From contig NZ_JH597773.1 of the NCBI RefSeq assembly GCF_000243335.1, forward strand, positions 4,253-68,252: 64,000 nucleotides of DNA. The letters are read 5' to 3'. This document shows positions 1-64,000 of this stretch, piece after piece. The notes below the pieces were generated by a model. It worked only from the letters and a program-made list of their open reading frames with translations. It searched no databases and was not told the origin of the DNA. The stretch is from Leptonema illini DSM 21528. GTDB lineage: Bacteria; Spirochaetota; Leptospiria; Leptospirales; Leptonemataceae. Position 1 is the stretch's first letter. Each line of letters starts with the position of its first letter. Made by a program: the position numbers and the translations under genes.

Positions 1-90
1 AAAACGGATTTAGAGACGCCTAACAGGGCTGCCATGCGATTCACTGAAAAGTCCTTTCTCCACGCCTTCATGAAGGCAAACTTCTTCAGT
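1..90 (-). CDS. IS3-family transposase OrfB, N-terminal fragment (runs off window)
   Basis: The minus-strand frame just past the OrfA stop reads KKFAFMKAWRKDF followed by RMAALLGVSKSV. That is the N-terminal helix-turn-helix segment typical of IS3-family OrfB, which carries the DDE integrase core. The frame is -1 relative to OrfA, as expected for an element that makes OrfAB by programmed frameshifting. Everything after the first ~28 residues lies outside the window, so catalytic residues cannot be checked. Confidence 0.7.
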
Positions 91-370
91 CGTCCCGGGA
101 AAGCATGGCTGCATACTTTTTTAGGATCGTATTGTCCATTCGGAGGCTTGCAACCTCCGCTCGGAGGCGCTTCAATTCTTCCTCGGCACTACTCTTCTTG
201 CGAGTTTCCGGTTCATTCTTCTGGGATTCCAGATACTCCCGACGCCAATCCTGAAGGGTCCAGTAGCTGATTCCGAGACCGGCTGCGATGTCCTTGATCG
301 ACTCGTCGCCGGTAAGGGTCTGTTTTACAGCCCGTTCCCGGAATTCTGGCGAGTGTTTACGTTTCCTCAT
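86..370 (-). CDS. IS3-family transposase OrfA
   Basis: A 94-residue protein. The N-terminal half is a helix-turn-helix of the HTH_Tnp_1 type (residues ~8-50, with KDIAAGLGISYWTLQDWRRE as recognition region). The C-terminal half (residues ~62-90) is a leucine-zipper-like coiled coil, EELKRLRAEVASL..NTILKKY. This is the standard OrfA layout of IS3-family elements, where it binds the terminal repeats. The partial OrfB follows in the -1 frame. The element appears to begin near 415, where the plus strand reads GGTGTCCACTTTTT, so only its left end is in the window. Confidence 0.85.
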   Translation of the reverse strand: MRKRKHSPEFRERAVKQTLTGDESIKDIAAGLGISYWTLQDWRREYLESQKNEPETRKKSSAEEELKRLRAEVASLRMDNTILKKYAAMLSRDD

Positions 371-429
371 GGTAACCTCATAGTATTAAGTTACCCTTCT
401 GGGGTGTCCACTTTTTCCGGTACCGGTCA

Positions 430-715
430 AAATACTCCGATCTACAGAACGAAGCTCTTGCCAAGTTCGCACATGCCCATGTTGGAACGATTCGTCGAGA
501 ACTAACCGACCATGTTATCCCTCTCTCGGAAAACCATCTGAGAAGTCTCGTCAGAGAATACATACGCTATTATAATGAAGATCGCACACATTCTTCGCTC
601 GGAAGAGATTCACCGCACGGGCGACTCAGGGCAGAAATGCCTCCCGATCGACCGCTGATCTCCGTTCCGCGAGTCCGTGGACTCCATCACAGATACTTTC
701 CAATGGAGAAAGTGG
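430..715 (+). pseudogene. C-terminal relic of a DDE/integrase-core transposase
   Basis: From about 481 the plus strand reads VGTIRRELTDHVIPLSENHL, then YYNEDRTHSSLGRDSPHGR and GLHHRY. This is the characteristic C-terminal end of rve-type transposases (rve_3 region: YYN..RTH..L). There is no start codon or catalytic DDE region. The left side is cut by the IS3 end near 415 and the right side by the IS66 inverted repeat at 716, so two later insertions bracket an older dead element. Confidence 0.75.
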
Positions 716-737
716 GTAAGCGGAGCAATAACCGCCT

Positions 738-2330
738 CTACTCAGCCAACAGGAAATCCCTGTCTTTCAATTTCAATGGCAAAAGCGCCGCCCAGTCGGA
801 TTCAGTTACGGCGACGGGAGCGTTCTTGAGCAAGTAATGCATATAGAGGGATGGATTCAGTCCGGCGGCTTTTGCTCCTTCGATCAACGTATAGAAAAGA
901 GCGCTGGCATGGGCACCACTTGTGGTAACGGCGAACAGCCAATTTTTCCTGCCTACCACAAATGGTCGAATGCCATTTTCTACCTGGTTGTTATCGATAG
1001 GGATCTCTGGATTATCAAGGAAAGCCGTTAGCTGCGGCCATATATTCAGGGTATACTTTACGGCGTTCCCGTAACGACCGGATGGGTTATATGATGCATC
1101 CTGTTTACTGATAATATTTTTCAACTCAACCATGAGCGGCCTTGTTTCCTTGTCTCTGAGTCGCGCCAGCTCCTTGAGATCCGGATGACTTTCACGCCAG
1201 TCCGATTCAATTTTATAGACTTGCCTGTACAATTCCAGAACCGTATCGATGTCGGCATTACCTTTTACGACCTTGCCCGCCTCGATAAATTTTCTACGTG
1301 CATGAGCATTGCAACCTGCATGAACGATTTCGCTCCGGGATTGAAGAACGCCATAACCGCTGTAGCCATCTGTAATGATCGCTCCTTTATAATCGGATAA
1401 GATTTCCGTAAGAAACGCAGAGCTGCGATTGGAACGATAAAAGAAAAGAGGAACCGGGCCTTCGCGAGTATGAGCAAGAATATGCCACAGATAAGAAAGC
1501 TGATCCGCTCTTTTGTTGGGTTCCTTCAACACCTGAAACACCGTCTCATCGATTCCTATCACGGATGCTTCATTGATCTGTCTGTAAAGCAGAGACTGTA
1601 GCGGCAACAGAGCTTGCGCTACGCGAATGGCCGTCATTGCCATCGTTTTACGACTGATTTCAATACCGGCTCTTCTGAAAATCACCTCCTGCCTGTAGAA
1701 AGGAAGGCTGTCGGCAAACTTCGACACGATCATGTGCCCGAAGATCCCTTCTGACAGAATAGACTTGCCGAGCAGAGAAGGTTTTACGGGGGCGATTGCT
1801 ACAGGTTGGCCTTCATCATCTGCTCCATAGCATTGCCGACAGGCATATTTGGGGCGGATAATTTTTCTGACAAAGACTTCGGCCGGTATATACTCGATTT
1901 TCTCGCAGACCTCTTCGCCGATCCTTGCTTTTTCTGACCCACAGCTACAGAGCTTTTCCGTTTCAGGGATATCGATGATTTCTTCTCTGCGTTCCAGATC
2001 GTCCGGGATTCTTTTCTTCCGTTTCTTGTTGCGCTGAGGCGAGGTTACAATGACCGGCTCCTCATCGAGCGCTAATTCCGGATGACTGTCGTGAAGCGTT
2101 TCTATTTCGTTGAACAAAAGAGCCTGTCGTTGTTCGATCGGTCCCAGCTTTTCTGATTTCTTTGAGAAGAGGCGCGATTGAAGAAGCGTAACTTTCTCTT
2201 TGAGGATCTTCACCTCAATACTATAGTCGCGAAGCGCCGCATTCCTCTCTTCCAGAAGGTTATTCTGGTTAGCAATAATGCGCTTCAGTTCTTCGATATC
2301 ATCAGGAAGGCTTCCAGAATCGAAAGACAT
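738..2330 (-). CDS. tnpC: IS66 transposase TnpC
   Basis: 530 residues, typical for IS66-family TnpC. The N-terminus (residues ~8-55) is a coiled coil. A zinc-finger-like segment (CSCGSEKARIGEEVCEKIEYIP, then YACRQC) follows, then the DDE catalytic domain with GIDETVFQVL and the HAGCNAHARRKFIEA region, ending with the conserved NNQVENGIRPFVVGRKNWLFA segment. The gene looks intact and its stop codon lies inside the left inverted repeat. It should provide the DDE transposase activity of the element. Confidence 0.95.
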   Translation of the reverse strand: MSFDSGSLPDDIEELKRIIANQNNLLEERNAALRDYSIEVKILKEKVTLLQSRLFSKKSEKLGPIEQRQALLFNEIETLHDSHPELALDEEPVIVTSPQRNKKRKKRIPDDLERREEIIDIPETEKLCSCGSEKARIGEEVCEKIEYIPAEVFVRKIIRPKYACRQCYGADDEGQPVAIAPVKPSLLGKSILSEGIFGHMIVSKFADSLPFYRQEVIFRRAGIEISRKTMAMTAIRVAQALLPLQSLLYRQINEASVIGIDETVFQVLKEPNKRADQLSYLWHILAHTREGPVPLFFYRSNRSSAFLTEILSDYKGAIITDGYSGYGVLQSRSEIVHAGCNAHARRKFIEAGKVVKGNADIDTVLELYRQVYKIESDWRESHPDLKELARLRDKETRPLMVELKNIISKQDASYNPSGRYGNAVKYTLNIWPQLTAFLDNPEIPIDNNQVENGIRPFVVGRKNWLFAVTTSGAHASALFYTLIEGAKAAGLNPSLYMHYLLKNAPVAVTESDWAALLPLKLKDRDFLLAE

Positions 2331-2369
2331 AACAATCCGATATTACAGACAGAGATACAGATCAAGCAT

Positions 2370-2720
2370 TTATCCGAATTTTGTGTAATGAAGCGTTGAA
2401 TGTGCTCGCCTGAAGTCGATCCCGTTGAGAAGCCAGTTTAACTGATCCGAAGTGATTTCCATAACCGCCTGTTCATCCTGAGGCCACGGAAATCGATCTC
2501 GCTCCAGACGCTTCTGCCACAGGCAGAATCCGTTTCGATCCCAGTACAGTATCTTCACCAGATCCTTCCTGCGGTTTCCAAAAACAAAAAGACTCTGCTC
2601 GTAGGGGTTCAGTCTCAGGTCATTCTGCACGATGCCGCCTAAACCATTTATGGATTTTCGCATATCCGTAGCTCCAGGCCTCAGAAAGATGCGGACACTT
2701 TGCGATAGAGTCGGAATCAC
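2370..2720 (-). CDS. tnpB: IS66 accessory protein TnpB
   Basis: A 116-residue protein with the IS66 Orf2 signature: an N-terminal IFLRPGATDMRKSINGL, then SLFVFGNRRKDLVKILYWDRNGFCLWQKRLE. TnpB is needed for transposition of IS66-family elements, but its biochemical role is not known. It overlaps the tnpA stop by 4 bases, indicating translational coupling. Confidence 0.95.
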   Translation of the reverse strand: MIPTLSQSVRIFLRPGATDMRKSINGLGGIVQNDLRLNPYEQSLFVFGNRRKDLVKILYWDRNGFCLWQKRLERDRFPWPQDEQAVMEITSDQLNWLLNGIDFRRAHSTLHYTKFG

Positions 2721-2983
2721 AACCTTCTTCCAAAGATCAGATTGAGCCGCAGTCTGATCGAGAACGGCACCTGAAAGTGAACTTCAAGCAAAGGAGGCTT
2801 TTCAATACTGAGCTGCGGCATCGGAAAAGGGAGTTCTATCAGAGATCTGCTCTTTCCTTGACTCCGTGATTTCTCGTAAAAAGAATACCTATTCACCCGA
2901 TTTTGCCGGCAATACTCTGCCTTGCTGAGTCCGGACGCTTGCCAGTCCTTGATATGCTTCTGCCAGTCGATCTTCGCCTTCAT
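2717..2983 (-). CDS. tnpA: IS66 accessory protein TnpA
   Basis: An 88-residue protein. The N-terminus WQKHIKDWQASGLSKAEYCRQNRV is the characteristic IS66 Orf1 helix-turn-helix-like segment, a putative DNA-binding region. It is the first gene of the IS66 operon, with an overlapping start for tnpB. It is shorter than many TnpA proteins, and the C-terminus is variable in the family. Confidence 0.85.
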   Translation of the reverse strand: MKAKIDWQKHIKDWQASGLSKAEYCRQNRVNRYSFYEKSRSQGKSRSLIELPFPMPQLSIEKPPLLEVHFQVPFSIRLRLNLIFGRRL

Positions 2984-3055
2984 TAATTCCTCCTGATGGA
3001 GGAAATTTCGGCAAATCTATGATGCCACCGCAGAGGCGGTTAATGCTCCGCTTAC

Positions 3056-4022
3056 CCTCTTTCACGTTCAGATCGACGAGGGCCGAGACGACAAAGCTCA
3101 GATTCCGTTTATGTTCGCCGTCTTGCAGATAGGCAAGCGGACCGTTCCGATCGCCTGTCAGGTACCAGAGCGCATAACGCGCACGCAGCACAAACTCATC
3201 GTCCGTATAATTCTCGCTGTAGTTGTCGATATACTGTCGGATGGAATCCAGCGGGCCGTCATAAGCAAAGGCCGTTATCGATTGCGCAAGATGCGAGGCT
3301 GCGACGTTCATCTCGTAGTTGCGTTCGTCGTCGCCGGCAAAGATAAAGGCCCGGTAGAGGACCCCGGCCGCCGACGGATCGCTCAGCTCGATCAACGAAT
3401 GACCGAGCTGCACAAATACCATGTCGTTCACAAGTCCTTCTCCGTCATAGCCTTCGAGAGCGAGATCAAAGCCCGAAAGCAGTTCGGATCGGGCACGCTC
3501 CTGATATGCCTCCGTAGCGGCAAGATAGTGCATGCCCCGGAATACGGTAACATCGATGGGTTCATCGACATCAAGTTTCAGCTGTTTGCGATATTCAGCG
3601 AATACGTACTCTGCCATGTCATGGCTGAAAGGCGAAAGCCTTGCGATCATATCCCACCGCGGAGCATAACCGTATTTATCCATCAGTCCTTTAAACGGAG
3701 CGAGAAAGAACTCATACAATTCCGGCACATCCCCTGCATTGTGCCTCAAGCGATCGATGCGGCGCAGGAAGAGCTCATCCATTGCGCGGTCGATCATTCG
3801 GTATGTGGGCAGGAAGGCGTACCAGTCGAACTTTGCATCGGCCTTCTCAAAGGCCTCGCGGCGGCTGTGGCGAAACTGTTCAAGGGCAAATAGATCCTGG
3901 GTTTCAGGAGCAGTCTGGATGCGCAAGATCTGCCTTACGATCGTTTCGGTTTCTTTATGAAAGGCCTGTAGCTCCGCAGGGGTCATAAGCGAACAGGCTG
4001 CACAGAGCACAGTCTCTGTCAA
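3056..4022 (-). pseudogene. Helical-repeat (TPR-like) protein truncated by IS66
   Basis: The minus-strand frame from ~4022 encodes about 322 residues of helix-rich sequence without a recognised domain: RMIDRAMDELFLRRIDRLRHN, SLIELSDPSAAGVLYRAF and SQSITAFAYDGPLDSIRQYI resemble TPR/SEL1-type repeats. The native sequence ends at LVDLNVKEG at the IS66 repeat (3055); further codons come from the insertion sequence. The start is uncertain. No ATG precedes the open frame, a TTG at 4022 is possible, and the early segment VLCAACS could be a lipobox. Its lost 3' part is not on the other side of the IS66. Confidence 0.6.
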
Positions 4023-4074
4023 TCCGCGCAGATTCGAAAAAGCGAATCCTGACGGCGATTATCTCAAAATTATC

Positions 4075-4875
4075 CTATAGAGGGGACTCTCTTATGGTTC
4101 CTGACACCGGCTTTGATCTTCCCTTTACACAGAAGGTCATGTCGCTGATATAGACGACGCCAGGCCGCAGCTCCTGAACCATACGTTCTGTGAGATTGTC
4201 GATATCGATCTCGGCCTCCGTCGCAACCTCTGCTTTCACGATACGGGGCACCATCATGCGAACAAGATCGGCCAGCAGAAACTGCGTGCCCTGACCCTGT
4301 ACGATGGCCTCGGCCGATACACCCTCAACGGAATAACCGGCGGCAAGATAAACAGACGGCAGATCGAATCCCATGTGAATGTTTGCACCTTCGTTTCGAA
4401 GGGTCTCGCGCAGCCACTCCATACACCGGTCGTGAAGCGGTAGAGATTCCTTGCTTCCGGGCACCATCGTCGTATCACTTTCCTCAAAGACTACAAGGCC
4501 CTGCGGCCGCAGCAGCGGCTTCAGGCGGCGTAGCACAGCTGCAGGATCGGGCAGATACATCAAAACACGTCGCCCGACAAGGGCGTCAAACTCATATTCC
4601 GCCAGTCCAGACAGGTCAGAAGACTCGGTTAACTCATTCACGTCGCGCTGCAAGAAGCTTACCGCTGTCAATCCGGCAGCATCGAGTCTATTTCGCGCCG
4701 CAACAAGCGGAGCCTCGGAGCGATCGACGGCAAGCACCGTCCCTGACGGGCCGACCAGAGAGGCAAGCACGGATGTTACCTCACCGTTCCCGCAACCGAT
4801 CTCGAGTATCTTCATTCCCTCGTTGATACCGGCTTCGCGTAGAAAACGCGTCGTAATCGTATTGCTTCTCTGCAT
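4075..4875 (-). CDS. Class I SAM-dependent methyltransferase
   Basis: 266 residues with a Rossmann methyltransferase fold. Motif I is ILEIGCGNGEV (residues ~23-33), the acidic end of strand 2 is AVDRS, and motif post-II reads SFLQRDVNEL. A later strand is LRPQGLVVFEESD. The substrate cannot be told from sequence; the YafE/UbiE-like methyltransferases are the nearest general type. The in-frame region upstream (RTPDHEAFIAG) resembles family N-termini but has no start codon, so the ATG at 4875 is used. It lies 52 bases after the upstream gene's stop and is probably cotranscribed with it. Confidence 0.8.
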   Translation of the reverse strand: MQRSNTITTRFLREAGINEGMKILEIGCGNGEVTSVLASLVGPSGTVLAVDRSEAPLVAARNRLDAAGLTAVSFLQRDVNELTESSDLSGLAEYEFDALVGRRVLMYLPDPAAVLRRLKPLLRPQGLVVFEESDTTMVPGSKESLPLHDRCMEWLRETLRNEGANIHMGFDLPSVYLAAGYSVEGVSAEAIVQGQGTQFLLADLVRMMVPRIVKAEVATEAEIDIDNLTERMVQELRPGVVYISDMTFCVKGRSKPVSGTIRESPL

Positions 4876-4927
4876 TCCAGCTCCTGCGCCTACGCCTGCG
4901 ATAAAGGCCTCGTGATCGGGCGTACGG

Positions 4928-6232
4928 CTATTTCGATTCGATCGTTCTCATAATACGGCGCAGTTCAACAAGCAAACTCTCGCGGCGATCGTCGTTCAGT
5001 TTTTCCGTAAGATGAATCCCTTTTTCAAGTGCAAGCCGGGCTTCGACTCTTTTTCCCAGTTCGATCTGTGCGAGACTGATGGAGCGATACAACAAAACCC
5101 GCTTCAGTAAGTCAAGCTTCGCGTCCTCGGCTAACGGAGTGACCGCCGAAACAAAGGCGTCATGCCTGTCCAGATCGGCATAGGCCCGACGGATCAAATC
5201 GATTGCGACAGGTGGAATCTCACGATGCCGCTTCATGGCCTCCTGCAATTCCTTTGCAGCCCGGGCCGTGTTATCAGCGAACAGAAGAGCCGTGATCTGC
5301 CCTTCAAGATACCGCGGATTCGTCGCGTCGTATGTAACCGCCTTCCTATACAGCTCGGCCGAGCGTGCGTAGTCTTCGGTTTCAAAGGCAACGCTTGCAG
5401 CGAAACTCAGGGCCTGCGCTGCTCGCTTGCGGTCTTTATTCTTCTCGGCCGAACGCATGGCCTGAGAAATCGCCTCTTTCGGATGGCGCAGGCGATACTG
5501 ATACAGGGCATCGTAAAGCAGTAGATCGGCATCGGCAGGCCACTCTTTCAGGCATTGCCGCAGCTGTGGCTCTTCACGTCTGGAATACTCGGGCGACGCT
5601 GATTTCAAAAAGCTCAGGTAACGCACGCAGCTCTGCGGCTTCGCCTCTTCCCTCAGGAGACGCGTATACAGACGATCGGCCTTCGCACATGCCATGCTGC
5701 GATTCAGATCGGGCCACGATTCTTTCGAAGCGCAGACAAGAGAATAATAGTCGGCTGCAAGACCAGTGAAGACGGCATCCGATGCAATCGAAGCTTCATG
5801 CCGCTCAAGCGTCGCATGCACGGGCCAGGCGAACGAGACAACGCCTTGTGGGAGATGCGCGCTTGCCGCCTCCCCTTCTTTGCGGTCGACGAAGCCGAAC
5901 CGATCGCCTGCTTCGGGCAATTTCACGCTGCAATTCAAAGAGAGATCCAGCAAACGCCTCACCATCGCCGGATCTTTGAGCTCCGGATCAAGGCCTGTGA
6001 TCTGTGAGAGGGCCGAGGCGCATTGTCCGCGCCGCATGAGATCGTCGATACGCTCAAAGGAGCCGTCGGGCCCGGCTGTAAGAGCTGCGGGCACCGTAAT
6101 AAGAATCGCGATGACCAGCCGACGGGCGACGTCAGAGAGGCGCTTCTCGAATCCGACATCGCGTATCAGAAAGGCGGTCACGTCAACCGCCCTGCCCTTG
6201 ATTTCCTCCGCTGTGAGACCTGTTCGAGGCAT
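4928..6232 (-). CDS. TPR-like helical-repeat protein with N-terminal membrane segment
   Basis: 434 residues. A hydrophobic stretch near residues 38-54 (RRLVIAILITVPAALTAG) is a signal peptide or anchor if the first ~35 residues are translated. The rest is a run of helix pairs such as AQALSFAASVAFETEDYARSAELYRKAVTYDATNP, typical of tetratricopeptide repeats (residues ~230-420), which usually mediate protein-protein contacts. It is probably periplasmic or membrane-anchored. No specific function is recognised. It is followed by the methyltransferase gene on the same strand. Confidence 0.65.
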   Translation of the reverse strand: MPRTGLTAEEIKGRAVDVTAFLIRDVGFEKRLSDVARRLVIAILITVPAALTAGPDGSFERIDDLMRRGQCASALSQITGLDPELKDPAMVRRLLDLSLNCSVKLPEAGDRFGFVDRKEGEAASAHLPQGVVSFAWPVHATLERHEASIASDAVFTGLAADYYSLVCASKESWPDLNRSMACAKADRLYTRLLREEAKPQSCVRYLSFLKSASPEYSRREEPQLRQCLKEWPADADLLLYDALYQYRLRHPKEAISQAMRSAEKNKDRKRAAQALSFAASVAFETEDYARSAELYRKAVTYDATNPRYLEGQITALLFADNTARAAKELQEAMKRHREIPPVAIDLIRRAYADLDRHDAFVSAVTPLAEDAKLDLLKRVLLYRSISLAQIELGKRVEARLALEKGIHLTEKLNDDRRESLLVELRRIMRTIESK

Positions 6233-6381
6233 GAATCAGGATAGGAAATCCCGAAGAAACAGTCATGTCAAGGCGACTACACAGCACAGCCGCGCCTATC
6301 GGGACGGTATGCGAACGGTAGGCGTGTCGGCATAGCGTTCCAGCGCCGTCCGGAACGCTGGGTGACAGAAAAATTTTATTA

Positions 6382-6393
6382 AACCAGTTGGTT
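6382..6393. promoter_or_regulatory. Candidate ArsR operator 1 (AACCAGTTGGTT)
   Basis: A perfect 12-bp palindrome 54 bp upstream of the ArsR start codon. A near copy lies at 6429-6440. Its position and symmetry suit autoregulation by the homodimeric ArsR-type repressor encoded immediately downstream. This is an inference from sequence only. Confidence 0.5.
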
Positions 6394-6428
6394 TTACAAT
6401 TGACGATTATCAATCTTTACATTTACTA

Positions 6429-6440
6429 AACCAGAAGGTT
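6429..6440. promoter_or_regulatory. Candidate ArsR operator 2 (AACCAGAAGGTT)
   Basis: A second copy of the AACCA..GGTT motif, with two central changes from the first site, ends only 6 bp before the ATG of the ArsR gene, where binding would block transcription or ribosome access. Site centres are 47 bp apart. Confidence 0.45.
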
Positions 6441-6446
6441 GAATAA

Positions 6447-6803
6447 ATGACATCCGCTAAAAAGAAGGAACAGAAGCTTGACCGAGTCTTTGCTGCTCTC
6501 GCCGACAGCTCACGTCGGCAGATGCTCGTACAGCTGCGCAAGCGTCCATTGACGATCTCTGAGCTGGCCGGGCAATACTCCATCTCCTTTGCCGGAGTCG
6601 CCAAACACGTCCATGTGCTCGAAGAGGCCGGTCTCGTGCACAAGGTTCGCGATTCCGAAGACGGACGCAAGACGCGCCTTCAGCTTGCGAATCAAACCCT
6701 GAATGAAGCGACGGCCTGGCTCGAATATCATCAGAAATTCTGGACCGACAAACTCAATCAACTGGAGGCCTACATTATGCAAAACGGAGCAGATCATGAA
6801 TAG
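6447..6803 (+). CDS. ArsR-family transcriptional regulator
   Basis: 118 residues with a winged helix-turn-helix: RVFAALADSSRRQMLVQL, then LTISELAGQYSISFAGVAKHVHVLEEAGLV (residues ~12-65) and a wing RDSEDGRKTRLQL. No metal-binding cysteine pair is visible, so it belongs to the metal-independent ArsR type usually paired with SRPBCC (AHSA1) genes. Its stop overlaps the next gene's start (ATGAATAG), so the two are translationally coupled. The repeats at 6382 and 6429 are likely operators. Confidence 0.9.
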   Translation: MTSAKKKEQKLDRVFAALADSSRRQMLVQLRKRPLTISELAGQYSISFAGVAKHVHVLEEAGLVHKVRDSEDGRKTRLQLANQTLNEATAWLEYHQKFWTDKLNQLEAYIMQNGADHE

Positions 6804-7242
6804 CGCCACATTGATCGTTGAGAAAAAGATAAGGGCCTCGCGTGAAAGGCTTTTCAGGGCATGGATAACGGAGCGCGATTTCGCAAGATGGTTTATCTCG
6901 GGAGACGGAGTGAGCATCGAGTCCGTTTCGCTGGATGCTCGCCCCGGAGGCAGGTTCTCTATCGTTATGCAGCTCGACGGACAATCACTGCCTCATGAGG
7001 GGGAATATCTCGTTATCGACGAGCCCGAGAAGCTCGTCTTCACATGGCGATCACATATGACGGCCGGAGAGTCCACGCTTGTGACCGTGCTATTTGAGGC
7101 TCTCGAAAGAGACGCATCGGGAGCGGCACAAACCCTGATTACGCTGACGCATGAGAAACTCGCAGAATCCGTCATCGAAGCGCACAGAGGCGGATGGACG
7201 AGTATCCTTTCAGGACTGGGCGCCTTTCATGGGGATGAATAA
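6796..7242 (+). CDS. SRPBCC (AHSA1-type) protein, ArsR partner
   Basis: 148 residues from the ATG at 6796, chosen because it overlaps the ArsR stop by 8 bases. The START/Bet v1-like fold of the AHSA1 family is indicated by IRASRERLFRAWITERDFARWF, RPGGRFSIVM, GEYLVIDEPEKLVFTW and the C-terminal GGWTSILSGLGAF. These proteins form a hydrophobic ligand cavity; their ligands are mostly unknown. The constant ArsR-AHSA1 pairing suggests a small-molecule response module. Confidence 0.85.
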   Translation: MNSATLIVEKKIRASRERLFRAWITERDFARWFISGDGVSIESVSLDARPGGRFSIVMQLDGQSLPHEGEYLVIDEPEKLVFTWRSHMTAGESTLVTVLFEALERDASGAAQTLITLTHEKLAESVIEAHRGGWTSILSGLGAFHGDE

Positions 7243-7309
7243 CGAAGCCTGCTCCAGATGATAAGGAATATTTCTTGAACATCTATCAATATAAAAAGGG
7301 GAAACAACA

Positions 7310-7777
7310 ATGAATGGGATATACCACAAAATAGGAATAAAGGCCGATGAAACGTCGGTCAGAAATGCGTTAACCACGCAGAAAGGCTTATCCGGATGGT
7401 GGACGACGCAGGTGTCGGGGCCTTTTGCAGACGGAACATCCAGTCCGGGAGAATCGATCCGCTTCGATTTTGGAATCGCCGCCTTCGATATGAAGGTCGT
7501 GAAACAGGAAAGCCGTTCGGTCGTATGGCAGTGCACCTCAGGCCCCGAAGATTGGGTCGGCTCTCTGATCGATTTCGAGCTCAGCGAGGCGAAGTCTCCG
7601 GCAGGAGAGCCCATGACACTCGTCTATTTTCGTCATAAGGACTGGAAGGCAGAAAGCGAATTCACGGCTCATTGCAGTATGAAATGGGCCGTATTTCTGC
7701 TCAGCCTTCGAAGCCTCGTCGAAACGGGCAAGGGGCAACCGGCTCCGCATGACCTGAAAATCGATGATATGAATTGA
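7310..7777 (+). CDS. Second SRPBCC-family protein
   Basis: 155 residues, preceded by a purine-rich ribosome-binding site (AAGGGGAAAC). It shows the SRPBCC pattern: IGIKADETSVRNALTTQKGLSGWW near the N-terminus, GESIRFDFG, and a C-terminal helix MKWAVFLLSLRSLVETG. It lies 67 bp after the first SRPBCC gene on the same strand and is probably in the same operon. A bidirectional terminator follows. Ligand unknown. Confidence 0.8.
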   Translation: MNGIYHKIGIKADETSVRNALTTQKGLSGWWTTQVSGPFADGTSSPGESIRFDFGIAAFDMKVVKQESRSVVWQCTSGPEDWVGSLIDFELSEAKSPAGEPMTLVYFRHKDWKAESEFTAHCSMKWAVFLLSLRSLVETGKGQPAPHDLKIDDMN

Positions 7778-7799
7778 TATTACGCCGTTCGACAACAAA

Positions 7800-7830
7800 A
7801 AAGGCAGGCTATGCAGCCTGCCTTTGCTTC
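7800..7830. terminator. Bidirectional rho-independent terminator
   Basis: Stem GGCAGGCT-ATGC-AGCCTGCC flanked by an A run on the left and TTT on the right. It lies between the convergent SRPBCC operon and the lipoprotein gene, so it can serve both strands. Confidence 0.75.
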
Positions 7831-7860
7831 ATCTGGCTTTTCTTTCAGCCATCGCTCAGG

Positions 7861-8601
7861 TTACTTGCCCGGTGCGGGCGCAACGGGCGTCTGGTTCGCA
7901 GAAGGCTCGTCTACACATCCGCCGGTCTTGCGGATGTCGTTATAAAGCTTCATATCGTTTTTCAGGAAGTTATCACGATCGAAATCGTTGTTCTTCTTGA
8001 TCTGAACGGATTCCTTGATGCCTTCGATGATCTTCGGATACTCACGCTGCACGATCTCCATCTTGAGGAAGCGCTCGGCAACCTTCAGGCACTGATCGAG
8101 AGTCAGTCCTGCCATCTGATCGGGACGTTCTTTACGCAGGTCGTTGCACTTCTGCTCTTTTTCGGTTTCAGAGATCTTGATCCTCTCCTGGATCTTCTCC
8201 TGAACGTAGAGATTCACGAGGGTTTCCATGTAAACCTGTTCGAGGATTTCCTTGATGACCGGACGATCCTGAAAGCTTTCACTGAGCGCCGCCTGCTCGA
8301 TGATTTTCATGTCGCGGAACTTCTCGTAGTTATTCTCGGGAATAAGCCCTCCGATCAGCTCACGAATGGCCGGATCAGGCGGAATCTGATCGGGGTTACA
8401 CATCAGCTTGTAAAGGGTTTCTTTATCGGCATTGGCAAGACGGGATGCCTTTTCGATATAGGTGGAATAATAGCTCTCGAATTTGTCGGTCGTGATGGTG
8501 TCTTTTCCGATCGTCTCAATAACCTTACCGCGATCTTTACAGGCGACCAGGCCTGCAACGACGGCGAAAAGCAGGATCGAAAGTCGCTTGAATACGAACA
8601 T
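7861..8601 (-). CDS. Lipoprotein with SurA/PrsA-like chaperone region
   Basis: 246 residues. The signal peptide FKRLSILLFAVVAGLVAC ends in a lipobox (LVAC, Cys21). The mature part starts KVIETIGKDTITTDKFESYY, which resembles the N-terminal entry strand and helix of SurA/PrsA-like periplasmic chaperones. A mainly helical region follows (VIKEILEQVYMETLVNLYVQEKIQERI), with no parvulin PPIase domain visible. A role in periplasmic or outer-membrane protein folding is plausible but inferred. It lies downstream of mfd on the same strand, 139 bp away. Confidence 0.65.
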   Translation of the reverse strand: MFVFKRLSILLFAVVAGLVACKDRGKVIETIGKDTITTDKFESYYSTYIEKASRLANADKETLYKLMCNPDQIPPDPAIRELIGGLIPENNYEKFRDMKIIEQAALSESFQDRPVIKEILEQVYMETLVNLYVQEKIQERIKISETEKEQKCNDLRKERPDQMAGLTLDQCLKVAERFLKMEIVQREYPKIIEGIKESVQIKKNNDFDRDNFLKNDMKLYNDIRKTGGCVDEPSANQTPVAPAPGK

Positions 8602-8740
8602 GCAGTTCTCCTGAAATGGTATTGGAACCGCTGCTGCGGATTCCGGGTGCTCAGAACGGTTTCTTTCTATTTAGCGGGAACGGTCAAGCTATTTTGCCGA
8701 TGGGATTTTTCGGTGCCCTTGAGGCAGAGGACTCAGGCCG

Positions 8741-11700
8741 CTAACCGGCCTTTGCTGCCAGCTGCTCCTGTAGCGGAGCCGTCAGGGCCCGCATGGCGAC
8801 CAGCAGCGACTGCAGAATGGCGTCATGAGATACAGGCTGCTTCGAGGCACCCTTCTGCGATGCCTGCAGAGCCTTAAAATACAGCACATTGTTCTTCCCG
8901 TCCCGCACAAAGAAGCCCAGGTTCTTCTTGAGAATCTCAATCATATGCTGAATGGGCACGCGGAAGCTCTCCCCGGCCTTGAAGTGGATCAGCTCGCCCT
9001 CTTCGTAGATATTCTCGAATCCGCAGAGCGAGCCAAGCGTACGGATGCGCTCCACAAGCACAAAGACCTCGCCGGCCTTATCGGGCGGCCCGAACCGATC
9101 CTTCATCTCGTCGGCAAGAGCGGCGACCTCTTCTTCGGTGCGAGCGGCCTCGAAACGCTTGTAAAACTCGATGCGCTGCCGCGTATCCTCGATGTATTCC
9201 TCTGAGAGAAAGAAGTCCGTATTCAGGTTCACCGTGCAGCGAACCTCGATCTCAAGCTCTTCGCCCTTCAGCCGTTTGACGGCGTTATCCAGAAGCTTGA
9301 TATACAGCTCATAGCCGACCTGTATAATATCGCCCGACTGTTCTTTACCGAGAACGTTGCCCGCACCGCGGATCTCGAGATCGCGCATGGCCACCTTGAA
9401 GCCTGAACCGAGCTCCTGATATTCAAGCAGCGTGTTCAGGCGTTTCATCGCCTGCTCGGTCAGTACCTTGCTGCCCTGGTGAAAGAAATAAGCATAGGCC
9501 TGGCGGCTCGATCGCCCCACCCGTCCGCGAATCTGATAGAGCTGCGAGAGGCCAAACTGATCGGCGCGGTCGACGATGAGGGTGTTTACGTTGGGGATGT
9601 CGATTCCGTTCTCGATGATGGCCGTCGTTAACAGAAGATCGAACTTGCGCTCGGTGAAATCGAGCAGGATCTGTTCGATATCGTCTTCATGCATCTGGCC
9701 GTGCAGCGTCGTGAAACGCAGCTCGGGCAGCAGCATGCGCAGTCGCGCACCGACCATGTCGAGACTCTGGATGCGATTATGCAGATAAAAGATCTGACCG
9801 CCTCGCTCCAGTTCACGATGCACCGCTTCGATGAGCGCTGCGTCGGAATCCTCGAGCACGAAGGTCTGCACGGGCTTGCGATCGCGCGGAGGCGTCTGAA
9901 TCACCGAAAGATCGCGGATGCCGGTTAACGAAAGATGCAGCGTTCGCGGAATGGGAGTGGCCGAGAGCGTGAGCACGTCGACCTGCGTTTTCAGCTTCTT
10001 CAAGGCCTCTTTATGCACGACGCCGAAGCGCTGCTCTTCGTCGATGACAAGAAGCCCCAGATTGCGGATCTTCACGTCCTTTGCAAGCAGCGCGTGCGTT
10101 CCGATGACGACGTCGACCTCGCCCGAAGCGAGAGACTCTTTGATGCGACGTATCTCGCCGGGCGTGCGAAACCGCGAAACCCAGTCGACACGCACGGGAA
10201 AATTCGCGAACCGCTCCCTGAAGTTCTTGAAATGCTGCAGGGCCAGGATCGTCGTCGGGCAGATCACGACGGCCTGCTTACCGCCCATCACGGCCTTGAA
10301 AACGGTGCGGATGGCCACCTCGGTCTTGCCGTAGCCCACGTCGCCGCAGATCAGGCGGTCCATCGGCCGCGGCGCCTCCATATCCTCTTTCGCCGCCTGA
10401 ATGGCCATCAGCTGGTCGGGCGTCTCATCAAAAGGAAACTCCGCCTCGAACTCTTCCTGCCATACCGTATCGGCGGGAAAGGCATAACCCTGCTTCTTCG
10501 CGCGAGCCGCATAGATCTGTATGAGCTCTTCGGCGAAGGCCTCGATGTTCTTCTCGACCTTCTCGCGGATCTTCTTGAACGAGGCGCGGCCCAGATGATC
10601 GAGCTGCGGATTCGACTCGGGTGCCACATACTTCTGCACCATCGAGATCTGGTCGAGTGGCACAAAAAGGCGATCCTGCTCGGCGTATTCGAGCACGAGA
10701 AAGTCTCTTTCACGACCGGCCGCCTTCATGCGTTCGAGCTTCACAAAACGACCGACGCCGTGATTGATATGAACGATGACGTCGCCTTCGCGCAGATCGA
10801 GATACGAGTCGATGGGCGCCGATCCCGTCTTCTTGAAGCGCATCCGCTTCTTATAAGAGCGCCCGAAGATATCAGAATCGGTCCAGAGATACAACCGCTC
10901 TTCGGGAAGCTCGAATCCGGTTTCGCGAAGAGACTGCACAAGCACGATGCGCGAAGAGCCGCCCGAAGAAGCGACCTTTGTATCCGGTCCGCTCCATTCA
11001 ACGGCCTCATGCGGCACCGATTCGGATTTCAGAATCCCCGAGATGCGCTGGATCTGCGCCGTATATGGAGACGTGATGATAACGGAGCCGCCGCCTTCAA
11101 GGATCTCAAGGGCGCGTTTGCGAAACTCCGTCATGCGGCCCGAAAAGGTCGACGGCTCGCGAATGGGAATGTCGGACGCCGCCACCTCGCCCGTATCAAG
11201 ATCCGTATGATGACTGTGAAAGACGATGCGCTGTATATCCTCTTCGCTGGCCGCGTCGTTATCCCGATCGAGCAGGATGGCCGCGTCCCGAAACAGAAGA
11301 TCATCGGGCGAAACGGTTATGCGAACCTCGCTTTCCCGTTCGTATAACGTGTCGTATTCGCGCTCCACGCGAAGAGCCCTGTCCAGGGCGGCGCCATCCG
11401 AATCGAAGGTTAACACCGGCGCAACGGAAAAGAGATCGATCACCGATCTGTACGGGCTGATCAGCGGAAGCAGCTCTTCAAGCCCCGCCTGGTCGCGACC
11501 GTTCGCCGCCTTTATCCCGCCATGCTCATCGTTCAGCCAGTCCGGACGACGCAGATCATCGGCGAACTTCGCCTTTGCAATCGCCTGTTTCAGTTTAGCA
11601 AGGCCTTTCTCATCGGCGATGGCCTCAGAGGCCGGCAGGATCTTCACACTATCGACGGGCTTCAGACTGCGCTGTGATTCTGGATCAAACTCGCGCAGCG

Positions 11701-12370
11701 ACTCCACCTCGATATCGAAAAAGTCGACGCGCACCGGCCGATCGGATTGCACGGCGTAAACGTCGAGCAGCGAGCCTTTCAGACAGAACTCGCCAGGCCC
11801 TTCCACTCGTTCAGAGCGATGATAGCCTATGGCGACAAGCTGCTCCATAAGAAGGCGCGGCTCGATGGTCTGCCCTTTTTTCAGAATAACGGTTCGGCTC
11901 TGCCAGAGCTGCGGATCGGGCAGCCTGCGCAAAAACGCCCCGGCCGGAACGATGAGCAGAATCGGATCAGACGACAGAAGACGATCCAGCGCTCTAATAC
12001 GTCGGCCTGACAGCACCATATCGTGCCGCGACCATTCATAGGGGATGCCGTCCATCTCGGGCAGCACGACGATCCGCGCCGGATCAATAAAAAGCGACGC
12101 CTCTGAGGCCAGCGTATCGGCCTCGGGCGTTCCCGTCGTCACGTAGACCACAGAACGGCCCGACGCCTGAGAAAGCTTTAATAGAGAGGCAAGGGCCAGG
12201 CTGCGGGAGCCGGGCAGGATACCAAAAAGCGTAGTAATCTCGGCCGGTCGCGCAAGCAGCGGGGCCAGATGGCGGGAGGCAAAACGATCGACAACGGGAG
12301 AAAGAGACACCCGGTTCCTGTTTTTTATGAACCGGAGATCGGTAAATACCTTTTCAGGGAGCTGAATCAT
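8741..12370 (-). CDS. mfd: Transcription-repair coupling factor Mfd
   Basis: 1209 residues, close to the family norm of about 1150. Mfd removes RNA polymerase stalled at DNA lesions and recruits the UvrABC excision machinery. Visible parts are a UvrB-like N-terminal region, the RNA-polymerase-interaction segment (EGDVIVHINHGVGRFVKLE), and a RecG-like SF2 translocase with Walker A GDVGYGKTE near residue 677, Walker B DEEQ near 777, TLSATPIPRTLH, and the motif V/VI region NTLIVDRADQFGLSQLYQIRGRVGRS. The C-terminal TRCF domain follows. The gene is intact and divergent from the P83/100 gene. Confidence 0.97.
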   Translation of the reverse strand: MIQLPEKVFTDLRFIKNRNRVSLSPVVDRFASRHLAPLLARPAEITTLFGILPGSRSLALASLLKLSQASGRSVVYVTTGTPEADTLASEASLFIDPARIVVLPEMDGIPYEWSRHDMVLSGRRIRALDRLLSSDPILLIVPAGAFLRRLPDPQLWQSRTVILKKGQTIEPRLLMEQLVAIGYHRSERVEGPGEFCLKGSLLDVYAVQSDRPVRVDFFDIEVESLREFDPESQRSLKPVDSVKILPASEAIADEKGLAKLKQAIAKAKFADDLRRPDWLNDEHGGIKAANGRDQAGLEELLPLISPYRSVIDLFSVAPVLTFDSDGAALDRALRVEREYDTLYERESEVRITVSPDDLLFRDAAILLDRDNDAASEEDIQRIVFHSHHTDLDTGEVAASDIPIREPSTFSGRMTEFRKRALEILEGGGSVIITSPYTAQIQRISGILKSESVPHEAVEWSGPDTKVASSGGSSRIVLVQSLRETGFELPEERLYLWTDSDIFGRSYKKRMRFKKTGSAPIDSYLDLREGDVIVHINHGVGRFVKLERMKAAGRERDFLVLEYAEQDRLFVPLDQISMVQKYVAPESNPQLDHLGRASFKKIREKVEKNIEAFAEELIQIYAARAKKQGYAFPADTVWQEEFEAEFPFDETPDQLMAIQAAKEDMEAPRPMDRLICGDVGYGKTEVAIRTVFKAVMGGKQAVVICPTTILALQHFKNFRERFANFPVRVDWVSRFRTPGEIRRIKESLASGEVDVVIGTHALLAKDVKIRNLGLLVIDEEQRFGVVHKEALKKLKTQVDVLTLSATPIPRTLHLSLTGIRDLSVIQTPPRDRKPVQTFVLEDSDAALIEAVHRELERGGQIFYLHNRIQSLDMVGARLRMLLPELRFTTLHGQMHEDDIEQILLDFTERKFDLLLTTAIIENGIDIPNVNTLIVDRADQFGLSQLYQIRGRVGRSSRQAYAYFFHQGSKVLTEQAMKRLNTLLEYQELGSGFKVAMRDLEIRGAGNVLGKEQSGDIIQVGYELYIKLLDNAVKRLKGEELEIEVRCTVNLNTDFFLSEEYIEDTRQRIEFYKRFEAARTEEEVAALADEMKDRFGPPDKAGEVFVLVERIRTLGSLCGFENIYEEGELIHFKAGESFRVPIQHMIEILKKNLGFFVRDGKNNVLYFKALQASQKGASKQPVSHDAILQSLLVAMRALTAPLQEQLAAKAG

Positions 12371-12458
12371 CCGCTCACCCCGAAAAACCAGAAATCCCCT
12401 TGAATTTCAGCCTGTAAAGAAACGATAATAGAGACAGCGTCATCTCTGTGAAATTGAA

Positions 12459-12486
12459 TTGACCGATCACGCAATTCTTCTATTAA
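12459..12486 (+). promoter_or_regulatory. Candidate sigma-70 promoter for the P83/100 gene
   Basis: TTGACC (12459-12464), a 16-bp spacer and TATTAA (12481-12486) lie 22 bp before the start codon. A ribosome-binding site AAAGGAGAA sits between them. The call rests on consensus match and position only. Confidence 0.45.
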
Positions 12487-12508
12487 AAGAGATCGAAAGG
12501 AGAATCGA

Positions 12509-14224
12509 ATGTCCCGTCTGAGAATCATAGCCTCGTTGATGGCAGTCATGCTGTTTGCCGGCATCACCGGCCCCGTTTTCTCGCAGGAGAAGCCCAGCAT
12601 CGCCGAAGAGGCGCTTACCGCTCCGACCGTGCGCTTTGAAAACCGCACCAATCGTCGGGCCACACCGGCCGCCCGTCAGTATGAACGCAACCTTGGCATC
12701 CGCATCGCCGAGAACGCCATTAACGACCGCACCGCCCCCGTCGCCGATATTCAGATCTTTCGCGTCTTCGACGCAAACAAAGAGAAGTACGGCGCCGACG
12801 TCATCGTGCTCGGTCCAAAAACCGATTTCGGTCATATCCTGGCAATCCAGCGCGTCATCGCCGGCTATCTCGAACGAGCCTTCGAGTTCAAGCCCGAGCA
12901 GGCCGAAACGATGTCTCTTTTCATCATCTACTACAATGCCGAGATCCGCTCGCGTCCCGAGCTGATCGAGAAGAGCTTCTCAGATGCCGTCATCGCAAAG
13001 CTTGATGCGAAGAAGGCCGGTATCGATCGTTCGTATAAGAACTGGCCCGGCAAGACGATGATTCTGATTCCGCTGCGCAAGAACGTGGTGCGCCCCGATA
13101 AGGCCGACATCGATCGCGAAGAGATCAAGAAAGAAACCGAAGACAACAAAGACGTAAAAAAAGACGAGAAAGACGCCCTTGATAAGGTCGACGCCGAGCG
13201 TACGAAAGACGATCAGACGAAACTCGATCAGAAGAAAAGCGAGCTTGATATAAAGCAAGAGCAGATCGACCAGCAGAAGAAAGATCTCGAAAAGGAAGAA
13301 CAGGAATTCAAAAAGGATCTCGTCGACACAGGCAAGAAGCTCGAAGAACTGCGTAAAGATCCGGTCAAAAACGCCGTAGAGATCAAGAAAGAAGAGCAGA
13401 AGCAGCAAGATCTCGCGAAGAAGCAAGAAGAAGTCAAGAAGCAACAGGAAGAGGTCAAGAAGCAAGAGCAGACCGTAACGCAGGAGAAGAAAGAGGTTCA
13501 GGAACAGAAAACCGATACTCCCTCGCGTCAGGAAGAGAAGAAGGATCAATCCACTTCAACCACCGACACCACAAAGACTGAAGAACAGAAGAAAGAAGAA
13601 GTAAAGAAAGACGAAACGATAGCGAATCTGCAGAAAGAGAAAGAAGAGCTGCAAAAAGAGATCGAGAAGAAAGAAGAGCTGAGTGAGAACGTCGTGCTCG
13701 AAAAGATTCTCTTCATGCGAGTTCAGTCTATTGAGAAAGGCCATTACTCGAACGAACTGTGGTACGTAGACACAAACAAAGACGATACGCTCTTCAGAAG
13801 CCCGTTCACCAAGATCTGCAGCCGTGACTTCGTCGCCGTTCCCGATCAGGGTGTGATGGTCGCCGGTTATGCAGGCGACAGCCATGAGCAGAGCGACCAC
13901 TTCCTCGTGCTGCTCGACCCCGAAAACCTCGAGTTCAAAAAGCAGAGCAACGAATCGGTGTTCTGGAATACTCCGATGATCCTGCGTGACGGAAAGATCT
14001 ACGCCGTCGAAAGCTTCAACGGACAGTATTTCCTCTCTCGCTTCAATCCTGACCTGACGCTCGATGCCCGCTCTTCAGAAGGCATGAGCCCACATTCCGA
14101 GATCACATTCTTCAAAGACAAGATCTACGTAACGGGTCAGGATAAAGACGGACGACCGACGACCATTCAGGTCTTCAATCGATCCGATCTGAAGCTTCTC
14201 AAGACGATTACTCCCCCCAAATAA
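12509..14224 (+). CDS. P83/100-family secreted protein
   Basis: 571 residues with a cleavable signal peptide (hydrophobic ~7-22, cleavage after FSQ). The N-terminal domain (residues ~35-200) reads PTVRFENRTNRRATPAARQY and later AFEFKPEQAETMSLFIIYYN. A very charged Lys/Glu/Gln coiled coil of about 190 residues follows (~205-395), then a C-terminal beta-rich region (LWYVDTNKDDTLFRSPF, GVMVAGYAGDSHEQS) with short repeats. This three-part layout matches the spirochaetal P83/100 antigen family known from Borrelia; the function there is not established. A terminator follows directly. Confidence 0.75.
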   Translation: MSRLRIIASLMAVMLFAGITGPVFSQEKPSIAEEALTAPTVRFENRTNRRATPAARQYERNLGIRIAENAINDRTAPVADIQIFRVFDANKEKYGADVIVLGPKTDFGHILAIQRVIAGYLERAFEFKPEQAETMSLFIIYYNAEIRSRPELIEKSFSDAVIAKLDAKKAGIDRSYKNWPGKTMILIPLRKNVVRPDKADIDREEIKKETEDNKDVKKDEKDALDKVDAERTKDDQTKLDQKKSELDIKQEQIDQQKKDLEKEEQEFKKDLVDTGKKLEELRKDPVKNAVEIKKEEQKQQDLAKKQEEVKKQQEEVKKQEQTVTQEKKEVQEQKTDTPSRQEEKKDQSTSTTDTTKTEEQKKEEVKKDETIANLQKEKEELQKEIEKKEELSENVVLEKILFMRVQSIEKGHYSNELWYVDTNKDDTLFRSPFTKICSRDFVAVPDQGVMVAGYAGDSHEQSDHFLVLLDPENLEFKKQSNESVFWNTPMILRDGKIYAVESFNGQYFLSRFNPDLTLDARSSEGMSPHSEITFFKDKIYVTGQDKDGRPTTIQVFNRSDLKLLKTITPPK

Positions 14225-14245
14225 GGGCGCATCACTCCCATTCCC

Positions 14246-14280
14246 GAAAAACCACCTGCATCACGCAGGTGGTTTTTTTG
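14246..14280 (+). terminator. Rho-independent terminator
   Basis: A 9-bp stem ACCACCTGC-ATCAC-GCAGGTGGT followed by a T run, 26 bp after the P83/100 stop codon. Confidence 0.85.
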
Positions 14281-14310
14281 TCTATTTGAGCACCAGGCGG
14301 GGTTCGGGTG

Positions 14311-16023
14311 GAGTCTGTCGAAAAACCTATCTCGTTAAGCGCGTGAGCTCCCGGTCGCCCGACCGGGCTCTTGCTCAGATATTGTCAGCCGCAATCGGAT
14401 TTACCCGGACAAACCCGATCATTCGGGCAAGGTTATGGGCAATGCACCGCTCAGACCATTCAACTTGAACCCTTTCTCTTGTTCGCCGCAAGAACTGCCA
14501 GCCATTACGAGCACTTTTCATCACACCAAAGACGCCCTCGACAGATGGAAATCGGCGAGCATAGGTTTTCTTCCCATCTGGAGTTGCCAGCTTCTCTCTC
14601 ATGAGAAGGGTAAGGGGATTGGAAATAGACCGCATCCCCGTTTTCTTTTTTTTGCTTCCATGATGGGGAGGTAAACTACGGACTTGTAAATCGGGAATAT
14701 GTTTGGTCTGAATCCAGAGCTCTTTGCGCTTGCCTTCCGGGCCAATACATTGCTCTTTCATAGAGCACCGGGAACAGCCATAACGTCGATAGTGCCGGTA
14801 GAGGACTCCCTGTAGATTTCTCTCGCGCTGGAAGGTGAGGATTTCGCCGGCCGGACACTGAAAGCAATCGTTGTCTCGGTCGTAGTGGAATTGCAACAAG
14901 GCATGGCTGCTCTCAATCAGAGGCGGTTCAGCGGCAGCCTCATTTCTTTCCTCCGGCTTGATCTTACCGCCGGTCTTCTTGTGTGCCAGTTCCCGGTCTG
15001 GCATATAGAGGTCATGCCCTGTAAGCTCTTTGAGAATATTCTCGCTCGCATATCCACAATCGAGAACGTATTTGATTTCGTCTGTTTTTTGGGAAGGAAC
15101 TCCGCCTTTACGCCCTCAACTCTGTTCACAAGCGAACTGGTGAATGTACTGTCGCTCTGTCCCGTAACAATTTCCTGATAAACAATCATGCCACTCTGGA
15201 AATCCACTGCATTCTGGGCCGAATAACCCACGATGAAGCTGTTGGATCCGTCTTTGTGCCAGTCTGCATCTGGATCTGTAAGATGAACTCGCTTTCGGTC
15301 AGGTCTGGATTTCAAGAACTCCAGCCCCAGAGACAGCTTCTCTTTCTGGACCTCCAGTTGTTGGATTTTCTTTGCCAGTAATTCCTGTTCTGCATCGTTC
15401 TGTGATGCCTCCCATTCATCGTAGCGTTTCTTACAGACAGATTCAAGATGCTCGTAACGCCTTTCAAGTTCCTCGCGAGTGCCTATATCCCGTCTGTTTG
15501 CACTGGCCTTGATCTTTGTGCTGTCAATGCTGACGGTATCCAGATCGATGAATCCCGATTCGATACCGAGGAACACTGTCTGCGTGAACAATTCCTGAAT
15601 TGCTGCCGCATGCCTCAGCCGGAACTTTCCGAGGGTTGAATGATCCATCTCCATCCCACCGGACAGATACATCAAATCTGCACGCTGTCCGAGATCTCGC
15701 TCAAGGGCTCGCATGGAAAGGTTTCCATACAACAATGAATAGATGATGATAGCCAGAACTCGGTCGGGCGGCATGGCCGGGCGACCTCCCTGCTTCGAAT
15801 CATTCCTGTAACTCGCATCAAAGCGGCTGAGATCTAGCCGCCGGACCGTCTCAAGCAGGCGGGAGATGGGATGATCCTCCGGAAACAACTCCGAGAAATT
15901 CAAGATAACGATCTGGCTCTGATCAGAGTCAGGCTGTTTGTAGCGTGCCATGCTCCCCGATAATCTACCCGGCCGGTAATTTCCAGGGGAATTCAGAATT
16001 GATTCAGGTTTTTCGACAGACTC
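14311..16023 (-). mobile_element. IS1182-type insertion sequence with 4-bp target duplication
   Basis: Perfect 18-bp inverted repeats GAGTCTGTCGAAAAACCT at 14311-14328 and (reverse complement) 16006-16023 enclose one transposase gene. A 4-bp direct repeat GGTG flanks the element (14307-14310 and 16024-16027), showing a clean insertion. Total length is 1713 bp. The transposase reading frame is split at a run of six adenines. Confidence 0.9.
14375..15951 (-). CDS. IS1182-family transposase, frameshifted
   Basis: Translation from the ATG at 15951 inside the element reads MARYKQPDSDQ, DHPISRLLETV, GRPAMPPDRVLAIIIYSLLYG and DTVSIDSTKIKASANR, the IS1182 N-terminal domain and first catalytic Asp region. 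The frame is then lost and the -1 frame continues with EIKYVLDCGYASENILKELTG, a CXXCXXXXXC-like region (CSRCSMKEQC) and KKTYARRFPSVEGVFGVMKSARNG. The switch occurs near the A6 run at 15085-15090 (minus-strand CCCAAAAAACAG). It may be programmed slippage or an inactivating mutation; the rest is undamaged. Confidence 0.85.
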
Positions 16024-16125
16024 GGTGGGCGAAGGTGTGGCGCAGCGGGCCACAGAGGGTGCGAGCGGGCCGAAAAGGACTGGACGGATGAGAGAGAAGA
16101 TACAAGTTTATGAAGAGGGATAGCC

Positions 16126-16344
16126 ATGGGCAAACTGACACTGGACGAAGTAAGAAACGCGATAAAAGAGCTGACTCCTGAAGAACAGGAGATCCTGTCG
16201 GCTGATCTTGCCCGGACGAAAGAAACACACCCAGACGTACTCGCCGCATGGACTGCCGAAAGTGAAAGGCGACTTGATGAATTCCTGGCGGGCCGGCAGG
16301 ATGCATACTCTATCGACGAAGTGCTCGCTCGCTATAAGAAATGA
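16126..16344 (+). CDS. Addiction-module antitoxin (PF09720 type)
   Basis: 72 residues: a helical N-terminus LTLDEVRNAIKELTPEEQEILSADL, then the family signature AAWTAESERRLDEFLAGRQDAYSIDEVLARYKK. Such proteins are the unstable antitoxins of ParE/RelE-type modules, with the C-terminal region wrapping around the toxin. Its stop overlaps the toxin start by 4 bp (ATGA), as in intact modules. The neighbouring toxin is internally deleted, so this antitoxin may now be orphaned. Confidence 0.8.
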   Translation: MGKLTLDEVRNAIKELTPEEQEILSADLARTKETHPDVLAAWTAESERRLDEFLAGRQDAYSIDEVLARYKK

Positions 16345-16535
16345 AGCCTGTTCGATTGCTTGCAGGTGCCAGGAAAGAACTATATGCAGCTGTCAGTCAG
16401 CGGATCCGCTGCGCATCAACGGAGAGTTTTCCATATAACCTGTTCTATTCTGTCCTGAGCGACGAAATCCTCGTTATCTCGATCGCCCATCAGCGTCGTC
16501 GCCCCCGACGATGGGACGATCCCTCGCCTCACTGA
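16341..16535 (+). pseudogene. ParE/RelE-type toxin with internal deletion
   Basis: 64 residues. The start MKPVRLLAGARKELYAAVS and the end FPYNLFYSVLSDEILVISIAHQRRRPRRW are recognisable ParE-type ends (the usual C-terminus is YxLFYxVxxdxIxVlaiaHqrRdP.yW). The middle of about 35-45 residues, which holds the remaining helix and strands, is missing and replaced by QRIRCASTES. At 64 instead of about 95-100 residues the fold could not form normally. It was probably a toxin that has been disabled while keeping the operon frame. Confidence 0.75.
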
Positions 16536-16833
16536 TATCCCAGTTACTCCCCTTCCAGCCCGCTCGCTCCCCCTGTGCAGCGAAGCAGGAGTGCGCAACG
16601 GCGGGGTTCGGGTGTGTGCACGTTTGACAGACTGGTTAGACGAAAAGTCCACTCGCAGCACCGGTATTCCATTTGCCCGAACTCCAGCCCCTCCGCTCTC
16701 GTCCGAAAGCGTGCCACGGATGGCTGAGCGGCCCGACCTGGCGTAGGAGGACGCCATCGTCGGGTGAGGACGAGAGCGGAGGGGCCATTGCTTTTTTACT
16801 TGCAGGTCTGCTGCCTGACCGAAGCCTGATCGG
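16536..16833. other. Intergenic region with nested inverted repeats
   Basis: No gene is seen. A perfect 18-bp inverted repeat, GCCCCTCCGCTCTCGTCC at 16687-16704 and its complement at 16768-16785, encloses 63 bp that contain a second imperfect hairpin (CCCGACCTGGCG / CGCCATCGTCGGG). The 15-mer GGCGGGGTTCGGGTG at 16600-16614 also occurs at 14296-14310, beside the IS1182 insertion point. Confidence 0.7.
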
Positions 16834-17223
16834 ATGCTGCCCGACGTGAAGCAGGAGACTCGTGTTCACCGACTCCTTCCAGGCTATGGCTCTCTTATCA
16901 GGGCGGTGATTGTCTACTTCACTTTAATCGTTCTTTTTGCGATCGCCTATAATGCCCTTCTACCGGCTGTGACCGGCGAAGAGGCCCTTATCTTCAGCCA
17001 GAGCGGGCGCGGGTCGACGACGTTTTTGCATGCGCTCTATTTCAGCGTCGTTACACAGACCACCGTCGGTATCGGCGATATCATCCCGCAGGGGAATCTG
17101 GCAAAGGCGCTTGTTGCTCTGCAGTCGCTCACGGGTTACGGATTTATCATTCTTTTCGTGTCGTTGATCGTGCACCGTCGCATGCAGATACGATTCCGAT
17201 TGAACGGCCCGTACTCAAATTAG
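16834..17223 (+). CDS. Two-transmembrane potassium channel
   Basis: 129 residues. TM1 is at about residues 21-45, the pore helix and selectivity filter at 64-82 (HALYFSVVTQTTVGIGD), and TM2 at 94-113. This is the minimal Ion_trans_2/KcsA-like layout, which assembles as a tetramer. The filter reads TVGIGD rather than the usual TVGYGD. There is no large C-terminal RCK domain, so gating signals are not evident. It is followed 21 bp later by a membrane-protein gene in the same direction. Confidence 0.85.
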   Translation: MLPDVKQETRVHRLLPGYGSLIRAVIVYFTLIVLFAIAYNALLPAVTGEEALIFSQSGRGSTTFLHALYFSVVTQTTVGIGDIIPQGNLAKALVALQSLTGYGFIILFVSLIVHRRMQIRFRLNGPYSN

Positions 17224-17244
17224 GCGCCTGCGTGAGGGCTCTGT

Positions 17245-17943
17245 GTGGATATGAACAGAGGCCAGCTCTGCAACGACCGTATAACGCTGGCGGCCATATC
17301 GGCCTTCGCACTATTCTGCTCGACCATCGTGCTTCTTATCGATCCTGAGTCCTTCGAACGATTTCTCGGGTCGCTGCATCCACTTCTGGCATTCCTGGCC
17401 GCATCGTTCCTTGCTTTTTTCTGTTACGGGTTCTTTCTCAAGAGAGGATGGCTTGTGGTGATAAGACCGGTACCGGCCCGGTTGATCGGCGTACTGGTCG
17501 GATTAGCCGTTCTGTTCGCCGCGATGGCTATCGCCGTCGACGTTATCACTCCCTTTCCAGAAGAGATGAACGTTGCCTTTCCTGTTTCTCTGTTTTATTA
17601 TCCCGCTATGGCATTCCTGGCCGAGACGGTCTTCCATCTTGTGCCGCTTGTCGTCCTGCTCCTTCTGTTGGGTAGGATGTCGGGCGACGGCCGATGGATC
17701 TGGCCTGCTTTACTGCTGGCCGCTATGATCGAGCCGGCCTTTCAGGTGGTCATTGCAGCTCCCGAGAACGCCGACCTCTCCCTGCGTGATATCTGGGTCG
17801 GATTTCACGTGCTGGCCATCAACCTCGTTCTGGTCATTCTGTTGAACCGGTTCGGATTTCTCGTTGCCTACTCCTTCCGAGTTGGCTACTATCTGCTGTG
17901 GCATGTCGCCTGGGGATTTCTCAGAATACAGGTGCTTTTTTGA
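17245..17943 (+). CDS. Polytopic membrane protein, possibly CPBP-like
   Basis: 232 residues with about seven hydrophobic segments. AETVFHLVPLVVLLLLLG, IEPAFQVVIAAPE, FHVLAINLVLVILLNRFGFL and YLLWHVAWG vaguely resemble the conserved helices of CPBP/CAAX-type intramembrane proteases. The canonical EExxxR, FxxxH and HxxxN/B motifs are not cleanly present. It may be an inactive relative or an unrelated family. Start uncertain; it follows the K+ channel closely. Confidence 0.5.
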   Translation: MDMNRGQLCNDRITLAAISAFALFCSTIVLLIDPESFERFLGSLHPLLAFLAASFLAFFCYGFFLKRGWLVVIRPVPARLIGVLVGLAVLFAAMAIAVDVITPFPEEMNVAFPVSLFYYPAMAFLAETVFHLVPLVVLLLLLGRMSGDGRWIWPALLLAAMIEPAFQVVIAAPENADLSLRDIWVGFHVLAINLVLVILLNRFGFLVAYSFRVGYYLLWHVAWGFLRIQVLF

Positions 17944-18037
17944 GAGAGATTCGCTGAACCTCGCCCCCGAAACAATCGGGAAAAATCTACCGTCCCTCTG
18001 CAGAACCCATTGAAAATGATTGACGGCCGCCACACAT

Positions 18038-18049
18038 AACCATTTAGTT
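18038..18049. promoter_or_regulatory. Third AACCA..GTT motif, possible ArsR operator
   Basis: AACCATTTAGTT, within the longer palindrome ATAAC-CATTTA-GTTAT, matches the 6382 site at 10 of 12 positions. It lies about 95 bp upstream of another SRPBCC gene. A shared ArsR regulon is inferred. Confidence 0.35.
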
Positions 18050-18144
18050 ATATAAGCAAATCTGCATAATATCGATACGGCCGTTGAAGCCCCCGGCGTA
18101 CCGTGACCGAAGAACGGTCGCCGCCGCAACTACAAGGAGACACC

Positions 18145-18660
18145 ATGAGAACCGACGAAAAAGAAGTAAAGATCGAACTCCGAGGCGAAACCGAAGCGGT
18201 GATCACCCGCTATTTTAACGCTCCGCGACCGCTTGTCTTTGATTGTTTTACGAAGCCCGACCTGATGCGACGGTGGCTGATCGGTCCGGAAGGCTGGTCC
18301 CTTGATTCCTGCGAGTTAGACCTGACCGCCGGCGGTAAATACCTCTATGTCTACGCCGATTCTCAAGGAAGTCGGATGGGCGTTTACGGAACATTCACCG
18401 AAGTTCGCGCTCCTGAGATCGTGGCCAATACCGAGAACTTCGCCATGGATATGTCGACCTTTGATCCCGATGCTCCAGAGGATCCTGCTGCGACGGTCGA
18501 GTCGCGGGTCTTCACCGAGGCAGGCAAGAAAACGCTCATGACGCATCATTACCGATTTGCCTCGCCCGAGATCCGCAAGATGGTGTTCGAATCGGGCGCC
18601 GACGAAGGCATGGAAGCCTGCTACAGAGAACTCGACAGGATTCTTTTGCAGATGCGCTGA
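18145..18660 (+). CDS. SRPBCC (AHSA1-type) protein
   Basis: 171 residues from the ATG at 18145, chosen because AAGGAG lies 6 bp upstream. It has the family pattern EAVITRYFNAPRPLVFDCFTKPDLMRRWL, DLTAGGKYLYVY, YGTFTEVRAPEIVANTE and the C-terminal ESGADEGMEACYRELDRIL. It probably forms a ligand-binding cavity; substrate unknown. Unlike the pair at 6.8-7.8 kb it has no adjacent regulator, but an ArsR-like motif lies upstream. Confidence 0.85.
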   Translation: MRTDEKEVKIELRGETEAVITRYFNAPRPLVFDCFTKPDLMRRWLIGPEGWSLDSCELDLTAGGKYLYVYADSQGSRMGVYGTFTEVRAPEIVANTENFAMDMSTFDPDAPEDPAATVESRVFTEAGKKTLMTHHYRFASPEIRKMVFESGADEGMEACYRELDRILLQMR

Positions 18661-18750
18661 CCCGAGACAAAACGTAGAGCAAGGTCCCTGCTCGCTCACG
18701 GCAGGGGCAACCGGGCGTCAAGGAACGTTCCGTTCATCCAGAAATAACAT

Positions 18751-18779
18751 TTGACAGAATCCGGCCTGGACTGTAGATC
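18751..18779 (+). promoter_or_regulatory. Candidate promoter for the cassette-array recombinase
   Basis: TTGACA (18751-18756), a 17-bp spacer and TAGATC (18774-18779). The -10 is poor. If real, transcription would begin about at the first ATG (18788), favouring a leaderless message or a later start codon such as the in-frame GTG at 18935. Confidence 0.35.
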
Positions 18780-18787
18780 CGATTTGA

Positions 18788-19999
18788 ATGGCTACAGTGC
18801 GACCAGATTTTCCAGTCTATTCAGGTCGCTTGGTACGAGCCTGGTCCTCAAAACGTCCTAAAATCGCAGCCTCTACCGCAATAAAAACGAAGAAAAAAAG
18901 CAGTCATTCCGCTGAAAACCGACCCTGTCTTTCCGTGAATGCCTATTTTGAATACCTGATCAGCACGCCCGATGGCGAGGTTCTGTCTATCCTCAACGAA
19001 AGCTCCCATCTCAAGATTTACACGCGTCGTTTCGGTCCTGAAACGGTCGCAAAAATCCGATCCATCCCCGGACGCCGGTGGGATGCAGAGCAAAGATGCT
19101 GGATGATTCCCTGTTCCCCGGAGCGGCTGAGGGAGATCCTGCATCTTTTTCGGGCAACGCCCTACTACCTCTCCGGGCAGATCGCTGCTCGACTGGATCA
19201 GGAGATGACGCTACAGGCAATGGGTAGAAACTCGCGCCGCGCCTACATGTTCTGGATTCAGGATTTCCTGTATTTTCTAAACCGTCCGCCCGGATCGGAC
19301 GATGCAGAGGCAATCCACGATTACCTTGCGATTAAGGGAAAGTCGAGCCGCGTCAATACCGTGCTGTTGATCCGCGCCGCTCTGCGGTTCCTGTATAATA
19401 GAGCGCTGCGCACCGCCTTTCCTGATATTCCGGGATTGAAAAAGGACAGGATCCTCCCCACAATCATGTCAAAGCAAGAGGTGCTGCGAATCCTGAAGGA
19501 ATGCCGGAATCCAAAGCACCGACTTCTCTTGATGCTTGTCTATTCGGCCGGACTTCGCGTAAGTGAAGCCGTGTCGCTACGTTCCATCGATATACAGATG
19601 GATCGCAATCTGATCCATATTCGCCGGGCAAAAGGAAGAAAGGACCGCTATGTTCTGCTTTCGAGAATCGTTCTGGATGATCTGAAGCGGGTATTTCCAT
19701 CGCTTGAAGGAGATTTCTGGATTTTCCCGGGCCAGAAAAACGGGCGACATCTGTCGATCCGGAGCGCGCAACAGGTATTCAAGAATGCACTTGAAAAGGC
19801 GAAGATTCACCGAAACATTTCCATTCACGGTTTACGACATGCCTTTGCCACGCACCTGCTTGAAAACGGCACGGATATACGCGTGATTCAAAAGCTGCTC
19901 GGTCATTCCAGTCTGCAAACGACACAGATCTATACGCATGTAACGAAGCAGCATATCCATAAAATCATAAGCCCACTCGATCAGATGAACGAGCCGTGA
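18788..19999 (+). CDS. Tyrosine recombinase of the cassette array
   Basis: 403 residues as drawn; the first ~48 look non-conserved, and an in-frame GTG at 18935 may be the true start. Residues ~75-107 form a module IYTRRFGPETVAKIRSIPGRRW..EQRCWMIP. The SAM-like core-binding domain is at ~130-215 and the catalytic domain at ~225-395, with R257, K282, H347, R350, H373 and nucleophile Y382 all present. The ending SPLDQM resembles the SPLD ending of IntI. The K282-to-H347 spacing of 65 is XerD-like (72) and far from IntI1 (about 106), so the integron-specific insert is absent. It lies directly upstream of repeats and attC-type cassettes, in the same orientation. Confidence 0.9.
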   Translation: MATVRPDFPVYSGRLVRAWSSKRPKIAASTAIKTKKKSSHSAENRPCLSVNAYFEYLISTPDGEVLSILNESSHLKIYTRRFGPETVAKIRSIPGRRWDAEQRCWMIPCSPERLREILHLFRATPYYLSGQIAARLDQEMTLQAMGRNSRRAYMFWIQDFLYFLNRPPGSDDAEAIHDYLAIKGKSSRVNTVLLIRAALRFLYNRALRTAFPDIPGLKKDRILPTIMSKQEVLRILKECRNPKHRLLLMLVYSAGLRVSEAVSLRSIDIQMDRNLIHIRRAKGRKDRYVLLSRIVLDDLKRVFPSLEGDFWIFPGQKNGRHLSIRSAQQVFKNALEKAKIHRNISIHGLRHAFATHLLENGTDIRVIQKLLGHSSLQTTQIYTHVTKQHIHKIISPLDQMNEP

Positions 20000-20074
20000 G
20001 CTGCCACAGGGAGAAGAGGAATGCATGAATTCTACGAAGAATTTTGCCGGCTGTTGGAGGTTCGGGGGCTTCCA

Positions 20075-20238
20075 GGATTATACGCATGCGGGTAACGGGC
20101 GGCAGGGGCGGATTTTATGCATGCGGGAAACGGACGGGGATGGGCGGATTATATGCATGCGGGTAACAGACCGGATGGGCGGATTATATGCATGCGGATA
20201 ACACGAGATTAAACGAATGCGTATAGAACAAGTTATGT
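20075..20238 (+). repeat. Direct-repeat block and candidate attI site
   Basis: Four units of GGATTATATGCATGCGGGTAAC with few changes start at 20075, 20110, 20146 and 20181 (period 35-36). A degenerate fifth is at 20206, then the core-like GTTATGT at 20232-20238. The repeats begin 76 bp after the recombinase stop, and the core is where cassette 1 begins. They share CGGGTAA with the L'' boxes of attC1 and attC4. Recombinase-binding repeats of an attI are the natural reading; this is inferred. Confidence 0.6.
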
Positions 20239-20259
20239 GCAATTATCAAAGAGATTGTT

Positions 20260-20832
20260 ATGACTATTCAATTTAGCGATAGCATTCAGTACGAATCCCA
20301 CCTATACCATTTGTCGAGAAGCGTCCCATTGCTCTCTGCACCGGAAGCTGCATTTCCATTCTCACCAGTCTCTCATAGTTCTGCGAATGTAAAAGGATAC
20401 TTGGCCGAATATGCAATACTTGATGGTCGACTAACGCTGTCCAATCTGAACATATCAGCAACCTATCTCGATTATCTTCGGAGTAAAATCAAACAGACCC
20501 ATGGAAAAAACCATAAACAGTATATTGTTGAGAATGAAGACCGAAGCATTACATGCAAAAATCTGGGAACTTTTATCGACTATACGGGAATATTAATTAT
20601 CGCCAGAACAACTTCAGATGCCACATTTGAATTAAAGGCCACGAGCCCAAGAGATGTATGGTCCGATCTTCTATTAATCGAATTTAAAGCTGGTTTAATA
20701 AATTCCGTCAAAGACTGCCTCTCAATGAGTATTGAACTGCCCGAAGTGGAGAAATTCGATTCCCTCCTCGTCGGGGCTCGAAGCAAGAGGTATATCGACC
20801 GCATTATAGAAACCCATGATAGCGGCACATAA
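20260..20832 (+). CDS. Cassette 1 hypothetical protein
   Basis: 190 residues, not recognised. It is soluble in appearance: no signal peptide or membrane helix. It shows mixed alpha/beta stretches (YLAEYAILDGRLTLSNLNIS, TFIDYTGILIIARTT, DLLLIEFKAGLINSVKDCL). The stop codon falls in the R' box of attC1 (ACATAAC), a hallmark of cassette genes. The start 22 bp after the attI core leaves almost no leader, so expression may rely on a promoter upstream in the repeat or recombinase region. Confidence 0.7.
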   Translation: MTIQFSDSIQYESHLYHLSRSVPLLSAPEAAFPFSPVSHSSANVKGYLAEYAILDGRLTLSNLNISATYLDYLRSKIKQTHGKNHKQYIVENEDRSITCKNLGTFIDYTGILIIARTTSDATFELKATSPRDVWSDLLLIEFKAGLINSVKDCLSMSIELPEVEKFDSLLVGARSKRYIDRIIETHDSGT

Positions 20833-21007
20833 CTCAAAGATTACCCGCTCCGCTCAGGTCGCCAAAGGCGCCTTCGCTCCGGTCTTTGCGCTCCCCACTC
20901 CGTGGGGTCCGGATGTGCGCCAATTTGGAAGATTCAAATGGCGCACACCGGAACGCGCCGCAGACAAATTGCCCTGCGGGCAACTTCGGGTAATCCAGAA
21001 CGTTATG
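20828..21007 (+). repeat. attC1 recombination site
   Basis: Left boxes CATAAC (R') and GATTACCCG (L') mirror right boxes CGGGTAATC (L'') and GTTATG (R''), with unpaired 6-base (TCAAAG) and 6-base (CAGAAC) spacers between the boxes. About 180 bp in total, with an inner imperfect palindrome (GGCGCCTTCG...; TGGGGTCCGGATGTGCGCC / GGCGCACACCGG). It separates cassettes 1 and 2. It is nearly identical to attC4. Confidence 0.8.
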
Positions 21008-21035
21008 CGTCATTTTCTAAAATATGAGATAAGAG

Positions 21036-22775
21036 ATGAATAAATTACAAACAATACAAAATCAAATATATACATCTAGACTGGTCTATGGTATTGATTT
21101 TCTAATTTTCTTGTTATTTTCATTTCTATTACTAGGGCTTTACCATTCATCAAATAATGAGAATCTTTTTGCTCATCTTTCAGCATGGGGAACACTTGGA
21201 AGTCTAGTATTTGCTTCATATCAACACGTATTGCAAAGAATAGACAGAAGAAAAGTCATAGAATACTTCAAGACGGAATCAGAGTCACTTATAAAACCGA
21301 TTGAGCTAATTATTGAAAAGCATTACCCTGAAATTGATCCCACGATCTTTACAAAATGTGAGGAATTAACCCTATCAGCTTGCCTTTCCGAATTTAGTCG
21401 AACAATGAATATTCAAAGTATTGAATATCAGTTTATTTCATCTTATATTGATTATTTACAGCTAAAAACAAAAATTTCTACCGCAGAACTTATATTCATT
21501 AAATACCGTATTATAACTTCTTTTTTCCAAAATAATTTCCCAAAATTCAAAATTGACCATATTGACTTAGGCACATTAAGGGACAATCCAGAGCTTGTTC
21601 GGTTTGGAAAGCTAATTTCCCTGTTTGAAGAAAACAGTTTATTATGTGCTCCATTTGATTTTGACTCTGTCTCTGACTCTGATGGTGAAGATTCACTTTT
21701 TAATTATTTTGAGTTGAGCAGTGCAAAAGTTAAAAAACTATTAGAAGATAACGAGAAAAGGAAAAAAGCAGAAATACTTCTAAGCAAGGCAATTGATAAC
21801 GCCTATACCAATTTAAATCTGTTAAATATTTCCAAACTAGAGGAAAAGATACCAGCTCTATTTAAATACGACGAAAAGTACTCTGCCACCAAAACAAAAT
21901 GGAAAGCTGAAGTAGAAACACATCTAAGAAAAAAAAATAAAATTCAAAGAAATGCTTCTGAAGAAGAAATATCAGACCATGAAAAATTCATTACGGAAGA
22001 ATCGGAACGAATTCTTACCGATATTGATACGATTTTAGGAAGACAACCTTTTAGCAAGGCACTTTACTCATTCAAAAAAGAGATAAAGCAACTCGGAAAA
22101 GATTTTTTCTGGTATATAATATTCCCTGAGAATTTTTCTAACGAAGCTAGGGGGTGGACCCCTGAAAAATTTATCAAGGAGAAAGTTATAAAAAAAGCGC
22201 GAGAACTTCAATCAGAATTCAATGTTGAAATATTGAAAAAATATCCCTTCCTGAAGGGAAAGCTAAAAAGAAAATTAGATGCAAATTACTATATTATATA
22301 TATAGATCCAACAACATTAAAAATCAATGCTGATTTGAGTACAACACCCAAACCTCTTAAAGAAGCATTAACAAAATCATTTTTTAGTTCAGAAGACCGA
22401 GAAGAAAATTTTCAATCACAATTAATTTATCTTAAGCAGGTTATAAATAGCTTGTCCTTATCAGGATTGCTTTTTACAGAGCCTTTCGAAATCCAAGATA
22501 AGTATGCAAAGATTGAAAAAAGAATTATTACACAGAGTGAAAAATTAGGACTAAACATTCGAAATGTGAATTCAATTGCTGAATTGGGAAATAAAAAAGA
22601 TGAGTTGGTGAAAATTGTATACAAGATAATTCACAAAAAAAATCCACCGACCTCAAAAAGATCAATTCATCTAAAGACTATTAATTCAGAGGTAGAAAAG
22701 ATTATTCAGAATGCAATTGATTTGGTTCAAATTATAAGTCAAATGCGTTCCAAGAAAAAAGAAAACGACGCATAA
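21036..22775 (+). CDS. Cassette 2 membrane-anchored hypothetical protein
   Basis: 579 residues. Two hydrophobic helices near the N-terminus (YGIDFLIFLLFSFLLLGLY at ~18-36, and LFAHLSAWGTLGSLVFASYQ at ~44-63) precede a long, charged, mainly helical cytoplasmic part of over 500 residues. No enzymatic motif is recognised. The gene is strikingly AT-rich, with many AAA/AAT/TTA codons, against a GC-rich chromosome, which points to recent acquisition from another source. The stop TAA lies in the attC2 R' box (GCATAAC). A defence or sensing role is only a guess. Confidence 0.8.
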   Translation: MNKLQTIQNQIYTSRLVYGIDFLIFLLFSFLLLGLYHSSNNENLFAHLSAWGTLGSLVFASYQHVLQRIDRRKVIEYFKTESESLIKPIELIIEKHYPEIDPTIFTKCEELTLSACLSEFSRTMNIQSIEYQFISSYIDYLQLKTKISTAELIFIKYRIITSFFQNNFPKFKIDHIDLGTLRDNPELVRFGKLISLFEENSLLCAPFDFDSVSDSDGEDSLFNYFELSSAKVKKLLEDNEKRKKAEILLSKAIDNAYTNLNLLNISKLEEKIPALFKYDEKYSATKTKWKAEVETHLRKKNKIQRNASEEEISDHEKFITEESERILTDIDTILGRQPFSKALYSFKKEIKQLGKDFFWYIIFPENFSNEARGWTPEKFIKEKVIKKARELQSEFNVEILKKYPFLKGKLKRKLDANYYIIYIDPTTLKINADLSTTPKPLKEALTKSFFSSEDREENFQSQLIYLKQVINSLSLSGLLFTEPFEIQDKYAKIEKRIITQSEKLGLNIRNVNSIAELGNKKDELVKIVYKIIHKKNPPTSKRSIHLKTINSEVEKIIQNAIDLVQIISQMRSKKKENDA

Positions 22776-22902
22776 CTGTTTTTTTCGCGCTACGTCCTCC
22801 CGTTCGGTCGTCCTTGGTCCTCGCCGGGTATGCTCCCATTCGGTCGCCCGGCTTCGGACAAAGCCAGCGGAGCTGGCCTTCGCGAAAAAGTATTCGTTAA
22901 GT
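22771..22902 (+). repeat. attC2 recombination site
   Basis: R' CATAAC and L' TTTTTTCGCG on the left mirror L'' CGCGAAAAA and R'' GTTAAGT on the right. The R'' box fits the canonical GTTRRRY exactly. About 132 bp; the interior (TTCGGTCG repeats, CCAGCGGAGCTGG) can fold further. Its sequence differs completely from attC1 and attC4 outside the core boxes. Confidence 0.8.
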
Positions 22903-22917
22903 GAAATCGCCCCGGTG

Positions 22918-23052
22918 ATGAAGAAAGAAAGAAAAAATCAGAGTAAGAGAAGAATGGAAAAGAAAGGTTTCAAGAAAGGATTTGTGGTACTCCCTACTCT
23001 GGGTCGCTATAATATCTGGGATTGCCGAACGAAGATACAGAACTGGAATTAA
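22918..23052 (+). CDS. Possible small basic peptide in cassette 3
   Basis: A 44-codon frame beginning MKKERKNQSKRRMEKKGF. The N-terminal half is extremely Lys/Arg rich. It is the only plus-strand frame of note in this ~240-bp cassette. A 60-codon frame on the minus strand (23079 to 22897) with a hydrophobic stretch is equally possible. Coding status is uncertain; the cassette could be non-coding. Confidence 0.25.
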   Translation: MKKERKNQSKRRMEKKGFKKGFVVLPTLGRYNIWDCRTKIQNWN

Positions 23053-23126
23053 CCATTTGGACCATACATTCATTGTCACAAGAAGAAGTAGAATTATATG
23101 ATAGCAAAAGCAAAGAGGGCGACTTC

Positions 23127-23261
23127 ACTTAACAGCCGATTTCACGCGGCGGCTCCACTGGCGTGGCGCCTTGGTCTTCGCTCGGCGGTCGCTCCATTCG
23201 TCGCTGCTCGCTCAGACACATGCTCCTGTCGTCGCACGTCGTGAAATCTTTTACGTTAGCC
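23127..23261 (+). repeat. attC3 recombination site
   Basis: R' ACTTAAC (exact RYYYAAC) and L' GATTTCACG mirror L'' CGTGAAATC and R'' GTTAGCC (one mismatch to GTTRRRY). Spacers are 4 and 6 bases. About 135 bp, with an interior of repeated TCGCTC-type words. It closes the short cassette 3. Confidence 0.75.
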
Positions 23262-23294
23262 AAAATGGCATGAATAGGAGATGTGAAATAATTT

Positions 23295-23858
23295 ATGGAT
23301 ACGTTTACTAAATTTGGGCTTTATCACTTCAACGTTATCTCGATCTTTCTTTTTGCATTGTTTACTCAATGTAAAATCGAAAAAGATGTGGCCAATACCA
23401 CAGGCCTCCAGACAAATAAATCCGGTGACCCCGGAAATATAGATGGGGTCATTCTATCTAAACATACTTTCAACTTCAACGATACTGTCCTGGGAAATAT
23501 TAAATTCATACCGACTCAAGGGAACGATTATACGGGCTTGCATATCTACATTAAAGAAAATGAAAATCTCATCGAGCTTCCCCGTCCAAATATTGGCCAA
23601 AGGTTCGAAAATCTAAAGGCCGTAGCTTTCCGGGACATAAACGGCGACGGTTTAACTGATATTATTATTGTAGCAGAATATACTTCTGCGATAGGCCCGA
23701 CTGGAAACATTCCCTTCTCCATGCCTCTTTTCTACATCCGGACAAAGAAAGACTGGCTTTTTGACGACAAGCAATCAATCTCTGTAAAAGAAACCTATAA
23801 AGAAGAAAATGTGACAATCGACAACGGCATTGAAAAGTTCAAAGCCCTATATCATTAA
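23295..23858 (+). CDS. Cassette 4 lipoprotein
   Basis: 187 residues. An N-terminal hydrophobic segment FNVISIFLFALFTQC ends in Cys27 in a relaxed spirochaetal lipobox context (LFTQC). The mature part contains AVAFRDINGDGLTDIIIVAEY, a FG-GAP/VCBS-like calcium-binding repeat motif (DxNxDGxxD), suggesting a beta-propeller-like or ligand-binding surface fragment. Probably an outer-membrane or periplasmic lipoprotein. The stop is 36 bp before attC4. Confidence 0.75.
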   Translation: MDTFTKFGLYHFNVISIFLFALFTQCKIEKDVANTTGLQTNKSGDPGNIDGVILSKHTFNFNDTVLGNIKFIPTQGNDYTGLHIYIKENENLIELPRPNIGQRFENLKAVAFRDINGDGLTDIIIVAEYTSAIGPTGNIPFSMPLFYIRTKKDWLFDDKQSISVKETYKEENVTIDNGIEKFKALYH

Positions 23859-23893
23859 TCATTCAGAGAAAGTTTCAATACATATGCCACTTC

Positions 23894-24085
23894 GGCTACC
23901 TCAAAGATTACCCGCTCCGCTCAGGTCGCCGCGGGCGCCTTCGCTCCGGTCTTTGCGCTCCCCTCTTTGTGGGGGGCCGGATGTGCGCCAATTTGGAAGA
24001 TTCAAATGGCGCACACCGGAACGCGCGGTAGACAAATTGTCCGGCCATCCGGCCGGCCAATTTCGGGTAATCCAGAACGTTAGGC
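23894..24085 (+). repeat. attC4 recombination site
   Basis: It resembles attC1 over its whole ~190 bp (GATTACCCGCTCCGCTCAGG, ATGTGCGCCAATTTGGAAGA and GGGTAATCCAGAACGTTA are identical). The R'' box GTTAGGC is canonical. The left R' box has decayed to GCTACC, which may weaken this site. It separates cassettes 4 and 5. Confidence 0.75.
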
Positions 24086-24178
24086 GAATTCCAATGCGAT
24101 GCAGCTACGAATATTGCGCTTTCCGGCTCCCGCGCTCATAATGATTGACAGAATTCGCCCCGACGGGAGACTTAACCC

Positions 24179-24619
24179 ATGACCTTCAGATATCGACAGC
24201 TCGTTCTTCTAATATGCTTCCCCCTTGCCGGTTGTTTTCCTACGCTATACCTTAAGGTCCCTGAATCATCGGCTGACGCCGATGTCGTACGCATCCCGCG
24301 TGGACAGGCGCGGCAGGTGCAAATACTGTCGATCGATGACCACCAATTTGACGGAATCAACAATGACTTCATTATCATCGCACCCGGAAGGCATGAGTTC
24401 CGGTTTACCGCTCCCGGATTCACGGAGCTTGAGGCGAAGCTTACGCGAGTCGTCGAAGCCGGTTCCGTCATTCAGCTATGCCCGGGTCTTAACCGAGAGA
24501 CATACGGGGACTCGTCTCTTTCTCCCGATCAAAGATGGTCCCCCTTCATTCGCACAATCGACGTAACATCGATAAGTGAATCCATGAGTATGATTACAAG
24601 CCATCTCAAAAATGCCTGA
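24179..24619 (+). CDS. Cassette 5 lipoprotein, 3' end replaced by IS5-type element
   Basis: 146 residues. The signal peptide [15 protein letters not shown] ends in a good lipobox (LAGC, Cys19). The mature part contains [13 protein letters not shown] and [21 protein letters not shown], a beta-sandwich-like PEGA-type pattern (APGxHxxxFxApG). The last ~8 residues are encoded by the inserted element. Removing the element and one TA copy, the frame would run from SMSMIT into [12 protein letters not shown] and stop. Likely a periplasmic or surface lipoprotein, probably still made in slightly altered form. Confidence 0.7.
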
Positions 24620-25403
24620 GGAGGATAACGATACAGCCTAACCGGACAAACGAAAGGTAGTTCTCCCAGTACCTCTCGAATCGATTGAGTATTCTGCGAA
24701 AATTCTGGAGCCAGGCAAAGAGTCTTTCGACCTTCCATCTGCGTTTATATCGACGCAGCTCCCGCCCATCCTGTGTGCTCTCCTTTTTCCGGCCCCGTCT
24801 ATGCGGGGCTATCATCTTGATTTTTCTCTTTCGAAGTTGTTTATCCAATTTATCGGAATCATAAGCTCGGTCACCGATAATCCTTCGAGGAGTTTTTCTT
24901 GTGAACTTATGATCAATAGTCTTCTCTACGAGAGTGACTTCATGTGGCGAAGCGCTTTCAATCCAGCAGGCGATAGGAAGACCGGAAGCGTCTGCCATTG
25001 CCATGATCTTGGTCCCTTTGCCACGCTTTGTTTTCCCGATTTTGAGCCCCCTTTTTTAGCCGAAACGAATGTTCCGTCTATGAAGCTCTCTTCAATGTCA
25101 ATTCCACCACGTTCTTCAAGGTCTCTCGCCAGAGCCAGGAGAATCTTTTCAATTGTGCCGTTACGAGTCCACTCCTGAAAGCGACGATGACAACTCTGGT
25201 AAGAAGGATACCTATCCGGTAGATCCTGCCAGCGGGCTCCAGTTTTCAGAATCCACAAGATTCCATTTAAAATACTTCGGGGATCAATTCTCTCCCGCCC
25301 CCTCCCGTCTTCTCGTGGCTTTGGTTCTTTGATAAGCGGCTTTATGATCTTCCATTGGGCATCTGTGATATCCATGATAGAGCTCCTATAGGAGCTATCC
25401 TTG
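24597..25403 (-). mobile_element. IS5-family element inside cassette 5
   Basis: About 807 bp. Proposed ends are CAAG..CTTG with a flanking TA at both sides (24595-24596 and 25404-25405), consistent with the short TA duplications of some IS5 subgroups. The inverted repeats are short and imperfect, so the boundaries are tentative. They are supported by the transposase stop codon at 24606 lying inside the left end. Confidence 0.65.
24606..25375 (-). CDS. IS5-family transposase (two frames, programmed shift likely)
   Basis: From the ATG at 25375 the first frame reads [30 protein letters not shown] and [17 protein letters not shown], then [11 protein letters not shown]. At the A6G5 run (25031-25041) the -1 frame takes over: [56 protein letters not shown]. 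Together they give the DDE domain (DGT, DRAYDSD, E in KVERLF). Split OrfA/OrfB transposases with a shift in an A run are usual in several IS5 subgroups, so this is probably functional. Confidence 0.85.
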
Positions 25404-25405
25404 TA

Positions 25406-25543
25406 CGAACCCCTCGGCAGTACAAGCAAAAAGTACTTGTCAGTAGTTTATATTTGAGATGGCTTCTAATCTCAACCACTGTCTGTGGGCGTACAGAGCC
25501 GACATTAAGAATGTCCTGGAGTAGTTCCTCCTCTGGCGGTTTC
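25406..25543 (+). other. 3' remnant of cassette 5 between IS5 and attC5
   Basis: An open frame continues from inside the element to the R' box of attC5 (ending SSSSSGGFA and the TAA of GCATAAC). Another frame gives a short extension ([12 protein letters not shown]) to the interrupted lipoprotein. Which one was the original 3' end depends on the exact insertion point. Confidence 0.4.
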
Positions 25544-25609
25544 GCATAACTTCCGGATAACCGCGGCGTTTTTCTGTCGAGCCTCCCTGGGTTATCCTCT
25601 CCGTTATGC
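25544..25609 (+). repeat. attC5 recombination site
   Basis: A compact 66-bp site: R' GCATAAC, TTCC, L' GGATAACC, a ~24-bp loop region, L'' GGTTATCC, TCTCC, R'' GTTATGC. Both box pairs are perfect inverted complements and the length matches the classical 59-base element. It is the clearest attC in the window. Confidence 0.85.
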
Positions 25610-25638
25610 GACACTGGCCATACGACACGGGAGTATTT

Positions 25639-26217
25639 ATGAACAACGAAGAACCTCTTCAACATCCAATCAAAGGCATCAATGCGCTGCTTGATCATAT
25701 CAAGGAGCGCATCCGTCAGGGCGAATCTAAGAAATCCATACTCGCCGCTCTGAAGCCTTTTTACCCTAACACCGCAAAGCTGGCACGTATTATAGCGATG
25801 CTCCCGACCGAATCAGATCGGCAAAAATACCGACATGTTAACCTCGCCGTCGCCGGGCTCTTCCTGATAACGAACCTCTCTGGCTGGTTCTTCGTGATTT
25901 TGACCTTTAACGATCTGGGGATCATTGACAGACTCTTCAACGGGCTTGCCCTGCTCATTCAGCTGGTTTTTTTGTTTGGCGCTTTTCATTTCCATGGTAA
26001 TTCTTATCCTTTCATGACTCAGCTTTCTTTAATTCGGCTCTGGTCTTTGTTTCCGGGCTTCAACGATTTACAGGCCGACGACTGGCTGCTGAACGGGTTG
26101 CTGCTACTGAACGGTGCCTGCCTTGCAGGAGGGGCTTTCATCTGGTTCAAAGTATTCCCGTACTACGGGCTTTCCGGGCCTCGCAAGGATGATAATGGTG
26201 AGATCAGAGTATCCTGA
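25639..26217 (+). CDS. Cassette 6 membrane protein
   Basis: 192 residues from the ATG at 25639 (an earlier in-frame ATG at 25606 lies in the attC core). A cytoplasmic helical N-terminus (HPIKGINALLDHIKERIRQGESKKSILAALKPF) precedes four hydrophobic segments: VNLAVAGLFLITNLSGWFFVI, LFNGLALLIQLVFLFGAF, a weaker one near SLIRLWSLFPGF, and LLNGLLLLNGACLAGGAFIW. Not recognised. No attC is visible after it, so it may be the last mobile cassette or have a decayed site. Confidence 0.7.
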   Translation: MNNEEPLQHPIKGINALLDHIKERIRQGESKKSILAALKPFYPNTAKLARIIAMLPTESDRQKYRHVNLAVAGLFLITNLSGWFFVILTFNDLGIIDRLFNGLALLIQLVFLFGAFHFHGNSYPFMTQLSLIRLWSLFPGFNDLQADDWLLNGLLLLNGACLAGGAFIWFKVFPYYGLSGPRKDDNGEIRVS

Positions 26218-26363
26218 GCATCGCCCCCGGCGAGATCGCTCAGCTTCCGAGTTACGGCTGCGGCCTCGCTTACCGTTCTTACGCTGGACGCATATAGATA
26301 CGCGATCATCACCTACCCCACCGAAGATCACTCACCATCGCCTATCCGAATCAATTCAATCCC

Positions 26364-26684
26364 ATGAAGCACTACCTCTTCATCTGCAGTCAGAACAGGC
26401 TACGAAGCCCAACCGCTGAGAATATATTCTCGATTAAGAACAAGATCGAAACCCAATCAGCGGGAGTCGATCGAGACGCAGAAACGATCGTTTCTGAAGA
26501 AGAGATCCTATGGGCTGACGCAATTTTTGTAATGGAAAACCGCCATAAAGCGATACTGAAGCAGCGATTCCCCAGAATCATATCGAACAAAAAGATCGTT
26601 GTTCTGAATATTCCCGATGAATTCGAGTATATGGATCCGGAATTGATAACGATCCTGAGAAAGAAGATGAGCGCATTTTTATAG
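26364..26684 (+). CDS. Small low-molecular-weight phosphotyrosine phosphatase-like protein
   Basis: 106 residues. The P-loop CSQNRLRSPTAE (Cys9, Arg15; CX5RS) sits at the N-terminus as in LMW-PTPs. AGVDRDAETIVSEEEILWADAIFVMENRHKAIL and VLNIPDEFEYMDPELITIL follow. The general-acid Asp of classical LMW-PTPs (DPY/DPF motif) may correspond to MDPE. The protein is shorter than the ~150-residue classical family. It probably dephosphorylates a small or protein substrate in the cytoplasm. Confidence 0.8.
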   Translation: MKHYLFICSQNRLRSPTAENIFSIKNKIETQSAGVDRDAETIVSEEEILWADAIFVMENRHKAILKQRFPRIISNKKIVVLNIPDEFEYMDPELITILRKKMSAFL

Positions 26685-26714
26685 GCGGATCAGCGGCTTC
26701 GACAATCGGCTGTC

Positions 26715-26830
26715 GCGCCCGACCGTTGCAGAATAATACTCCCGTTGCGCCCGACCGTCGCATCCTGATACGCCTGTAACACCCCACCGCGGCATCTCAA
26801 TACTCCCATGACGCCCATCCCGAAACCGGA
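26715..26830 (+). repeat. Degenerate ~32-bp tandem repeats, block A
   Basis: Three to four units of the pattern GCCCGACCGT-GCAT-----ATACTCCCGT follow one another at a period of about 32 bp between the phosphatase and cupin genes. A longer block of the same unit lies at 27890-28140. No coding frame is convincing here. Confidence 0.6.
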
Positions 26831-26903
26831 CAACGCCGGTCCGTGAGAATTAAGGTTGTCAGTTCAGCAAGGAACGCGAGAAACGGATTCCCAAGGATAA
26901 CAC

Positions 26904-27269
26904 ATGAAATCAACGAGGACATACTGGAATCCACTGGCAGAACAGAACAGTGATCAATGGGAAGTCATAGACGGATCGGATGGCAACCTGCTTCAGCTTA
27001 CCATCGCAGAAGATCCGCAAACCGGCGACTATACAAGACTGACAAAATTCAAAAGCGGATACTCTACCGACGCATTCGGGGCAAAAAGCCATGATTACCC
27101 TGAGGAAATATTTGTAGTCTCTGGCCGACTTTACGATAAGGCCTTTGACATGTGGCTCGAACCCGGTTTCTATGCAAGTCGACCACCGGGCGAGATCCAC
27201 GGCCCGTTCATTGCTGATGGAGATGTGGTGATTCTCGAAATGTCCTATCCCGGCCAGGCGATAAAGTAA
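26904..27269 (+). CDS. Cupin-domain protein
   Basis: 121 residues with a single cupin barrel: LTKFKSGYSTDAFGAKSHDYPEEIFVVSGRLYDKAFDMWLEPGFYASRPPGEIHGPFIADGDVVILEM. The metal-ligand positions are partly recognisable (H68, E72, H98) as in ChrR-like cupins. Metal-dependent oxygenase, isomerase or binding activity is possible; the substrate is unknown. The gene stands alone between a repeat block and the effector-binding protein. Confidence 0.75.
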   Translation: MKSTRTYWNPLAEQNSDQWEVIDGSDGNLLQLTIAEDPQTGDYTRLTKFKSGYSTDAFGAKSHDYPEEIFVVSGRLYDKAFDMWLEPGFYASRPPGEIHGPFIADGDVVILEMSYPGQAIK

Positions 27270-27303
27270 GCACACCGTTGATCCCGGCACAGGAGGCACG
27301 ACG

Positions 27304-27828
27304 ATGTTTCTCAATCTAATAGACAGATCAGAGCCACGAATAGTCAGATTAGAAGAACCGATAAGAATGATCGGCGTTTCTACGAAAACGAGTCTGAAGA
27401 CTATCTATAAAGATACCATGAGGTTAGGCGAAGAATATCAAAAAGCAAAGAATCTAATTCGAAACAAAAGCATTCCCTGGGCCTTCGTTGCCATTAGCAA
27501 AGATTTCAGCGATAACAACAGTCGCTGGGAATACTTAATGGGAGACGTCGTCACGTCCTTTGACGACGGTATTTCCAAAGGGTTAGTCTCCTTTGAGATA
27601 CCGGCAAAGACCTATGCCGTTTTCACAATACGTCCCCGATTCGGCTTTCTGTGGGGTCTGGCTATTGGACTGACGAAACGATATATTTACACACAATGGC
27701 TCCCTGATTCGAAATATGATTCCGACAACACCACCATAGGCGATTTTGAGTACCATGATGAACGTAGTGTAGCACGAAAGCCTTCAATAGATCTATATGT
27801 ATCAATCAAAGAGAAGAATCAAAAATAG
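27304..27828 (+). CDS. GyrI/Cass2-like effector-binding protein
   Basis: 174 residues with the two-lobed effector-binding fold typical of GyrI-like and AraC_E_bind proteins: EPIRMIGVSTKTSLKTIYKD, SRWEYLMGDVVTSF, FEIPAKTYAVFTIR and a C-terminal YIYTQWLPDSKY....DFEYHDER. No DNA-binding domain is attached. Stand-alone members include the integron-associated effector-binding protein Cass2 (PF14526), a cationic-drug binder, which fits the nearby cassette array. A GCCTAAC (exact RYYYAAC) lies 59 bp after its stop. Confidence 0.65.
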   Translation: MFLNLIDRSEPRIVRLEEPIRMIGVSTKTSLKTIYKDTMRLGEEYQKAKNLIRNKSIPWAFVAISKDFSDNNSRWEYLMGDVVTSFDDGISKGLVSFEIPAKTYAVFTIRPRFGFLWGLAIGLTKRYIYTQWLPDSKYDSDNTTIGDFEYHDERSVARKPSIDLYVSIKEKNQK

Positions 27829-27883
27829 AATACGGGGACCAATCCAACAGAGTGTACTGGCCCGGCCGAATTGCGCCTAACCC

Positions 27884-28145
27884 TCCCGTGCCCGGCTTCC
27901 TTATTATGTCACATCACGCCCGACTGTGGCATCTTAATACTCCTATCTAACCCAGCGTAGCACCATAATACTCCCCGCCCCACAGCGGCATCCCAATCAT
28001 CCTTTTGCACCGACCGTGGCATCTCAGCCTCCCGTTTCGCCCGACCGTGCCATCATAATACTCCCGTCAAACCCCGACGTGACATCCCAAGACTCCCGCT
28101 CCGCCCCACCCTGGCATCCCAATACTCCTGTCAGGCCCGGTCCTG
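27884..28145 (+). repeat. Degenerate ~32-bp tandem repeats, block B
   Basis: About eight units with the approximate consensus CGCCCGACCGTGGCATC--AATACTCCCGT, spaced 28-33 bp. The 420-bp stretch 27829-28248 has no convincing gene; these repeats fill most of it. Unit sequence decay is high, so the array is old or under loose constraint. Confidence 0.65.
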
Positions 28146-28248
28146 GTAGATGGGAGCCTCCAGGAACGAGAGTCGGTTACAGTTTCACCGATTATTCTGA
28201 AAGATACGCCGCCACCGGCATGCTTGTGAAACGCCAGATTCCGTCTTT

Positions 28249-28560
28249 TTACAGAGTGGGAACCGGGACCGCAGACGATCGTTCCCTGCAATCCTGTACA
28301 TCTATCAGGTATTTCAAACAGAGCAACGTAAAACCTTCCACATCTCTCTGGGCTGAGTCCGCCTTTACGGTATCGCCGATAGATTCGTAATAGGACTTTT
28401 TGTTCGCAGACTCACCGACAAGCCAGCAGGCAGTTTCATCTCCATCTCTGGCTAATTCACCGAGGCAATCCTGTCTCTCCGAAACACAGGTGGACAATGC
28501 TATAAGCGCGAAAAGGTTCAGAGCGAGCATCCTCATGTCCATCATATTCATCAGGCTCAT
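28249..28560 (-). CDS. Small Cys-rich lipoprotein
   Basis: 103 residues as drawn; the ATG giving MDMRML is an alternative start. Signal peptide MRMLALNLFALIALSTC with Cys in a relaxed lipobox (ALSTC). The mature part has five further cysteines (DCLGELARDGDETACWLV, LLCLKYLIDVQDC), as in several small leptospiral lipoproteins with disulfides. It is divergent from msrA with a 56-bp gap. Function unknown. Confidence 0.6.
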   Translation of the reverse strand: MSLMNMMDMRMLALNLFALIALSTCVSERQDCLGELARDGDETACWLVGESANKKSYYESIGDTVKADSAQRDVEGFTLLCLKYLIDVQDCRERSSAVPVPTL

Positions 28561-28616
28561 GCTGAAAGCAATTCAAATTTCCCGTAACCTCCCCTCTTCC
28601 TCTGCGAACAATACAC

Positions 28617-29234
28617 ATGAAGCTGCGTTATCTTTTTTCCGCTCTACTCATCCTTATCAGCTGCGGACCTTCCTCCGAGACGACGGGTAAACCCGCAGGA
28701 GAAACGGTGCCTGCCGGTGCCTCTATCGCCATCTTTGCCGGCGGATGTTTCTGGTGTATGGAAGGGCCCTTCGAGAAACTGGACGGAGTCTATGCCGTCG
28801 AATCGGGTTATACGGGCGGCAAAGAGGTGAATCCCTCTTATGAAGAAGTATCGGCCGGCATTACCGGACACGTCGAGGCTGTGCGTATCTTCTACGATGC
28901 GAAGAAGGTTACATTCGAGCAGCTTCTTGATACCTACTGGATGCAGATTGATCCGACCGATAAAGGCGGACAGTTCGCCGATCGCGGCAGGCAGTATCGC
29001 CCCGTGCTCTTTTATGCAAACGAGAAAGAGAAGGCGGCCATTCTTGCCTCACGTGAGAAACTCGAAAAGAGCAAACGCTTCTCTGCTCCCATCGTCGTTG
29101 CGATCGAGCCCGCCGGTCCGTTTTATAGAGCCGAAGAGTATCATCAGGATTACTACAAGAAGAATCCCGACCATTACAACCGCTACCGCGAAGGCTCGGG
29201 CCGCGGACCTTTCCTGCGACGCATCTGGCAGTAA
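28617..29234 (+). CDS. msrA: Peptide methionine sulfoxide reductase MsrA, lipoprotein form
   Basis: 205 residues. It reduces methionine-S-sulfoxide in proteins. The catalytic motif is FAGGCFWCMEGPFE (nucleophile Cys of GCFWC near residue 44), followed by SGYTGG and YWMQIDPTDKGGQFADRGRQYR. AEEYHQDYYKKNP closes the domain. A lipoprotein signal (LFSALLILISC, Cys16) suggests the enzyme is anchored in the periplasm, for repair of oxidised envelope proteins. No MsrB domain is fused. Confidence 0.95.
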   Translation: MKLRYLFSALLILISCGPSSETTGKPAGETVPAGASIAIFAGGCFWCMEGPFEKLDGVYAVESGYTGGKEVNPSYEEVSAGITGHVEAVRIFYDAKKVTFEQLLDTYWMQIDPTDKGGQFADRGRQYRPVLFYANEKEKAAILASREKLEKSKRFSAPIVVAIEPAGPFYRAEEYHQDYYKKNPDHYNRYREGSGRGPFLRRIWQ

Positions 29235-29316
29235 GCGGGAGTGCTCATCCGCTCTATCTCATCTGAAGGCCGTTTAGAAATGCTTGCATGTCACAGGCGT
29301 CGGCAAACGATCGCCT

Positions 29317-29712
29317 GTGACCGATGAGATACTCATCCTGCTTGCTCTGATGGGCGGCGCCTTTGCCTTCCTGATCTGGATGCTCTTTTCCGTTAAGGTC
29401 GGATCATCGGCCCGCGAGAAAGAGCCGATTCGCGGCTACTGCCCGATCTGCGGCCATGATCTTCGTAAGGGCGAGCAGATGCGCTCGAACCAATTGCAGA
29501 TCGGCAAGACAGAGCTGCGCTCGTTCATCAAAGGATGTCCGTTCTGCCTTGGCGGTAAGGGAAAGCGTCTCTGCCCCGTATGCAAAAAGAAGCTGTCGTT
29601 GAGCGAATCGGCCGTAGCCTTCTCAAACCCCGTAGAGGACAAAAACCGGCTGAGCATACGCGGATGTAAGAAGTGTTATCCGCAGGCATACGAGGGGACG
29701 TCTTATGATTGA
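29317..29712 (+). CDS. Membrane-anchored zinc-ribbon-like protein
   Basis: 131 residues from a proposed GTG at 29317; a longer frame from 29284 is possible. One TM helix (ILILLALMGGAFAFLIWMLF) precedes two CxxC-rich segments: YCPICGHDLRKGE.....CPFCLGGKGKRLCPVCKKKL and GCKKCYP. These look like paired zinc ribbons. A perfect 10-bp inverted repeat (29290-29299, 29312-29321) overlaps the proposed start. Unknown function; similar short proteins occur in Leptospiraceae. Confidence 0.6.
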   Translation: MTDEILILLALMGGAFAFLIWMLFSVKVGSSAREKEPIRGYCPICGHDLRKGEQMRSNQLQIGKTELRSFIKGCPFCLGGKGKRLCPVCKKKLSLSESAVAFSNPVEDKNRLSIRGCKKCYPQAYEGTSYD

Positions 29713-29739
29713 ACAGCCCGCTATAAACCGGTATGATCC

Positions 29740-30408
29740 ATGAAGAAACATCTGATAGTTATTTCGATTCTTTTGCCGTTACTTCTTGCGCAGTGCAGCT
29801 CGCTGTACTGGCATCAGCGCGCAAAAGATAGCGCCGATATCTTCACGCTCGAATTCCAGACGCAATCCTACGGAGCGGCGGTGCGTACCGGGCCGGTGAA
29901 GCTCGGTCTGAATCATAAGTCCCGCGACGGACGTTCGCTGGGTCTGCGCGGAGGCGAGTTCGGCGAGTTTGACGATCAGGACTTCTCGCTCTTTCTGCTT
30001 GGCAGCGACCTTCTTTTTGATCAGAAGCGCGAAAAGGCCAATCCGACAAAAGAGAGCCTGCGCGATCAGCTGCCGACGACGCTGAAGCTGCGTCGCAAGG
30101 ACGTGCAGGCGCGCAGCCCGTTCGGGACGACGGTTCCGCTGCAAAAAGCTCAGCCGGTTTTCAAAGAATCTAAAACGAAGAATCGCTTTGCTCCGGCGCA
30201 TCACCAGACGGGTATCGAGGTGTCGGCGGGGTTGTACTTCGGTATCAAGCTTGGCTTCAATGTGGGGGAGCTTTTCGACTGGGCGATCGGCTGGTTTGGC
30301 GGCGATCCCTTCGGCGACGATCTGCCGTTTAATCCGAACGAGCTTCCGGAAAAAATGCCCGAGAGCATACCCGGAGCTCAAAGCGACGACGGCGCCTCCT
30401 CTCAATAA
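29740..30408 (+). CDS. Lipoprotein of unknown function
   Basis: 222 residues. Signal peptide LIVISILLPLLLAQC with Cys19 in a relaxed lipobox (LLAQC). The mature part reads SADIFTLEFQTQSYGAAVRTGPVKLGLNHKSRDG, then DFSLFLLGSDLLFDQKREK and, near the C-terminus, GIEVSAGLYFGIKLGFNVGELFDWAIGWFGGDPFGDD. The layout resembles a leptospiral lipoprotein family, but no function is known. It follows the zinc-ribbon gene by 27 bp and may be cotranscribed. Confidence 0.7.
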   Translation: MKKHLIVISILLPLLLAQCSSLYWHQRAKDSADIFTLEFQTQSYGAAVRTGPVKLGLNHKSRDGRSLGLRGGEFGEFDDQDFSLFLLGSDLLFDQKREKANPTKESLRDQLPTTLKLRRKDVQARSPFGTTVPLQKAQPVFKESKTKNRFAPAHHQTGIEVSAGLYFGIKLGFNVGELFDWAIGWFGGDPFGDDLPFNPNELPEKMPESIPGAQSDDGASSQ

Positions 30409-30532
30409 GAAAGGAAATGCGTCCCATGCAAGCGGTCGTTCTGTTAGCCGGATTGCATCTTCGCGAATCATAAATTCCTGTAACTATTTTTCTGATTCGA
30501 GCCGGCGCACAAAAAATAGTCTTGTCATAATA

Positions 30533-30543
30533 CTGAGACTCAG
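30533..30543. promoter_or_regulatory. Palindrome CTGAGACTCAG before the TRAP operon
   Basis: A perfect 11-bp palindrome 14 bp upstream of the dctP start, beside a weak TTGTCA/TAATAC promoter-like pair. It may be an operator; the sequence alone cannot show it. Confidence 0.25.
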
Positions 30544-30557
30544 CATCGTACTGCCTC

Positions 30558-31658
30558 ATGAACAGAAGAGAGTTCCTGACGAAAGTCATACCGGCCGCTG
30601 TGATCGGCTCCACCGTTGGATGCTCAAACAAAGAGTCCAGCCCCGCAGCCAATGCAGAAGGCCCTGAAATCCACTGGAGGCTTGCTTCCAGTTTTCCACG
30701 CAGCCTGGACATCATCTACGGCGCCGCCGAGACGATGAGCAAATACGTCGCCGCCATGACGGGCAACAAATTCCAGATCCGCGTGTATCCGGGCGGTGAG
30801 ATCGTGCCTGCCCTGCAGGTGCTTGATGCGGTGCAGAACGGCACCGTCGCCATGGGTCATACGGCCTCGTATTATTATACGGGAAAGAACTCGGCCCTGG
30901 CCTTCGATACGAGCGTTCCGTTCGGTCTGACGGCCCGCCAGCAGAATGCCTGGCTGAGTGCCGGCGGCGGTCTCGAGCTGATAAACGAGGTGCTGTCTGA
31001 CTTCAATATACGCAGCTTTCCGGGCGGCAATACGGGCGTGCAGATGGGCGGATGGTTCCGCAACGAGATCAAAACGGTAAACGACCTGAAAGGCCTGAAG
31101 ATGCGCATTCCCGGCGTCGGCGGTCAGGTGATGAGCCGACTTGGCGTTTCGGTGCAGCTGCTTGCAGGCGGCGATATTTATCCGGCTCTGGAGCGAGGCG
31201 CCATCGACGCCACGGAATGGGTCGGGCCCTATGACGACGAGAAGCTCGGCTTCTTTCGCGTGGCGAAGAACTACTATTATCCCGGCTTCTGGGAACCGGG
31301 CTCTGAGATGAACTTCTTCGTGAATAAGGACGAATGGGCGAAGCTGCCGGCGAACTATCAGGCCATCCTCGAAGCGGGAATGGCGGCGGCGAATCTGTGG
31401 ATGACGACGCAGTTCGACGCGAAGAATCCGCCCGCTCTCAAACGCATGCTCGATAAAGGCGTAAAACTGCGCCGCTTCAGCGATGAAATTCTTGCCGCCG
31501 GACGCAAGGCGACGGAAGAGTACATGAACGAAGAGTCGGCGAAGAATCCGGCCTATAAAAAGGTCTATGAATCCTGGAAGAAGTTCCGCGACGAGCAGCA
31601 GAAGTGGTTCGCCACGTCTGAACTGGCGTATCTGAGCTTCGTTTCGCCGCAAAGCTGA
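30558..31658 (+). CDS. dctP: TRAP transporter solute-binding protein (TakP/DctP type)
   Basis: 366 residues. The N-terminus NRREFLTKV is a twin-arginine motif and VGC (Cys22) a lipobox, so it is probably a Tat-exported lipoprotein. The mature protein has the DctP fold: WRLASSFPRSLDIIYGAAETM, ALQVLDAVQNGTVAMGHT, the KMRIPGVGG segment and GGDIYPALERGAIDATEWVGPY. The last matches the TakP subgroup, which binds 2-keto acids such as pyruvate or lactate-like ligands. It delivers substrate to the DctQM permease encoded next. Confidence 0.92.
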   Translation: MNRREFLTKVIPAAVIGSTVGCSNKESSPAANAEGPEIHWRLASSFPRSLDIIYGAAETMSKYVAAMTGNKFQIRVYPGGEIVPALQVLDAVQNGTVAMGHTASYYYTGKNSALAFDTSVPFGLTARQQNAWLSAGGGLELINEVLSDFNIRSFPGGNTGVQMGGWFRNEIKTVNDLKGLKMRIPGVGGQVMSRLGVSVQLLAGGDIYPALERGAIDATEWVGPYDDEKLGFFRVAKNYYYPGFWEPGSEMNFFVNKDEWAKLPANYQAILEAGMAAANLWMTTQFDAKNPPALKRMLDKGVKLRRFSDEILAAGRKATEEYMNEESAKNPAYKKVYESWKKFRDEQQKWFATSELAYLSFVSPQS

Positions 31659-31668
31659 GGGCCGTAAC

Positions 31669-32229
31669 GTGAAAAAACTGCTGCACTTCGCAAGAAAGGT
31701 GGACCGTATCAACGATCGCATCGGTCGTTTTTTGATGTGGCTCTGTCTGTTCATGGTCGTTATCGCAAGCTTCAATGCTCTGATGCGTTATACAAGCCGC
31801 TTCACGGGTATCGATCTTACGTCTAACGCTCTGATGGAATTGCAGTGGTATGCGTTCAGCGCCGTTTTTCTGCTCGGTGCCGGCTACGGACTCCGGCATC
31901 GGGCGCATGTTCAGGTCGACGTTCTGTTTAACCGCTTCTCGGAACGGACGCAGGCCTGGATCTACATCGTCGGCACCGTCGCCTTCTTGATCCCGTTCTG
32001 CATCTTCATGACGATCCTTTCGATTCCGACGATTGCGAACTCCTGGTCGGTGCTTGAGATGTCGCCCGATCCGGGTGGGCTGCCGCGCTTTCCTATTAAA
32101 ACGCTTCTGCCGATTTCCTTCCTGCTTCTTCTGCTTCAGGGTGTCTCTTTTCTGATTGAGAACATCGCCCGCCTGCGCGGCGAATACCATCTGCGCGAAG
32201 AAGAGCCGGCCGTAGAAAAAACTATCTGA
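31669..32229 (+). CDS. dctQ: TRAP transporter small permease DctQ
   Basis: 186 residues with four TM helices: RFLMWLCLFMVVIASFNALMRY, LMELQWYAFSAVFLLGAGYGL, a third near WIYIVGTVAFLIPFCIFMTI, and LLPISFLLLLLQGVSFLI. GLRHRAHVQVDVL is the family motif. It works with the large permease DctM in sodium- or proton-driven uptake. The start is 10 bp after dctP. Confidence 0.9.
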   Translation: MKKLLHFARKVDRINDRIGRFLMWLCLFMVVIASFNALMRYTSRFTGIDLTSNALMELQWYAFSAVFLLGAGYGLRHRAHVQVDVLFNRFSERTQAWIYIVGTVAFLIPFCIFMTILSIPTIANSWSVLEMSPDPGGLPRFPIKTLLPISFLLLLLQGVSFLIENIARLRGEYHLREEEPAVEKTI

Positions 32230-32259
32230 TAAATCACCTAACCCTTTCAGGAGTACTCG

Positions 32260-33579
32260 ATGACTGCTTCGTATCTCGGCCCGCTCATGTTTCTCGGCCT
32301 GCTTGTTTTCTTATTCAGCGGTTATCCAGTTGCCTTTTCTCTTGCCGGCGTCGGGCTTCTATTCTCGATAATCGGTATGGCCGTCGGAGTCTTCGAGCCG
32401 GCGCTCTTTTATGCCCTGCCCGAGCGTATGTTCGGCATCATGGCCAATACGATTCTTCTGGCCGTTCCCTTCTTCATCTTTATGGGCACGATGCTTGAGA
32501 AGACGAAGATCGCCGAAGAGCTGCTGACCGGCATCGGCAAACTGTTCGGCCCGCTGCGTGGCGGTCTGGCCGTCGCCGTCGTTCTTGTAGGAACGCTGCT
32601 TGCCGCCGCCACCGGTGTCGTCGGCGCCTCGGTCGTTGCGATGGGCATGATCTCTCTGCCCGTCATGCTGCGCTACGGATACTCTAAAGAGCTTGCCACC
32701 GGCGTCATCATCGCTTCGGGCACGCTCGGTCAGATCATCCCGCCCAGCGTCGTTCTTGTGATTCTTGGCGATCAGATGGGCGTTTCTGTGGGCGAGCTCT
32801 TTGTAGGGGCCCTGGTCCCGGGTCTGATCGTAGCCGGTCTCTTTCTCGTCTATGTAATCGTTATCGCCATGGTCAAGCCCGAGCTCGCCCCTGCTCTGCC
32901 TGCTGAAGAGCGCCCTGCAAATCTCAAAGCGCTTCTTGCCGATGTTGCCCTCGCCCTGCTTCCGCCTCTGTTTTTGATTCTGCTTGTACTCGGCAGTATC
33001 TTCGCCGGTGTGGCCACGCCTACCGAGGCCGGCGCTCTTGGCGCTATGGGCGCTCTGACGCTGGCCGCCGTTCGCCGCAAGCTGACGAAAAAGGCCCTGT
33101 TTGATACGATGGAGGGCACGGCGAAGCTGACGATCATGGTCGTCTTTCTTCTGATCGGTTCAACCGTCTTTGCCCTTGTCTTTCGCGGTGTGGGCGGCGA
33201 CATCTGGATCGACGACTGGCTGCTCAATATTCCCGGCGGCAAATGGGGGCTTCTTACCGTCTCGATGCTTGTGATCTTCGTCCTGGGCTTCTTTATCGAC
33301 TTCTTCGAGATCGTATTCATCGTTGTGCCCATCCTGGCGCCCGCCGCTGTGCGACTGGGCATTGATCCGGTCTGGTTCGGCGTTTTGATCGGCATGAACC
33401 TGCAGACGTCGTTTCTGAGCCCGCCGTTTGGATTCTCGATCTTTTATCTGAAAGGCATCGCTCCTCCCGAGATCCGCACGGAGCATATCTACAGAGGCGT
33501 GGTCCCCTTTATCGCTCTGCAGCTCATCGCTCTTTTCATTCTGCTTGCCTTTCCCGAGTTTATGGGTCATGCTGAGTAG
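32260..33579 (+). CDS. dctM: TRAP transporter large permease DctM
   Basis: 439 residues and about 12 TM helices. Family motifs are FSGYPVAFSLAGVGLLF, LAVPFFIFMGTMLEKT, AATGVVGASVVAMGMISLP, ATGVIIASGTLGQIIPPSVVLVILGDQ and the C-terminal FGVLIGMNLQTSFLSPPFGFSIFYLKG. It forms the transport channel with DctQ and takes substrate from DctP. The three genes are in the usual P-Q-M order and form one operon. Confidence 0.95.
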   Translation: MTASYLGPLMFLGLLVFLFSGYPVAFSLAGVGLLFSIIGMAVGVFEPALFYALPERMFGIMANTILLAVPFFIFMGTMLEKTKIAEELLTGIGKLFGPLRGGLAVAVVLVGTLLAAATGVVGASVVAMGMISLPVMLRYGYSKELATGVIIASGTLGQIIPPSVVLVILGDQMGVSVGELFVGALVPGLIVAGLFLVYVIVIAMVKPELAPALPAEERPANLKALLADVALALLPPLFLILLVLGSIFAGVATPTEAGALGAMGALTLAAVRRKLTKKALFDTMEGTAKLTIMVVFLLIGSTVFALVFRGVGGDIWIDDWLLNIPGGKWGLLTVSMLVIFVLGFFIDFFEIVFIVVPILAPAAVRLGIDPVWFGVLIGMNLQTSFLSPPFGFSIFYLKGIAPPEIRTEHIYRGVVPFIALQLIALFILLAFPEFMGHAE

Positions 33580-33676
33580 CGAGCGGCGCGAATATTTTAG
33601 TTTTTTTATAATATGAATTTATATTAGAATTTGACGACATGGCCGCTCCGAAATAACCTACTCACAGGAACAGGCA

Positions 33677-35146
33677 ATGTCAGGAAAAACACCCATTACC
33701 GTAGCACACGGGGACGGCATCGGCCCCGAAATCATGGAATCGACGCTGCAGATCTTAACGGCTGCCGGCGCAGAGATCGCTCCGCACAGAATCGACATCG
33801 GCGAAAGCGTTTATAAAAGCGGCTTCACATCGGGCATCAAACCCGAGGCCTGGAACACGCTTCGCGAGACGGGCGTCTTTCTCAAAGCTCCGATCACGAC
33901 GCCGCAGGGCGGCGGATACAAATCGCTGAACGTATCGGTGCGCAAGACTCTCGGTCTTTTCGCCAACGTGCGTCCCTGCAAGGCGCTGCATCCCTACGTA
34001 AACACCAGGCATCCGAATATCGACCTTGTTATCATTCGCGAAAACGAAGAAGACCTCTATGCAGGCATCGAATACAGGCAGACGGGCGAGGCCTACGAAT
34101 GCCTTAAAGTAATCTCACGCCCCGGTTCAGAGCGCATCGTACGCTATGCCTTCGAGTATGCTCGTGCCTACGGCAAGAAAGAAGTCACCTGCATGGTGAA
34201 AGACAACATCATGAAGATGACCGACGGTCTCTTTCATTCTGTCTTTCAGGAAATCGGCGCCGAATATCCCGACATCCAGAAGAAGTCGCAGATCATCGAC
34301 ATCGGCTCCGCTCTTCTTGCCGACCGCCCCGAGAACTACGAGGTCGTCGTCACGCTGAACCTCTACGGCGATATTATATCTGACATTGTAGCGCAGATCG
34401 CCGGATCGGTCGGTCTTTTCGGATCGGCTAACGTCGGTATGAACGCCGCCATGTTCGAGGCCATTCATGGATCGGCTCCCGATATCGCCGGCAAAGGCAT
34501 CGCCAACCCGTCCGGATTGCTCAATGCAGCCGTCATGATGCTCGTTCATATCGGTCAGCCGAAGATTGCGGCGAAGATCCGCAACGGATGGCTGGCCACG
34601 CTTGAAGACGGCATTCATACAGACGACATCTATAAAGAGGGCCTCAGCAAGCAGAAGGTCGGAACGGCCGATTTCACGAAGGCAGTCATCGAGCATCTCG
34701 GACGCACTCCCGAGCACTTCGAACCCGTCGCCTATGGTGAGAATGCGAAGATCAATATCCCGGCCTACAAGCGTCGCACTTACAAGAAAGAGATGGTAGG
34801 CGTCGATCTCTACGTCGACGACACGGCACATACGGCTGAAGAGATCGGTAAGAAGCTCGAAGCGCTGGCCGGTCCTGAATTCCAGCTCAACGTCATCACG
34901 AACAGAGGCGTGAAGGTGTATCCGGGCGGATACCCTGAGACCTTCTGCTCGGATCACTGGCGTGTGCGCTTTATCGATAAAAAGGCCGAAAGCAAAGACG
35001 ACGGCCTGAAACTTGTGCCCGTCAATTACGAAAGCATCATGGCGCTTCAGAAGCGCTTAGCAGATGCAGGCTTTGACGTAATCAAGGTGGAAAACCTCTA
35101 TACCTACGATGGAGCTCTTGGCTTTACCCTCGCCCAGGGCGAATGA
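33677..35146 (+). CDS. icd: NADP-type isocitrate dehydrogenase
   Basis: 489 residues, oxidising isocitrate to 2-oxoglutarate in the TCA cycle. The isocitrate/isopropylmalate dehydrogenase fold is seen in ITVAHGDGIGPEIM, SLNVSVRKTLGLFANVRPCK, RENEEDLYAGIEYRQT, NLYGDIISDI and EAIHGSAPDIAGKGIANPSG. A C-terminal domain of about 150 residues beyond the core (from KINIPAYKRRTYKKEM) matches the long-form enzymes of Thermus and Rickettsia type. It is next to a 2-keto-acid-type TRAP transporter. A strong terminator follows. Confidence 0.93.
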   Translation: MSGKTPITVAHGDGIGPEIMESTLQILTAAGAEIAPHRIDIGESVYKSGFTSGIKPEAWNTLRETGVFLKAPITTPQGGGYKSLNVSVRKTLGLFANVRPCKALHPYVNTRHPNIDLVIIRENEEDLYAGIEYRQTGEAYECLKVISRPGSERIVRYAFEYARAYGKKEVTCMVKDNIMKMTDGLFHSVFQEIGAEYPDIQKKSQIIDIGSALLADRPENYEVVVTLNLYGDIISDIVAQIAGSVGLFGSANVGMNAAMFEAIHGSAPDIAGKGIANPSGLLNAAVMMLVHIGQPKIAAKIRNGWLATLEDGIHTDDIYKEGLSKQKVGTADFTKAVIEHLGRTPEHFEPVAYGENAKINIPAYKRRTYKKEMVGVDLYVDDTAHTAEEIGKKLEALAGPEFQLNVITNRGVKVYPGGYPETFCSDHWRVRFIDKKAESKDDGLKLVPVNYESIMALQKRLADAGFDVIKVENLYTYDGALGFTLAQGE

Positions 35147-35158
35147 TTCTCCAGATGA

Positions 35159-35184
35159 GACCGCTTCGGCGGTCTTTTTTTTTC
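35159..35184 (+). terminator. Rho-independent terminator after icd
   Basis: Stem GACCGC-TTCG-GCGGTC with a stable UUCG tetraloop, followed by nine T. Confidence 0.9.
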
Positions 35185-35297
35185 CTCTGACACCTGCTTT
35201 GCCTCCTGAAGCGAGCGGCGCTGCCTGAGATATATTTTCAGTCTCAACTGATTCAGTCCTTAGACTCGATAACAACTGCCTCGACTGTGAATTTTGC

Positions 35298-35326
35298 TTG
35301 ACCATATATTCAAGATTCTTTACTAT
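35298..35326 (+). promoter_or_regulatory. Candidate sigma-70 promoter for the SQR gene
   Basis: TTGACC (35298-35303), a 17-bp spacer and TACTAT (35321-35326), 63 bp before the start codon. A strong ribosome-binding site GGGAGGAG lies 6 bp before the ATG. Confidence 0.55.
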
Positions 35327-35388
35327 TACAGCACATACCAGATACACATACCCGGTATAAGTTTTTTATCGCCAGGGAGGAGATTGTC

Positions 35389-36849
35389 ATGGCAAGAATC
35401 GTAATCATGGGCGGAGGGGTTTCGGGCCATACGGCAGCGACTCTTCTGAAACGCTATGTGGGGAAGAAACACGAAGTCGTCGTCGTTACGCCCAACTCAA
35501 AGTGGAACTGGATTCCTTCAAACGTATGGGTCGGCGTGGGTGTGATGAAGCCCGAAGACGTGACCTTTGAACTGGCCCCCGTCTACAAGAAGGCCGGTAT
35601 CGTCTACAAACAGGCAAAGGCCGTCAGCGTTCATCCGGAGGGCGACGCACAGGAAACGCAGCCCTTCATCACGATCGAATCGACGGCTCCGGAAAGCGCA
35701 GGTCAGAGCGAGCGACTTACTTACGATTTTCTTGTGAACGCCACAGGACCGAAACTGAACTTCGGCGCCACTCCGGGACTGGGCCCCGATCAGGGAAACA
35801 GCCTTTCTATCTGCACGTTCAGCCACGCCGCCGAGGCCGCCGAGCATTTCAAGCAGGCCATCGAACGCATGAAAAAAGGCGAACAGCTGAACTTCGTCAT
35901 CGGCACCGGTCACGGAATGTGTACCTGCCAGGGCGCTGCCTTCGAATATATCTTTAACATTGAATTCGAGCTGCGTCGTTATGGCGTGCGTGATAAGGCC
36001 AATCTGGTCTGGATCTCGAACGAATACGAGCTCGGCGACTTCGGCGTCGGCGGTATGTCCATCCGTCGCGGCGGATACGTCACTTCCGGAAAGATCTTCG
36101 CCGAGTCTTTCTATACCGAGAAAGGCATTCAGTGGATCACTCGAGCCCATGTGAACAAGGTCGAGAAGGATCGCATCTACTATGAAACGTTAAGCGGCGA
36201 GCAGAAGTTTATCAAAAGCGATTTCACGATGCTCATTCCGCCCTTTGCCGGCGTCGGCCTCAAGGCCTTCGACAAAACGGGAGCCGATATTACGGGAACG
36301 ATGTTCGCGCCGAACGGCATGATGCGCGTCGATGCGGATTATACGGCTCGCCCGTACGAAGAATGGTCGCCTGAAGACTGGCCGAAGACATACCAGTCGC
36401 CGCATTTCAAGAACATCTTCGCCATCGGCATCGCCTTCGCGCCTCCTCATCCGATTTCAAAACCGATGAGCAGCCCGAACGGAACGCCGATCAATCCCAC
36501 TCCTCCGCGTACGGGTATGCCGTCGGCCATCATGGGCAAGGCCGTCGCTCGCAGCATCGCCGAGATGCTGCGCAAGGGCAACGACGTTCCGAAGCATACG
36601 GCTTCAATGGCAGAGCTTGGAGCGGCCTGTGTGGCCTCGGCCGGTAAGAACTTCTTCAGCGGAAGCGCCGTCGCCATGACGATGTATCCGATCGTGCCCG
36701 ACTATCGCAAGTACAAGAAATTCGGCCGATCGCTGACGCATACGACGGGCGAGGTCGGACTGGCCGGGCACTGGATCAAGCATCTGTTGCATACGATGTT
36801 CATCTACAAGGCGAAGGTGAAGCCCTTCTGGTGGACGATTCCGGAATAA
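35389..36849 (+). CDS. sqr: Sulfide:quinone oxidoreductase-type FAD enzyme
   Basis: 486 residues. It has the two-dinucleotide-binding-domain flavoprotein fold: IVIMGGGVSGHTAATLLK (residues 4-21), LTYDFLVNATGPKLNF, FVIGTGHGMCTCQGAAFEYIFN and FAIGIAFAPPHP near the C-terminal FAD site. The C-terminal amphipathic segment and WWTIPE ending suit monotopic membrane attachment. Cysteines C177/C179 in HGMCTCQG and C419 in LGAACVASAG are candidate redox residues. SQRs oxidise sulfide and pass electrons to the quinone pool; a subtype cannot be assigned. A 62-residue membrane protein follows. Confidence 0.85.
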   Translation: MARIVIMGGGVSGHTAATLLKRYVGKKHEVVVVTPNSKWNWIPSNVWVGVGVMKPEDVTFELAPVYKKAGIVYKQAKAVSVHPEGDAQETQPFITIESTAPESAGQSERLTYDFLVNATGPKLNFGATPGLGPDQGNSLSICTFSHAAEAAEHFKQAIERMKKGEQLNFVIGTGHGMCTCQGAAFEYIFNIEFELRRYGVRDKANLVWISNEYELGDFGVGGMSIRRGGYVTSGKIFAESFYTEKGIQWITRAHVNKVEKDRIYYETLSGEQKFIKSDFTMLIPPFAGVGLKAFDKTGADITGTMFAPNGMMRVDADYTARPYEEWSPEDWPKTYQSPHFKNIFAIGIAFAPPHPISKPMSSPNGTPINPTPPRTGMPSAIMGKAVARSIAEMLRKGNDVPKHTASMAELGAACVASAGKNFFSGSAVAMTMYPIVPDYRKYKKFGRSLTHTTGEVGLAGHWIKHLLHTMFIYKAKVKPFWWTIPE

Positions 36850-36969
36850 TCGACCCGGAGTATTCAGGAGAGTCAGTGCAGCGAGCCTGAGTCCGTTGCA
36901 CGTCTTTTAAGATTCATAACCGTCGACGCTGCGTCTCTGCGGCGTCGCAACCGATCAAGGAGCAGTATC

Positions 36970-37158
36970 ATGTCAGAACCTACAGAGTTTATCCCGAAGT
37001 CCGAGAAAGACATCGTGAACGCCTACACACAGGGATCGTTCACGACCATCCCATCAGAGAAGGTCGTTTTTCTAAGACGATTCTTTCCGTGGCAGCTTTT
37101 CAGATTCCTCATGATCAACATCCGCATGACGATCATGATCCTGAAAAGTCATAAGTAA
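36970..37158 (+). CDS. Small membrane-associated protein downstream of SQR
   Basis: 62 residues, preceded by AAGGAGC. It reads EFIPKSEKDIVNAYTQGSFTTIP, then a hydrophobic/basic C-terminal helix LRRFFPWQLFRFLMINIRMTIMIL. It is the last gene before a strong terminator. Its place 120 bp after SQR suggests an accessory or anchoring role, but it is not recognised. Confidence 0.6.
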   Translation: MSEPTEFIPKSEKDIVNAYTQGSFTTIPSEKVVFLRRFFPWQLFRFLMINIRMTIMILKSHK

Positions 37159-37229
37159 CGGCCTGCTCTCAACGCCTCAGTTGAGAGCAACCTGTCACCT
37201 CTATTACTTTCAAGAGTCTCGCAACCCCT

Positions 37230-37257
37230 CAAGCGCCCGCCCGGGCGTTTTTTTTTG
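37230..37257 (+). terminator. Rho-independent terminator
   Basis: GC-rich stem CGCCCG/CGGGCG in AAGCGCCCGCCCGGGCG followed by nine T, after the small SQR-linked gene. Confidence 0.85.
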
Positions 37258-37322
37258 GCCGGATACTCTTCGTACGCTGAAATAGGACAGCTCCTGTCAT
37301 ACAGAGGCGCTACAATAGGCTC

Positions 37323-38315
37323 ATGAACAAGCAAGAAAAAACCCAGGCCGATCCGGCTGAGCGACATGACGAGCCGAAGGCAGTGCGAAAAAAGCCGGGC
37401 AGCCTGAGCGGCAAGGTTGCCGTCGTTGCCGGAGCGACTCGCGGCGCAGGCCGCGGCATTGCCCGGGCCCTTGGCGAGCTGGGGGCGACCGTTTATTGCA
37501 CCGGTCGCTCATCGGGAAAAGCGCGGTCAGATATGAACAGGCCCGAAACGATCGAAGAAACGGCTGCGTTGGTGACGGCAGCCGGGGGGCATGGCATCGC
37601 CCTTCGCGTCGATCACAGCGTTCGGGCCGAGGTGGAGGATCTTGCACGCACCGTAGAGGCACAATCCGGTCGCATCAACCTTCTGGTAAACGACATCTGG
37701 GGCGGAGACGATCTCATCGACTGGAGTATTCCCTTCTATGAATCTGATGTCGATAGAGGCCTGAGCGCCATGCATCGCTCCATCGATACGCATCTCATTA
37801 CTTCGCGCGCCTTTACGCCGATGATGGTGCGGCAGGGACACGGACGCATCATCGAAATCACCGACGGCACCGATTACAGCTATCGCGGCAACGTCTACTA
37901 CAGCATGATCAAGACGACGATCATCCACATGGCCTTCGCCCTGGATGCGGCGCTCATGGAAAAAGGTATTCGCGCATTGCCGGTCACGCCAGGCTTCTTG
38001 CGATCAGAGTGGATGCTTGACAATTTCGGCGTAACCGAGACGAACTGGAGGGATGGTGTGAAAAAAGAACCGCATTTCATCGCCTCTGAGACGCCTCTTT
38101 TCGTCGGTCGCGCAATCGCCGCACTGGCCGCCGAGCCCGACTGGAGTCCTTACACAGGCCGGGCCTGGGCGTCATGGACGTTATCTGACGTCTTTGATAT
38201 CACGGACGCCGATGGTGAATGGCCGCACTGGGGGCGCTATTACGAGAAGACGTTCGCCAAGCAGATCGGTGTAGCAACGACGGACGGAGCAAAACCGCCG
38301 GCCACACCTCCATAG
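37323..38315 (+). CDS. Short-chain dehydrogenase/reductase
   Basis: 330 residues. A charged ~28-residue N-terminal extension precedes the Rossmann domain: VAVVAGATRGAGRGIARALGELG (TGxxxGxG equivalent GATRGAGRG). LLVNDIWGGDD replaces the usual NNAG. The catalytic Tyr/Lys are in YYSMIK (Tyr180-Lys184 region), with the Ser region TDGTDYSY before it. The enzyme should reduce or oxidise a carbonyl or alcohol with NADP(H); substrate unknown. It is convergent with fliF. Confidence 0.85.
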   Translation: MNKQEKTQADPAERHDEPKAVRKKPGSLSGKVAVVAGATRGAGRGIARALGELGATVYCTGRSSGKARSDMNRPETIEETAALVTAAGGHGIALRVDHSVRAEVEDLARTVEAQSGRINLLVNDIWGGDDLIDWSIPFYESDVDRGLSAMHRSIDTHLITSRAFTPMMVRQGHGRIIEITDGTDYSYRGNVYYSMIKTTIIHMAFALDAALMEKGIRALPVTPGFLRSEWMLDNFGVTETNWRDGVKKEPHFIASETPLFVGRAIAALAAEPDWSPYTGRAWASWTLSDVFDITDADGEWPHWGRYYEKTFAKQIGVATTDGAKPPATPP

Positions 38316-38420
38316 AACATGTCGAAAAACAAGAAAGAGGCCGTAGCCCCTTTCTCTCGCGAATTGCCTTTGCATTTTTAGCTTTCGCCTTTTTGATTTC
38401 GCCTCTATATTACTGGAGGC

Positions 38421-40109
38421 TTATTCTTCGTTCAGCCAGGTGCGTAGCAGTTTCGCCACTTCATCGGGCTTCTCGCGCGCCAGTGTGATGGCATTCTCAA
38501 GCATCTCACGACGGGCTTTTTCGTCCACAGAGAGCTCGACCTCGGCGGCGCCTTCATCGGCTACACGCAGAGCTGCCTCACGCATCAGCTGCTGTTGAGC
38601 GGCCAGTTCTTCTTCACGCAGTCGGCGACGTCGTGCGATCTCGTTCTTGATCGCTCTATACAGGAAGTACAGCAGCAGGAAGCCGACAAGGGCGGCCGCT
38701 GAGACGACAAGCAGACGCTGGATCATCAGCTTCTGGCGCAGATCGGCATCTTCGGCCTCGAACTGCGCCGTACGATCCTTCTGCATGTGCTCGACGGCGA
38801 TCTGGTCTCCCCGTGATCCCTTATAGAGCATCGATGCCTTGAGAAGCTTCTCGAGTTTCTTCAGCTCTTCTTCACTCGGAGCCTTATACTCGCGCTCCCA
38901 TCCCGATCCGTCTTCTTTCGGTCCTTTACGGATCCAGATGCCGTCGACCATGATGGCGACGGAGCGTGCCTGCTCTTCCCAGGGCTGACGGATGATGTCT
39001 TTGTCGATACGGTTGTAGTCATGGTTTACGATACGGTCGTTGTTTCCGTATTCCGAACGTTGATAGTCGAGATCCTGATATCCAGGCGGAAGCTGTTGCT
39101 CCGTCCCCGTCGGCCCGCCGGGCGTGAAGCCGTTGCCGCGAAAGCGCTCCTGGCGGTTGTTCTCCGAAACGACAAGTGTTCCGTTTGGCATCAGCTCGCG
39201 ATCTGGATAAGGCGTTTCGGGGTTCTCCGGAGTTGCCTCTACGGGAGTTACAAGATGCTGCTTCTCGGTGACTTCATCCCAGTTCACTTTAAGGGCGACT
39301 CTCAGGATTGAAATGCGATCCTCGCTGTAAAAATCATGCAGCGAGCTCTTGATCTCACCGGCCCATTTGCGACGCTCTTTCTCTTCGAACTCTTTCTTGC
39401 GGTCGACAAGATCGAGACGTCGCTGCGCCTCGTCGATCTCGTCGGGTTCGACGAATTCGTTGCCGTAGTTGTCGGTGATCGAGATGTCTTCGCGCTTCAG
39501 ATTCGGAACAGAACGATAGATGAGGTTCTTGATGCCCATCACCTGCTTGCGCGTTACCTTCTCCACTCCGGGCTTCAGCGTGAGCACAACAGACGCCTTT
39601 ACGGGCTCTTCATCGGTCAGGAAGTTATTCCGCTGGGGGATGGCGAGCTCCACCTGCGCCTTCTTTACATAGTCAAGGCTCATAAGCATCTGTTCGAGCG
39701 AGCCTTTGATGGCGCGATGCAGCTTCACGTCCTTGTCGAAGGTCGTCTCATCCCATCTCGACATATTAAAAAGCTGCCAGCCTTCGACTCCGGCCGGAAT
39801 CAGGTTATCCTGGGCAAGACGGGTTACGATCTCCTGGCGTTGCAGCCCGTTCACGTAGATGGCTGACGTTCCGCTGCCCGAGTATTCATAACCGCCTGCA
39901 TCCAGGAACTTCGTGATCGCAGAATAATCCGATGCAGTCAGGTCTCCGTAAAGGAGTTCCTGTGCCGGCTTCTTAGAATAGCCGGCCATCAGGGCAAAGG
40001 CCACGATCACGACGCCAAGCAGAGCACCGACGATGATCTTCTTTGTATTATCCAGCCCACCCCAGAAATCCGTTATCTTACTCAGAAGATTGCTCAATGC
40101 CTCTGGCAT
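38421..40109 (-). CDS. fliF: Flagellar MS-ring protein FliF
   Basis: 562 residues, normal length. FliF forms the membrane MS ring of the flagellar basal body. TM1 is at ~22-42 (IIVGALLGVVIVAFALMAGY), the secretin/RBM domains follow (YVKKAQVELAIPQRNNFLTDEEPVKASVVL), TM2 is at ~440-462 (LLVVSAAALVGFLLLYFLY), and the C-terminal KPDEVAKLLRTWLNEE is the FliG-binding tail. It is the last gene of flgB-flgC-fliE-fliF; fliG does not follow, so the usual operon is split here. Confidence 0.97.
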   Translation of the reverse strand: MPEALSNLLSKITDFWGGLDNTKKIIVGALLGVVIVAFALMAGYSKKPAQELLYGDLTASDYSAITKFLDAGGYEYSGSGTSAIYVNGLQRQEIVTRLAQDNLIPAGVEGWQLFNMSRWDETTFDKDVKLHRAIKGSLEQMLMSLDYVKKAQVELAIPQRNNFLTDEEPVKASVVLTLKPGVEKVTRKQVMGIKNLIYRSVPNLKREDISITDNYGNEFVEPDEIDEAQRRLDLVDRKKEFEEKERRKWAGEIKSSLHDFYSEDRISILRVALKVNWDEVTEKQHLVTPVEATPENPETPYPDRELMPNGTLVVSENNRQERFRGNGFTPGGPTGTEQQLPPGYQDLDYQRSEYGNNDRIVNHDYNRIDKDIIRQPWEEQARSVAIMVDGIWIRKGPKEDGSGWEREYKAPSEEELKKLEKLLKASMLYKGSRGDQIAVEHMQKDRTAQFEAEDADLRQKLMIQRLLVVSAAALVGFLLLYFLYRAIKNEIARRRRLREEELAAQQQLMREAALRVADEGAAEVELSVDEKARREMLENAITLAREKPDEVAKLLRTWLNEE

Positions 40110-40163
40110 ACGTTCCTCCCGGCTTCCGCCACTGTTTCCCGCCTTCCGCTTCCTGTGTTGATG

Positions 40164-40184
40164 AACCCGTTTCTGGAACGGGTT
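40164..40184 (-). promoter_or_regulatory. Hairpin in the fliE-fliF gap
   Basis: A perfect 8-bp stem AACCCGTT/AACGGGTT with a 5-base loop in the 195-bp gap between fliE and fliF. There is no T tract, so it is not a classical terminator; it may affect transcript stability or fliF expression. Confidence 0.4.
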
Positions 40185-40304
40185 CTAAGGCGACATCGCT
40201 ATTATTATGTCGCTTCGGAGAAGTACAGAATTTTTTCTGCACTTCATCCGCTTTTTTCTGTTTTTTTAGCGTCAGGACTTAACGGCTGTACAGCGACTCA
40301 GGCG

Positions 40305-40673
40305 TTATCTCGGATTTGTTAACTCGCGGAAGGTGCGCACGGCGCCGTCTGCGATCGTTTTCGTGAGGTTCAGAGCGAATCGGGCCTTCTGGCTTGCGAT
40401 GATGACCTCATGCGCTTCGACGGAATCGGGATCATAGATGGCCTTCGTCGTCAGATCCTCTGACTTCTTCGAAAGGCCTTCGACGTTGCCCAGCGCCTCG
40501 TTCAGGGCCTGCGCGAAGGTCGTCGTCATGTGCTCGGGATCTTTCGGAGCGCTGCCGATCTGCATATGACGCTCATCAAGCGTGCTCAGCTTGAGCGGGT
40601 TGGCCGTCGTCGATCCGAGCGGCTTCGGCATGCCCGAAGAAAATCCTACACCTGTTGTCGTGAATACGTTCAT
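40305..40673 (-). CDS. fliE: Flagellar hook-basal body protein FliE
   Basis: 122 residues. The C-terminal half has the FliE pattern: FAQALNEALGNVEGLSKKSEDLTTKAIYDPDSVEAHEVIIASQKARFALNLTKTIADGAVRTFRELTN. FliE connects the MS ring to the proximal rod. It lies between flgC and fliF in the conserved order. Confidence 0.95.
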   Translation of the reverse strand: MNVFTTTGVGFSSGMPKPLGSTTANPLKLSTLDERHMQIGSAPKDPEHMTTTFAQALNEALGNVEGLSKKSEDLTTKAIYDPDSVEAHEVIIASQKARFALNLTKTIADGAVRTFRELTNPR

Positions 40674-40739
40674 GTCGTTAACTCCTATTTTCTCTTTTTT
40701 CTATGTTATTGATTGGTGCTGTTATCTTTATAGCGCCCG

Positions 40740-41204
40740 TTATGCCATGCGGCCGATCTCAAGCGTCTTCATGAACATCTGTCGGGCTCCCTGGATAACC
40801 TGAGAGTTGGCCTCGTAGGATCGCGAGGCGGCGATCATATCGGTCATCTCTTCGACGATGTTGACGTTCGGCATCTCGACGTAGCCCTGCTTCGGGCCGA
40901 TCTTGATGGCGTCCGGATGCCCGGGATCAAAGACAAGCCTTAAGGGCCGCATGTCCTTTTCAATCTTCTCGACCTTCACGCCCCGCCCCATGCCCGTTTC
41001 AAGACCGTTGGGATAGACGGGCGAGCGCCAGACGTTGCGCAGATTGATCGGTGTCATGACGACGCGATCGCGACGGAAAGGACCGTCGCCGTGAGCATTC
41101 CGCGTCGTGTTGATATTGGCGATGTTATTCGAGATAACGTCGAGCTTCAGGCGCTGGGCCGACAGGCCGCTGGCCGCAATATTCATCGTTGAAAACATTC
41201 CCAT
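40740..41204 (-). CDS. flgC: Flagellar proximal rod protein FlgC
   Basis: 154 residues. It opens with MFSTMNIAASGLSAQRLKLDVISNNIANINTTR, the rod-protein N-terminal signature, and ends with YVEMPNVNIVEEMTDMIAASRSYEANSQVI, the paired C-terminal motif. It forms the proximal rod with FlgB and FlgF. The gene starts 16 bp after flgB. Confidence 0.97.
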   Translation of the reverse strand: MGMFSTMNIAASGLSAQRLKLDVISNNIANINTTRNAHGDGPFRRDRVVMTPINLRNVWRSPVYPNGLETGMGRGVKVEKIEKDMRPLRLVFDPGHPDAIKIGPKQGYVEMPNVNIVEEMTDMIAASRSYEANSQVIQGARQMFMKTLEIGRMA

Positions 41205-41220
41205 ACTCTACCTCTCAGCG

Positions 41221-41640
41221 TCAGGCCATGCGGATGAAGCCGTTCCACTCCGAAAATTTTCCCGAGATGCGGTCGGCGATCAGGCTGAAATGCAGCTGAT
41301 TGCGCACCATCTTCATGACCTCGTCTTCGATATCGACGTTGTTGCCGTCGTTGCGCATCGTGGAATTGTAATCCGTATGCACGACAGGCCGCACGTCATC
41401 GATGCGACGGGGCTGCCGGCGAGCGATGTGACCCGGCTGCGTCGTCTGAAGGGGCTCGTCCTCTTTTACGGAACGCTGTGACTCAATGGCCCTCTTCAAC
41501 TCCGCCTCAAAGGCGACTTCGGAGCGCTTGAAGCCCGGAACATCGACATTGGCAATATTATTCGCGATGACATCCCGGCGTTTGACCGAGGCATCGAGGC
41601 TCATTTCGAGCAATTTGAGGTTTTGAAATCCGCCTAACAT
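41221..41640 (-). CDS. flgB: Flagellar proximal rod protein FlgB
   Basis: 139 residues. The N-terminus LEMSLDASVKRRDVIANNIANVDVPGFKRSEVAFEAEL is the FlgB/rod signature, and NVDIEDEVMKMVRNQLHFSLIADRISGKF closes the rod coiled coil. It is the first gene of the flgB-flgC-fliE-fliF operon. Confidence 0.97.
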   Translation of the reverse strand: MLGGFQNLKLLEMSLDASVKRRDVIANNIANVDVPGFKRSEVAFEAELKRAIESQRSVKEDEPLQTTQPGHIARRQPRRIDDVRPVVHTDYNSTMRNDGNNVDIEDEVMKMVRNQLHFSLIADRISGKFSEWNGFIRMA

Positions 41641-41709
41641 TCCATTCTTCGTATCGGCCGTTTTTGAAAAAGGATTGATGATAATTTCCCCGGGAGAAAC
41701 TGTACGTTC

Positions 41710-42282
41710 GTGGTTCTCTGTACAGAAAAAAACTCATCCTCTGACCGGTTTTCGAAGAAAATCGTTCGATATCTGCCCCTGAAGGCTGCGAAGTCGCTCA
41801 CCGGCGTAATCCTGCTGTTCATTCTGGCCTCCTGCCAGCTACTTCCGGTGATGACCGGACCCGGCAGCTCTGAGCGTCGCCTTTCCGGGAAATGGACCAT
41901 TCACTACCTTCGGTCTGCGGAATCCATTCTGAAATCCAGGGGCGGTCCGCTTGATGCCGATCGCGTCCGCAACGCCGAGATTCATCTGAAGCAGAAATTC
42001 TACGGAGAATTCGAGTTCACCGATAAGGGTCAATGGGCTCTGCTCTACCGCGTAGAAGGGAAAGAAAAGAAGGGACGCGGCACTTTCGAGATTAAAGAGA
42101 GACAGGGAGAGCGGCTTGTGCTCACCGTTGTCGAAGAGACAAAAGGCGAACCCGAAACAGCGCCGTCGGGCGAAACCCTGTTGATCGAGTTTCTCGACAC
42201 CGACCTCATCCTTCTTTCGAAGCAGGGAGATGCCGAGCTTCCCCCTCTTGTATTCCAGCGTGAAGCGGGGGCTCAACCGTGA
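41710..42282 (+). CDS. Lipoprotein of unknown function
   Basis: 190 residues as drawn. The signal peptide is internal (SLTGVILLFILASC), so the true start may be later; Cys42 in LASC is the likely lipid-modified residue. The mature part, GKWTIHYLRSAESIL and FYGEFEFTDKGQWALLYRVEGK, is beta-rich like a lipocalin-type or stress-sensing lipoprotein. It overlaps the next lipoprotein gene by 4 bp. Function unknown. Confidence 0.7.
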   Translation: MVLCTEKNSSSDRFSKKIVRYLPLKAAKSLTGVILLFILASCQLLPVMTGPGSSERRLSGKWTIHYLRSAESILKSRGGPLDADRVRNAEIHLKQKFYGEFEFTDKGQWALLYRVEGKEKKGRGTFEIKERQGERLVLTVVEETKGEPETAPSGETLLIEFLDTDLILLSKQGDAELPPLVFQREAGAQP

Positions 42283-42680
42283 CCTCGTCAATCGGATATG
42301 CTATCAGACAGGATTGTAAAAAGGCTGCCCTGATTCTCTGGCTGCCCTTTACCCTGCTCTTAAGTTGTCAGGAGCTGACTGTAAGGCAGAATTACAGCGG
42401 CTTTCGCGCAGAAGAAGAGATCGCCGTCTTCGCTCAGCGCGGACATAAGTTCCGTCTTCAGGGAGACCTGAACCCTCCTGTCGATCGCCTGCAGCTTACT
42501 CCGGGCACGTATATGATCGAATATATGGATCAGTTCAGCAAGGTGCGAGGCGCCGCCTATTGCGACGTCAAGGCCGGCGTGCAGTACAACATCGAGCCAC
42601 GTGGCTTCCGTGATTTTCCAGATCAGATGAAGCGCATGATCGTCGGCGGATGCGTGGCCCTGCCTGCTGAAAAGAAATGA
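42279..42680 (+). CDS. Lipoprotein of unknown function
   Basis: 133 residues. Signal segment ALILWLPFTLLLSC with a lipobox-like LLSC (Cys30). The mature part has FRLQGDLNPPVDRLQLTPGTYMIEYMDQF, resembling the PEGA-like carbohydrate-binding or structural beta folds of envelope lipoproteins. It overlaps both neighbours by 4 bp, so all three genes form one translationally coupled operon. Confidence 0.7.
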   Translation: MTSSIGYAIRQDCKKAALILWLPFTLLLSCQELTVRQNYSGFRAEEEIAVFAQRGHKFRLQGDLNPPVDRLQLTPGTYMIEYMDQFSKVRGAAYCDVKAGVQYNIEPRGFRDFPDQMKRMIVGGCVALPAEKK

Positions 42681-43669
42681 AAAGATACTCCGTTCTCATT
42701 GCCGCTCTTATAGGATTGACCGTAGTTGCTCTCCTCATTGTTGAGTTTATCGTTCGTCGCAGCCGGCCCGACCTTGCCATCGAGCGCCAGTACCGATCGG
42801 CTCACTGCTTCGAGCAATCGTATCTTCTTCTCTGCCCTTCGGTTCAGGGAACGTTTGTGAGGCCGGACGGCTCTTTCTGGACCATGACCATTGATGATCG
42901 CGGGGAACGCATCGTGCCGGAGTCGAAGCCGGGTCAGCCCGAGATCTGGTGGATTGGCGATTCGATCAGCATGGGGTATTTGCTTGATGACGAGAATACG
43001 GCTCCCTTTGCTTTTGCCGCAGCCGGCTACAACGTGCGCAATCTCGGCTCGGACTCTCTTGGAACAAAAGGCATCGCCTTTCGACTGCATCAGGCCCTGA
43101 AAGCAAACGAGCAGGAACATCAGCCGGTTCCGCAGCATATCTTCTGGATCTACAACACGTCGGATTTTGTGGACGACGTGAAAGATCTGCGCTTCGAATC
43201 AAACCCTCTGTACCGCCTTGCCTTCAGGCTTCACTACGAGTTATCGCGAAAATCTGCTCTGTATCTCTTGATTCGTTCAAAGCCGGCTGATATGAATCAA
43301 CTTCCGCCAGGATTCGATGCGGCGCCGCCTGATGATCATCCTACATTCGCAAATCTCAAATCTCTTTCCGGGGAGGTGGCGGCCAGAGGCCTCTCGTTAA
43401 CCATACTTGTATACCCGGGTATGAATCCTGGAACGGGAGGTCCGGGTGTAGAAGATCCGACGACGGCAAAGCTTGTCGAATTCTTAACGGAGAATCGAAT
43501 CGTAACGAATGGACACCCCGTATTCGACGTCATCGATTTACGCGAAGACTTTGTGCGTTTACAGCAGAGCGGACAATCCCCTTATATCAAGCTCGACGGG
43601 CATCCGAACGATATTGCAGCCCGGCTTTTTGCGGAAACGGCCTATCAGTATTTGAAACGACACCGATAA
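42677..43669 (+). CDS. Membrane-anchored SGNH/GDSL-type hydrolase
   Basis: 330 residues. An N-terminal TM helix (VLIAALIGLTVVALLIVEFIV) precedes an extracytoplasmic domain. WWIGDSISMGYLL is SGNH block I (Ser near residue 96), with the later DGHPNDIAARLFAE carrying the catalytic Asp/His. Such proteins remove or transfer acyl groups on envelope polymers or lipids. It ends the operon with two lipoproteins; the substrate is unknown. Confidence 0.8.
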   Translation: MKRYSVLIAALIGLTVVALLIVEFIVRRSRPDLAIERQYRSAHCFEQSYLLLCPSVQGTFVRPDGSFWTMTIDDRGERIVPESKPGQPEIWWIGDSISMGYLLDDENTAPFAFAAAGYNVRNLGSDSLGTKGIAFRLHQALKANEQEHQPVPQHIFWIYNTSDFVDDVKDLRFESNPLYRLAFRLHYELSRKSALYLLIRSKPADMNQLPPGFDAAPPDDHPTFANLKSLSGEVAARGLSLTILVYPGMNPGTGGPGVEDPTTAKLVEFLTENRIVTNGHPVFDVIDLREDFVRLQQSGQSPYIKLDGHPNDIAARLFAETAYQYLKRHR

Positions 43670-43985
43670 GCTCACGTCGGAATCCCCGAAAACGGAATAG
43701 TCATGCCCATGCCAGTCTGAGGCGGACCATCTGATCTCAGACCATCCTGTGAATCATTAACCATTGAATATTTAATATATGAATTATTTGGCCTGGAATT
43801 ATTTGGCATGGAATAATTAAGCCCGCGGCAATTAATCCCAGAATAATTAATGGATTAACTATTGATTACTGAACCATTAACATCCGAATTATTCAGGGAT
43901 TCTCGTTTCAAGCCCTGCTCATCCCGAGCGCTCATTCTTGCCCTGCTCCCAGGTTTCCCGGGCTGGATGTATGATACTGTCCTTT
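43670..43985. other. AT-rich convergent intergenic region with short repeats
   Basis: No gene seen. From about 43750 to 43900 the sequence is dominated by reiterated GAATTATT/GAATAATTAA words, including two near copies of GGAATTATTTGGCMTG (43794 and 43811). It separates the convergent SGNH and MBOAT genes. No clear rho-independent terminator stem was found. Confidence 0.6.
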
Positions 43986-45434
43986 TCAGAACTGGAAATA
44001 CACGAAAGGCTGACTGACCGTTACACTGTATACATAAAGGCAGACGATGAGCACGGCCGTTGAACCCGCATAGACATATACGGGGCGCTCAAGCAAGGAC
44101 ACACTTTTCTTACGCTCCTGCATCCACTCAAGGCCCATCAGCAAAGCCACCAGGGCTACCGCATTCCATGATAGAATCGCCTGCTGACCCGGGGCGAAAG
44201 TAAAGGCGCGCTCTGTCATGAACCACGCGACCTGAATCGGCGAAGCAATAACTTCGGGGTAATGCTGTGGATCAAGAGCAATGGGCTTGCATCGAAAGTA
44301 GAAAAAGGCGAGCGAGAAGACCGTGTAAACATAGAACATGCCCAGGACAGGCGGTAGGCTCTCATAGCGGCTCTTGAATGCCGGAATGGAAAGCACAAGG
44401 CGCTCCATCGCCACAAAGGCACCATGAATGGCGCCCCAGATCAGGAAGTTCCAGTCGGCCCCATGCCAGAGTCCGCTCACAACCATCGTAAAGAAGAGAT
44501 TGAAATAAGCGCGACTGATACTCACACGTGAGCCGCCCATGGGGATATACACATAGTCACGCAGCCAGCTCGAGAACGATATATGCCAGCGACGCCAGAA
44601 CTCTCCCACCGTTGTCGAGAAGAACGGACGCTCGAAGTTTTCGGGAAAGCTGTAGCCAAGCATACGCGCTATACCGATTGCGATATCGGAGTAGCCAGAA
44701 AAGTCGCAGTAGATCTGAAACGAGAAAACAAAGACGGCCATCCAGAGAGACAGAGAGTTATACTGTCCGGGATTCTTGAAAACCTCATCGACAAGAGGCG
44801 AGAGAGCGTCTGCAATAATCGTTTTCTTAAAAAACCCGACGGCAAGCTTACCAAGGCCCGACCGAAAGTTCTGCTCGTTGAACTTCTTCACCGTATCAAA
44901 CTGGTCCAGAAGATCCTTTGTTCGCAGAATCGGTCCGGCCACGAGTTGTGGAAAGAAGCTCAGAAATAAACCGAATCTGAGTAGAGAGGCCGGCGGCTGT
45001 GTCGTCCCGCGATAGACGTCGACGGCAGCTGAAATAGCCTGCAGCCCGAAGAACGATATGCCCATCGGCAAAAGAAAGAGCGGTCCCTGAAAACGATTCG
45101 GGTCGCATACGCCAGCACCGAGCACGAAGTTTATCGCATCGTATACAAGATGCAGATACTTAAAAACAAGCAGAAGGGCAAGGTTTCCGAATACGGCAAC
45201 GCTCAACCACGCTCGACGCTTCCACTCAACAGACGAAGCGACAATACGACGGATAGCAAGATAGGTGATGCCGATCGAATAGAGAAGCAGAAAGATAAAT
45301 GTAAACTCAAAGACGGCATAGAAATAGAGGCTGGTCAAAAAGAGCCAGAGGCGCTGGGCCCGAAGCGGCAGCTGAAAGAAGACGAGGATAACGATCGGAG
45401 CAAAGATATAGAAATGGACGGAATTGAATAGCAT
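43986..45434 (-). CDS. MBOAT-family O-acyltransferase (AlgI-like)
   Basis: 482 residues and about 10-12 TM helices. Family motifs are LPMGISFFGLQAISAAVDVYRG, FFPQLVAGPILR, QIYCDFSGYSDIAIGIARMLGY, GEFWRRWHISFSSWLRDYVYIPMGG and SGLWHGADWNFLIWGAIHGAF. The invariant catalytic His is in LWHG. Such enzymes pass acyl groups across the membrane onto polysaccharides or other surface molecules. The gene overlaps the SGNH gene before it by one base; AlgI-type MBOATs often work with such SGNH partners. Confidence 0.93.
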   Translation of the reverse strand: MLFNSVHFYIFAPIVILVFFQLPLRAQRLWLFLTSLYFYAVFEFTFIFLLLYSIGITYLAIRRIVASSVEWKRRAWLSVAVFGNLALLLVFKYLHLVYDAINFVLGAGVCDPNRFQGPLFLLPMGISFFGLQAISAAVDVYRGTTQPPASLLRFGLFLSFFPQLVAGPILRTKDLLDQFDTVKKFNEQNFRSGLGKLAVGFFKKTIIADALSPLVDEVFKNPGQYNSLSLWMAVFVFSFQIYCDFSGYSDIAIGIARMLGYSFPENFERPFFSTTVGEFWRRWHISFSSWLRDYVYIPMGGSRVSISRAYFNLFFTMVVSGLWHGADWNFLIWGAIHGAFVAMERLVLSIPAFKSRYESLPPVLGMFYVYTVFSLAFFYFRCKPIALDPQHYPEVIASPIQVAWFMTERAFTFAPGQQAILSWNAVALVALLMGLEWMQERKKSVSLLERPVYVYAGSTAVLIVCLYVYSVTVSQPFVYFQF

Positions 45435-46675
45435 CAGCGAGCCTCCGGATAGAGACCACGTTTTGAAAGCTCTGACATTAAAGCGTCGGCGGCCCAGCGA
45501 TTACCTAACTCGGTCAGGTGCCCGTCTTCGCGCAAAAAGAAATCGCCGATACGCTGCTCCTTTTCAGGAACCTCAGTCCGGCACATCGACTTTGTGTAAG
45601 GCATGAGCTCAATTACATCGATGCCTTTTTCTTTAAAGAAGCGTCGGGCCTGAACGGCATAGAGTCCATTCTCATGAAACTTGCCATGAGCGGCGCATCG
45701 GATTTCTTCTTCCTGCATCGGCAGAAGAACGACGACAAGACGTATTCCCTTTGCCCTTGTGAAATGGATAAGTCGATTCAGGTTCTGCTGCGTGAATTCG
45801 GGTAGCGGCTCATAGTCCGGTTCGGAATCGCTACAAAGCAGGCCTTCAGGCAGCGGCTCCGGACAGGTCATTGAAGGGATAGTCTTCTGTTCACTACATC
45901 GTGACGGCTTTCGTATAAGCGCATCGTTAAGATGAGCCGTGGAGGCGCGCAAGGCTTCAGAAGGTGATCGTTTTCCCAGACTCTCTACAAAAGTAAGCAA
46001 ATCGTTCGCAAAGATCGTCTTACGCAATTGCAGCTGTTCCTGTGAGAGCTTCAAGGCCTGTAGTGAATAAAACCATTCCGTGGCCTTGAACTGTGCACGA
46101 AAGAGATTCTTGTAGGCGGCATCATCCTTGCGCATCAGATCCTTTTCGTCGTCGGGCAGAATTCCACGTTCACGAAAGCGCTTCGGGATCCACCAGTCTG
46201 TCGGCGAGGGAAAGAGAAGCACGGTCTTCACCGAATCGATCTGTGAAACGACCTCTTCGGTGCGCAGGGCGTAGGCATAGGTTCCGAATCCGTCGACCGA
46301 TGCGTTGAGCACCTGAAGAGATCCGGCCCTGTTCTTTAAAAGATGGCAGAAATTCAGGCCATCGCCGACGCCGTGGCCCATTGCCAGCGAATCGCCCAGA
46401 CAGAGCGTCTTAGAGCGACCGGGTTGCGGCTCTTCAAGGTCACGCATACCGTACGAGTTAACCGTAAACTGCCCTTCCCAGAGGCCCGACGGATGATCGA
46501 GGTATTCGCTTGTAGAGGGTCGAAGAGAGATCGTATAGTCGGGATGATAGGCATGCACCATCTTTGAGCGTCGATAGTACTGCAGCCCCGGAGGATCGGC
46601 CAGACGCAGAAGAGGTTCGCTGAGTAGCAGACCGACGAAAGGAACCATCAGCCACAGAAGCAGTTTACGATTCAT
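45434..46675 (-). CDS. SGNH-type protein partnered with MBOAT (AlgJ/DltD-like role)
   Basis: 413 residues with an N-terminal signal anchor (LLLWLMVPFVGLLLSEPLLRL). CLGDSLAMGHGVGDG is SGNH block I with the nucleophile Ser, and LREDGHLTELGNRWAADAL supplies the Asp-x-x-His. NSYGMRDLEEPQ upstream is common in this group. It probably acts in the periplasm on the acyl intermediate delivered by the MBOAT encoded next. Target polymer unknown. Confidence 0.8.
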   Translation of the reverse strand: MNRKLLLWLMVPFVGLLLSEPLLRLADPPGLQYYRRSKMVHAYHPDYTISLRPSTSEYLDHPSGLWEGQFTVNSYGMRDLEEPQPGRSKTLCLGDSLAMGHGVGDGLNFCHLLKNRAGSLQVLNASVDGFGTYAYALRTEEVVSQIDSVKTVLLFPSPTDWWIPKRFRERGILPDDEKDLMRKDDAAYKNLFRAQFKATEWFYSLQALKLSQEQLQLRKTIFANDLLTFVESLGKRSPSEALRASTAHLNDALIRKPSRCSEQKTIPSMTCPEPLPEGLLCSDSEPDYEPLPEFTQQNLNRLIHFTRAKGIRLVVVLLPMQEEEIRCAAHGKFHENGLYAVQARRFFKEKGIDVIELMPYTKSMCRTEVPEKEQRIGDFFLREDGHLTELGNRWAADALMSELSKRGLYPEAR

Positions 46676-46676
46676 C

Positions 46677-47657
46677 TCAATCCTGAGTTACGGGCACAAG
46701 CAACGTAGAAAGCGTGGAGAGGATTTCATCGCGCACGCCCGATACGGGGAATGCCCGAACGTAGTTCATCAGCGCATGGATCTCTTCTTCGATTTCGATG
46801 GCAAGACGACGTTTTAATCCGGCCCTTGTAAAAAGGTCAGACACTTCTTCGACGGCTTCGTTCGCATCGCGATTCTTCCAGAGTGACTGCAGGCGCTTGC
46901 GGTCCTTCGCTTTCAGCTCTTCGCGAAGGCGAATCAGCGGATGCGTTACGAGTCCGCGCTGAAAATCGGCAAAGGGCTCTTTACCGAGCTTTTCCCTGGC
47001 GGCGAAGTAATCAAGATAATCATCGCGCACCTGAAAGAGCCGGCCCATTCGCAGGCCGAAATCTCGAAGGCGTGTTCGCTGCGCCGCATCCACACCGGCA
47101 AGGATGCCCGCCCCTTCAGTCATGGCGCCGAAAAGCGAGGCCGTTTTACCGAGCACGATGCGTTCATAGATCGTAGCATCGGTCTCGAACTTCGTCTCAT
47201 GCTCCATCTGTAAAATCTCGCCGACAGAGAGATTCTTGATCACTCGAGTGAAGACGCCAAGAAGCTGAAAACCATGAGGAAGAGATTGCAGATGATCAAG
47301 ACCGCAGGCCAGCAAGAAGTCGCCCGTCAGGATCGTTCGTTTGTTGCCTTCGGTAACATGGAAGGCAGGCAGTCCGCGACGGGAATCTGATAAGTCGATG
47401 ACGTCGTCATGTAGAAGCGAGGCGGCATGGATCAGTTCCCCGATGGCGCCGACATCAAGCCACTCGTCTCCACTGTAGCCGAGCAACTGACAGAAGTAGT
47501 AATGCGTAAGAGGTCTGATACGCTTGCCGCCGCTTTTGACGACGAACTTTCGCGCATCTGTGAATACGGGTAGATCGTCGCCAATAATAGCGCCCAAACG
47601 ACGATCGATTTTCTTGATGATGGCGGCGCGGCCTGTTTTATCGAGGAACGTTTTCAC
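46677..47657 (-). CDS. Polyprenyl diphosphate synthase
   Basis: 326 residues, a trans-polyprenyl synthase. The first Asp-rich motif is LLHDDVIDLSDSRRG (DDxxD), the second QVRDDYLDYFA. GGKRIRPLTHYYF is region I and GDFLLACGLDHL follows the first motif. It extends prenyl diphosphates, giving a quinone side chain or possibly a lipid carrier. It overlaps the SirB1-type gene by 4 bp (ATGA). Chain length cannot be told. Confidence 0.92.
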   Translation of the reverse strand: MKTFLDKTGRAAIIKKIDRRLGAIIGDDLPVFTDARKFVVKSGGKRIRPLTHYYFCQLLGYSGDEWLDVGAIGELIHAASLLHDDVIDLSDSRRGLPAFHVTEGNKRTILTGDFLLACGLDHLQSLPHGFQLLGVFTRVIKNLSVGEILQMEHETKFETDATIYERIVLGKTASLFGAMTEGAGILAGVDAAQRTRLRDFGLRMGRLFQVRDDYLDYFAAREKLGKEPFADFQRGLVTHPLIRLREELKAKDRKRLQSLWKNRDANEAVEEVSDLFTRAGLKRRLAIEIEEEIHALMNYVRAFPVSGVRDEILSTLSTLLVPVTQD

Positions 47658-48538
47658 CGGCTTAAAGAATGATTTTGCAGAATTGCAAAGTGCCGGTTCA
47701 GTGTCTCTTCTTTTTTTGTGTCGCCGCAGGAGGAATAGTGATTCATGAGATTGCGATACATTCGCTTCATTATAGTGAGCGCATCGGCCGGAACGAAGTA
47801 GTCAGGCGCCGGCGTAATCCCCTGTCGCAGCATGAAGCGGACACAATCCTCTTCAGTGAGCAGAGAGCCTTCATTAAAGGGATCAAAGTATGTACTGTAG
47901 TTCCCGTCCACAAAACGAACGATGAAATGCCCCGGAAGATTGATACCCTCGATTGAGAGACCCGCTCGACGGCCGACAAGAAGAGTGAGAATAGAAAGAC
48001 TGACGGGAATGCCAAGACCGGTTTTCAGGACAGAAGTAAGATAGCTGTTTTCAGGATCGTAATAGTTTTCGGTGTTGCCGCGGTAGCCTTTTTCGAAGAA
48101 CAGATAGTCGATCAGCGTATCGAGTTTCTCTTCGGGCCTGCCCCTTGCCACTCTATGCAATCGTTCGGTAAGCGGCTCGGCAAGGCGGTCGAGATCGTGT
48201 GCAAATCCTTCAGGCGTGATCGTCTGGGAGTCGGAAAGCCTGGAAATGACGAACACGGCCGCTTCAATGTCGTTTCGCAGGCTCTCTGTGGCCACAAACG
48301 TTTTTAGATCATGAATGCGCTTCTGCTCATTCAAGTCTTCCATTGAATGGAGACGGAGCTGGCAGCGGCGATGCGGGTCTTCGATGGTTTCGATGAGCGG
48401 CTGCGGATGATGCCCGAAGGGAATAGAATCGAGCAATCGATCCATGATCTGAGATCGTATGGAATCATCTTCGACTTCGTTATAGAAGTCCAGAAGATAC
48501 CCGATCTCTTTCGAGTCGACGCCTTCACCCTTCATCAA
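47654..48538 (-). CDS. SirB1-type transglutaminase-like protein
   Basis: 294 residues. FEKGYRGNTENYYDPENSYLTSVLKTGLGIPVSLSILTLLVGRRAGLSIEGINLPGHFIVRF is the Transglut_core2 (SirB1) signature, with the conserved His in GHFIVRF and Asp in FDPFNEG. The family's catalytic Cys seems to be replaced, as in most SirB1 proteins. The exact function is not known. It lies between a glycosyltransferase and the polyprenyl synthase gene in one operon. Confidence 0.85.
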   Translation of the reverse strand: MMKGEGVDSKEIGYLLDFYNEVEDDSIRSQIMDRLLDSIPFGHHPQPLIETIEDPHRRCQLRLHSMEDLNEQKRIHDLKTFVATESLRNDIEAAVFVISRLSDSQTITPEGFAHDLDRLAEPLTERLHRVARGRPEEKLDTLIDYLFFEKGYRGNTENYYDPENSYLTSVLKTGLGIPVSLSILTLLVGRRAGLSIEGINLPGHFIVRFVDGNYSTYFDPFNEGSLLTEEDCVRFMLRQGITPAPDYFVPADALTIMKRMYRNLMNHYSSCGDTKKEETLNRHFAILQNHSLSR

Positions 48539-48540
48539 GA

Positions 48541-49914
48541 TTAAATTAAACCAATACGCCTCATTCTGTCAATAAAAAGCAGAGCTGCGACATGCGCTCC
48601 GGCTACGAGAAAAAACGTCCCTTCGTGCCACCCCTGCCCTGCTCTGTAGTCGGGAATTACCGCATACCAGAGCAAAAGCATCGGAAAAAAGGCAAGAATC
48701 CTGTGTGCACCGCGCAAAATCATGAACGGCACGAACCACAGGAAATACCAGGGATGAAGTGTAATCCTCCATAGGAAGTATAGCGCAAGGAATATCATCC
48801 CGAGCGGCCACATCTCTCCAGGTTTTCGCACAGGCATGCGCATTCCCGGATGAAGGAATCCGAAGAATGTCAGAGCCAGGACAAAAACCGGAAGGAGGAA
48901 CAGCCGGTAAAGGGCCTGCCCGTCATAGACCGAATAACCCAGTCTCTCCAGCACATAGACCGCCGGATGATAGGCCGTCCACCAGTTTGAGAAGAACTGC
49001 GTCTGTTTGAAAAAGCCGAGCGCATCCTCTTTCGTCGGCCACAGAATCATAAACGAGAATATGGCCATGAAAAACAGCGTTATGCATGCCGTTATATAGT
49101 AGGTCTTTCGGCTTTTATGAGTTCTATCAAGCCATGCCTGAAGCGTTATAAAGATGCCTTCGGGCTTGATCAGCGGCAGAATTACGGCAAGCATGCCTGA
49201 GCTCCCCGAAAGAAGAGCCAGGGCACCGAACATGCCCTGCACGTCTGCATGCAGAGATGCGCTGAAGACTAAGAATGGGGACGTTCCCATTACAGAAAGC
49301 AGCGATGCGCGATGACGCCGAGAGAGACGTCGCCATGCCAGCAAAAATAACGCTACGGTTACTGCGCTCCAGACCGCCGCAAAGATCACACGTGCCGGAA
49401 CCACGCCCCCCAGCCAGTAAAACAGGCTACCGGCAAGCCAGGCCTGCAACTGAGTAAAAGGAAGATAGATCGTCTGCCTGTGCGCATGATTGGGAAGCAG
49501 ATCAAATCCGGCAGGCGGCGGAAGATCGACTGGCGGTAATCGATACACCGGTCTTCCCTGCACAAGCTGCAGGCCGTCGTAAACATGCCTGATCCAATCA
49601 TCTGAATAGTAAGTCAGCGGAAGAAGCATCCACAGAATAAAAAGAGCGAAACCGAGCAGTCTGAGGGTTCGTGCATGTGGATGCAGCAGAACAATGGCGG
49701 CTCTTCGACGCAGGAAAAAAAGATCAAGCCAGACGAGAATCGACAGGCACAGGATAAACACATTGGAAGAGACGCCAGGTAGCAGCCTCAGAAATAGCGC
49801 CATGCAGACGATGTAAGCGATGTAAAACGGCCAGATACTTCGCCGGCCTTTTGAATCCCTTTGCAAGAGGCGCCCGGTCATGATCTGCTCTTTGAACACG
49901 TCCCCCCTCCACAT
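48541..49914 (-). CDS. GT87/GT39-like polyprenyl-phosphate glycosyltransferase
   Basis: 457 residues and about 11-12 TM helices. The first periplasmic loop carries the YYSDDWIRHVYDGLQLVQGRPVYRLPPVDL segment, with an acidic DD motif near the catalytic position of GT-C enzymes. SASLHADVQGMFGALALLSG and KPEGIFITLQAWLDR suit the family. GT-C enzymes use a polyprenyl-phosphate sugar donor on the outer membrane face. The neighbouring polyprenyl synthase and acyltransferase suggest surface-glycan assembly. An alternative start lies at MTGRLLQ, 11 codons in. Confidence 0.75.
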   Translation of the reverse strand: MWRGDVFKEQIMTGRLLQRDSKGRRSIWPFYIAYIVCMALFLRLLPGVSSNVFILCLSILVWLDLFFLRRRAAIVLLHPHARTLRLLGFALFILWMLLPLTYYSDDWIRHVYDGLQLVQGRPVYRLPPVDLPPPAGFDLLPNHAHRQTIYLPFTQLQAWLAGSLFYWLGGVVPARVIFAAVWSAVTVALFLLAWRRLSRRHRASLLSVMGTSPFLVFSASLHADVQGMFGALALLSGSSGMLAVILPLIKPEGIFITLQAWLDRTHKSRKTYYITACITLFFMAIFSFMILWPTKEDALGFFKQTQFFSNWWTAYHPAVYVLERLGYSVYDGQALYRLFLLPVFVLALTFFGFLHPGMRMPVRKPGEMWPLGMIFLALYFLWRITLHPWYFLWFVPFMILRGAHRILAFFPMLLLWYAVIPDYRAGQGWHEGTFFLVAGAHVAALLFIDRMRRIGLI

Positions 49915-49940
49915 GCCCGCTGCTCGCAGAAGATCCCGGG

Positions 49941-50426
49941 CTACGATGCTTCGGTCGTGAAGAAAAGCAGGCCTGTGATATACGTAAAGAGATAGAGAAC
50001 GATGAAGATGAGATGTAGCCGTACATGCCGCTTCCTGTCATGTCGCAGCCCCGTCCAGGCCATGACAAACATCAACAGAAAGGCCGTACTTGCGACAAAG
50101 CGATGCACGAAAATCCAGAATGGAGAAACCGTCGCGATAAAGCCCGCCGCCTCACGATCGCCCAGATACAGTACGTAAACAGAGAAAAGCAGGGCCAGCG
50201 CCGACAGTAGATTGGCGAATATGCCCATGATCATGAAAGGACGATGCAGCTTCAGTCTCTTTCGAAAGATATATCCGAGTGCGAAGAAAACGACCGAGGC
50301 CGTCATGCCGGTATTGACGATGATCAGAGTCACGGGTACAGTTTCACAGGCGCCGTTTTTGAAGCAAGAAGAACAGAGGTTAACCTCAGGTATCGTCGTC
50401 GTCCCGCGTCGAAGAAAGCAACTCAT
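49941..50426 (-). CDS. DUF420-like heme-type membrane protein
   Basis: 161 residues; the upstream part overlaps fliM, so a start at the GTG of VTLIIVNTG or a nearby ATG is likely. Four hydrophobic helices with histidines at membrane edges (LKLHRPFMIMG, FWIFVHRFVASTAF, RKRHVRLHLIF) follow the DUF420 pattern of respiratory-chain assembly or heme-type proteins. Substrate or heme binding is inferred. Probably cotranscribed with fliM. Confidence 0.6.
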   Translation of the reverse strand: MSCFLRRGTTTIPEVNLCSSCFKNGACETVPVTLIIVNTGMTASVVFFALGYIFRKRLKLHRPFMIMGIFANLLSALALLFSVYVLYLGDREAAGFIATVSPFWIFVHRFVASTAFLLMFVMAWTGLRHDRKRHVRLHLIFIVLYLFTYITGLLFFTTEAS

Positions 50427-51414
50427 CAGGAATATCGTCGATGCCCTCGCCTACCTGAATCGCCAGGCGGTTGCCCACGCGTCCGGGAATGGCGCGGAAC
50501 TTCTTACGGTCGCCCACTTTCACCGTGAAATCAGAGCTGATGCTTGTGTTCGTGAGTTTCACAACGTCGCCCATCTGAAGCTGCAGCACATCCTGCATGC
50601 TCAGATCAACCTCGCCCACCTCGCAACGAAGCGGAATCTCGACCAGGTCAAGACGCTGCTGGATGACGGCTCGGTTCTCGTCGGAATCGCCTTTACGAAT
50701 CGAAGAATACCAGTGCTGCGCCGAAAGCTTCGAGATGATCGGCTCGATCGTAATGTAGGGAATACAGAGGTTCGTCATGCCGTCCACCTCGCCCACCTTC
50801 GTTTCAAATGAGATGAGAACGACCATGTCGTTGGGGTGAACGATCTGCGCGAACTGCGGATTCGTCTCGATGTTACCGAGACGCGGTCGCAGATCGAGGA
50901 CCGTGGACCACGCCTCACGTAAGTTACCGAGAATGCGCACGATGATGGATTCCATTACCGAACGTTCGATGTCGGTGAGTTCGCGTGAGATCTTCGCCGG
51001 ATCGCCTTTGCCGCCGAACAGTCGGTCGATGATCGTAAACGAGATGCCCGGATCGATCTCAAGGATGGCCGAGCCGCGCAGTGGATCCATGTTGATGATG
51101 GCAAGCGTTGTCGGGTTCGGAATCGATCGCGTGAACTCTTCGTAGGTCATCTGATCGACGGAACCGACGTGAACGCCGACCAGGGCGCGCAGCTGAGCCG
51201 AAAGCGCCGTCGTCGTGAGACGCGCAAACGTCTCGTGCATCATCTGGATGGTGCGGATCTGGTCTTTCGAAAATTTATCGGGACGGCGGAAGTCGTAGAT
51301 CTTGACCGTTCGCGTATCGGCGCGAGTCGAAGAAAATTCTTCAGTCGCCTGATCGCCCGATTGAATGGCCGCCAGTAGCGAATCTATCTCATCCTGTGTG
51401 AGGATATCGGTCAT
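50386..51414 (-). CDS. fliM: Flagellar motor switch protein FliM
   Basis: 342 residues. The N-terminal LTQDEIDSLLAAIQSG is the CheY-P-binding motif. The middle CheC-like domain includes SVDQMTYEEFTRSIPNPTTLAIINMDPLRGSAILEIDP, and the C-terminal SpoA domain DVLQLQMGDVVKLTN...FRAIPGRVGNRLAIQV binds FliN. It forms part of the C ring and sets rotation direction. It is isolated from the flgB-fliF cluster by several kilobases. Confidence 0.97.
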   Translation of the reverse strand: MTDILTQDEIDSLLAAIQSGDQATEEFSSTRADTRTVKIYDFRRPDKFSKDQIRTIQMMHETFARLTTTALSAQLRALVGVHVGSVDQMTYEEFTRSIPNPTTLAIINMDPLRGSAILEIDPGISFTIIDRLFGGKGDPAKISRELTDIERSVMESIIVRILGNLREAWSTVLDLRPRLGNIETNPQFAQIVHPNDMVVLISFETKVGEVDGMTNLCIPYITIEPIISKLSAQHWYSSIRKGDSDENRAVIQQRLDLVEIPLRCEVGEVDLSMQDVLQLQMGDVVKLTNTSISSDFTVKVGDRKKFRAIPGRVGNRLAIQVGEGIDDIPDELLSSTRDDDDT

Positions 51415-51461
51415 GCCTTTGCGCCTTCTTTCAAGATCGTATTCATATACGGAATGTCAAA

Positions 51462-52445
51462 TCATTTGTTCTGAACGGCTGCGACGACCGAAGTGATTTT
51501 CCACTGAGATCCCGGAGCACGATCAAGATAGTAGTTGTACATATATTCGACGCGATACGATCCGCTCGAACGAAGCGCCAGCACGTCGACGCGCATGCGA
51601 TCCGGCGTCTCCTGCACGCCGCGAAGAATGCGAAAGCGGCGCAGCGGATCGGTGGGGCCCGATTTCAGATACTCGGCAAACCTCTGCAACACCACTTCCT
51701 GCTGCTGCTTCGACGAACGCAGATACTGGCGGGCAAACATATCGTAAGATAGGATGAACTTACGAAGATCGACGTATTTCAGATATTTCTCCGTTTTACC
51801 GGCCATCTCGGCGGAGAGGAAAAGATAAACGGTCTCTTCGGCGTCCGGACCTGCTTCTACGGCCGTATTTTCGGCCTCATCATATACGAAGGGCGACGTA
51901 CGCTTTTCAATGCGCAGCTTCAATCGATTCACCGTGCGAAGCATGATATCATGACGGGCATCGGGCAGAAAGAGGCCCGATACGCGATACTCCCCCGGCT
52001 TCAGATCATAATGCCGATCGAGATACAGCCTTCTCTCAAACGTTTCGCCGGGCTGAAGCTGTATCTCTCGCGTCCGATCGCCTGCAAGGTCAACCGGATG
52101 ATTCTCAAGCACATCATCATCGGGATCGAAACGCCGGGCCGGATCATCCCCCAGCTCGCGGCCGTTTCGGTCGAGCACCTCAAATTGAAAGCTACGCTCT
52201 TCGGGCGTAAAGGGATACAATCTGACCGTGCGGTGACCGGCATTCGTAATGCGAAAAAGGATGGCGATGGGCTCGTCTTCTTTAAAGACCGTCTTTTCGA
52301 GCCACAGGTTCACCTTGATGTTGCGATTGACGTCGTTTACGTTACGATCGCCTCGCGCATCGGTATCGACCTCTGCCATAAGCAAAGTCGGCAGGAATCC
52401 TGCCAGCAGCATAAGAATGAAATGCAAGAATCGGCGCGCGCCCAT
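51462..52445 (-). CDS. Exported protein of unknown function upstream of fliM
   Basis: 327 residues from the ATG at 52445 (MGARRFLHFILMLLAGFLPTLLMAEVD), chosen because it begins a signal peptide; a longer frame reaches 52538. The mature N-terminal half (residues ~30-175) is a beta-sandwich-like region: NLWLEKTVFKEDEPIAILFRITNAGHRTVRLYPF and LQPGETFERRLYLDRHYDLKPGEYRVSGLF, as in intracellular proteinase inhibitor or fimbrial folds. The C-terminal half is a SnoaL/NTF2-like region. Function unknown; periplasmic. Confidence 0.65.
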   Translation of the reverse strand: MGARRFLHFILMLLAGFLPTLLMAEVDTDARGDRNVNDVNRNIKVNLWLEKTVFKEDEPIAILFRITNAGHRTVRLYPFTPEERSFQFEVLDRNGRELGDDPARRFDPDDDVLENHPVDLAGDRTREIQLQPGETFERRLYLDRHYDLKPGEYRVSGLFLPDARHDIMLRTVNRLKLRIEKRTSPFVYDEAENTAVEAGPDAEETVYLFLSAEMAGKTEKYLKYVDLRKFILSYDMFARQYLRSSKQQQEVVLQRFAEYLKSGPTDPLRRFRILRGVQETPDRMRVDVLALRSSGSYRVEYMYNYYLDRAPGSQWKITSVVAAVQNK

Positions 52446-52605
52446 ACCGATTACAATATCGGCCGGGACGAGCGATTCAAACCGAATTTTCCCGGCCCGC
52501 CCGGGGATTTTTGCGACATAATCGATGCCCTGCCACACGTCCCTGTGCGACCGATGCGGGTAAAAAAGGATTGCAAAGCGTTCGTTTCACCGCTTTCCTC
52601 GATTC

Positions 52606-53166
52606 ATGGCAGCGTCCCGCTCCACCGGCTTGCAGCACTATGAAGGCCTCCGGGTTAGCCGGGAGCAGTATCTCGGCCTGCCTGACGACGGTCACAAGTA
52701 CGACATGATCGATGGAGTCCTTCACAGGTCCCCTTCTGCGACACCGGAGCATGGATGGCGGCAATCCCGCTTTGTGCAGCTGTTGAATAACTATCTCGAC
52801 GCCCACCCGGTCGGACGCTGTATGATAGAGGTCGATGTTCTTCTGCCAGACGGCGGCGATGTTCTGCGCCCCGACATCAGCTTCGTCGCAGCGGAGCGTC
52901 TGCATATTCTGCTCAACCAGATCCACGGAACGCCCGATCTCGTCTGCGAAATCCTGTCAGAATCGACTGCCGAACGCGATCTCGGCGAAAAGGCGCGGCG
53001 CTATTTAAAGAACCGCGTCGTCGAATACTGGATCGTCGACCCGTTGCGACGAAGTATCCAGCTCCTTGTATCGCAAGGTAGCGAATGGAAGCATAAAACG
53101 GGAAACGTTCTGCAGAGCGAACTGCTCAGCGGGTTTCAGATCAACGTAGAACGCTTCTTTAATTGA
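52606..53166 (+). CDS. Uma2-family (DUF820) restriction-fold endonuclease-like protein
   Basis: 186 residues. It has the PD-(D/E)XK-like pattern: YDMIDGVLHRSPSATPEHGWRQSRFVQLLN, VLRPDISFV and PDLVCEILSESTAERDLGEKARRYLKNRVVEYWIVDP. D (PDIS), E (CEIL) and K (EKARRY) are the predicted catalytic residues. Uma2 proteins are common in multicellular and gliding bacteria, and their biological role is not clear. The gene is single, divergent from the fliM-linked gene and convergent with miaB. Confidence 0.85.
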   Translation: MAASRSTGLQHYEGLRVSREQYLGLPDDGHKYDMIDGVLHRSPSATPEHGWRQSRFVQLLNNYLDAHPVGRCMIEVDVLLPDGGDVLRPDISFVAAERLHILLNQIHGTPDLVCEILSESTAERDLGEKARRYLKNRVVEYWIVDPLRRSIQLLVSQGSEWKHKTGNVLQSELLSGFQINVERFFN

Positions 53167-53242
53167 GTCACAGCCGGTCGCATAACCCGAAAACCATCGA
53201 GTGGTTCTGAGAAGTGTTCTTTGCTGAACGAATGGGCTCGTT

Positions 53243-54664
53243 TCATTGCACGAACGAAACGAAGCGTCCGCGAAGCGTCGCCTGGCTTGAGCTTTCCACA
53301 ACGATGCGCGCCAGCCTGCCCTGAGCCTGAAGAAAATCCAGCTGCAACTCAGCCGGCACCGGCATGACGACGACCTTTCCCGATTCGGTGCGGCCCATCC
53401 ACTCCTTATCTGAGCGACGGCTTGGCCCTTCAAGAAGGATGTCATACTCGCGGCCATGATCGGCGCGATTGCGTTCGCCCGAGATGCGCGTCTGAAGGGC
53501 GATCAGCCGCGTCAACCGCTCCAGCTTCACCTCTTCGGGTACGTCGTCGGCGTATTGTTTCTTCGCCGCCGTATGTTCGCGCTCCGAGTAATGAAACATA
53601 TAGGCCTTCTCATAGCCGACCTTTTCTACGAGATCAAGCGTCTTCTGAAAGTCTTCTTCGGTCTCGCCCGGAAACCCTACGATGACGTCCGTCGTCAGCT
53701 CGACGTCGGGCACGATATCGCGGATCAACGAAACAAGATCCATATACTCTTCTGCCGTATAATCCCGGCGCATGCGACGCAGCACCTCAGTGGAGCCGGA
53801 TTGCACGGGCATATGGATGCTTGAGCAGAAGCGATCGGTCTCGGCCATCAACCGGAGCAGCCTTTCGGGAAAATCATGCGGATGCGGCGACGTAAAGCGA
53901 ATGCGTCGGATGGACGTTTCATCAAGCAGCCGCTTAACCAGATCGGTAAAGTCTCCTCCTGATTCATGTCGATACGAATTCACGTTCTGCCCGAGCAGAG
54001 TGATCTCGCGCACGCCACGTCGATCGATGAGGTTCTGCACCTCTCTGACGATGCTTCCGGGTTCGCGGCTGCGTTCCCGGCCTCTCGTATAAGGCACGAC
54101 GCAGAAGGTACAGAAGTTGTTGCATCCGCGCATGATCGTAACGAAGGCCAGCGGACCGCTGACGACCTCAGGTTCGAGCTCTTCGTATGTCTCTGTCGAT
54201 GAGATGCGCGTCAGTTGATAGGAACGGCCGGGTTCGTCGCGCATGCGGTCGATGAGCTCGGGAAGATTGCGATAGTTATCCGGCCCGAGGATCAGATCGA
54301 CGGGCAGACCCATAGCAAAAAGATCTTCGCCGAGGTTCTGCGCCATACAGCCGAGGATGCCGATTACAAGCCGGGGATTACGCTTTTTCAGATAAGAGAG
54401 CGATTGCAGCCGACCGTAGACGCGCTCATGCGCCTTCTCGCGCACGGCGCAGGTATTGAGCAGAATGACGCCAGCCTCTTCTTCGCTGCGTACGGCGCTG
54501 TAGCCCCGATCTTTGAAAAGCGAGCGCACGATGCCCGAATCGTATTCGTTCATCTGGCATCCGTAGGTTTCGACAAAGATGTTGCGGTCGAGCTGATGGC
54601 GCTTTTCGCTCTCATCGCTTAGAATACCGCTCAGGATGTCGGGCTGAAGGGATGGCTGCTTCAC
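53243..54664 (-). CDS. miaB: tRNA-2-methylthio-N6-isopentenyladenosine synthase MiaB
   Basis: 473 residues from the GTG at 54664; the longer open frame to 54757 overlaps the divergent gene and lacks homology. The enzyme methylthiolates i6A37 in tRNA. The N-terminal UPF0004 domain has [23 protein letters not shown] and GCMAQ (three Cys of the auxiliary cluster). The radical-SAM motif is [18 protein letters not shown]. The TRAM domain is at the C-terminus ([21 protein letters not shown]). Complete and typical in length. Confidence 0.93.
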
Positions 54665-54722
54665 AGGAGTCAGAAAAAAACCATTTGTCCTCCGGGGAAA
54701 CCCTATTTTCCTGCCAGATTGT

Positions 54723-55382
54723 ATGGCATCCCGCCCCCGCATCGATAAATCCCTCAATACCGAAGAAATCGCCTACCTCTTCAAGTTCCTCGACGAGCCG
54801 CTCACCTCTTACGATTGCGGCACGCTCTGCAAGGATCAGTACAATGGAGTCCCCTACTGCTGTAGCTCCGAGCATGCAGTGCCGCTCCTTTATAAGGCCG
54901 AGTTTACCTACCTGAAATCGCTCGGTGATCTGTGGCATGAATGGAAGCCTGTCACGGCCGACGATAAAGAGCTGAAGAAGTCAGAGGGCAAGGATCAGAT
55001 CTTCTGTGAATGCAAGGGCGTCGCTCATTGTGTGCGCGACGAGCGCAGCATCTCCTGCCGAACCTTTCCTCTTGAGCCCTACATCGACCGCCGCGGCGTC
55101 TTTGTCGGCCTCACGTTCTTACAGGAGTTCACCGAGAAAGATCCCGACACGGGCAAGATTAAATGCCCGCTGACGCGGAAGGCGAAAGACATCCGTCAGG
55201 AAGCCGTCGACTCCCATTTTATGTTCTGGGAAAAGATCATGCTGCGAAGAGCCGACGAATACGAGACCTATGTCGATACGTCAAAGAAGCTCAGGCGAGA
55301 TCGTGATCGCTCGGGTCGCACGTTCACCGTGCTTCTGCCCTCTCATCTGAAAGATTCGAAGCTTGTGAAGCAGTATATGTGA
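54723..55382 (+). CDS. Cysteine-cluster protein (YkgJ-like)
   Basis: 219 residues with clustered cysteines: [21 protein letters not shown] and [27 protein letters not shown]. The pattern resembles YkgJ-type Zn/Fe-S-binding proteins ([10 protein letters not shown] is near the family C-terminal RPxxCRxFPL). It is probably a metal-binding cytoplasmic protein. No neighbouring enzyme explains its role. A bidirectional terminator follows. Confidence 0.7.
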
Positions 55383-55440
55383 GTCACATAACCTTTCGCA
55401 CTGACTATCCTGCAGACCATCTCACAAACGGCCTCCAATA

Positions 55441-55471
55441 AAAAAGCCGGAGCATGCTCCGGCTTTTTTAA
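55441..55471. terminator. Bidirectional rho-independent terminator
   Basis: Perfect stem AAGCCGGAGC-AT-GCTCCGGCTT flanked by A and T runs, between the convergent Cys-cluster gene and the Gfo/Idh/MocA gene. Confidence 0.9.
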
Positions 55472-55491
55472 ACTCTCAAGCCATCTCGAGC

Positions 55492-56445
55492 TTACCCGTG
55501 AATCTGCTTCAGAATCGAATGGGCGATCTCGAGCGTGCGCACGTCTTTGTAACCCGGCACGATCGGCTCCTGCTCTCCTGTAATACAGGCAAGGAAGTGC
55601 AGATGTTCCTGACGCAGAGGGTTATCCTTATGCACGAAGATCTTCTCGACGAACGATTCCTGGCGATACTTCAGTTCTTCGCGCGTCATCAGGTAGGCCT
55701 GCGACGCCATGCGGTGAATGTCGATATCCTGTGTAGCGAAATCGAGGATGATGTAGGCCTTCTCCTGTGTGATGGTCAGCGTGCGGATCTTATTCTGCGT
55801 CGCCCGGCTGGCGCTGATGTTGGCCACACATCCCGACTCGAACTGTAAAACGGCGGCGGCCACGTCTTCGTGACGGGTAAAGGCCGACGTTCCCGCTGCA
55901 GAAACAGATCGAATCTCGTCGCCGATCAGGTTAGTCACGATATCGAGGTCATGGATCATCAGGTCGAGAACGACGCCGACGTCGGCGATGCGCGGATTGA
56001 ACGGTGAAAGGCGACGGGCCTCGATCAGGAAAGGTCGCTCGACGACCTTCTTCAGCTCCATTACGGCGCCGTTAAAACGCTCGACGTGACCCACTTGAAG
56101 AACGAGATTCTTCTTCTCGGCAAGCTCCACAAGCTCACGTGCCTGCTCGACGGTTTCGGTCATCGGCTTCTCTACAAGCACATGCTTGCCGCGCTCGAGA
56201 CACTTCTTTGCGATCTCATAATGATACACCGTCGGAACGGCGATGATCAATGCGTCGGATTTCTCGATCAGCTCGTCGATATCCCTGAATCCAGGAATAT
56301 CGAAGCGTTTGCTGATCTCGGCCAGACGGTTCGGATCGGCATCAAAACAACCGGTCACCTCTGCCTGGGCAATATTTACGATAACGTTCACATGATACTG
56401 GCCCATGTGGCCTGTACCGATTACACCGACCTTCAGTTTGCTCAT
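55492..56445 (-). CDS. Gfo/Idh/MocA oxidoreductase, GnnA-like
   Basis: 317 residues. The Rossmann motif is VGVIGTGHMGQYH (residues 5-17), with LIIAVPTVYHYEIAKKCLERGKHVLVEKPM carrying the EKP cofactor motif. QVGHVERFNGAV and DVGVVLDLMIHDLDI (catalytic His in IHDLD) fit the subgroup containing UDP-GlcNAc 3-dehydrogenase GnnA, which leads to the diaminosugar of leptospiral lipid A. No gnnB aminotransferase is beside it, so the exact substrate remains open. Confidence 0.75.
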   Translation of the reverse strand: MSKLKVGVIGTGHMGQYHVNVIVNIAQAEVTGCFDADPNRLAEISKRFDIPGFRDIDELIEKSDALIIAVPTVYHYEIAKKCLERGKHVLVEKPMTETVEQARELVELAEKKNLVLQVGHVERFNGAVMELKKVVERPFLIEARRLSPFNPRIADVGVVLDLMIHDLDIVTNLIGDEIRSVSAAGTSAFTRHEDVAAAVLQFESGCVANISASRATQNKIRTLTITQEKAYIILDFATQDIDIHRMASQAYLMTREELKYRQESFVEKIFVHKDNPLRQEHLHFLACITGEQEPIVPGYKDVRTLEIAHSILKQIHG

Positions 56446-56518
56446 ACCGGTCCTTTTTTTTCCCGGTGAGCATCGTTACAATCCTTTAACATTGGCTTTG
56501 CGAAGCGATGAGAAACAA

Positions 56519-56547
56519 AAAAGCAACGCAAAAGCGTTGCTTTTTTA
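56519..56547. terminator. Bidirectional terminator after dnaJ
   Basis: Stem AAGCAACGC-AAAA-GCGTTGCTT with A and T tracts on both sides, between dnaJ and the GnnA-like gene (both minus). It ends the heat-shock operon. Confidence 0.85.
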
Positions 56548-56571
56548 CAACAAGCTATCTCAACAGAGACG

Positions 56572-57678
56572 TTACGGCCTTGAGAAATTCTCCACCTTCT
56601 CGCCCATCTTTTCAAGCTCAGAATCAAGCTCTTTAATCAGATCCTTCGCTCGACCGTTCAGCGACTTCGGAATCAATACATGAATGATCACGTGTTGATC
56701 TCCTCTACCGCGGCCGCCCATCATCGGCATGCCCTTGCCTTTCAGTCTGAAGATCTGATTGCTCTGCGTTCCGGCAGGTATCTTCAGCTTAGCCTTCTTG
56801 CCGTCAATCAGAGGCACATCGATCTCGCCGCCGGCAAGCGCCGTCGTAACGGCGATATTGGCGATAACGACAAGATCATTCCCCTGCCGTTCAAACGTAG
56901 CATGCCTCTTGATATGCGTGACGACGTAAAGGTCTCCAGGAGGACCGCCGTTCGGACCGGTCTCGCCTTCGCCCGACACTTTCAGGCGGCTGCCCGTTTC
57001 GACGCCGGGCGGAATGCGGATGTTCAGCGTACGCCTCTTCTCTTTCACGCCCTGTCCGTTACACGAACGGCACGGATCTTTGATGATCTTTCCGTTTCCG
57101 CGGCACTGCGGACAGGTCGTCGTCACCGAGAAGAATCCCTGTGTCGTGCGCACCTGACCGCTGCCCTGACAGAGAGGACAGATCTGCGGACGGCTTCCTT
57201 TCGCAGCGCCGGAGCCTCCGCAATCCTCACAGGCCTCGTTGCGCGGTATCTCGACCTTGATCTCCTTTCCTTCGGCGGCCTCTTCCAGAGAGATCTCGAC
57301 GTTGTAGCGAAGATCCGATCCGCGGCGCACGCCTCCCTGCGAACGATAGCCGGCCCCGCCGCCGAAGAATTCCGAGAAGATGTCGCCAATATCGCCAAAA
57401 ATATCAGAGAAGTCGGTGTAGGCGCGGTAGCCGAAGCCCTGTCCTCCCATTCCATCGACGCCGGCCTTGCCGTATCGATCATAGGCCTGACGCTTTTCAG
57501 GATCGGATAACACCTCGTAGGCTTCCGTCGCCTCTTTGAACTTCTCCTCGGCCGTTTTGTCGTTTTTGTTGCGGTCGGGGTGATACTTCAGCGCCAGCTT
57601 CCTGTACGCCGACTTAATATCGTCCACCGATGCGCCTCGTTCGACGCCGAGTATTTCGTAATAATCGCGATCTGCCAT
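56572..57678 (-). CDS. dnaJ: Chaperone DnaJ
   Basis: 368 residues from the ATG at 57678 ([12 protein letters not shown]); a longer frame to 57708 is not conserved. It is the co-chaperone that stimulates DnaK ATPase. The J domain has HPD (KYHPDRN, residues ~33-36). A Gly/Phe region ([23 protein letters not shown]) follows, then four zinc repeats [24 protein letters not shown] and CRSCNGQG, then the C-terminal substrate domains. All conserved features are present. Confidence 0.97.
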
Positions 57679-57778
57679 CGTTCCTCTGCGTTCAGCGGTT
57701 CTCCGCATCCGGGTTAGTCAGGACGCCAGGCGCCCTGCATTCCTCAACAATCGGGCGGGGCTTACCCCGCCGCAAACA

Positions 57779-59683
57779 TCACTTCTCATCATCGACAACG
57801 GTATAATCCGCATCGACAACCTTTTCTCCAGAAGGAGCGGCATCAGGCTCGCCCTGCGCAGCGGCGCCAGGCTGCGGACCGGCGCTCTGCGCTCGACCGG
57901 CGATCTCGCCGATCAGTTTGCCGAGTTCGTCCTTCGCCTGATTCAGCGAGACAAGGTCCTGTGAATCAAGCGCCGTTCTTGCGCGTCGTACGGCGTCTTC
58001 GGCCTTCGCCTTCTCGTCGGCCGGCAACGCTTCGCCAGCCTCAGAAACCGCTTTCTCAACGGCATAGATCAGCGAATCGAGTTCGTTACGGGCTTCGATC
58101 GTCTCTTTGGCCTGCCTGTCTTTCTCGGCGTTCGCCTCGGCGTCGCGGACCATCTTGTTGATCTCTTCTTCCGTAAGACCGCTCGAGCTCTCGACGCGAA
58201 TCTTCTGCTCTTTGCCGGTGCCCAGATCCTTCGCAGAAACGTGAACGATACCGTTTGCGTCGATATCGAACGTGACCTCGATCTGTGGCATGCCGCGCGG
58301 CGCCGGAGGAATACCCACGAGATCAAAGCGAGCCAGCGTGCGGTTGTCGCGGGCCATCTCGCGCTCGCCCTGCATGACGTGAACCGATACGGCCGTCTGG
58401 TTATCCGCCGCCGTCGAGAAGGTCTGACTTTTGCGAGTCGGAATCGTCGTGTTACGCTGAATCAGACGTGTGAAAACGCCGCCCAGGGTTTCAATACCCA
58501 GCGAAAGCGGAGTCACGTCGAGCAGAAGAACGTCCGATACCTCGCCTGCAAGGACCCCGCCCTGAATGGCGGCGCCGACGGCTACTACTTCGTCAGGGTT
58601 AACAGAGCGGTTCGGCTCTTTCTTGAAAAGATCTTTTACAAGATTCTGCACGGCCGGAATACGCGTCGATCCGCCGACAAGGATAACCTCGTCGATATCG
58701 GCCGCGGTCATACCCGCATCGCGCAGGGCGTTCTCGCACGGAATGCGGGTACGCTCGACGAGGCTCTGCGTGATCTGATCGAACTTCGCACGGCTCAGGC
58801 TGAGATTCATGTGCTTCGGACCGGTCTGGTCGGCCGTAATAAAAGGAATGTTGATCTGCGCCTGCATCGTGCCCGAAAGCTCAATCTTCGCCTTTTCAGC
58901 CGCCTCTTTCAGACGCTGCAGAGCCATCTTGTCTTTGCCGAGATCGATGCCCGACTCTTTCTTGAATTCCTCGATCATCCATTCCATGATCGTCTGGTCG
59001 AAATCGTCGCCGCCAAGGTGCGTATCGCCGTTCGTCGACTTGACTTCATAGAGGCCGTCGGCCAGTTCAAGGATGGAAACGTCGAACGTTCCGCCGCCGA
59101 GGTCATATACGGCGATACGAGAGTTCTTTCCTTTCTTATCAAGGCCATAAGCGAGAGCGGCCGCCGTGGGTTCGTTAATAATACGCTCCACTTCAAGACC
59201 AGCGATACGGCCGGCATCTTTGGTGGCCTGACGCTGTTCGTCGTTAAAATATGCGGGCACGGTAACGACGGCCTTTGTGACCGGATGACCGAGATACGCC
59301 TCAGCCGTCGCCTTCATCTTCTGAAGAATCATGGCCGAAACTTCTTGCGGAGTGTAGGATCCATGATCGGTTTCGATCTTCACACCGTCGTTACCCGACT
59401 TCACGACCTTATACGAAACATACTTGAGTTCTTCGTTGATCTCAGAATAGCGACGTCCCATGAAACGCTTCACGGAGCGGATCGTATTCGCCGGATTCGT
59501 AATGGCCTGGTTCTTCGCAATCTGGCCCACAAGACGCGTTTCGGCGTCGGTCAGCGCCACGATGGACGGCGTGGTGCGCGTGCCTTCGGCGTTTGCTATG
59601 ACGATCGGATCACCGCCTTCCATCACAGAAACGCAGGAGTTCGTTGTTCCAAGGTCGATTCCAATAATCTTTTCTTTTGACAT
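57779..59683 (-). CDS. dnaK: Chaperone DnaK (Hsp70)
   Basis: 634 residues, ATP-dependent folding chaperone. Phosphate-1 motif [11 protein letters not shown] (residues 5-15), phosphate-2 [17 protein letters not shown] (~193-209), adenosine motif [11 protein letters not shown] (~330), linker [14 protein letters not shown], and the substrate domain with [20 protein letters not shown]. The C-terminal tail ends [12 protein letters not shown]. It is preceded by grpE (43-bp gap) and followed by dnaJ. Confidence 0.98.
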
Positions 59684-59726
59684 AGTCTGTATCCTCTACA
59701 TATCGAAGCCTGATTGCCGGCTTCTT

Positions 59727-60380
59727 TTAGTTTGCATTTCCTTCTTCGTTTTTCGCTTCCTGTTCCGCATCCTTTCGCTTTCCGCGAATCACCTTTACGG
59801 TCGCCGGACGCAGAACCTGACGTTCTCCACCATCTGAAATCTGTACATAGGCCTTTTTATACACATGCTCCACCTTCTCGCCCTCGAAGCCTTCGCGCTC
59901 TTCCAGCTCGACGGCCTCCATCAGATACGGATCAAAGTCGTTACCCGCATCGACCTCGGGCCTGATGCCTTCGCGACCGAGAATGTTCAGGAATTCGCCG
60001 CGAATCATGTCGACGCCGATTACGAAATTCTTAACGGCCGGATCTTCGGTCGGCGCGGCGAGCACCAGGTCAAGGTTATCCACGACCGGAATCAACGAGC
60101 GCACGAAGTTTGAAACGGCCGACGTTCGCGCCTTTCCCATCTCTTCTATCATACGTTTGCGATAGTTCGAGAAATCGGCTCGTTCGCGCGCCCAGTTCTG
60201 CTTCGTCTCTTCAAGCTCGGCCTTCAGGGCCTCGATCGGATCAAGAGGCGCCTCGTTCGATCCTTCGGCTTCTGCCGCTCCCTGCTCTTCGGCTGCATCG
60301 TCTTCAGGTCTTCCCTGAGCCTGCTCGATTCCTTCAAGCGTCTCTTCAATTCCCTGTTCCTTTTCCTGCTCTGGATGCAT
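59727..60380 (-). CDS. grpE: Nucleotide-exchange factor GrpE
   Basis: 217 residues. A long acidic N-terminal coiled coil precedes the conserved core: WARERADFSNYRKRMIEEMGKARTSAVSNFVRSLIPVVDNLDLVL, GVDMIRGEFLNILGREGI and the C-terminal beta domain VEHVYKKAYVQISDGGERQVLRPATVKVIRG. It releases ADP from DnaK. The gene sits between hrcA and dnaK in the conserved order. Confidence 0.97.
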   Translation of the reverse strand: MHPEQEKEQGIEETLEGIEQAQGRPEDDAAEEQGAAEAEGSNEAPLDPIEALKAELEETKQNWARERADFSNYRKRMIEEMGKARTSAVSNFVRSLIPVVDNLDLVLAAPTEDPAVKNFVIGVDMIRGEFLNILGREGIRPEVDAGNDFDPYLMEAVELEEREGFEGEKVEHVYKKAYVQISDGGERQVLRPATVKVIRGKRKDAEQEAKNEEGNAN

Positions 60381-60420
60381 CGTATAACCTCTCTCAATCT
60401 CCCTCTTTTTCCAGGGTTAT

Positions 60421-61515
60421 TCACTTATTCATGCGGGTCATCATTCCCGAGATAATAATCCTCAAATATTCAAGCACACGAACCACCCTGCGATAGTTCA
60501 TGCGATTCGGGCCGACGACGCCCATCGCTCCGATGTTTTTTTCGCCCATGCGATAGCTACCGGCAAGAATCGTCAGGCCCGACAGCGTCGGATTCCGATC
60601 CCCTTCGATCGTGACTGCGATGTCGTCAAGATCGACGGCCCTGCGTAATATGCCGCGAAAGATGTCTTTCATTTCATAGATACGGGAGACGTTGAGCTCG
60701 GGAGAACCAAGCTCTTCAACGACGCGGTCAAGGCCCGTAATAAAGACGTCGTTCCTCTGTCCCATCGAAGCAAAATGCACAGATAGCGTCTTGAGAAGAA
60801 GGCTTGCATACTGATGCAGCTCTCCTTCAAGGCCCACCGGACGCTCGCCTAACTGGCGTTCCACGTCCTGGAGATCGAGGCCCTGAAACTGCTCGTTCAG
60901 ATAACGCGATATCTGCTGCAGATAGCCGCGGGGAATCCGATCCTCGATGGTGATGTTTTTCGTATAAACGGTGCCCGATCGGGTAAGAATGACCATGAGG
61001 ATCTCGTCGGGCCCGACGTCGATGAGCTCGATATGTTTGAGAATCGTTCGTTCGGCCGATGGCGCCACGACAAGCCCGGCATGATTCGTCAGCATGCTCA
61101 GGATCTTGCTTGTCGCCTCAAGCACGTCTTCCATCTGAAAATTGCGACGCAGATACTCTTTCTGGATGGCCATCTGCTCTTCTTGGGCCGGATCAAAGGG
61201 CGGAAGACGAGCGGGCATTCTCGTAATAAAAAAGCGATATCCGCGCTCGGTCGGGATGCGACCCGCAGAGCGATGAGGAGCAAAGAGCATGCCTTTTCGG
61301 CTCAGCTCGGCAAGAATCGAGCGGATGGTGGCCGAACTCAGGTTCAGATCAAAGGACTGCACAAGCTGAAGGCTGCTGATCGGCACGCCGTTCATGATGA
61401 AGGCCTCAATGACAAGGCACAGGATCTCCTCCTCCCTTGCTGTGAGGTGAAAGTTCTCGACCACAGAACTGCCCGGATCGGCCGGGATCATCATATAACC
61501 GGATCTTTCTTCCAT
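60421..61515 (-). CDS. hrcA: Heat-inducible transcription repressor HrcA
   Basis: 364 residues. The N-terminal winged helix (ILCLVIEAFIMNGVPISSLQLVQSFDLNLSSATIRSILAELSRKGML, residues ~30-80) recognises CIRCE, followed by PHRSAGRIPTERGYRFFI and the GAF-like domain ending MGEKNIGAMGVVGPNRMNYRRVVRVLEYL. It represses the operon below 37 C-type stress and is folded by GroEL-type feedback in other bacteria. It leads the operon; a CIRCE-like site lies 133 bp upstream. Confidence 0.97.
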   Translation of the reverse strand: MEERSGYMMIPADPGSSVVENFHLTAREEEILCLVIEAFIMNGVPISSLQLVQSFDLNLSSATIRSILAELSRKGMLFAPHRSAGRIPTERGYRFFITRMPARLPPFDPAQEEQMAIQKEYLRRNFQMEDVLEATSKILSMLTNHAGLVVAPSAERTILKHIELIDVGPDEILMVILTRSGTVYTKNITIEDRIPRGYLQQISRYLNEQFQGLDLQDVERQLGERPVGLEGELHQYASLLLKTLSVHFASMGQRNDVFITGLDRVVEELGSPELNVSRIYEMKDIFRGILRRAVDLDDIAVTIEGDRNPTLSGLTILAGSYRMGEKNIGAMGVVGPNRMNYRRVVRVLEYLRIIISGMMTRMNK

Positions 61516-61647
61516 AACTCAAAAACTAAAAATCATTACGATTTCAGCTCACCGACCACCGCCCTGGGCATCGAGCCCGGGCTCCTTCCGACACGGGAAA
61601 GAGTTCTGGCCGGGAAGCAACCACCTCAACCGACTGCCAGGACGGCA

Positions 61648-61674
61648 TTAGCAATCGACAGATGCGACTGCTAA
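61648..61674 (-). promoter_or_regulatory. CIRCE-like HrcA operator
   Basis: TTAGCAATC-N9-GACTGCTAA. The canonical CIRCE is TTAGCACTC-N9-GAGTGCTAA, so the outer TTAGCA/TGCTAA halves are intact and inner bases differ. It lies just downstream of the hrcA promoter -10, in the position expected for repression by HrcA. Confidence 0.85.
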
Positions 61675-61685
61675 TCATCAGGTAA

Positions 61686-61714
61686 AAAATAGGATATCGG
61701 GGCTCGGGTGTCAA
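61686..61714 (-). promoter_or_regulatory. Sigma-70-type promoter of the hrcA operon
   Basis: On the minus strand, TTGACA (61714-61709), a 17-bp spacer and TATTTT (61691-61686). Transcription would begin at the CIRCE, explaining repression by HrcA. The long leader (about 160 nt) before hrcA holds several GC-rich inverted words. Confidence 0.7.
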
Positions 61715-61726
61715 CTCATTATTGTC

Positions 61727-62239
61727 TCAAAAAGGATCGATTGTGGCAATTCGGATGTAAGTCTGCTTTCTCAGACGTGCCTCTTCATACCGCCCCAGTT
61801 CATCAAGGATGGTGATCGAATTATAGAGAGCCTGGTGAAAGGTCGGATCGAGTCGCAAAGCCCGATCAAAGGCGGCAAGCGCCAGTTCGGATTGATTCAG
61901 ATACCATAGCGCCATGCCAGCATAGAAGTGGCGCCAGGCGAGAGCCTTCTCCTGCCCCGGAATCCCTTCGTAGATGCGGATGGACTCTTCAAGCATACGC
62001 AGGGCCCGCCTCAGATCGACGACATAGTCGGCCGATTCTCGCCGCATGAGCAGACAGCGCACCAGGCCCATCTTCAACCGATCGCTGGTCGGTTCCTGGC
62101 GGAGCGCTGATTCGAAAACCGGGCAGGCCGCGTCGAACTGCCCCTTCTTGAGGAGGGCTTCGGCGGCCTCTGATTCGGCCCGGAGCCCTCCGGAAAAAAA
62201 GAGCAGGCATACGGCGACCGAAACGCAGAGGCGCCTCAT
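61727..62239 (-). CDS. TPR-domain exported protein
   Basis: 170 residues. Signal peptide LCVSVAVCLLFFSGGLRAE, then tetratricopeptide helices (AEALLKKGQFDAACPVFESALRQEPTSDRLKMGLVRCL; ALAAFDRALRLDPTFHQALYNSITILDELGRYEEA). Probably a periplasmic scaffold. It overlaps the upstream gene by 4 bp and is translationally coupled. Confidence 0.75.
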   Translation of the reverse strand: MRRLCVSVAVCLLFFSGGLRAESEAAEALLKKGQFDAACPVFESALRQEPTSDRLKMGLVRCLLMRRESADYVVDLRRALRMLEESIRIYEGIPGQEKALAWRHFYAGMALWYLNQSELALAAFDRALRLDPTFHQALYNSITILDELGRYEEARLRKQTYIRIATIDPF

Positions 62240-63273
62240 AGCACCGCCGAGCTGACAAGGTCGGCGCTGACCGGCATCTGAAAGGAGCTCACCTCGATGC
62301 CAAAGCCGGCGGCAAGCTCGCCGACCGTCTGCAATAAAGGCTCAGCAGGCGAATCGGGGGTCAGCAATATTTTCAGGCCATCATGACGCAGGCGCAGAAT
62401 CAGAACGAGGCGCTGATGAGAGAGGACCCGGCGCAGTTCTTTCAAGAAGCGGTGGCAAACCTGTCCGTCGACAAGTGAGCCGAAGTGAAACTGAACAAGA
62501 CGCGCACCGTCAGCAAGGTTCAGGAAGGAACGCACCTCGCGGGCCGCCGCCTCATAGATGTTACGCCTGAGATGGGAGCGCTTCTCTTTTTCGAGATACC
62601 GAACAAGCAGCGGATGGATCCAATCAAGGGCCGAACGCAGCTCCTCGACCGGTAACAACGGAGGCTCCTCGTCAAAGAAAAAGACGAGCAAGGCCGGGGC
62701 CGATCGATCCTCCCGCGGAATCGAAACGACGCCGCCCAGAGAGGCCAGGAATTCTACCGTAAACCTCTTCGCAAAAAAGGGATTCTCTTTCAACGAACGA
62801 TCGATGACGAATGACTGAACGGAGTCTCTTGTGAAAAAGGGGTCGCGCGCCGATACCCAGAGGTTCTGACGCTGCGCATCGTCCAGGCCGGCACTCAACA
62901 ACAGACGAAATACCCCCTCCTCCCTGGAAAAGAGAAGCACCGCCGATCCAAGAGCCGAAAAACGTCGGTTCCAATCGCCGAGCAGCGACTCCGGTAGCTC
63001 ACCTTCTTTTTCTACATAGAGACGGGCAACGGAGCCGGCAAGACCGGTCAGCGGAGGGCCGAGCTCCTCGAAACGAATCGTCGTTTCAGGACTCTGCGTT
63101 CCGTGGCGCTGAATCGAACGGGCAAGCTCCTTCAGTTCGTCGGTGAACACCCTGTTGCGAATCGGTGGATGCCTTTCGGCCCCGGCCTTTTCTGGAAGGC
63201 TCCGCATCCTTTCACGCAGATGCAGGGCCTTCCAGAACGCCGGATCCTGCCATTGGTCTAATTCATCGGCCAT
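62236..63273 (-). CDS. Unknown protein coupled to TPR gene
   Basis: 345 residues, cytoplasmic in appearance, with no recognised domain. Middle segments such as SAVLLFSREEGVFRLLLSAGLDD and SFVIDRSLKENPFFAKRFTVEFLASLGGVVSIP alternate strands and helices as in GAF-like or serine-phosphatase sensing domains. A C-terminal segment VLILRLRHDGLKILLTPDSPAEPLLQTVGEL resembles another small alpha/beta domain. Function unknown. The stop overlaps the TPR gene start. Confidence 0.6.
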   Translation of the reverse strand: MADELDQWQDPAFWKALHLRERMRSLPEKAGAERHPPIRNRVFTDELKELARSIQRHGTQSPETTIRFEELGPPLTGLAGSVARLYVEKEGELPESLLGDWNRRFSALGSAVLLFSREEGVFRLLLSAGLDDAQRQNLWVSARDPFFTRDSVQSFVIDRSLKENPFFAKRFTVEFLASLGGVVSIPREDRSAPALLVFFFDEEPPLLPVEELRSALDWIHPLLVRYLEKEKRSHLRRNIYEAAAREVRSFLNLADGARLVQFHFGSLVDGQVCHRFLKELRRVLSHQRLVLILRLRHDGLKILLTPDSPAEPLLQTVGELAAGFGIEVSSFQMPVSADLVSSAVL

Positions 63274-63364
63274 AGAGATTATGGAAAAGCTTTCTATTCA
63301 TAAGCGACGCGGCAACGAAAAAAACTTTACCCTTGTCGGGCCGTTCTATTTAAATGGAACTGAC

Positions 63365-64000
63365 GTGAGCGTTATCTACTTCTTCATTGACGGGATCGGC
63401 ATCGGGCCAGACGACCAGGCGACCAACCCTTTCTCGCGGTATGCCACCTCGGTTCTCTCGGTCTGTTCGGCATCGTCCCGTGCAGATGCGCTCAGCCGCG
63501 ACTTCCTGCTGCTCCCGCTTGATGCTGCCATGGGCATCGATGGCCTGCCTCAATCCGCAACAGGGCAGACAAGCCTCTGGACGGGCGTGAACGCTCCGCA
63601 GCTGCTCGGCCACCACCTGACCGGCTTTCCCGGACCGACGCTGCGTGCGGCCATTGAAGAGCATTCGATCTTAAAAAAATTCAAAAACGAAGGCTTCGCA
63701 GCGACTCTTCTCAATGCTTACAGCGAAAAGTTTTTAAAGAAGCTCGAAAGCATGCCGCGCTTTGCAAGCGCCTCGACGCATACGCAGAAGGCCTCGGGCC
63801 AGCCGCTTTTCACGCTCGCCGATCTTGAGGCCGGTCGTGCTCTGTATATGGATATCACGCATCAGATCATGCATCAGTACTATCCTGAAACGAAAGAGCG
63901 TTTTCCCATCGTTGATGCTCACACACGAGGCGCCGACCTTGTGCGCATCGCACAGGATTATGAGCTTGTGATCTTCGAGTACTTCCTGTCAGATAAGGCC
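63365..64000 (+). CDS. Alkaline-phosphatase-superfamily metalloenzyme, N-terminal part
   Basis: At least 212 residues running off the window, from a GTG at 63365 (the only good start). VSVIYFFIDGIGIGPDD is the metal-binding N-terminal motif (FxDGxGIG), as in phosphopentomutase- and phosphoglycerate-mutase-like enzymes. PQSATGQTSLWTGVNAPQLLGHHLTGFPGP holds the Thr nucleophile region (SATGQT). DLVRIAQDYELVIFEYFLSDKA continues toward the second metal site. The substrate cannot be given from this part. Confidence 0.8.
   Translation, partial: MSVIYFFIDGIGIGPDDQATNPFSRYATSVLSVCSASSRADALSRDFLLLPLDAAMGIDGLPQSATGQTSLWTGVNAPQLLGHHLTGFPGPTLRAAIEEHSILKKFKNEGFAATLLNAYSEKFLKKLESMPRFASASTHTQKASGQPLFTLADLEAGRALYMDITHQIMHQYYPETKERFPIVDAHTRGADLVRIAQDYELVIFEYFLSDKA

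Follow-up and report, generated by a model that had tools for sequence, protein, structure and literature searches.

The repeat block at positions 20075-20238 of the window (the whole 64,000-nucleotide stretch of Leptonema illini DSM 21528 DNA analysed here by computation; features in Table 1) is very probably the attI site of a chromosomal integron, run by a tyrosine recombinase without the I2 domain which would capture cassettes as folded strands and serve two arrays in this genome. I2 has been described as necessary for cassette capture and known nowhere else (PMC7790495), the additional domain is treated as defining the integron integrase IntI (PMC9668308), and its origin has been posed as a paradox, a chicken-and-egg problem (PMC4792948). 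If our reading is true, natural cassette arrays of I2-less enzymes make the question of that origin directly testable.

Table 1 Features of the putative integron in the window.
Feature	Position	Strand	Basis or detail
I2-less tyrosine recombinase, 403 aa	18788-19999	+	Pfam Phage_integrase, 7e-41; transcribed toward the array
HARP-like N-terminal domain, recombinase residues 52-125	18941-19162	+	profile match to 4o66, Foldseek, AlphaFold
attI direct repeat 1	20075-20096	+	repeat finder and consensus matching
attI direct repeat 2	20110-20131	+	repeat finder and consensus matching
attI direct repeat 3, consensus copy	20146-20167	+	repeat finder and consensus matching
attI direct repeat 4	20181-20202	+	repeat finder and consensus matching
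Core-proximal (L-type) box, TTAAACGAATGCG	20209-20221	+	kept in the second attI; position as in the TTTACGCAATAC boxes of five relatives
attI core GTTATGT, start of cassette 1	20232-20238	+	end of homology between the two attI copies; complementary to attC1 R''
Cassette 1	20233-21002	+	ORF 20260-20832; attC1 20827-21008
Cassette 2	21003-22896	+	ORF 21036-22775; attC2 22770-22902; 17-nt terminal inverted repeat with one A:C mismatch, at position 11
Cassette 3	22897-23255	+	attC3 23127-23261; 17-nt terminal inverted repeat with one A:C mismatch, at position 11
Cassette 4	23256-24079	+	ORF 23295-23858; attC4 23894-24085; degenerate R'' GGCTACC

The attI site and cassette array of the window

Tandem Repeats Finder detected an array at 20075-20202 with a period of 35 and a score of 184, the highest of five arrays in the window. 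Matches of the 22-bp box GGATTATATGCATGCGGGTAAC start at 20075 (1 mismatch), 20110 (2), 20146 (0) and 20181 (1), giving spacings of 35, 36 and 35 bp; no other + strand site in the 64 kb has 7 mismatches or fewer, and two sites on the - strand have 7. A decayed box, TTAAACGAATGCG, starts 28 bp after the box at 20181, and this distance, 28 rather than 35 bp between the core box and the last repeat, is a point against the attI model. The repeat finder and the matching thus bear out the original prediction that four good repeats and one decayed copy precede a GTTATGT core. That prediction also held the block to be unusual, which it is, though not mainly for its copy number, as several spirochaete relatives have multiple boxes: the oddity lies in the I2-less recombinase. 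The word CGGGTAA, which had been noted as common to the repeats and to attC1 and attC4, is present there, but by chance and with no evidential weight: the two strands of the window together hold 14 copies of it, and among attCs it is confined to the homologous pair attC1/attC4 (86% identical), being absent from attC2, attC3, attC5 and both attCs of the second array described below.

As in integrons, the predicted attI adjoins the recombinase gene, cassettes appear to be inserted at G^TT, and the array consists of cassettes with imperfectly palindromic attC endings. The GTTATGTGC sequence at G20232 is exactly complementary to an R'' box that ends at 20833 and belongs to the attC of cassette 1 itself, and the crossover would fall at G20232^T20233. 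A strict attC finder that paired each R'' with the R' of the next cassette failed, since R'' matches the 5' end of its own cassette, and pairing of cassette ends was used in its place: a GTTR start was paired with a complementary downstream R'', independently of attI. This gave the pairs 20232-20833, 21002-22776 and 22896-23133.

The ORF of cassette 1 (20260-20832) matches no Pfam or NCBIfam family. After attC4 the array holds an insertion sequence (24592-25471) bounded by 22-bp terminal inverted repeats, its transposase ORFs lying on the - strand. Further on, the gene at 27304-27828 encodes a Cass2 "integron-associated effector binding protein" domain (E 5.6e-14), which suggests that the array may extend further; no attC chain was detected there. 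A 64-bp tandem repeat of 1.9 copies lies at 28010-28133.

A second attI and its array

The block recurs once in the genome, 1.73 Mb away at C1:1755183-1755345 (L003:9984-10147), with 84% identity. Homology between the two attI copies begins at repeat 1 and ends at GTTATG, and the TTAAACGAATGCG box is conserved. Upstream of the second copy lies an unrelated band-7/HflC-like gene, with no recombinase adjoining. Its first cassette differs from that of the window, and the first cassettes of both arrays start exactly at the core. A different first cassette joined elsewhere than at position 20232 had been proposed as the refutation of the candidate attI; run within this genome, the comparison returned the same junction. 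Together with the complementarity of the cassette ends, this second copy strongly supports the candidate attI and its junction.

The cassette-end pairs of the second array are 10141-12134, 12245-15656 and 15777-16535 (L003 coordinates). In both arrays each new cassette begins at the end of the preceding attC, and the junctions are fixed because the 5' end of each cassette is complementary to the R'' of its own attC. The arrays have attC families in common (82-85% identical), as they should if served by a single enzyme, and the second is presumably an integrase-free platform served in trans by the window recombinase. Cassette 2 of this array contains a Mutator/IS256-like transposase ORF, recognised by eye (L003:13391-14626).

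A recombinase lacking the I2 segment

The window recombinase scores 186.7 bits against the integron integrase profile TIGR02249, in two pieces and below the cut-off of 265. Its top NCBIfam score, 192.7 bits, is to NF040815 (XerA), below the curated 220 bits, so that this model does not classify it as XerA either. Its best solved structure is that of IntI4 (PDB code 2a3v), followed by XerA. The catalytic Lys and His are 62 residues apart, compared with 103-104 in canonical IntI, and over 132 aligned proteins this spacing is bimodal: 103-104 in canonical IntI and 61-70 in the window protein and its relatives, with outliers at 84 (L156, an IntI) and 17 (L128, a fragment). In the alignment the segment missing between Lys and His is the I2 region, and the window recombinase thus lacks the additional domain of IntI. 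No canonical integron integrase was found in this genome.

In the phylogenetic tree, IntI proteins with I2 form a single clade (100 SH-aLRT) nested in a wider I2-less group, which does not include the XerC/D-like proteins of this genome. For the cassette-associated I2-less enzymes, a topology test rejected neither placement, as the sister clade of IntI or as a grade from which IntI arose (AU p 0.45 and 0.62).

Residues 52-125 form a compact domain in the AlphaFold model (pLDDT 90.5). The domain profile A2 has one significant PDB match, 4o66, the HARP substrate recognition domain of SMARCAL1 (E 9.5e-5); Foldseek supports the likeness weakly (E 0.18, probability 0.87), and the curated 25 bits of the HARP family (PF07443) are not reached, relatives scoring 12.8-16.2 bits and the window protein giving no match at E 1. 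The HARP domain, as the title of the PDB entry also says, binds structured DNA, so its counterpart here could help the recombinase to recognise hairpins. Unlike in SMARCAL1, this putative module is fused to a tyrosine recombinase, with no helicase. Several relatives of the window recombinase also have a HARP-like N-terminal domain; it is not general in I2-less enzymes, since class-level spirochaete relatives have an N-terminal region of another kind.

I2-less recombinases accompany cassette arrays in two phyla

I2-less relatives were found in Spirochaetota and Bacteroidota. At 56 I2-less loci we detected 53 links between chained cassettes, where shuffles led us to expect 4.7, and none of 22 control loci with other XerA-like recombinases had chained cassettes beside the enzyme. 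Members of the window's family and order have the array downstream of the recombinase, on the strand that encodes it; the class-level spirochaete relatives have theirs upstream, on the opposite strand. As a held-out set we took the Bacteroidota family of Seonamhaeicola aphaedonensis, in which 101 of 199 sampled genomes carry the recombinase. Chained cassettes were present at each of the 17 loci whose contig was long enough, giving 196 links against 3.2 expected.

The ends of cassettes that accompany I2-less recombinases pair across 14-22 nt with a single mismatch; it falls at position 11, where A on the 5' side faces C on the 3' side. This A:C was present in 62 of 82 cassettes of the first set and 159 of 191 of the held-out set, compared with none of 29 canonical cassettes. 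The canonical IntI control is a small one of six loci; these other loci served as the cassette-end control because the chain finder recovers few canonical Treponema arrays. Bacteroidota L stems favour the same mismatch at two other positions: A:C accounts for 36 of their 39 mismatches and G:T is absent. Read on the bottom strand, a top-strand A:C is a T.G wobble, and by folding energy the bottom strand is the more stable at all 45 sites of the first set and 153 of 159 held-out sites (198 of 204 attCs together), compared with 14 of 18 canonical sites. We infer that these attCs are recombined as folded bottom strands, as in integrons, although the A:C at position 11 could also be a base-specific contact rather than a wobble.

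Most of these attCs lack an extrahelical base in the L stem, and a minority may have one: a bulged L stem was better by more than one pair at 9% of spirochaete, 19% of held-out and 57% of canonical sites. An initial view that all attCs are without extrahelical bases was softened on account of the 19% of Flavobacteriaceae-type (held-out) sites that fit a bulged stem better, and the loss is therefore not absolute.

attI boxes in relatives

Boxes resembling TTTAnCGCAATACG lie between the recombinase and the first cassette in spirochaete relatives. Five relatives have one (TTTACGCAATAC) about 19 bp ahead of the core G, in the same place as the box at 20209 in the window. With a matrix trained on other loci only, we found 4, 3 and 3 boxes at loci L040, L041 and L052, against 0.10, 0.17 and 0.47 expected, at spacings that include 36, 37, 40 and 44. 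Judged from these matches, several spirochaete members have multiple attI boxes, commonly spaced at around 36 bp, most likely because the recombinase binds them. The window boxes score weakly with the relatives' matrix (2.9 bits) because one base of the relatives' box is missing; they look like a divergent variant in the same place, and what we claim to be shared is limited to the position and multiplicity of the boxes. The exact window repeat was not found in 60 relatives, nor were repeats detected in relatives by DNA similarity or Tandem Repeats Finder. Most held-out Bacteroidota attIs (L218-L234) carry an inverted repeat that is nearly perfect, spans about 22 bp (for example ATAAACACACTAGTGTGTTTAT) and stops some 5 nt short of the core G, by its sequence a different attI architecture.

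Proposed mechanism and alternative explanations

In the mechanism we propose, the recombinase would occupy the GTTATG core and its neighbouring box at 20209, and the four boxes spaced 35-36 bp apart would act as accessory binding sites. The attC of a circular cassette would be offered as a hairpin folded from the bottom strand, and a single strand exchange at G^TT would place the cassette next to the repeats. The folded strand would be recognised without I2, probably through its long stems (L arms of 7-12 bp and cassette ends of 14-22 bp) and the stem mismatches that pair only on the bottom strand, perhaps with help from the HARP-like domain. The same enzyme would serve the second attI and its array.

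The repeats could have a role other than recombination even if the core is an attI: they could be an operator or promoter, or an array grown by replication slippage. Regulators often bind direct repeats, and the absence of the exact repeat from the relatives and its weak score with their matrix would fit such an origin. We nevertheless think it rather unlikely, as the whole block travels with the core to the second attI, which has no adjacent recombinase gene that the repeats could regulate, and the homology between the two attIs begins at repeat 1; multiple boxes also occupy this place in several spirochaete relatives. The sole promoter-like match in 19900-20400 is at chance level and lies outside the repeats, with none above chance in the repeat block. 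Nor is it probable that the A:C mismatches and the bottom-strand bias reflect sequence-specific binding of cassette ends in double-strand recombination, with no hairpin formed. The confinement of the mismatch to one fixed position, as for a base contact, speaks for this, but A:C dominates the L-stem mismatches of Bacteroidota at two other positions, folding energy favours the bottom strand in both sets, and double-strand sites need no long imperfect stems.

Least plausible to us, and very improbable, is that a canonical IntI built the arrays and has since been lost, leaving the I2-less recombinase, for instance a Xer-type or phage-like enzyme, as a bystander. Deletion of I2 inactivates IntI1 (PMC7790495) and attC clusters without an integrase are common (PMC9024848), both of which such a history would accommodate. 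It would not account for the adjacency of recombinase and array at every held-out locus and at many spirochaete loci, or for the position 11 A:C, which the canonical cassettes examined do not show; a canonical IntI is also absent from the genome, and no arrays lie beside other XerA-like enzymes.

Relation to known systems

Capture by an I2-less recombinase would leave the Leptonema system with much in common with integrons that have a canonical IntI and an attI1-type attI: a recombinase gene beside attI, insertion at G^TT, L and R boxes, a bias toward bottom-strand folding and putative accessory boxes in attI. It differs from them in the absence of I2, the lack of an extrahelical base in most L stems, the end stems of 14-22 nt, the A:C at position 11 and the four putative accessory boxes 35-36 bp apart. 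The chromosomal integrons of Treponema, likewise a spirochaete, also have a recombinase reading toward attI and the array (PMC3607928), but canonical spirochaete IntI controls contain I2 (103 residues between Lys and His) and score above the TIGR02249 cut-off, whereas the Leptonema-type enzymes do neither. Xer-type recombinases such as XerA share the fold without I2, in keeping with the best, though sub-cut-off, NCBIfam score; Xer enzymes, however, resolve dimers at dif and have no cassette arrays beside them. In IMEX-type elements such as the CTX phage, XerCD, also I2-less, acts on a folded single-stranded DNA hairpin (PMC4792948), but the Leptonema array has its own recombinase, an attI and many cassettes.

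As of 2013 Treponema was the sole spirochaete genus with known integrons (PMC3607928), and a large survey listed Salinibacter alone as having a complete integron in Bacteroidetes proper, the others being in the related Chlorobi and Ignavibacteriae (PMC9024848). We found no description of I2-less integrons in spirochaetes or Bacteroidota in the literature searched, which left most subscription papers and all preprints outside. Provisionally, then, these loci represent a previously unrecognised branch of integrons, and judging by the loci collected it is apparently widespread; if so, surveys with IntI profiles miss many integrons, for example in about half of the sampled genomes of the held-out family. 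A broader proposal, for and against which we find the case evenly balanced, is that I2-less integrons are a separate, widespread class in which wobble-marked bottom-strand hairpins replace extrahelical bases, recognition resides elsewhere in the protein, and descent is from a state before I2; cassette capture would then have preceded I2.

A weak, possible two-cassette chain accompanies an I2-less recombinase of Candidatus Peregrinibacteria (L103, 5557-7844). Three Flavobacteriaceae-type genomes (G296, G338 and G456) encode two or three such recombinases each, and G338 has arrays at both of its copies (L220 and L221).
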